Below are positions 1-24,260 of a stretch of 24,260 nucleotides of DNA, piece by piece. Every line of letters begins with the position of its first letter. The first letter of the stretch is position 1. The DNA comes from a virus: positions 1 to 24,260 of the IMG/VR virus record IMGVR_UViG_3300047550_003812; one strand, given 5' to 3'. The notes below the pieces were generated by a model. It was not told where the DNA came from and did not search any database. It was given only the letters and a program-made list of their open reading frames with translations. Both the position numbers and the translations under genes were made by a program.

Positions 1-210
1 TCAGTGGAGTAGGTGCAAGCGGATTCAGTGGTACAAGTGGATTCAGTGGAGTAGGTGCAAGCGGATTCAGTGGTACAAGTGGATTCAGTGGAGTAGGTGC
101 AAGCGGATTCAGTGGTACAAGTGGCTTCAGCGGCACAGGTACAAGTGGCTTCAGTGGTATAAGTGGCTTCAGCGGCACAGGTACAAGTGGCTTCAGTGGA
201 TTTAGTGGAT
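1..210 (+). repeat. Five tandem 42-bp units encoding interrupted Gly-X-Y repeats
   Basis: Units run 1-42, 43-84, 85-126, 127-168 and 169-210. The first three are identical except the last base pair region of unit 3; units 4 and 5 are a diverged subtype. Each encodes 14 residues: four Gly-X-Y triplets of the GAS/GFS/GTS kind plus one two-residue break (GV or GT). The array enters from the left edge, so the copy number is unknown. Confidence 0.93.
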
Positions 211-1418
211 TTTCCGGTCAAGGAGGAACATTAACTGCACAAAAGAACTTCTTTGTTACTGACGGTAATCCTTCAATAGGAGCAGGTTCTTGTTTTAACA
301 TTGCAATAGGTCAAGGTGCAGGTTGTTATTTAGCAGGAGGTGATTGCAATAATTTCTTAGGACTTAATGCAGGATTTTGTACTACTACAGGATCAAACAA
401 CTTCTTTGCAGGTAGTTGTGCAGGTTATTGCAACTTAACCGGATGTAATAACGTATTCATAGGAACTAGTACAGGCTTCTCAAATAGGCGTGGATTATTT
501 AATATATTTGTAGGACAATATGCAGGTTCATGTAATGACTCTGGGGATAACAATGTCTTTTTGGGTAATAATGCAGGAAGATGTAATTCTACTGCCAATG
601 ATAACATCGTATTCGGAACATGTGCTGGATATACTAATAACGGTTCTTTCAACATATTAATTGGTCAATGCGCTGGTTTTAGTGCTACATCTGCTACTGA
701 TAACATTTTCTTAGGTAGACAGGTAGGAAGAAATATTACTACAGGAAGTGATAACTTTTTTGCCGGAAGATGTGCTGGAGTATGTAATACAACAGGATCA
801 AATAACTTCTTTGCTGGATTATGTGCTGGATTTAATGTATCAACCGGCTGCTCAAATACAATTATTGGTACATTGGTTGGTTCTGCTGGGCTATGTAACA
901 CAGTATTAATAGGCGCTGGAACATGTGAAAGAATTAAAGTTGATGATACTGGCATTTATGTAAATGGTTCACTTGTTACATCAGGTGATTCTACTATTAC
1001 GGCAACAGATGACACTGCTACTACTACATTGTATCCAGTCATGGTAGGTGCAGCAGGATCTTCACAAACTGCAAAAGTAACAACAACTAAACTATATTTT
1101 AATGCAAGTACAGGAAGAGTTTCTGCTACAGAGTTCAACTCATTATCTGACATGACAATGAAAACGGATTTTTTGCAGATATCAAATCCAACTGACAATA
1201 TTGCAAAACTAAATGGACTAAACTTTGCATGGAAAGAAAATGGTATAAGATCATTAGGTGTATTAGCTCAAGAAGTTGAAAAAATCTTCCCAGAAATAGT
1301 TCATACAAATCCAAAAGGAGAAAAAACAGTTGCTTATAACGGATTAATCGCAGTATTGATTGAATCAATTAAAGAGTTAAATCAAAAAATTAAACAGTTA
1401 GAAGATAAAAATAAATAA
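1..1418 (+). CDS. Tail fibre C-terminal part with S74 intramolecular chaperone (5' end outside window)
   Basis: The reading frame (codons from base 3) is open from the left edge, so the true start lies upstream; the TTG at 561 is internal. Order seen: Gly/Ser/Phe/Thr-rich collagen-like repeats (1-234), a linker, about twelve 17-residue repeats with an AG-x-C-N-x-TG core (about 354-941), then a C-terminal domain with the S74 signature. The predicted catalytic Ser (codon 1146) and Lys (codon 1161) are five residues apart in SDMTMK, followed by GVLAQEVEKIFPEIV and a terminal coiled coil. In the S74/endosialidase family this domain trimerises the fibre, then cuts itself off just before the Ser. 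The product is probably a receptor-binding or side fibre. A sugar-modification block starts 17 bases downstream, so fibre glycosylation is possible but unproven. Confidence 0.88.
   Translation, partial: SGVGASGFSGTSGFSGVGASGFSGTSGFSGVGASGFSGTSGFSGTGTSGFSGISGFSGTGTSGFSGFSGFSGQGGTLTAQKNFFVTDGNPSIGAGSCFNIAIGQGAGCYLAGGDCNNFLGLNAGFCTTTGSNNFFAGSCAGYCNLTGCNNVFIGTSTGFSNRRGLFNIFVGQYAGSCNDSGDNNVFLGNNAGRCNSTANDNIVFGTCAGYTNNGSFNILIGQCAGFSATSATDNIFLGRQVGRNITTGSDNFFAGRCAGVCNTTGSNNFFAGLCAGFNVSTGCSNTIIGTLVGSAGLCNTVLIGAGTCERIKVDDTGIYVNGSLVTSGDSTITATDDTATTTLYPVMVGAAGSSQTAKVTTTKLYFNASTGRVSATEFNSLSDMTMKTDFLQISNPTDNIAKLNGLNFAWKENGIRSLGVLAQEVEKIFPEIVHTNPKGEKTVAYNGLIAVLIESIKELNQKIKQLEDKNK
354..941 (+). repeat. 51-bp coding periodicity: 17-residue Cys/Gly repeats in the fibre
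   Basis: Repeat starts fall at 354, 402, 453, 504, 555, 606, 654, 705, 756, 807, 858 and 900. Spacing is 51 bases, with 48-base copies at 354 and 606 and a shorter unit at 858. The consensus is roughly [hydrophobic]-F-x-G-x-x-AG-x-C-N-x-T-G-x-x-N. The DNA copies are diverged, so these are structural rather than recent repeats. They resemble beta-roll repeats of trimeric adhesins and fibres; that resemblance is by eye. Confidence 0.85.
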
Positions 1419-1435
1419 GTTTTTACTCTAACTAA

Positions 1436-4147
1436 ATGAAATACAGTATCGTTATCCCTACCTACAATCACTGCGATGATCTTTTACAACCTTGTATTGA
1501 ATCAATTTTTAAATATTCAGATATATCTGATATTGAATTGATAGTTTCAGCAAATGGATGTGTAGATAATACAAAAATCTTTCTAGATAAACTCAAAAAG
1601 AAATATGACTTATTGGGTCTTGGTGAAAATTTAAAAATAGTTTGGCACAGTGAGCCGCTTGGATACTCTAAAGCATGTAATGTTGGAATTACTCAAGCAA
1701 CAACTGATCTCATCGTACTATTAAACAATGACACTATATTGCTCCCCCAACATATAAATTATTGGCTAGAATTACTTAGTAATCCATTCAAAACTAATGA
1801 GAAATGTGGAATATCATGTGTATTGAAGGGACCAAGCGAACCTGCGGGGCATTATTTTGCAATATTTTTTTGTGTTATGATCCATAAAAAAGTATTTGAC
1901 AAAATAGGTTTGTTGAGTTTAGATTATGGAGTAGGCGGCGGTGAAGATACTGAATTTAGCATTGAGTGTGAAAGAGCAGGTTTTGAAGTAATTGAATGCA
2001 CAGAAAAAACATGGGAAAGTGAAGCATCAATTTTTACCGGAGTATTTCCGATATATCACAAGGGTGAAGGAACTTTACATGATAAAAATTTAGTCCCAGA
2101 ATGGGAAAACATATTTCATGAAAACTCATTGACTCTTGCTAGAAAATATAATAGGCCTTGGTATCAGTGGGCATTGTCTAACCACTCAGAACGTGCTGTG
2201 TTTTTTAAAGGTGACAACATATATCCCAGAGAAGCAGCAAGATATCAATTTGCGGCAAATAACTTATTAGGTAAAAAAGTCTTAGAGTTGGGATGTAGTA
2301 GTGGGTTCGGCATACAGTTTTTACCTAAAGATATTCAATATACTGGATTAGATTATGACAAACATGTAATAAAGGCAGCAGAAGAACAAAACTGGGAATA
2401 TAATTGTGAATTCGTTTGTAGTGATATCAATAAATTTAAGTTGGACCAATATGATACTATCATAGCATTTGAAACAATAGAGCATATTGCTAATGGTTTA
2501 GAAGTGGTAGAACATTTAAAAAAACACTGCAAACGATTAATTTTCACAGTTCCTATGAATGAAAAACCTGGGCAATTTAGTAAGCATCATCTTATTCACA
2601 ATTTGAATGAAAGTTCTTTTAAGGATTGTAGATTTAAGTATATTGATGCAGAAGGTAGAATAGTAAATGATCCGGTAATTTATAATGATCCATTAGCACA
2701 TAGTTTGTTGCTGGGTATTTGGGATGCTAATAACGAGATAAAGTCGTGTTGGAACTTGAATGTTATGGAAAGTCAAAATAAAATTGTTTATGACGAAGTT
2801 ATATTATCCAATCAATATGATATAACAGAAGAAGAAATACGAAATAGAACCGTCATTGACATTGGAGCTAACATAGGTTGTCTATCTTTATTGGCTGCAT
2901 CAAAGGGTGCAAAAATGGTAATAGGAGTTGAACCAGTAAATAATGCATTTAATATTTTCAAACAAAACGTTTCTGATTCCGGTTACAAAAACATAATAAC
3001 ACTTAAAAACGTAGTAACTAATATTGACGGTGTAAATCATAAAATTAGTATAGGTAACGAAAATAATGGTTACAATAGTTTGTATAACCTTAAAGAAGAT
3101 TATGAAATAGTAGAAAGTATTACATTAGATACTATTTTAAAATTATGTATAGGAGATGATATTTTTCTAAAACTTGATTGCGAAGGTGCTGAATATGACA
3201 TTCTAATGAATGCTACGGTTGAGTCAATGCGCCGAATTAAGACAATAGTGTTAGAGGTTCATTCTGACTTACACCCGGTGTATAAAGGTAGAACCATTAT
3301 AGAAAATAAATTAAAAGAGTTAGGATTTAGAAATATAAAGCTTGCACCAGTGTACTTTTTTGCATATGACCATAATGGTGTTTTGGTTTCAACAAAAGAA
3401 GAACCATATTCAAACCAAAGATGGGAACGAGATACAGAAATTTTGAACTCAAACTCTGATCATCAATCAAAACTTGAATTCATAAAAACTCAACATGAGT
3501 TCATCTATAATGAGGTCATAGTTAATAATGTTTATGCATTAGATTTTGCCACAGTAAAAAATTATGAATTCATTGATATAGGTGCAAATATAGGAAGTTT
3601 TACACTATTAACTGGGTATTTTAACGCTAAAAAAATAATAGCAGTAGAACCGATATCAGAAACATATTCTTTACTTTGTGAAAACATTAAAAAATTAAAT
3701 CTCAATCAAGTAACAACATTCAAAAAAGCAGTTGGTGAAATAGATGGTGAAAAAATAAATTTATACTCTAATACTGATTCTGGACTTAGTAGCGTATATT
3801 TTGCGTCAGAAAATTATGAAGTAGTTGAGACAATATCACTTCAAACACTAATGTCTTACTTAAAAACTGATGATGTATATTTAAAATGCGATTGTGAGGG
3901 AGCAGAATATGATTTGTTGTTAAATGCAACAGAACAAGATTTAGCAAGAATAAAATATATAGCCATTGAAATTCACGAGAATCTTAATCCTAAATTTAAA
4001 GGAAGTAAAATCTTACATGATAAATTTTTGAAGTCAGGCTTTCATAGAATTCAAGAAAAAAGAATTTTTTATTGGGATTTTGATCAGTATGGAAACAAAA
4101 CTAATATGAGACCATCTGATATAGTAGTAGAAATATGGAAAAAATAA
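1436..4147 (+). CDS. Four-domain fusion: GT2 glycosyltransferase - methyltransferase - FkbM - FkbM
   Basis: 903 residues. Residues 1-255 are a family 2 glycosyltransferase: opening YSIVIPTYNH, a putative nucleotide-sugar site LLNNDT and an acceptor-side GGGEDTEF. About 278-400 is a class I SAM methyltransferase with motif I VLELGCSSGFG and an FETIEH motif. About 455-650 and 690-890 are two FkbM-type methyltransferases, each with IDIGANIG, a VEP acidic loop and LDCEGAEYD or CDCEGAEYD. The two FkbM domains clearly resemble each other, so they arose by internal duplication. FkbM enzymes generally O-methylate sugars or related hydroxyls. The inferred role is adding and methylating sugars on a phage or host surface glycan. 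The GT2 domain is also a close paralogue of the start of the next gene. Acceptor and sugar cannot be read from the sequence. Confidence 0.87.
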   Translation: MKYSIVIPTYNHCDDLLQPCIESIFKYSDISDIELIVSANGCVDNTKIFLDKLKKKYDLLGLGENLKIVWHSEPLGYSKACNVGITQATTDLIVLLNNDTILLPQHINYWLELLSNPFKTNEKCGISCVLKGPSEPAGHYFAIFFCVMIHKKVFDKIGLLSLDYGVGGGEDTEFSIECERAGFEVIECTEKTWESEASIFTGVFPIYHKGEGTLHDKNLVPEWENIFHENSLTLARKYNRPWYQWALSNHSERAVFFKGDNIYPREAARYQFAANNLLGKKVLELGCSSGFGIQFLPKDIQYTGLDYDKHVIKAAEEQNWEYNCEFVCSDINKFKLDQYDTIIAFETIEHIANGLEVVEHLKKHCKRLIFTVPMNEKPGQFSKHHLIHNLNESSFKDCRFKYIDAEGRIVNDPVIYNDPLAHSLLLGIWDANNEIKSCWNLNVMESQNKIVYDEVILSNQYDITEEEIRNRTVIDIGANIGCLSLLAASKGAKMVIGVEPVNNAFNIFKQNVSDSGYKNIITLKNVVTNIDGVNHKISIGNENNGYNSLYNLKEDYEIVESITLDTILKLCIGDDIFLKLDCEGAEYDILMNATVESMRRIKTIVLEVHSDLHPVYKGRTIIENKLKELGFRNIKLAPVYFFAYDHNGVLVSTKEEPYSNQRWERDTEILNSNSDHQSKLEFIKTQHEFIYNEVIVNNVYALDFATVKNYEFIDIGANIGSFTLLTGYFNAKKIIAVEPISETYSLLCENIKKLNLNQVTTFKKAVGEIDGEKINLYSNTDSGLSSVYFASENYEVVETISLQTLMSYLKTDDVYLKCDCEGAEYDLLLNATEQDLARIKYIAIEIHENLNPKFKGSKILHDKFLKSGFHRIQEKRIFYWDFDQYGNKTNMRPSDIVVEIWKK

Positions 4148-4151
4148 ACTT

Positions 4152-5903
4152 ATGAAATACAGTATTGTTATCCCGACTTATAATCATTGTGATGATCTTC
4201 TTAAACCTAGTATTGAATCAATTCTAAAAAACTCTTTTGTTAGAGATATTGAATTGATTATCTCTGCTAACGGATGTAAAGATAATACAAGAGAATACCT
4301 AGATGAACTACAAGAAGCTTTCAATGAATTGGGCTTACAGAAACATTTAAAAATTGTTTGGAATGAAAAACCATTGGGGTACGCCAAAGCATGTAATGAA
4401 GGCATAGTACAGGCTTCATGCGAAAAGATTTTACTTTTCAGTAATGATGTAATAATTCTTGATTATTGGGAAAAAGGTAGATGGTTAAAAGTTTTAGCCG
4501 AACCATTTGACACCGACCCTGATATGGGAATTACTGGCACTTTGTTAAAATATTCCCCTATAACTAAACGAAATTTTGCAATATTTTTCTGCGTTATGAT
4601 ACACAAAAAAGTATTTGACAAAGTTGGATTATTAAGTTTGGATTATGGTGTGGGTGGACATGAAGATACTGATTATTGTTACATAGCAGAAGAAGCTGGG
4701 TTTAAGGTTAAATGTGTAGATGAAAATAAACGTTGGTCAAAAGAAGCAAATACAAATGTGGGTGAGTTTCCGATCTACCACAAAGGAGAAGGAACGGTAC
4801 ATGATAAAACATTGGTTTCTAATTGGGAAAACATTTTTTACACGAACGAATTAACATTGGCTAAGAAGTTTAATAAAGAATGGTATGAGCAAAATAAAAA
4901 CAATGAGATATATAAACAAAAAAACAACGAGAACGAGATTCTATGTTCTATATCCACAAAAGGTAGATACGACACTACATTACCACTTGCGATAGCTTCT
5001 GTTATTAATCAAACTCTAAAGCCAAACAAAGTAATAATTTTTGACGATAATGATGAACCTATTGATGTCAGGGAAACACAACATTATTTGTATCTGTTAC
5101 AAATGATGGAATCTATGGGCATAAAATGGGAATGGCAATTTGCTTTGAAGAAAGGACAACATCACAATCATCAACGAGCAAATACAATGGGATATAAATA
5201 TGTTTGGAGAGTAGATGATGATTGCATACCAAACTATAATGTGTTAGAAAATCTGTATAACAAAATAAAAAGTGATGAACGTATAGGCGCAGTAGCAGGA
5301 TCTATTTTAACAACACCAATATGGGGAAAAATAAATTCTACTGGTAAAATTGAAAATGTAGACAATGAACAAAATTTGCAATGGTACTACATAGAAAAAG
5401 AACAAGAAGTTGATCATCTGCATTGTTCTTTTATATATAGGGCAGGCATTGTTGATTATTGTTTAGAACTATCTAGGGTCGCACATAGAGAAGAAACTCT
5501 GTTTACATATGAACTGCTAACAAAAGGTTATAAAAATGTTTTGATTCCTGATACAGTAACATGGCATTTAAAGAATAAAAAGGGCGGTATTAGAACTGGT
5601 GATCCACAATTGTTTGCCAATGATGACAAAATATTTTTTGCCAAAGTAAAAAATAAAGACAAAACTATCGTAGTGTTGAACTGCGGAATGGGAGACCATA
5701 TCGTTTTTAAGAAGATTTTACCTGAGTTGAAAAATCCTGTAATCTACAGTTGTTATCCAGATATTGTTCCAGGTAAATCAATCGCCGATGCTTATAACGA
5801 GTTGGGTAGTATCGAAGACTATAATATTTACGCAAAAATGGATAATTGGAATTGGCAAGGATCTCTTGAAGATGCATTTAGAAAGTTGTACAATTTAAAA
5901 TGA
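4152..5903 (+). CDS. Double GT2 glycosyltransferase with a C-terminal GT9-like N-domain
   Basis: 583 residues. Residues 1-250 are a GT2 domain nearly parallel to that of the preceding gene: the same first 17 residues, and FAIFFCVMIHKKVFDK shared. The putative metal site here is LFSNDV. Residues about 262-470 form a second, unrelated GT2 domain beginning ILCSISTKGRYDTTLPLAI, with a clear DDD metal-binding motif in WRVDDDCIPNYN near residue 354. Residues about 502-583 (VVLNCGMGDHIVFKKILPEL) look like the first Rossmann half of a GT9/heptosyltransferase whose second half may be encoded at 6388-6840. The gene overlaps the next by ATGA, so translation is probably coupled. The GT2 calls are firm; the GT9 call is weaker. 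Confidence 0.85.
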   Translation: MKYSIVIPTYNHCDDLLKPSIESILKNSFVRDIELIISANGCKDNTREYLDELQEAFNELGLQKHLKIVWNEKPLGYAKACNEGIVQASCEKILLFSNDVIILDYWEKGRWLKVLAEPFDTDPDMGITGTLLKYSPITKRNFAIFFCVMIHKKVFDKVGLLSLDYGVGGHEDTDYCYIAEEAGFKVKCVDENKRWSKEANTNVGEFPIYHKGEGTVHDKTLVSNWENIFYTNELTLAKKFNKEWYEQNKNNEIYKQKNNENEILCSISTKGRYDTTLPLAIASVINQTLKPNKVIIFDDNDEPIDVRETQHYLYLLQMMESMGIKWEWQFALKKGQHHNHQRANTMGYKYVWRVDDDCIPNYNVLENLYNKIKSDERIGAVAGSILTTPIWGKINSTGKIENVDNEQNLQWYYIEKEQEVDHLHCSFIYRAGIVDYCLELSRVAHREETLFTYELLTKGYKNVLIPDTVTWHLKNKKGGIRTGDPQLFANDDKIFFAKVKNKDKTIVVLNCGMGDHIVFKKILPELKNPVIYSCYPDIVPGKSIADAYNELGSIEDYNIYAKMDNWNWQGSLEDAFRKLYNLK

Positions 5904-6391
5904 TTAAATTAAATTTAGGATGCGGCGGAGACTATATAAAAGGTTTTGTAAATGTTGACCTCTATTCAGATGTTGCTGATGAAAAATACGATATTTCAAA
6001 ATTACCTTATGCTGACAATAGCATTGATGAAATAAGAGCATATCATGTGATAGAACACTTTGACTATTTACATGCATTTGATGTATTAAAAGAATGGCAT
6101 AGAGTTTTAAAGTCAAATGCTTCAATACGAATTGAAACACCTGACTTTTTAGAATCATGTAAAGAATTTATAAAAGCTGATCAAGATGGGCGTTGGAATC
6201 TATACGGTCACTTTTTTTCTACAGCTTGGGTAAATCCTGGGTTGATGCATAAATTTTTATACACGGAGTTTGAACTGAAAAAAAGTATGACAACAGTTGG
6301 ATTTAGAAACATAACAAGATTGGCCCCTGATTCAGGATACGTCAAACCAGATAACAAACATATATTTCTTAATGTAATAGCAACAAAATGA
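5900..6391 (+). CDS. Small class I SAM-dependent methyltransferase
   Basis: 163 residues. The N-terminal LNLGCGGDYIKGFVNVDLY is a glycine-rich SAM-binding motif I followed by the acidic ribose-binding residue of motif II. YADNSIDEIRAYHVIEHFDY corresponds to motif IV of the Methyltransf_11-type fold. It is short for the family and has no obvious substrate domain. The start overlaps the previous stop (ATGA at 5900-5903) and its own stop overlaps the next start (6388-6391), so it sits inside a coupled glycan-modification run. A sugar methylation role is inferred from the neighbours only. Confidence 0.82.
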   Translation: MIKLNLGCGGDYIKGFVNVDLYSDVADEKYDISKLPYADNSIDEIRAYHVIEHFDYLHAFDVLKEWHRVLKSNASIRIETPDFLESCKEFIKADQDGRWNLYGHFFSTAWVNPGLMHKFLYTEFELKKSMTTVGFRNITRLAPDSGYVKPDNKHIFLNVIATK

Positions 6392-6840
6392 TTATAATTT
6401 CACCTTATGCCAAAAAACTAAGAGAAGAAAAACTTCACCCAAAGAACTATCCATATTGGACCCATGTAATTGAAAAAATTGATGAAGAAATAATTCAAAT
6501 TGGAGTTGAAGGAGAACTTCAATTGGTAAAAGACTTCAGAAAAAATTTAAGTTTATCTCAACTAACAGAATTAGTGCATCAATGCAAGACTTGGATTTCA
6601 GTGGATAGCTTTTTTCAACATTTTTGTTGGGAACTGAAAAAGCCAGGAATAGTATTATTTGGTCCCAGTGACCCAAATATTTTTGGTCATCCTGAAAATA
6701 TCAACTTATTAAAAGATAGAAAATACCTAAGAGAAAGACAATATTGGTTGTGGGAACAATGTGATTTTGATGAAAACGCATTTGTAAAATCAAATGTAGT
6801 GATTGAAGCACTTAAAAAATTTGATGTAAAAATTAAATGA
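6388..6840 (+). CDS. GT9/heptosyltransferase-like C-terminal domain protein
   Basis: 150 residues. It opens IIISPYAK, as the second Rossmann domain of heptosyltransferases commonly does. It then has LSLSQLTELVHQCKTWISVD and SFFQHFCWELKKPGIVLFGP, matching the GT9 nucleotide-sugar-binding region (usually DSGPxHLAxAxxxPxxxLFGPTDP). The GT9 N-terminal half is absent here, but a candidate is fused to the C-terminus of the protein ending at 5903, with a methyltransferase gene between them. The two may assemble as a split GT9 enzyme, or this may be a stand-alone relic. Coupled by ATGA to both neighbours. Confidence 0.68.
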   Translation: MIIISPYAKKLREEKLHPKNYPYWTHVIEKIDEEIIQIGVEGELQLVKDFRKNLSLSQLTELVHQCKTWISVDSFFQHFCWELKKPGIVLFGPSDPNIFGHPENINLLKDRKYLRERQYWLWEQCDFDENAFVKSNVVIEALKKFDVKIK

Positions 6841-7274
6841 TAAACATATTTCAATGCCCATATGATCAACGATTACAAACTTGGTACGAATTAAGAAAAA
6901 AATTAACAGGACAAGACACAAAAACGATTGCAATAGAAGTTGACAAATGGTGGCAACAAACTCCACTGGTTAATCATTACTTACATCCTGATTTTGTTAA
7001 TCAATGGCCCGATCCCTGGGAGCTAATACACGAAAACACATATTGTACCATAGCAAGAGGGCTAGGTATGGTATACACCCTGCATTTATTGGGAATCAAC
7101 AAAATTGATTTTGTTGAAGCAAAAGATTATAATAATGAAGATGTTGTATTAGTGTTGGTAAATAATAATTATGTATTAAATTACTGGCCAAATACCATCA
7201 ATGATAATAAAATATCAGATTTTACAGTTATAAGGATGATAGATATATCTCTAATTAAAAATAAAATAAAATGA
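6837..7274 (+). CDS. Unassigned phage protein with PDPWELI / [14 protein letters not shown] motif
   Basis: 145 residues, function not recognised. The centre, [19 protein letters not shown] and [12 protein letters not shown], is Trp/Cys-rich and looks like a conserved phage-type motif; no signal peptide or membrane segment is seen. The C-terminus (DFTV, IDIS, ending KIK) recurs in a diverged second copy at 7864-7932, after the endonuclease gene. This suggests the present 3' end was supplied with the endonuclease. Start overlaps the previous stop (ATGA) and its stop overlaps the endonuclease start at 7271. In the inferred ancestral order it would have been directly upstream of nrdA. Confidence 0.75.
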
Positions 7275-7861
7275 ATAATTTTTATGTTTATGCATATCTT
7301 AGAGAAGATGGAACTCCTTATTATATAGGAAAAGGATCAGGTAAAAGAGCATGGGGTAGGCATGAGTACATATCTGTACCTAAAGATAAAAATAGAATAA
7401 TTATAGTAGAAAATAATTTAACTAATGTAGGTGCATTGGCTATCGAACGGCAGTTGATTAGATGGTATGGTAGAAAAGATTTAGGTACTGGAATTTTAAG
7501 AAATATGACTGATGGAGGAGACGGGGTGACTAATATATCTGAAAATACCCGTAATTCTAAAAGAACAAAAATGTTAGGAAAAAATTTAGGATCAAATAGT
7601 CCCTTATATGGCAAAGCAGGTTCACGATTAGGAACAAAAAACACAGAGCAACAAAAAAAGAAACAAAGTGATAGTACCTCAGGACATAAGCATCCAAGAT
7701 TTGATATAACAATATATTGTTGGGAACACATAGAATCTAACACTCAGTATTTTTTGACTAGATTTGATTTTTACAAACAATTTAAAATTCCTCCCTCGAA
7801 TGTGTTTTTATTGATTAATAATAAAAGAAAGTCTGTAAAGGGATTTAAATTAGTAAGATAA
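7271..7861 (+). CDS. GIY-YIG homing endonuclease with NUMOD-type DNA-binding repeats
   Basis: 196 residues. The N-terminal nuclease shows a GIY variant (YVYAYL, residues 5-10), [13 protein letters not shown] (YIG at 18-20, Arg26) and the catalytic-type Glu59 in [14 protein letters not shown], followed by RNMTDGGDG. Residues about 90-125 ([22 protein letters not shown]) resemble a NUMOD3 DNA-binding module. The C-terminus ([16 protein letters not shown] and later KSVKGFKLV) resembles an IENR1/NUMOD1-type helix-turn-helix. It is wedged between the 3' end of the 145-residue protein gene and a leftover copy of that end, just before nrdA. All core residues look intact, so it may be active; target specificity is unknown. 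Confidence 0.87.
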
Positions 7862-7863
7862 AT

Positions 7864-7932
7864 AACATTCTACGCGATTTTACCGTCAAGAAAACTATAG
7901 ATATTAGCGAATTAATAAGAAAGATAAAATAA
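7864..7932 (+). pseudogene. Orphaned, diverged 3' end of the 145-residue protein gene
   Basis: Read in the frame ending at TAA 7930-7932, the stretch encodes [16 protein letters not shown] then ELIRKIK. Its last 18 residues match the C-terminus of the protein at 6837-7274 at 11 positions without gaps (DFTV, IDIS, KIK in register). It has no start codon of its own and lies directly after the endonuclease stop. TAATG overlaps the nrdA start, the kind of spacing expected if the intact gene once led into nrdA. Best read as the displaced original 3' end after endonuclease invasion. Confidence 0.78.
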
Positions 7933-9404
7933 TGGAAATATTTGTTAAGAAACGTTCAGGAGAAACAGAACCACTTAATTTAGAAAAATGGCAAGCACAG
8001 ATTGCAAAAATCTGCAAAGGTATTGCAGATGTAAGTCAATCAATGATTGAAATCAAAGCACAACCACATTTTTATAATGGAATTTCTACCCGTGAAATAG
8101 ATGAAATTACATTACGTGCCATTTCAGACCTAATCAACGTAGAAATAAATCCAGAAGTTGGTAACACCAACTATCAGTATGTAGCAGGTAAACAACGTGT
8201 TGGGATGCTTCGTAAAGACGTATATGGATCATATGATCCACCAAAACTATATGAAATCGTAAAAAAGAATGTTGAAGTAGGTCTTTATACGCCTGAACTA
8301 TTAGAATGGTATACAGAAGAAGAATGGAATAAAATGGATGCTATGATTGATCATAGCAAAGATGAACTTTATAGCTATGCAGCAATTGAGCAATTGGTTG
8401 AGAAATATCTAGTAAAAAATCGCACAACCAAACAGATTTATGAAACGCCGCAAGTCAGATACATGATTGCTGCCGCCACTGTTTTTCATCGTGAGGAACC
8501 ACAATCAGCTAGAATGCGTTACATAAAGGAGTACTACAATGCTGCATCCGATGGTCTTTTTACTCTCGCTACTCCTGTTCTCGCTGGTCTTGGCACTCCT
8601 ACCAAGCAGTTTTCTAGTTGCGTCCTCATACGCAGCGATGATGATCTTGATAGTATATTTGCTAGCGGGGAAATGATGGCAAAATATGCCAGCAAACGTG
8701 CTGGTATTGGTCTTGAAATTGGTAGAGTTAGACCTTTAGGCGCCCCAATTAGAAAGGGTGAAATACTACATACTGGACTAGTTCCTTTCTTGAAGAAATG
8801 GTTTGGTGATCTTAGGTCCTGCAGTCAGGGTGGCATTCGTAACGCCAGCGCTACTATTACATATCCTATTTGGCATTATCAATTTGAAGACCTAATTGTT
8901 CTTAAGAATAATCAAGGAACTGAAGAAACCAGAGTACGACATTTGGATTATAATGTAGTAATGAGTAGTTTATTTCTAAAACGATTTAAGAACAAAGAAA
9001 ATATTACATTTTTTGATCCTAACGAAGTCCCTGATCTTTATGAGGCATACTATCGTGACATTTCTCTATTTGATCATTTATATGTTCAATGCGAAAAGAG
9101 AACCGATCTTCGCAAGAAGACTATGAATGCTGAAGATGTCTTTAAGAGTGGGATCTTAAAAGAAAGAACAGATACAGGACGTATATACATTACCTTTATT
9201 GATAATGTACAGAAACAGGGTCCTTTTGATACTAAACTATATCCCATCTATCAGTCAAATCTTTGTCAAGAGATTTTACTTCATACCAAGAGTTTTAAGA
9301 GAATGGATCCTGAGCGTAAATTAATTCGTGTTAAAAAATCCAATGTTGATGAGTTTATGAAGAACAAATCCAACGATATAGTAAAAATCAGGCGAATACA
9401 ATAA
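7932..9404 (+). CDS. nrdA: Ribonucleotide reductase class Ia large subunit, N-terminal piece
   Basis: 490 residues, against about 750 or more for a whole NrdA. Residues 1-90 are an ATP-cone (opens EIFVKKRSGETEPLNLEKW). The barrel follows, with the first redox-active Cys in QFSSCVLI (equivalent to E. coli Cys225). The active-site strand QSNLCQEI has Asn443, Cys445 and Glu447, matching E. coli Asn437, Cys439 and Glu441. Homology stops at Asp459; residues 460-490 are a novel basic tail (10 Lys/Arg, 4 Asp/Glu), then TAA. The rest of NrdA, starting just before the Cys462 equivalent, is at 10403-11422. NrdA reduces ribonucleoside diphosphates together with NrdB. The start overlaps the upstream remnant stop (TAATG). 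Confidence 0.93.
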   Translation: MEIFVKKRSGETEPLNLEKWQAQIAKICKGIADVSQSMIEIKAQPHFYNGISTREIDEITLRAISDLINVEINPEVGNTNYQYVAGKQRVGMLRKDVYGSYDPPKLYEIVKKNVEVGLYTPELLEWYTEEEWNKMDAMIDHSKDELYSYAAIEQLVEKYLVKNRTTKQIYETPQVRYMIAAATVFHREEPQSARMRYIKEYYNAASDGLFTLATPVLAGLGTPTKQFSSCVLIRSDDDLDSIFASGEMMAKYASKRAGIGLEIGRVRPLGAPIRKGEILHTGLVPFLKKWFGDLRSCSQGGIRNASATITYPIWHYQFEDLIVLKNNQGTEETRVRHLDYNVVMSSLFLKRFKNKENITFFDPNEVPDLYEAYYRDISLFDHLYVQCEKRTDLRKKTMNAEDVFKSGILKERTDTGRIYITFIDNVQKQGPFDTKLYPIYQSNLCQEILLHTKSFKRMDPERKLIRVKKSNVDEFMKNKSNDIVKIRRIQ

Positions 9405-9419
9405 TTAAATGTGCTTAAA

Positions 9420-9452
9420 GTACAGAGTAATGATAAATAACTGTACAGGAGG
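9420..9452 (+). promoter_or_regulatory. Hairpin with late-promoter-like box ahead of the nrdA-embedded endonuclease
   Basis: GTACAG (9420-9425) and CTGTAC (9441-9446) form a perfect 6-bp inverted repeat. The 15-base loop contains GATAAATA (9432-9439), one base off the T4 late promoter TATAAATA. A strong ribosome binding site AGGAGG (9447-9452) begins directly after the 3' arm, 5 bases before ATG 9458. Transcripts from upstream could fold and crowd the site, while transcripts starting just after the box would lack the 5' arm. This is the arrangement known for T4 I-TevI, but here it is inferred from a short stem. Confidence 0.45.
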
Positions 9453-9457
9453 CACAA

Positions 9458-10222
9458 ATGAATTACTCAGGTTTTATATACGAATGGATAAACAAAATAG
9501 ATGGAATGAAGTACTTGGGGTCACATAAAGGTACAATCAATGATGGTTATACTGGAAGCGGTAAGCGATTTGAAAATGCCAAAAACAAATATGGTATTGA
9601 AAATTTTGAAAGAACTATTGTAGAATATGTTGAAAAAGAGGAAGATATATTGGTAAGAGAGCAATATTATTTGGATGAAAGAAATTGTGCTAAGAGTTCT
9701 CTTTATTACAATATTTCGCCTAATGCAGGAGGAGGGGATTGTGGAAACGGTCCTAAAATATCCGAATCAAGAAAAAGAAGATTCGCTACAGACTTGGTAA
9801 TAAGCAACAAAGGCAAAGCGATGAAGGAGGAACAAAAAATTAAATTAGCAGATGAATGGGAAGTTATTACTCCTGCTAAAGAAGTTTTGACGATCACTAA
9901 TATGCTTGAATTTTGCCGCCAACATAAACTAAACGCCAGTGCTATGAGTGCAGTTTCTCGTGGTAGAAGAAGTATGTATAAAGGTTATAAATGTAAAAAA
10001 TTAACCAACAAAAGAGAAGTCGAATATGAGCACAAAGAATATGTCTTTATGACTAAAGAAGAAAGAAGTCAACAACTCAAAGAGTTGGCAATCAAAGGTG
10101 GCAAACATCATGAAGCAGTAAAAATTGAATATGATGGTGTTGTTTATGGTAGTATAGTAGAAGCAAAAGAAGCAACAGGCAAAAGTTACTACTTAATTAC
10201 AAAATATGGAAAGAGAATTTAA
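9458..10222 (+). CDS. GIY-YIG homing endonuclease inserted in nrdA
   Basis: 254 residues. The N-terminal nuclease has GFIYEW (GIY strand), MKYLGSHKG (YIG strand), the YTGSGKRF motif, NKYGIENF, a catalytic-type Glu in VREQYYLDERN, and YYNISPNAGGG, as in phage Seg-type enzymes. The middle (DEWEVITPAKEVLTITNMLEF and onward to GYKCKKL) and the end (VKIEYDGVVYGSIVEAKEATGKSYY, first part) resemble IENR1/NUMOD1 DNA-binding repeats. A good AGGAGG site precedes ATG 9458. The gene sits between the two nrdA pieces, after the stop of the first, so it is a free-standing endonuclease rather than an intein. Core motifs look intact. Confidence 0.88.
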   Translation: MNYSGFIYEWINKIDGMKYLGSHKGTINDGYTGSGKRFENAKNKYGIENFERTIVEYVEKEEDILVREQYYLDERNCAKSSLYYNISPNAGGGDCGNGPKISESRKRRFATDLVISNKGKAMKEEQKIKLADEWEVITPAKEVLTITNMLEFCRQHKLNASAMSAVSRGRRSMYKGYKCKKLTNKREVEYEHKEYVFMTKEERSQQLKELAIKGGKHHEAVKIEYDGVVYGSIVEAKEATGKSYYLITKYGKRI

Positions 10223-10223
10223 T

Positions 10224-10406
10224 ATGAAAGATCCTAAATTAGGGTATCACTGGATATGGATGTTACCAGTTTGGTTAATGTGTGAAGCATACTTTAAAGT
10301 TTGTGATCTTTGTAGATATGTTTATTATCAAATTAATATCAAACTGATTTATAAACGAAATCCAGAGATTAAAGAATTAACGAAATTATCAGGAATAAAG
10401 AAATGA
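10224..10406 (+). CDS. 60-residue ORF between endonuclease and nrdA C-terminal piece
   Basis: Not recognised. The ATG at 10224 directly follows the endonuclease stop (TAA 10220-10222) and has GGAAAGAG upstream. An in-frame ATG at 10206 would overlap the endonuclease by 17 bases and is less likely. The stop overlaps the start of the nrdA 3' piece (ATGA at 10403), so it probably couples translation into that piece. The aromatic hydrophobic stretch WIWMLPVWLMCEAYF near residues 10-24 could be a single membrane segment, and the C-terminal half is basic. Possible roles are passenger of the endonuclease or simply a translational bridge. Confidence 0.55.
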   Translation: MKDPKLGYHWIWMLPVWLMCEAYFKVCDLCRYVYYQINIKLIYKRNPEIKELTKLSGIKK

Positions 10407-11422
10407 ATAAACTATATGAAGAAATAGATTATCTTCCAGAAGAATTGGATGATGAATATGAGTATTATGAAATTGACGAAGCAGAGGGCAGGGTGGCCTT
10501 ATGCACACTTGGAAGTATCAATTGGGGATGCTTTAGAAATCCAGAAGATATGCGCCGTGCTTGCAGAATTCTTGCACGTAGTCTAAACAACATACTTGAT
10601 TATCAAGACTTTTTAAGTATACAAAGTAAGCTCAGTAATGAAGAAATTAGACCATTGGGTATAGGAGTCACTAATCTAGCATATTGGCACGCTAAACGTG
10701 GTTTTAAATACGGTGAAAAAGATGCACTGGCTGAAGTTAAATCATGGATGGAACATCAAGCCTATTATCTAACTGAAGTCAATGTCGAGTTGGCTAAAGA
10801 AAGAGGTAAATGTTTGCATAGTGATGAAATGCGTTATGGTCAAGGTATTTTCCCTTGGGAACTACGTGCAGAAGGCGTAAATCAACTAACAGATTTTACT
10901 CCTGAATTAGACTGGGAAAATCTAAGAACAGAAATGAAAACGTATGGGGTTCGTAATGGAACACTAATGGCTATTGCACCCGTTGAATCTAGTTCAGTGG
11001 TCATCAATTCAACTAATGGCATTGAGTTGCCCATGAGTCTAATTACAACTAAAGAAAGTAAAGCTGGTAGTTTCACTCAAGTAGTGCCAGAATATCAAAA
11101 GTTGAAGAATAAATATCAACTTATGTGGGAGCAGAAAGATTGTATTGATTATTTGAAAACTGCTGCTGTTTTGGCAGCATATGTTGATCAAAGCATCAGT
11201 ACAAATACTTTTTATTCACCTAAACATTTTGCTGATAAAAAAGTTCCTGCAACACTTATTGCAAAGAATTTAATGCTCGCACAGAAATATGGTCTAAAAA
11301 CACTGTACTATTCACTTTTGGATAAATCTGGATCTAAACTTTCAATTGAGGCACCTACTACTAATTTAAAAGATGTTGAAGAAATAGCACAAGAAGAACA
11401 CTGCGAAAGCTGTGTTTTATAA
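10403..11422 (+). CDS. nrdA: Ribonucleotide reductase class Ia large subunit, C-terminal piece
   Basis: 339 residues with its own start (AGGA at 10391-10394). Residues 1-24 are an unusual acidic, Tyr-rich head (10 Asp/Glu, 1 Lys, 5 Tyr). NrdA homology begins near Asp25 with EGRVALCTLGSINWG, where Cys34 equals E. coli Cys462. Further motifs are RPLGIGVTNLAYWHAKRG, the substrate loop APVESSSVVINSTNG, the radical-transfer tyrosine pair in TLYYSLLDK, and the C-terminal redox pair Cys334/Cys337 in HCESCVL. Every active-site element missing from the first piece is here, so the two chains together make one complete NrdA. Twelve bases separate it from nrdB. Confidence 0.93.
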   Translation: MNKLYEEIDYLPEELDDEYEYYEIDEAEGRVALCTLGSINWGCFRNPEDMRRACRILARSLNNILDYQDFLSIQSKLSNEEIRPLGIGVTNLAYWHAKRGFKYGEKDALAEVKSWMEHQAYYLTEVNVELAKERGKCLHSDEMRYGQGIFPWELRAEGVNQLTDFTPELDWENLRTEMKTYGVRNGTLMAIAPVESSSVVINSTNGIELPMSLITTKESKAGSFTQVVPEYQKLKNKYQLMWEQKDCIDYLKTAAVLAAYVDQSISTNTFYSPKHFADKKVPATLIAKNLMLAQKYGLKTLYYSLLDKSGSKLSIEAPTTNLKDVEEIAQEEHCESCVL

Positions 11423-11434
11423 ACAAGGAATAAT

Positions 11435-12538
11435 ATGTCAAAAGAGCAATATAACTTAAGTGTTAATCCAAACTATTTACGCCGTCGAATGTTTTTAGAT
11501 GGTACGGTAACAGTACAACGATTTGAGGAATTTAAATACCCTAAAATTGCTAATTATGAAACAACCGCACGTGGCTTCTTTTGGGTACCAGAAGAAATCA
11601 GTTTAACTAAAGATGCTGGAGATTTTAAAACTGCTAGCGATACTGTAAAACATATCTTTACTAGTAACCTATTGCGTCAAACTGCATTAGATAGTTTGCA
11701 AGGTCGCGGCCCTACACAAATTTTTACACCAGTTGTTAGTGTTCCTGAACTAGAAACATTGATGTTTAATTGGGGATTCTTTGAATCTAATATTCATAGT
11801 CGCAGTTATAGCCACATCATACGTAATATCTATAACGTTCCAAAAGAAGTTTTCAACACTATCCATGATACAAAAGAAATCGTGGATATGGCTAGTAGCG
11901 TTGGTAAGTACTATGATAACTTACACAGATTAAACTGTATCAAAGAAATAGATGATGACCCAAATAACTGCCCAGAAGAATCGCACATCAAGGCAATATG
12001 GTTAGCATTAAATGCCAGCTATGCACTAGAAGCCTTTAGATTTATGGTAAGTTTTGCTACAAGCCTTGCAATGGTTGAAAACAAGATTTTCATCGGAAAT
12101 GGCAACATCATAAGTCTTATTCTTCAAGATGAAATACTACATAAGGAATGGACTGCTTATATTATCAATACTGTAGTAAAGGATGATCCGCGTTTTGCCA
12201 AAGCAAAGGTAGAGTGTGAAGCAGAAGTTTATGCTCTATACATGGATGTCATTCGTGAAGAAAAAGCATGGGCGGATTATCTATTTAAGAAAGGCCCAGT
12301 CATTGGACTTAATGCTCAAATCCTAAAAGATTTTGTGGATTATACCGCAGCAACTGCATTGAAAGAAATTGGTTTAAAGTATAACGCATCTTCTCCTAAA
12401 GCAACTCCTATTCCGTGGTTTAACAAACATGCTTCAACCAGCACAAAACAAGTTGCATTACAAGAGAATGAAAGTACCAACTATCTTGTAGGTAGTATGA
12501 GTGCTGATATAAACTATGATGAATTACCCGAAATTTAA
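11435..12538 (+). CDS. nrdB: Ribonucleotide reductase class Ia small subunit
   Basis: 367 residues, the usual length. It generates and holds the tyrosyl radical used by NrdA. Ligand motifs are visible: an Asp region after FFWVPEEISLTKD, FESNIHSRSYSHIIRNIYN with the Glu and His ligands and the radical Tyr four residues after the His (E. coli Glu115, His118, Tyr122), ALEAFRF (Glu204), and LQDEILHKEW (Glu238, His241). All appear conserved, so this is a canonical NrdB. AAGGAATAAT provides the ribosome binding site. It forms an operon with split nrdA and the glutaredoxin. Confidence 0.95.
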   Translation: MSKEQYNLSVNPNYLRRRMFLDGTVTVQRFEEFKYPKIANYETTARGFFWVPEEISLTKDAGDFKTASDTVKHIFTSNLLRQTALDSLQGRGPTQIFTPVVSVPELETLMFNWGFFESNIHSRSYSHIIRNIYNVPKEVFNTIHDTKEIVDMASSVGKYYDNLHRLNCIKEIDDDPNNCPEESHIKAIWLALNASYALEAFRFMVSFATSLAMVENKIFIGNGNIISLILQDEILHKEWTAYIINTVVKDDPRFAKAKVECEAEVYALYMDVIREEKAWADYLFKKGPVIGLNAQILKDFVDYTAATALKEIGLKYNASSPKATPIPWFNKHASTSTKQVALQENESTNYLVGSMSADINYDELPEI

Positions 12539-12552
12539 AGAAAGGAGTTTTT

Positions 12553-12777
12553 ATGAGCGTAATAGTTTGGAGCAAGTACAATTGTCCACAATGTGAACAA
12601 GCAAAGAGTTTGTTAAAACAAAAAGGAATTCAATTTGAAGAAAGAAAAATAGGTGATGGTTGGATGAAAGAAGAACTGCTTGAAGCAGTGCCTACCGCAA
12701 AATCAGTGCCACAGATATTCATGAATGAAGAATATGTAGGTGGTTTGACAGAACTAAAACAAAGATTGGCAGCATAA
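12553..12777 (+). CDS. Glutaredoxin / NrdH-like redoxin
   Basis: 74 residues. The CPQC active site is at Cys11-Cys14 (WSKYNCPQCEQAKSLL). The cis-proline motif SVPQIFM and GGLTELK near the end complete the glutaredoxin fold. It is the expected electron donor for the C-terminal Cys pair of the NrdA C-terminal piece. AGAAAGGAG lies directly upstream (a strong site). The next gene starts one base after its stop. Whether it takes electrons from glutathione or thioredoxin reductase cannot be told from the sequence. Confidence 0.92.
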   Translation: MSVIVWSKYNCPQCEQAKSLLKQKGIQFEERKIGDGWMKEELLEAVPTAKSVPQIFMNEEYVGGLTELKQRLAA

Positions 12778-12778
12778 C

Positions 12779-13078
12779 ATGAATTTAACAGTGAATGAAA
12801 TTTACAGTTTTAAGCTTTTTTCCGGAGAAGAAGTTATCACTAAAGTAGTAGGGTTTTTTAATGACTACTACTTGATAAGTGATCCAGTAAGTGTGGCTCC
12901 TGGACCACAAGGCATTGGATTGATGCCAAGCATGTTTACCGCAGATACCAAAGAAAATATTAGACTAAATACTAATAGTATTGCGATAATTGCAGAAACA
13001 GAAGATGCAGTTAAAACAAAATATATAGAGGCTACAACTGGGATAAAGGTTCCTAGTAAAAAATTAATTCTTGGATAA
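12779..13078 (+). CDS. Sm-like small beta-barrel phage protein
   Basis: 99 residues. The N-terminal half, IYSFKLFSGEEVITKVVGFF then YYLISDPVSVAPG, has the Sm-fold pattern (strand, Gly-Glu turn, strand). The second half, PGPQGIGLMPSMFTAD and LNTNSIAIIAETED, looks like a conserved phage family. The role is unknown; a small RNA- or protein-binding ring or an assembly factor is possible. It sits between the redox genes and the structural genes, with one-to-three-base gaps to its neighbours. Confidence 0.6.
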   Translation: MNLTVNEIYSFKLFSGEEVITKVVGFFNDYYLISDPVSVAPGPQGIGLMPSMFTADTKENIRLNTNSIAIIAETEDAVKTKYIEATTGIKVPSKKLILG

Positions 13079-13081
13079 ACT

Positions 13082-13351
13082 ATGCCACAACTTAGTAGAA
13101 TAGGTGATACAAATGAAGCAGGAGGTGCAATAATTCGCGGAGCAGGTACTGTATTTGCTAATGGAATACCTGTTGGCTTGCATGTAAGTAGTATCACTCC
13201 TCATAGAAAAGGTAGACCACATTTGTCTGCAACAACGACTAATGGTAGTCCCACTGTTATTTGTGAAGGATCACCTGTTCTACGAGTTACATCAGGTAAC
13301 ACATGTGGTCATAGTATAGTTCAAGGTAGTCCAAATATCAATTGTCCATAA
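13082..13351 (+). CDS. PAAR-domain spike-tip protein
   Basis: 89 residues spanning a single PAAR domain: RIGDTNEAGGAIIRGAGTVF, NGIPVGLHVSSITPH, NGSPTVICEGSPVLRVTSGN, then TCGHSIVQGSPNIN. The His/Cys residues in HVSSITPH and TCGH are the likely zinc ligands. In T4 the equivalent (gp5.4) caps the needle formed by gp5 and sharpens it for membrane piercing. It lies directly upstream of a 1023-residue probable structural gene, consistent with a baseplate or tail locus. Confidence 0.9.
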   Translation: MPQLSRIGDTNEAGGAIIRGAGTVFANGIPVGLHVSSITPHRKGRPHLSATTTNGSPTVICEGSPVLRVTSGNTCGHSIVQGSPNINCP

Positions 13352-13352
13352 A

Positions 13353-16300
13353 ATGCCACAACAAAGTCCATTAAGTATAAATGTTTTAAGTTCTTTATTC
13401 CAAGACACAGGGTTAGGAATAAACCCCTTCGTAACTGAATATGTAGGGTCAAGCAAAACTAATACAGATTATACTCTGGGCTCAGTCATAACTAATAGTT
13501 GTCTCAAACAACTTACATATGCTATCAATGATGCATATGTAAGAGGACAAGTTAGTCTCACCCCTGCAGGCACTTCAGTCTATGATAACTTAATATCAAT
13601 TGGACAAAATTCAATACCTGCGTTGGGTAACAGCAAATCACCTGGTTATACTATAACCGATCCATCAAATAATTGGAGTAACTACCCTAGTTCTGCTACT
13701 TATAAAGGTCCCGCAACCACTGGATATTCTATTTCGGGAAACACAGGACAAGGACAAGAAGCAACATGGATTCCATGGTCAACTCTTAACGACAACGTAT
13801 CAGTAACCCAATGGGGATTTGTAAGATCATTTGCATTACAAGCATGGAACGAATATAACTATAATGGTATTCCTTCAGGCTCTGGAATGCCAGAATACAA
13901 AAGTTTTATATTCTCTTTCATCAACTATAAAAACTTTCTAGAATCTACCAACCAAACTATACTTTCACTTAAAAATAGTATAGATTTCATGCAAGGGACA
14001 TTCAGTAATACAAATGATTTAAGTACTGGTGATATATCCGGAGTAACTTTAGCAACACAAGTTTTTGGACAAGATTGTATTGCATTAGGTAAAGCAATTG
14101 ATTTAAGTAAAATTAATAAATTTGGTTTGCCTTCAGTATTACTGCAAACAATATACTCAAACAATGCATTGACACAGGCTCTTTCTTTGGCATTATTATC
14201 AGCTGGATTAACAACACAAGAAATAACTACTATAGCTAATGGCACCGCAAGTATAGTAACAATGAATCAAGAGCAAAAAATATATGGTTCATTTTTAGTT
14301 ATTACTGGTGTAAATCTCAGTGAAATACTGATACCTTTGAATTGTAAAACTAAAAACTTAGAAAGTCTAGCTGATTTACTTAGTGTTAAAAAGATTTTCC
14401 CTAACAGTTATACCTCATTAACAGTACCAGTATATGATATGGGTAATGGTAGATCAAACAGCAAAATTTATTACTTACTATTTGAAAATGGCACAGTAAG
14501 CAAACAGGTTTCTAATTACCTCAAAGACACTTCAACTGTTTCTAATCTAACAACTACTAATACTAATACCTTCAATTTTCAACCACAAGATCCTGGATTT
14601 GGATCTTATCTATATCAAATTTTACCTGATGATATAGCTGTTGTTGCAGGAGCGTTTTCGGCTTCTATGCAACAAATCAAAAATATACTGTCAATTGATT
14701 TTGAAAAATTTAGTCAGGTTGTTTTTTCTATTGAAATGCCCGATAGAAACATGAATTTGTTGACTGGAGTAACTCAGCCAACGGACAACACATTAGCAAA
14801 TCAAACGTTAACTAAACTTGCTTTAGGAAGTGGCCCTCATGGTACATATACTATGAGTGATTTTTTTGGATGTCTTTCGGGCTTACCTTATATGTGGAAT
14901 GACTTACAAAAATACATTAAGTCATTGACCACTAAAAAACTGCAAAACATTTATAATGAACTTTATCTTGCAACTACATGGGAATCAGCAACAGTAACAG
15001 TTCAATATACTACTAGTGCAGGTCCGATCTATACTATTACTGGCATAACAATAACTGACCCTGGCGGTGGTTATGGTAGAGGTTCAGCAGTAGCGCCCAC
15101 AATAACAATTGCCGGTGGATCTGGTGCTACTGCTGTTTGTACTATAGGAACTGATAGTAGTGATGTAGGGTCAAATGGTAATGGTACATATGGAAGAGTA
15201 ATATCTGCGACTATTACTTCTATTGGTACTCCAAATGGAACTATACCCACAGTAACAATACAATCGCCGCCAGTAGCAACATTGCCAGTAGATGTTAATG
15301 GAAATGTATCAACATCAGGTACAAATACAGCATCAGGATATGCAGGTTGGCCAACAATGAACACTGTTGTTGATGCTTATATCACTCAAGCTAATACTGA
15401 AATATCAAGTATTCAAACAAGTAATGTCAATGCCAGCAATGCGTTAAACACAATTTATTATGTTGCTGGGCAACAATTAACTGTAGAACAACGTGCTAGA
15501 TTTACTGCTTTACCTCCAGTAGCTATCCCTAGAGATACTAGTGAAGCAGTTTATCCAACTACTGTAACGAATTTTGTTAATAGTATAAATGAATTGAGTA
15601 AAAATACATTACCACATATGTATGCTCAGACATTAGAATCTATTGCTGATTTAACTACAGTCGGTGGACAAAATTTGTTAAGCTTGATGCGTCAAGAAAG
15701 AAATGCTGCAAGGTTACAAGAGATAGGCATCACGCTAGATAACAAAATTCCAGATGCGTTAGATAGCAAAACTGTTAAGTTATTGTCATCAAACGGTACA
15801 GTACCTACTGGATTGTTTGGAATAGATATATCAGGTGTAAACGGTGATCCAACTAATCCTGTGACAACATATACATTACCTAGTAATTACTTACAGAAAG
15901 GTGATTCAGGGCAAACATTATCAACTTGCCCAATGGGTTTTTATGATCCTAATACTGAAAGTTATAAGATTTCAAATCAAGTTTCTCAAGTTGGTCAATA
16001 CACAGTTATCGACCAGATTCTTAGTTTACCGAAAAATTCCACAAATAATACTAATTTATTAGGACCAGAAATGAATGGAACAGGTCCTGCAAATCAACTA
16101 CCAGTACCAGTAACAAATCAAATTGATACGGGTATTAATATATTCCAAACTGGAGTAGAAGATTTGGGCATTAATGGTGCAATATCAAGTGTAGCATTAG
16201 AACCCATTGCAGTTGTAAGAGCAGGACCTAGATTAGTAAGTGGTGTTGGATCTGATTTAGTGACAGATAGTCCTATGATTCCTGGAAGTTTTGCAGGGTC

Positions 16301-16424
16301 AGATGCGTCAGATGTAATTCCTCCTAATTTAAATGCTGCATATACTTCATCAACACTTGGATGTTTCAAGTATGATGTTGATGAAGCAATAGCCGAAGTC
16401 GTTAGATGTAACTGCGATTGTTAA
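13353..16424 (+). CDS. Large probable virion structural protein (1023 residues)
   Basis: No family recognised overall. No signal peptide or membrane segments; rich in Ser, Thr, Asn and Gly, as in phage structural proteins. Residues about 549-640 contain ITGITITDPGGGYGRGS, APTITIAGGSGATAVCTIG and a second partial copy. This is a beta-rich repeat type widespread in phage and bacterial surface proteins (typically xxPGSGYTSAPTVTISGG). The C-terminus is Cys-rich (CFKYDVDEAIAEVVRCNCDC). One base after the PAAR gene, so a baseplate or spike-associated role is the best guess. The GT-rich modification blocks on both sides leave open that it is glycosylated. Confidence 0.72.
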   Translation: MPQQSPLSINVLSSLFQDTGLGINPFVTEYVGSSKTNTDYTLGSVITNSCLKQLTYAINDAYVRGQVSLTPAGTSVYDNLISIGQNSIPALGNSKSPGYTITDPSNNWSNYPSSATYKGPATTGYSISGNTGQGQEATWIPWSTLNDNVSVTQWGFVRSFALQAWNEYNYNGIPSGSGMPEYKSFIFSFINYKNFLESTNQTILSLKNSIDFMQGTFSNTNDLSTGDISGVTLATQVFGQDCIALGKAIDLSKINKFGLPSVLLQTIYSNNALTQALSLALLSAGLTTQEITTIANGTASIVTMNQEQKIYGSFLVITGVNLSEILIPLNCKTKNLESLADLLSVKKIFPNSYTSLTVPVYDMGNGRSNSKIYYLLFENGTVSKQVSNYLKDTSTVSNLTTTNTNTFNFQPQDPGFGSYLYQILPDDIAVVAGAFSASMQQIKNILSIDFEKFSQVVFSIEMPDRNMNLLTGVTQPTDNTLANQTLTKLALGSGPHGTYTMSDFFGCLSGLPYMWNDLQKYIKSLTTKKLQNIYNELYLATTWESATVTVQYTTSAGPIYTITGITITDPGGGYGRGSAVAPTITIAGGSGATAVCTIGTDSSDVGSNGNGTYGRVISATITSIGTPNGTIPTVTIQSPPVATLPVDVNGNVSTSGTNTASGYAGWPTMNTVVDAYITQANTEISSIQTSNVNASNALNTIYYVAGQQLTVEQRARFTALPPVAIPRDTSEAVYPTTVTNFVNSINELSKNTLPHMYAQTLESIADLTTVGGQNLLSLMRQERNAARLQEIGITLDNKIPDALDSKTVKLLSSNGTVPTGLFGIDISGVNGDPTNPVTTYTLPSNYLQKGDSGQTLSTCPMGFYDPNTESYKISNQVSQVGQYTVIDQILSLPKNSTNNTNLLGPEMNGTGPANQLPVPVTNQIDTGINIFQTGVEDLGINGAISSVALEPIAVVRAGPRLVSGVGSDLVTDSPMIPGSFAGSDASDVIPPNLNAAYTSSTLGCFKYDVDEAIAEVVRCNCDC

Positions 16425-16429
16425 AAACA

Positions 16430-16449
16430 AAAGTTTGACAACAAACTTT
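16430..16449 (+). terminator. Perfect 8-bp hairpin after the structural gene
   Basis: AAAGTTTG and CAAACTTT pair around an ACAA loop, 6 bases after the stop at 16424. No T-run follows, so it is a weak candidate as an intrinsic terminator. The -35 box of the promoter below lies across its 5' arm and loop, so it may also be a protein-binding palindrome. Confidence 0.35.
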
Positions 16450-16463
16450 AAAACAGTTATAGT
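16435..16463 (+). promoter_or_regulatory. Sigma70-type promoter for the lysis cassette
   Basis: TTGACA (16435-16440), a 17-base spacer and TATAGT (16458-16463): a perfect -35 and a -10 one base off consensus. It is in the 69-base gap upstream of the SleB-like gene, whose strong AGGAAGGA site precedes ATG 16494. Predicted start of transcription is near 16470. Confidence 0.65.
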
Positions 16464-16493
16464 TGCGACTTTCTTTAACCAGGAAGGAAAATT

Positions 16494-17033
16494 ATGTTTA
16501 TAATGAAATTATTTACCAAATTTTTTGGGTTACTACTTGTAATCGCTACTATCTATATGATAGTATCATACAAGTATGAGAATATCCCATTTAAAAATGA
16601 AACATACAAATCATATGTTACCGCTGGAAATGTTGACCGAATGTTAGATTGCCTGACAACAAACATTTATAATGAAGCTGCAACTGAGCCATTTGAGGGT
16701 AAACTTGCAGTAGCTCAGGTAACATTAAATCGTGTTGACCATCCAAAGTTTCCCAAAGATGTATGTAAAGTAGTATATGAAAAAAATATTTTCATGGAAA
16801 AAGTAGTATGTCAATTTAGTTGGTATTGCATGAAAGTTCCAAAAATCAATAAGGAAAGTGATGAATACCAAGAAAGTCTTGTAGCTGCAAAAAAAGTATT
16901 GCTTGAAGGGTTTAGGTTAGAATCTTTACGTGAAGCTATTTTTTATCATGCAGACTATGTGAATCCAAATTGGCCATACAAAAAAGTAAACAAAATTGGT
17001 AGGCACATCTTTTATTCGGAGAAGAAATCATGA
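16494..17033 (+). CDS. SleB-like cell wall hydrolase (endolysin)
   Basis: 179 residues. An N-terminal hydrophobic segment, FFGLLLVIATIYMIVSY (about 10-26), is a signal anchor or SAR-type segment. The hydrolase_2/SleB domain follows: LTTNIYNEAATEPFEGKLA with the likely catalytic Glu in NEA, VAQVTLNRV, and CQFSWYC near residue 105. SleB-type enzymes are lytic transglycosylases or amidase-like cell wall hydrolases. Start choice: GGAAGGA sits 5 bases before ATG 16494, better than the Met at 16503. The stop overlaps the putative holin start (ATGA at 17030). Expected to degrade host peptidoglycan at lysis. Confidence 0.86.
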   Translation: MFIMKLFTKFFGLLLVIATIYMIVSYKYENIPFKNETYKSYVTAGNVDRMLDCLTTNIYNEAATEPFEGKLAVAQVTLNRVDHPKFPKDVCKVVYEKNIFMEKVVCQFSWYCMKVPKINKESDEYQESLVAAKKVLLEGFRLESLREAIFYHADYVNPNWPYKKVNKIGRHIFYSEKKS

Positions 17034-17347
17034 ACAGTGACAATGTAATTTATCTTACCCTGCAAAAACTATTTTTTGATATTAAAAATCAACTTTCAAA
17101 TATCTCGGCTAGTTCATTAGAATGGCTTTCATATGTAGCACTTCATGCAGCAACTATCCCTGCTTTTATAGCATTAATGACTGGAATCGCAAATAAAGTT
17201 CCATCAATGGATGTTGTTTTGATTGTTTGGCTTTCATTATCATTGGCATTTGTTCGTGCAGTAGTTTTGAAAAATATGCTAAATATTGTTACTATCGGAC
17301 TAGGATTTCTTATTCAGGCTGTGTTTTTAACTTTGATTTTCTTTTGA
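17030..17347 (+). CDS. Putative holin (three-TM small membrane protein)
   Basis: 105 residues with three hydrophobic segments: about 31-52 (LSYVALHAATIPAFIALMTG), 59-79 (VVLIVWLSLSLAFVRAVVL) and 84-105 (LNIVTIGLGFLIQAVFLTLI). A polar N-terminal 25 residues precede them. No family signature is recognised. Size, topology and coupling by ATGA to a secreted hydrolase suggest a holin. It could instead be an unrelated membrane protein. Confidence 0.6.
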   Translation: MNSDNVIYLTLQKLFFDIKNQLSNISASSLEWLSYVALHAATIPAFIALMTGIANKVPSMDVVLIVWLSLSLAFVRAVVLKNMLNIVTIGLGFLIQAVFLTLIFF

Positions 17348-17348
17348 A

Positions 17349-17837
17349 ATGATTGCTACTAGCAAAGATCGTTATAGTTTTCCAATGAACAACTATATGC
17401 AAAAATTGCAAGAGAACCCTTCTAACTCAGAAGTATTGGAATGGATAAAATACTATGAAGAATTAAAGTTGCTTGAAACAAAATTAGAAAAGGATGAATC
17501 TTGGAAGAAACATAACTTAGAATATGACCTAAGAAGTTCCGAATACCACTGCAATAAAGTCAGACAAAGTAACATATATTCACAAAATTTATATGCTGCA
17601 CTTTGTAACAATAGCTTTAGAAAGATCGATATTGTTCCTATTCTTGAAGAATTAGAGTGGAGTTGTTCTTGGCGTAGTGCAGGTGGTATTGTAGCTCATA
17701 TGAAACAAGAGGGCGATTATATTGATTGGTATTGTAGTGGCATAGGTGAAACGAATGGTTACGTACCTGAATCTGTAGTAACAGATGAAATACGTGAAGA
17801 CCTTAAGAAATTAGGGTGGAAAATATTGGAGGAATAA
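17349..17837 (+). CDS. Conserved-looking phage protein of unknown function
   Basis: 162 residues, function not recognised. The first half is a helical, charged segment (VLEWIKYYEELKLLETKLEK), likely coiled coil. The second half, ELEWSCSWRSAGGIVAHM, then GDYIDWYCSGIGETNGYVP, is a Trp/Cys-rich motif that looks under constraint and resembles proteins of other tailed phages by eye. The start at 17349 has no clear ribosome binding site and lies one base after the upstream stop; Met13 (17385) is an alternative. Ends two bases before the next gene. Confidence 0.7.
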   Translation: MIATSKDRYSFPMNNYMQKLQENPSNSEVLEWIKYYEELKLLETKLEKDESWKKHNLEYDLRSSEYHCNKVRQSNIYSQNLYAALCNNSFRKIDIVPILEELEWSCSWRSAGGIVAHMKQEGDYIDWYCSGIGETNGYVPESVVTDEIREDLKKLGWKILEE

Positions 17838-17838
17838 T

Positions 17839-18129
17839 ATGTCAACTCCCACAGAAAAAGCAAAAAATGCAACTCGTAGGTTCCGTGATGAAAACGCAGT
17901 TAAAAGGCAAACTAAAATTGCAAAATCTCATGGGTTTACAGATCAAGCAACACTAAGAGAACCGCACCGTTTTCATAAACACCATGCGGTTAATTGCGGC
18001 AATCCATCATGCTTTATGTGTGCAAACCCTAGAAAAATCTTCAAAGAAAAAACAATTCAAGAACAAAGATTCTACCAAGACCCTGATATGCCTAATGACA
18101 AACATAGTAATGGGTTGCCTCCCTTATAA
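17839..18129 (+). CDS. Small conserved protein with HRFHKHHAVNCGNPSCFMC motif
   Basis: 96 residues. The middle part contains a His-rich run followed by CGNPSCFMCANPRK, a possible small zinc site formed by Cys and His residues; this then leads into KEKTIQEQRF. Similar short proteins are seen in phages and bacteria, of unknown role. GGAGGAATAAT precedes the ATG, a strong ribosome binding site. Another open frame over 17984-18193 on the same strand is its shadow. Confidence 0.75.
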   Translation: MSTPTEKAKNATRRFRDENAVKRQTKIAKSHGFTDQATLREPHRFHKHHAVNCGNPSCFMCANPRKIFKEKTIQEQRFYQDPDMPNDKHSNGLPPL

Positions 18130-18131
18130 AA

Positions 18132-19034
18132 ATGAATATTTTACTTTTAGGTGGCGCCGGATATATAGGTTCTTTATTTTCTCAAAAATCTAAATATCCT
18201 ATAAAAATTATAGACCTATGTCTATTCAACAGAACTTTTACACCTAACTTGAAGATAGAAAATTACAATGATACGGATATTAGTGAAGCTGATGTAATTA
18301 TTTGTTTGGCTGGGCATAGTAGTGTACAAATGTGTGAATATAGTCCTAACAGGTCGTGGACAAATAATGTTCAATATTTTAGAAATTTATGCGAACGTAT
18401 TCAAAAACATCAAAAGTTAATATATGCATCTAGTGCTAGCGTTTATGGAAAAACATCTTCAGTATCATCTGAAACCAGTAACATCAACTTTAATGTATTA
18501 AATCATTACGATCTGCAAAAAATTACTGTTGATTTGATAGCCAATAAATATATTGCTGAAGGAAAAAATATCATAGGATTAAGATTTGGAACCGTCAATG
18601 GAGCAAGTCCAAACACAAGGTGTGATTTAATGATAAATTCTATGATGAAGGCAGCTAAAGAAAAGGGTTATATTAATGCAAAAAATTTAAAGATTCGTAG
18701 AGCAATTTTAGGTATAAATGATGCTTGTCGGGCTTTAGATTTAATTATAGAAGAAAACTTAGAACCAGGACAATATAATTTATCTTCCTTCAACAGTAAT
18801 GTTGGTGAAATAGCTAACATGGTTTCAGAAATTATGAAGGTAAAAATTGTCAAACAACAAGATGATCCGATAGCATATGATTTTGAATTATGTACAAAAA
18901 AATTTATTCATGCTACAGGATTCATATTCAACGACAACTTAGAAATATTGGTTAATGGATTGCAAGAATATAGCTCACTAATAAAGTTTGATGTGAGAGA
19001 TAATGATAGATACTTTGAACGTTACATGTCTTGA
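18132..19034 (+). CDS. NAD-dependent nucleotide-sugar epimerase/dehydratase (extended SDR)
   Basis: 300 residues. The NAD-binding GGAGYIG is at residues 7-13 (GxxGxxG). ASSASVYGK supplies the catalytic Ser, and HYDLQKITVD gives the YxxxK pair. NLSSFNSNVGEIANMV is the usual substrate-domain hinge. It most likely acts on a nucleotide sugar; the exact reaction cannot be read. It overlaps the next gene by 32 bases, and with it and the glycosyltransferase after it forms a three-gene sugar unit. It lacks features that would let me call it HldD despite the heptose-type genes downstream. Confidence 0.83.
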   Translation: MNILLLGGAGYIGSLFSQKSKYPIKIIDLCLFNRTFTPNLKIENYNDTDISEADVIICLAGHSSVQMCEYSPNRSWTNNVQYFRNLCERIQKHQKLIYASSASVYGKTSSVSSETSNINFNVLNHYDLQKITVDLIANKYIAEGKNIIGLRFGTVNGASPNTRCDLMINSMMKAAKEKGYINAKNLKIRRAILGINDACRALDLIIEENLEPGQYNLSSFNSNVGEIANMVSEIMKVKIVKQQDDPIAYDFELCTKKFIHATGFIFNDNLEILVNGLQEYSSLIKFDVRDNDRYFERYMS

Positions 19035-20211
19035 TAAATGTCTTTGTTGTCAAAGACATAATCTTGTGACCGTATTAGATTTAAAAACGCAACCCTTAGC
19101 TAATTCATATTTGAAAGATAGTTCTGAAAAAGAATTCAGTTATCCATTAGCACTAAATTATTGCAATGATTGCAGTCATTTACAATTAACTCATGCAGTA
19201 AATCCTGATCTTCTTTTTAAGAATTATCTGTATGTGAGTGGAACTACACAAACCTTACGTGATTATTTTGATAGGTTTGTAAAAATAACAAGCGTATATT
19301 TGCCTAATTTAGATAAGTATAATGTATTAGACATTGCCTGCAACGACGGTTCGCAATTAGATGTGTATAAAAAATATGGGCATAATACTTATGGTATTGA
19401 TCCTGCAGAAAATCTATATCATTTAAGTAGTAAAAATCATAAAGTCATTTGTGATTACTTTACACAATCTTCAATAGATAAATTGGACATAGATAGTTTT
19501 GATGTCATCATAGCTCAGAATGTTTTTGCACACAATTTTTATCCAGATGAATTTTTAAAAGTTTGCAGATCAAAGTTAAGTATTAATGGCAAATTGTTTG
19601 TGCAAACTAGTCAATCGGATATGGTCAAGTATGGTCAGTTCGATACTATATATCATGAACATATTTCTTTCTTCAATATACATTCAATGTATCATTTAGC
19701 AAAACGAACGGGAATGTACTTAGAGGACGTGTTAAAAACAGATATCCATGGCACAAGTTATGTTTTTGTTCTATCATCAGATTCTAAGAATGACAATTCT
19801 AAATTGTTATTAATAAATGAACCCAAACAAACGTTAGAAGATGCAAAGCTTTTTGCTGAAAAGGCCTTACGTACTGTCATCAATTTGAAAGAAGAGTTGA
19901 ACAAATACAAAAACTGTTATATTGTTGGTTATGGTGCGGCTGCGAAAGGAAACACTGTACTTAATTTTGGGGATATTAATTTAGATTATATCATAGATGA
20001 TAATACATTGAAACAAGGTATGTACACACCTGGCCGAAAAATAAAAATCATTTCTCTAGATGAAATGCTAGATCAAGCAGGTGATCGTGATATTGTTTGG
20101 GTACCTTTGTCATGGAATTTTTTTGATGAAATACGTAAACGTGTCAAGGAAAAATATGATAAACCTACAACCTTTATTAAATATTTTCCTGAGTTGAAAA
20201 TTGTAATATGA
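19003..20211 (+). CDS. Deoxysugar-type C-methyltransferase with zinc-binding N-domain
   Basis: 402 residues. Zinc-type Cys pairs C13/C16 and C54/C57 (KCLCCQ, YCNDCSHLQL) match the Methyltransf_13 N-domain. The SAM-binding motif VLDIACNDGSQLDVY comes next. The catalytic YHEHISFF lies in FDTIYHEHISFFNI, and the C-terminal domain (YIVGYGAAAKGNTVLNFGD) matches Methyltransf_14. This architecture is that of TylC3/NovU-like enzymes that methylate a sugar carbon. The start at ATG 19003 overlaps the epimerase by 32 bases. The genes together suggest synthesis of a branched-chain or methylated sugar. Confidence 0.87.
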   Translation: MIDTLNVTCLDKCLCCQRHNLVTVLDLKTQPLANSYLKDSSEKEFSYPLALNYCNDCSHLQLTHAVNPDLLFKNYLYVSGTTQTLRDYFDRFVKITSVYLPNLDKYNVLDIACNDGSQLDVYKKYGHNTYGIDPAENLYHLSSKNHKVICDYFTQSSIDKLDIDSFDVIIAQNVFAHNFYPDEFLKVCRSKLSINGKLFVQTSQSDMVKYGQFDTIYHEHISFFNIHSMYHLAKRTGMYLEDVLKTDIHGTSYVFVLSSDSKNDNSKLLLINEPKQTLEDAKLFAEKALRTVINLKEELNKYKNCYIVGYGAAAKGNTVLNFGDINLDYIIDDNTLKQGMYTPGRKIKIISLDEMLDQAGDRDIVWVPLSWNFFDEIRKRVKEKYDKPTTFIKYFPELKIVI

Positions 20212-20951
20212 AAACAGTAATAACACATTTCTACAATGAAGAATATTTGCTACCATGGTGGTTAGAGCACCATAAAAAATATTTTGATTTTGGTATCTTG
20301 ATAGATTACGCATCCACTGATAATTCTGTTTCAATTATTAAAGAAATATGCCCGCATTGGCAAATTTTACCTTCAGGTAACGCTGAATTTGATTCAAATT
20401 TATTAGATAGAGAAATTGAATTTTATGAAAGACAGGTCACTGGATGGAGGATCGCATTAACAGTAACTGAATTTTTAGTAGGTGATGTTAATAGCTTATT
20501 TGTAGATACAAAGGCTAGAATGCAATGGTATATACCCGGAATTAGATTTACAAGTTGGAATCCAGAAGGAACTTTAGATAAAAATTTACCACTTTGGAAA
20601 CAAATTTATACAGGAGTACATTATAATACTGATCCTATAGCCCATCAATGCAGAAGTTTACATAATTTTAATGATATACAATACGCACCCGGCAGACATT
20701 ACTTGCCTCACAATACTGAAGATGCTTGTATTTTTCACTATGCACATTGTATTGTTGGTAAATCAATGGTAGATCGCAGGCTACAAATACAACATAAAGT
20801 TTCTAAGTCAGATAAAGAACAAAATTTGGGATCACATCATTATTACGATTCAAATGGATTAAACATAGATAATTTGTACCACATGCACTATTCGTTTATT
20901 AATGTAAATGAAACTGATCTTTTCCAAACTGTTGCTAAATTTACAAAATAA
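20208..20951 (+). CDS. Family 2-type glycosyltransferase
   Basis: 247 residues. The N-terminus, KTVITHFYNEEYLLPWWLEHH with FGILIDYASTDNSVSIIKEI (first part), is the opening fold and DYxSTDxS donor region of glycosyl_transferase_2_4-like enzymes. The usual acceptor half is short and carries a His/Trp-rich stretch (PGRHYLPHNTEDACIFHYAH). Coupled by ATGA (20208-20211) to the C-methyltransferase. It probably transfers the sugar made by that unit; the acceptor is unknown. Confidence 0.75.
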   Translation: MKTVITHFYNEEYLLPWWLEHHKKYFDFGILIDYASTDNSVSIIKEICPHWQILPSGNAEFDSNLLDREIEFYERQVTGWRIALTVTEFLVGDVNSLFVDTKARMQWYIPGIRFTSWNPEGTLDKNLPLWKQIYTGVHYNTDPIAHQCRSLHNFNDIQYAPGRHYLPHNTEDACIFHYAHCIVGKSMVDRRLQIQHKVSKSDKEQNLGSHHYYDSNGLNIDNLYHMHYSFINVNETDLFQTVAKFTK

Positions 20952-20959
20952 AACTAAAA

Positions 20960-20993
20960 CTGTCACATTATTTTCATAATAGCAAACTATAAT
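20960..20993 (+). promoter_or_regulatory. Pho box with -10: PhoB-dependent promoter of pstS
   Basis: CTGTCAC (20960-20966), 4-base spacer ATTA, TTTTCAT (20971-20977): two heptamers in 11-base phase, the first fitting the CTGTCAY consensus and the second 5 of 7. A perfect TATAAT -10 follows at 20988-20993, 10 bases after the second heptamer, the classic Pho-box/-10 spacing with no -35 box. The pstS ATG is at 21025. AATAAATA at 20997-21004 is one base off a T4-type late box, so a second, late start is possible. Confidence 0.78.
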
Positions 20994-21024
20994 TGCAATA
21001 AATATTTTAACACAAGGAGAATAC

Positions 21025-22035
21025 ATGAATAAAATATTTGCAACATTGTTAAGTTTTTTCACTGCTTCAGCAATAGCAGCGGATATCACCGGAGCTGGTG
21101 CTACTTTCCCTTACCCAGTCTATGCTAAATGGGCAGAAGTCTACAAAAAAGAAACTGGAGTAGGATTAAACTATCAAAGTATTGGCAGTAGTGGTGGTAT
21201 CAGACAGATAAATGCCGGTACCGTTACTTTTGGAGCTACCGATGCGCCAGTAAAAGGCGAAGATTTAGACAAAGCAGGTCAGGTTCAATTTCCTGCAATT
21301 ATAGGTGGCACAGTGCCGATCGTTAATCTTGAAGGTTTTAAACCAGGTGAATTGCGTATTACTGGGCCAGTAATGGCTGAAGTTTTTATGGGTACCATTA
21401 CAAAGTGGAATGACCCAAAATTAGTTTCACTCAATCCAGGCAAACGTTTACCTGATCAAAACATCACGGTAGTACATCGTGCAGATGGTAGCGGCACTAC
21501 ATTCAATTGGACAGATTATCTTACCGTAGTAAGTCCAGAATGGTCACAACGTGTAGGTCGTGGTGCAGCAGTTAAATGGCCTGCGGCTAGCAGTGTAGGT
21601 GGTAAGGGCAATGAGGGTGTTGCTGCAAACGTTGCACGAATTAAAGGTAGTATTGGATATGTAGAGTATGCCTATGTAAAGAAAAACAATCTTGTATTCA
21701 TGCAGCTACAAAATCGCAACGGTCGTTGGGTAAGTCCAGATGATGTCACTTTTGCGGCTGCTGCTGATGGAGCTGACTGGTTTAGTGTTCCTGGAATGGG
21801 ATTGAGTATTGTTAATCAACCAAATCCAAATGCATGGCCCGTATCTAGTGCAAGTTTCATCATAATGTATAAAAACCCAAAAGACAAAGAACAAAGTGCT
21901 GATGTTATTAAGTTCTTTGACTGGGCTTTTAAGAATGGCAAGAATCTTGCCCTAGAACTAGATTATGTTCCATTACCGGATTCATTGACTAATCAAATAC
22001 GTCAACGTGTTTGGACACAAATCAATAACAAGTAA
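21025..22035 (+). CDS. pstS: Periplasmic phosphate-binding protein of the Pst transporter
   Basis: 336 residues. The signal peptide (residues 1-18, MNKIFATLLSFFTASAIA) is followed by ADITGAGATFPYPVYAKW. The phosphate-site motifs are present: SIGSSGGIRQI, ATDAP and HRADGSGTTFNW. It captures phosphate in the periplasm for the host Pst ABC transporter; no other pst genes are in view. Carried in phages such as cyanophages as an auxiliary metabolic gene. AAGGAG lies 7-8 bases before the ATG. It seems expressed from its own Pho-box promoter and ends before a strong hairpin at 22079-22100. The closest look is proteobacterial. Confidence 0.94.
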   Translation: MNKIFATLLSFFTASAIAADITGAGATFPYPVYAKWAEVYKKETGVGLNYQSIGSSGGIRQINAGTVTFGATDAPVKGEDLDKAGQVQFPAIIGGTVPIVNLEGFKPGELRITGPVMAEVFMGTITKWNDPKLVSLNPGKRLPDQNITVVHRADGSGTTFNWTDYLTVVSPEWSQRVGRGAAVKWPAASSVGGKGNEGVAANVARIKGSIGYVEYAYVKKNNLVFMQLQNRNGRWVSPDDVTFAAAADGADWFSVPGMGLSIVNQPNPNAWPVSSASFIIMYKNPKDKEQSADVIKFFDWAFKNGKNLALELDYVPLPDSLTNQIRQRVWTQINNK

Positions 22036-22041
22036 ATCGGC

Positions 22042-22100
22042 CTCAACGATTGAGAGGTGCTGGAATTCGTAACCAGCTAGTAGGACCGAAAGGTCCTACT
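22042..22100 (+). other. Three tandem hairpins after pstS (terminator or structured RNA)
   Basis: The arms are CTCAA/TTGAG (22042-22054, CGA loop); GCTGG/CCAGC (22059-22077, 9-base loop); and AGTAGGACC/GGTCCTACT around a GAAA tetraloop (22079-22100), a perfect 9-bp stem. No T-run directly follows (GTTTT begins 11 bases on). It may be a transcription or processing boundary, protecting the 3' end of pstS mRNA, or part of an unknown RNA; nothing indicates a tRNA. Confidence 0.6.
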
Positions 22101-22113
22101 GTCCCGTAATGTT

Positions 22114-22141
22114 TTGAAATGTTCTATTTTTTCGATAGAAT
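22114..22141 (+). promoter_or_regulatory. Possible sigma70 promoter for the peroxiredoxin operon
   Basis: TTGAAA (22114-22119), 16-base spacer, TAGAAT (22136-22141). Its -10 overlaps the 3' arm of a 6-bp palindrome (TTCTAT 22122-22127, ATAGAA 22135-22140), so the palindrome could be an operator or weak hairpin. The gene at 22169 has AAAGGA before its ATG. Confidence 0.4.
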
Positions 22142-22168
22142 AGCTTTTAATTTTTTGAAAGGAAATAT

Positions 22169-22702
22169 ATGAAAACAGTAGGTGATAGACTTGAATTTTT
22201 TGCTGTAACAGGCGTTAATCCAGGTAGCGATAAATTTTTTGATATTACACATAAAAGTTTTGAAGGCAAGTGGAAGGTAATTGTTTTTTATCCAAAAGAT
22301 TTTACGTTCGTTTGCCCAACAGAAATCGTAGCATATGACAAGTTGTTTCAAGACTTTGAAGATCGTGATGCAGTATTAATGACCGGAAGCACCGATAATG
22401 AATTTTGTAAGTTGGCTTGGCAAAATGCTCACCCTGATCTAAAGAAGATCAAGCATATTCAATTTGCTGATACACAGCGGGGTGATTTCAGTCTTGCAGA
22501 CCAACTAGGTGTATTTTTTAAGCCAGCAGGTGCTGCTCTACGTGCTACCTTTATTGTTGACCCCGGCAATGAAATTCAACATGTTACAGTCAACAACTTG
22601 AATGTTGGTCGTAGTCCAGAAGAAACTCTACGTGTGTTAGACGCCTTGCAAACTCAGGAATTATGTGCATGTAATCGTCAAGTAGGCGGGGAAACACTAT
22701 AA
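22169..22702 (+). CDS. AhpC-type peroxiredoxin
   Basis: 177 residues. The peroxidatic Cys49 is in KDFTFVCPTEI. The C-terminus ELCACN carries Cys166 and Cys168, which match the resolving CxC of actinobacterial-type AhpC. FYPKDFT and the later LRATFIVDPG are family landmarks. It reduces peroxides; the electron donor (AhpD, thioredoxin or similar) is not in the window. This is an auxiliary gene that could protect phage production under oxidative stress. Coupled to the next gene by TAATG (stop at 22700-22702). Confidence 0.92.
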   Translation: MKTVGDRLEFFAVTGVNPGSDKFFDITHKSFEGKWKVIVFYPKDFTFVCPTEIVAYDKLFQDFEDRDAVLMTGSTDNEFCKLAWQNAHPDLKKIKHIQFADTQRGDFSLADQLGVFFKPAGAALRATFIVDPGNEIQHVTVNNLNVGRSPEETLRVLDALQTQELCACNRQVGGETL

Positions 22703-23304
22703 TGTTAGAAACCATCTCTGAATTATTTCAAGAAGCATATAAACGTAATTGGATAACTGCCAGAGATGGCAACGCTAGTATTCGTTGGCATGATAGGGAT
22801 CATTTTTATGTAACACCTAGTGGTGTTCGTAAACAGATGTTACAGCCAGAAATGTTCAAAAAAATGAGTTTGGACGGTCTTACAAGTCTTCCATATACTG
22901 ATATCAGTTCTAATTTAAGACCTAGTGGCGAATTGCCCTTGCATATGGCACTACAAAGTAAAATTAATACTGAAGTTAGAGTTGTATTACATTTTCACCC
23001 TACATATACTGTAGCTGCTATGTATGCTGGTATTCAACTTCCGGATTTACTAAAAGAATTTCCTGAACTGAGTAGATATACCAGTGTTGCTCCTAATGTT
23101 CCGTTGATCCCTCCGATCACGAAAGAACTAGCAGATGCATGTGTTAAAAATATTGGGTACAATCCAGTAACTGGAACAGTACGATACAACATCGTAGGCA
23201 TGGATAGACATGGAGTGGTAGCAGTTGATACTAGTCCATGGCGAGCATTTGAACACATTGAAAGGTTGGAACATATATGTCGGATTGTTTTAGCCAGTAA
23301 ATGA
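22702..23304 (+). CDS. Class II aldolase/adducin-type sugar-phosphate enzyme
   Basis: 200 residues. Phosphate-site motifs GNASIR (23-28) and TPSG (38-41), the catalytic-type Glu77 in SGELPLHMAL, and zinc ligands His97, His99 (HFHP) and His170 (DRHGVVAV) are all present. The family includes fuculose- and rhamnulose-1-phosphate aldolases, ribulose-5-phosphate epimerase and methylthioribulose dehydratase; the substrate is not readable. Its place between the peroxiredoxin and heptose-phosphate genes suggests a sugar-phosphate step. Overlaps both neighbours. Confidence 0.85.
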   Translation: MLETISELFQEAYKRNWITARDGNASIRWHDRDHFYVTPSGVRKQMLQPEMFKKMSLDGLTSLPYTDISSNLRPSGELPLHMALQSKINTEVRVVLHFHPTYTVAAMYAGIQLPDLLKEFPELSRYTSVAPNVPLIPPITKELADACVKNIGYNPVTGTVRYNIVGMDRHGVVAVDTSPWRAFEHIERLEHICRIVLASK

Positions 23305-23693
23305 AAAAGATTTTTATAAACGGTACATTTGATATAATTCATTTAGGTCATCTAGCACTTTTTAACTATGCAAAGAGTCTAGGTGACTTTTTGCTTGTTG
23401 CCATTGATAGTGATAAAAGAGTAAAACAATTAAAAGGAAATGATCGTCCTATTAATAACCAAATAGAAAGAAAAACTCTACTAGAAAATCTAAAGGCAGT
23501 AGATGAGGTACAAATTTTTGACACAGACCAAGAACTGATAGATATAATTGCAACATGTGATGTTATGGTTAAGGGGTCAGACTATATTGGTAAACCTATT
23601 GTAGGTGAACATGTTTGCAAACAAATTATTTTTTTCGACAGAATAAATGGATACTCAACAACCAAAAAAATTCAAAGTATTACTAATAGGTGA
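23301..23693 (+). CDS. Heptose-1-phosphate adenylyltransferase-like nucleotidyltransferase
   Basis: 130 residues. NGTFDIIHLGHLALF carries the HxGH signature (residues 14-17). KQLKGNDRPINNQIER follows the HldE C-domain pattern, as do VKGSDY and YSTTKKIQ (the ISTTxxI-type end). HldC/HldE-type enzymes make ADP-heptose from heptose-1-phosphate. The start shares ATGA with the aldolase stop. It overlaps the kinase gene by 47 bases in another frame, so the two HldE domains are separate and in reversed order compared with E. coli. Confidence 0.83.
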   Translation: MKKIFINGTFDIIHLGHLALFNYAKSLGDFLLVAIDSDKRVKQLKGNDRPINNQIERKTLLENLKAVDEVQIFDTDQELIDIIATCDVMVKGSDYIGKPIVGEHVCKQIIFFDRINGYSTTKKIQSITNR

Positions 23694-24260
23694 TTGCTGT
23701 ATAGATGAGTATAAGTATGGCTATGTAGAAAGAATAAGTCCAGAAGCACCTGTGCCTATTCTACGATTCTCTCATACTGAAACTAAACCGGGAATGGCAC
23801 ATAATGTAGAACTTAATCTAATAAATTTAGGAATCAACGTAGATGTATTAACATCAGTCCCATCTACAAAAACACGATTAGTTGACATCAAAAGTAACCA
23901 ACAATTACTTAGAATAGATAACGATATAATTTCAAAGCCACTTACCTATACTGAAATTGAAAAAATCAATTTATCAGTTTATCATGCTATTGTCGTAAGT
24001 GATTACAACAAAGGTTTTGTGTCATATGAAATCGTTGAGTTGATTAGAAAACTGTATACAGGACCCATGTTTTTAGATACAAAGAAGCCAGACTTGAGTA
24101 GGTTTCAAGGAGTATATGTTAAAATCAATGAACTAGAATTCAAAGCTAGATATAGCATTAACAATCATTTGATTGTAACTTTGGGTGAACGTGGTGCAAT
24201 GTATAAAAGAAATAGTGAAGAAAAGTTTTATCCTGTGCCCAAAATTGAAGTAATTGATGT
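23647..24260 (+). CDS. PfkB-family heptose-7-phosphate kinase-like protein (3' end cut off)
   Basis: The frame opens at ATG 23647, inside the adenylyltransferase gene, and runs to the window edge with no stop: 204 codons plus two bases. The N-terminus KVLLIGDCCIDEYKYG is followed by ERISPEAPVPILRF, a strong mark of the HldE/RfaE kinase domain. PGMAHNVELNLINLGI is the substrate loop, with a canonical GGAANV altered to GMAHNV. KINELEFKAR resembles the NxxE metal/ATP motif and VTLGERGA precedes the catalytic region, which is beyond the window. No clear ribosome binding site is seen; translation may depend on the overlap. Confidence 0.8.
   Translation, partial: MDTQQPKKFKVLLIGDCCIDEYKYGYVERISPEAPVPILRFSHTETKPGMAHNVELNLINLGINVDVLTSVPSTKTRLVDIKSNQQLLRIDNDIISKPLTYTEIEKINLSVYHAIVVSDYNKGFVSYEIVELIRKLYTGPMFLDTKKPDLSRFQGVYVKINELEFKARYSINNHLIVTLGERGAMYKRNSEEKFYPVPKIEVID

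Follow-up and report, generated by a model that had tools for sequence, protein, structure and literature searches.

The pstS gene of an uncultivated virus raises the question of whether its transcription is governed by the phosphate-starvation system of the host, by the late transcription machinery of the phage, or by both. The window (the whole stretch of DNA analysed, 24,260 nucleotides) is a 24-kb fragment of this virus. Its gene at 21025 unambiguously encodes PstS, scoring 399 bits against NF008171 (cut-off 339) and 370 against TIGR00975 (cut-off 205). The nearest bacterial relatives of the protein, at ~80% identity, are found in Comamonadaceae, above all Limnohabitans; with PstS similarity as the only guide to the host, phages of this group probably infect freshwater Comamonadaceae.

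The Pho box and −10 element of the window

All parts of the putative promoter lie in the gap upstream of pstS:

20952–21024: pstS upstream gap, 73 bp, containing all promoter parts
20960–20966, + strand: Pho box half site 1, CTGTCAC, read from the sequence; rank 1 in the window by the host-derived PhoB matrix
20971–20977, + strand: Pho box half site 2, TTTTCAT; aligns with the conserved TTGTAAC/TTGTCAC of viral and host relatives
20988–20993, + strand: sigma70-type −10 hexamer TATAAT, N10 from the Pho box
20997–21004, + strand: T4-like late promoter box AATAAATA, 20 nt 5′ of the pstS ATG
21014–21019, + strand: Shine-Dalgarno sequence AAGGAG, read from the sequence
21025–22035, + strand: pstS, periplasmic phosphate-binding protein, 336 aa (NCBIfam PstS equivalogs)

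The half sites start 11 bp apart and are separated by a 4-bp AT spacer; the second is the weaker, with two changes relative to CTGTCAT. Seven-bp direct repeats in 11-bp phase that replace the −35 element, followed by a −10 at N10, are likewise the design of bacterial PhoB-activated sigma70 promoters (the E. coli Pho regulon and Comamonadaceae pstS). Pho-box-like repeats are present in 52 non-redundant Comamonadaceae pstS promoters, and the best −10 stands at N10 in 49 of them, mostly as TA[ACG]A[GT]T, with an occasional poor hexamer such as TAGAGT among host PhoB promoters. None of the 52 contains TAAATA, and a −10 spacing of N11 is likewise never used.

A PhoB matrix built from these 52 promoters, and hence independent of phage, gives the window Pho box 15.3 bits, the highest score among 48,452 positions on both strands (runner-up, 7.8) and within the range of the host sites' own scores under the same matrix (13.8 to 24.7). 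Of 4.0 million positions drawn from a Markov model of the window, 9 reach this score, an expectation of 0.11 such Pho boxes per whole window on both strands; by arithmetic from this figure, about 1.6e-4 would be expected by chance in the 73-bp gap, and a perfect TATAAT at exactly N10 adds a further factor that we estimate at roughly 1e-3. The earlier note, made from the letters alone, had described two half sites in exact 11-base phase with TATAAT at the expected distance and had taken them for a PhoB promoter; its coordinates and layout are right, the proteobacterial matrix it proposed ranks the site first, and the half sites are better than any elsewhere in the window. Pho boxes predicted in a cyanophage have proved unreliable (PMC10976474); the present case rests on conservation and spacing in sequence comparisons, and not on one single Pho box match.

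Fused and tandem arrangements upstream of viral pstS

Eighty IMG/VR loci encode PstS at 78–87% identity, and these reduce to 35 distinct upstream regions (the window included), all of which were checked. A Pho box of the proteobacterial type followed by TAAATA at N11 or N21 is present in 29 of the 35 and absent from the other 6. In class I (fused; 24/35), TAAATA lies at exactly N11 from the Pho box, and both half sites are kept while most of the spacer varies. In class II (tandem; 5/35), TAAATA lies at exactly N21 and is accompanied by a sigma70-like −10 at N10 or N13:

Window: TATAAT at N10; TAAATA (the core of AATAAATA, 20999–21004) at N21
L012: TAAAAT at N10; TAAATA at N21
L014 and L059: TATAAT at N13; TAAATA at N21
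L061: CATAAT at N13; TAAATA at N21

The earlier note's reading of a TATAAT behind the Pho box thus holds for the window, which is an exception, most relatives carrying TAAATA in the −10 place.

Class I was chosen by its TAAATA, so the invariance of the hexamer there is by construction, and a distance scan served as the independent test. Among Pho boxes scoring at least 22.5 at the 80 loci, with distances from N5 to N29 considered, TAAATA occurs only at N11 (70 cases), N21 (8), and N22 (11), counts that include redundant copies; the N22 cases come from an extra (third) phased repeat. The tandem box is found each time at N21, exactly 10 bp past N11, which suggests that helical phase matters, and strict spacing is supported by PhoB–RNA polymerase models (PMC10294691). 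On the PstS tree the viral proteins form one fully supported side with the hosts opposite. The window is sister to L001, a fused locus that has TAAATA and lacks TATAAT, and the tandem form requires at least three changes, arising among fused forms.

TAAATA as a late-type motif and a putative dual-input promoter

TAAATA is the top enriched hexamer upstream of ORFs in large relatives (G004, G005, G006, and G030; z 14.6–20.5, 140–349 kb analysed), where it ends mostly 16–26 nt 5′ of gene starts. The genes behind it in G006 and G004 encode tail sheath, tail tube, baseplate wedge, head–tail adaptor, head decoration, and tail fibre proteins; TGnTATAAT promoters in these phages stand before exonuclease, QueD-like, and other early-type genes. 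Aligned TAAATA promoters of the large relatives show no strongly conserved upstream element, a picture that fits T4 late promoters, which have no upstream or −35 element and need none with gp55 (PMC2988020), and the hexamer fits the cyanophage motif NATAAATA as well (PMC2984593). Comparison with T4-type late promoters (TATAAATA, served by gp55/gp33/gp45) extends to the TAAATA core, the short leader, the structural genes, and the gp55 relatives encoded by large records. On these sequence grounds TAAATA is a real late-type motif of this phage group. In the window itself it occurs 16 times on the + strand, and 4 of these, the pstS box among them, stand 18–24 nt 5′ of gene starts (0.27 expected, P about 2e-4). 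The earlier note's suggestion of a possible second, late box between the −10 and the gene is thereby strengthened, as TAAATA is late-type in the group and keeps fixed distances to Pho boxes.

A gp55-like late sigma factor was identified in 7 of 32 records (E about 1e-23), all of them large relatives, and none was found in the short records of the closest relatives, L001 (36 kb) and L012 (45 kb), or in the 24-kb record of the window; the window's own phage presumably encodes one. In T4, gp55 acts together with gp33, which sits on the beta flap and mimics sigma4 (PMC2988020; PMC7892883). The T4 gp45 clamp family had no match in the relatives, by a search that is uninformative either way.

If pstS had simply brought a normal PhoB/sigma70 promoter with it from the host, and AATAAATA were an AT-rich match by chance, the perfect TATAAT retained at the host N10 spacing and the AT-rich leader of the window would be accounted for. 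This reading would not account for the TAAATA that 29 of 35 non-redundant viral promoters have at N11 or N21, for the late-type character of this hexamer in the group, for its clustering 5′ of gene starts in the window, or for its presence without TATAAT in the sister L001, and we regard it as quite improbable.

We propose instead that the window pstS promoter is a dual-input promoter, a reading that its elements and their conservation make likely: host PhoB and sigma70 would act early in starved cells and a phage late sigma factor would act later. In a phosphate-starved host, PhoB~P would bind 20960–20977 and recruit host sigma70 RNA polymerase to the TATAAT at 20988–20993, so that PstS could be produced early, during the shutdown of host transcription; later, a phage gp55-like late sigma would read AATAAATA just downstream and maintain pstS transcription alongside that of the late genes. 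The two inputs would, in most relatives, converge on a single −10, the TAAATA at N11. Because a starvation switch appears to be joined to a late signal, and in relatives is fused to it at one fixed spacing, pstS is probably expressed at two times, early when the host is starved and late in the infection.

The fused form admits a further step. The 8-bp late box of T4 spans about −13 to −6, and TAAATA at N11 therefore leaves the Pho box as far from the start as TATAAT at N10 does, which makes PhoB acting on the late-sigma enzyme worth considering. PhoB has been modelled as touching alpha, beta, and sigma (PMC3348028). It is conceivable, although we hold the idea only tentatively, that in the fused relatives host PhoB~P directly stimulates phage gp55-type late-sigma RNA polymerase; pstS would then belong, with a PlcP-like phosphoesterase gene and one small gene, to a late regulon under the control of the host's phosphate state.

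A single sigma would suffice at the fused promoters if TAAATA at N11 were a variant sigma70 −10 used with PhoB. PhoB promoters do tolerate poor −10s, as the host TAGAGT indicates, and TAAATA read at N11 retains T−12 and A−11; however, it lacks T−7 at N11 and A−11 if read at N10, and is therefore a poor sigma70 element. Neither the N11 spacing nor the hexamer occurs in any of the 52 hosts, TAAATA stands before structural genes where there is no Pho box, and the phages possess TGnTATAAT promoters of their own (before exonuclease and early-type genes), so that a sigma70 promoter was available. This explanation seems unlikely.

A possible small Pho box–TAAATA regulon and its parallels

Pho boxes at N11 from TAAATA were found only at pstS, at the PlcP-like phosphoesterase gene, and at one small gene. 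At the TAAATA promoters of the large relatives, the N11 Pho score has a median of 9 and a maximum of 15.5, apart from exceptions that score 22–25 (two promoters each in G006 and G030 and one in G004); these belong to pstS and to a gene of 143 aa, and at pstS, unlike the other TAAATA promoters, an upstream element (the Pho box) is present. Orthologous 143-aa genes in G006 and G030 share the promoter; in the two large phages the genes with a Pho box N11 from TAAATA lie as follows:

L181:4269–4700, − strand: 143-aa gene
L212:17716–18147, − strand: 143-aa gene

The 143-aa proteins have a weak match to the malonyl-CoA decarboxylase C-terminal domain.

A metallophosphoesterase gene with its own Pho box, N11, and TAAATA is present in L009, L021, L030, L032, L035, L071, and L073; its product is a calcineurin-like phosphoesterase that falls below the LpxH cut-offs. 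In L001, L004, L011, and L036 the PlcP-like gene adjoins pstS, and a GT4 glycosyltransferase gene comes after it; PlcP-like and GT4 genes also occur near pstS in L009 and other loci. PlcP-Agt is a lipid-remodelling pair of phosphate-starved bacteria. The phage PlcP-like and GT4 pair, as we read it, resembles PlcP-Agt, and by this analogy phage-encoded phospholipid-to-glycolipid remodelling in phosphate starvation is possible. An N21 match 5′ of the PlcP-like gene in L011 and L036 places TAAATA almost on the start codon and was not counted as support.

The late box alone might instead drive pstS, with the Pho box a relic of the host promoter that arrived with the gene; an upstream element is indeed needless at gp55-type promoters (PMC2988020). 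Against this, both half sites have been retained in class I, where most of the spacer is variable, and an N11 Pho box also precedes the PlcP-like gene and the unrelated small gene, which a relic would not explain. We judge the relic reading very improbable, and prefer a dual input.

The proposed promoter departs from its bacterial counterparts in serving a phage gene with an added TAAATA late box, and most relatives swap the sigma70 −10 for TAAATA at N11. It departs from T4 late promoters, which are without an upstream or −35 element (PMC2988020), in placing a host activator site at a fixed distance. In RB49, S-PM2, and Syn9, early and late promoters overlap, and one gene likewise has a box for host sigma (early) as well as a late box, but the descriptions of that early input mention no nutrient-sensing activator (PMC2984593), whereas here a Pho box is present and class I phages appear to share one −10 between both inputs.

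Host-controlled phage pstS is already known from cyanophages (P-SSM2 and S-SM1, under host PhoBR), the parallel drawn by the earlier note. It stands in principle, but the cyanophage PstS is only about 35% identical, and in the records checked the Pho boxes are of CTTAA type, are located either ahead of the gene that precedes a DUF680-pstS pair or inside the end of that gene, and are not joined to a late box. No TAAATA at N11 from a Pho box was found in these cyanophage records (12 compared directly upstream of pstS, 7 of these also further upstream). The window has CTGTCAC-type repeats and a pstS promoter of its own in place of the CTTAA box and DUF680-pstS operon, and the cyanophage upstream regions were rejected as a direct parallel. 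In S-TIM5 and Bellamy, a CTTAAATA may be read either as a half site of a Pho box or as a late box. Promoters near cyanophage pstS have been described as offering "no single regulatory solution" (Sullivan 2010, PMC3037559). In Pelagibacter phage Mosig EXVC030M (L245), pstS and a PlcP-like gene (annotated UDP-2,3-diacylglucosamine hydrolase) diverge around a 150-bp gap with repeated TTAAC/GTTAA motifs; a Comamonadaceae-type Pho box at N11 is absent from this gap, which is possibly a SAR11-type Pho region.

The literature searched yielded no description of a T4-type late box coupled to a Pho box. What appears to be new is the link between a Pho box and a phage late promoter, set at a single exact spacing or at that spacing plus one helical turn, an arrangement that recurs at a second phosphate-related gene. 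It raises two questions: can a gp55-type polymerase, having no sigma region 4, be activated by a response regulator of the host, and by what means does a phage keep a nutrient-scavenging gene active once host transcription is shut off?

Rfam and tRNA searches of the window gave no matches. The gap 3′ of pstS (22036–22168) folds into several consecutive hairpins (z −3.4, no Rfam match), including AGTAGGACC-GAAA-GGTCCTACT, which is without a T run. It is followed (22169–23693) by genes for an AhpC-like peroxiredoxin, a class II aldolase (MtnB-like), and a cytidylyltransferase-like protein; relatives of the peroxiredoxin, at 80–86% identity, are encoded in other pstS-bearing loci. The nrdA gene (7932–11422) is split into 7932–9404 and 10403–11422 around a GIY-YIG endonuclease ORF (9458–10222), whose product is probably a homing endonuclease carried by an intron; a TAAATA box stands 18 nt 5′ of the ORF. 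A canonical sigma70 promoter, TTGACA-N17-TATAGT (16435–16463), precedes a cell wall hydrolase gene at 16494.
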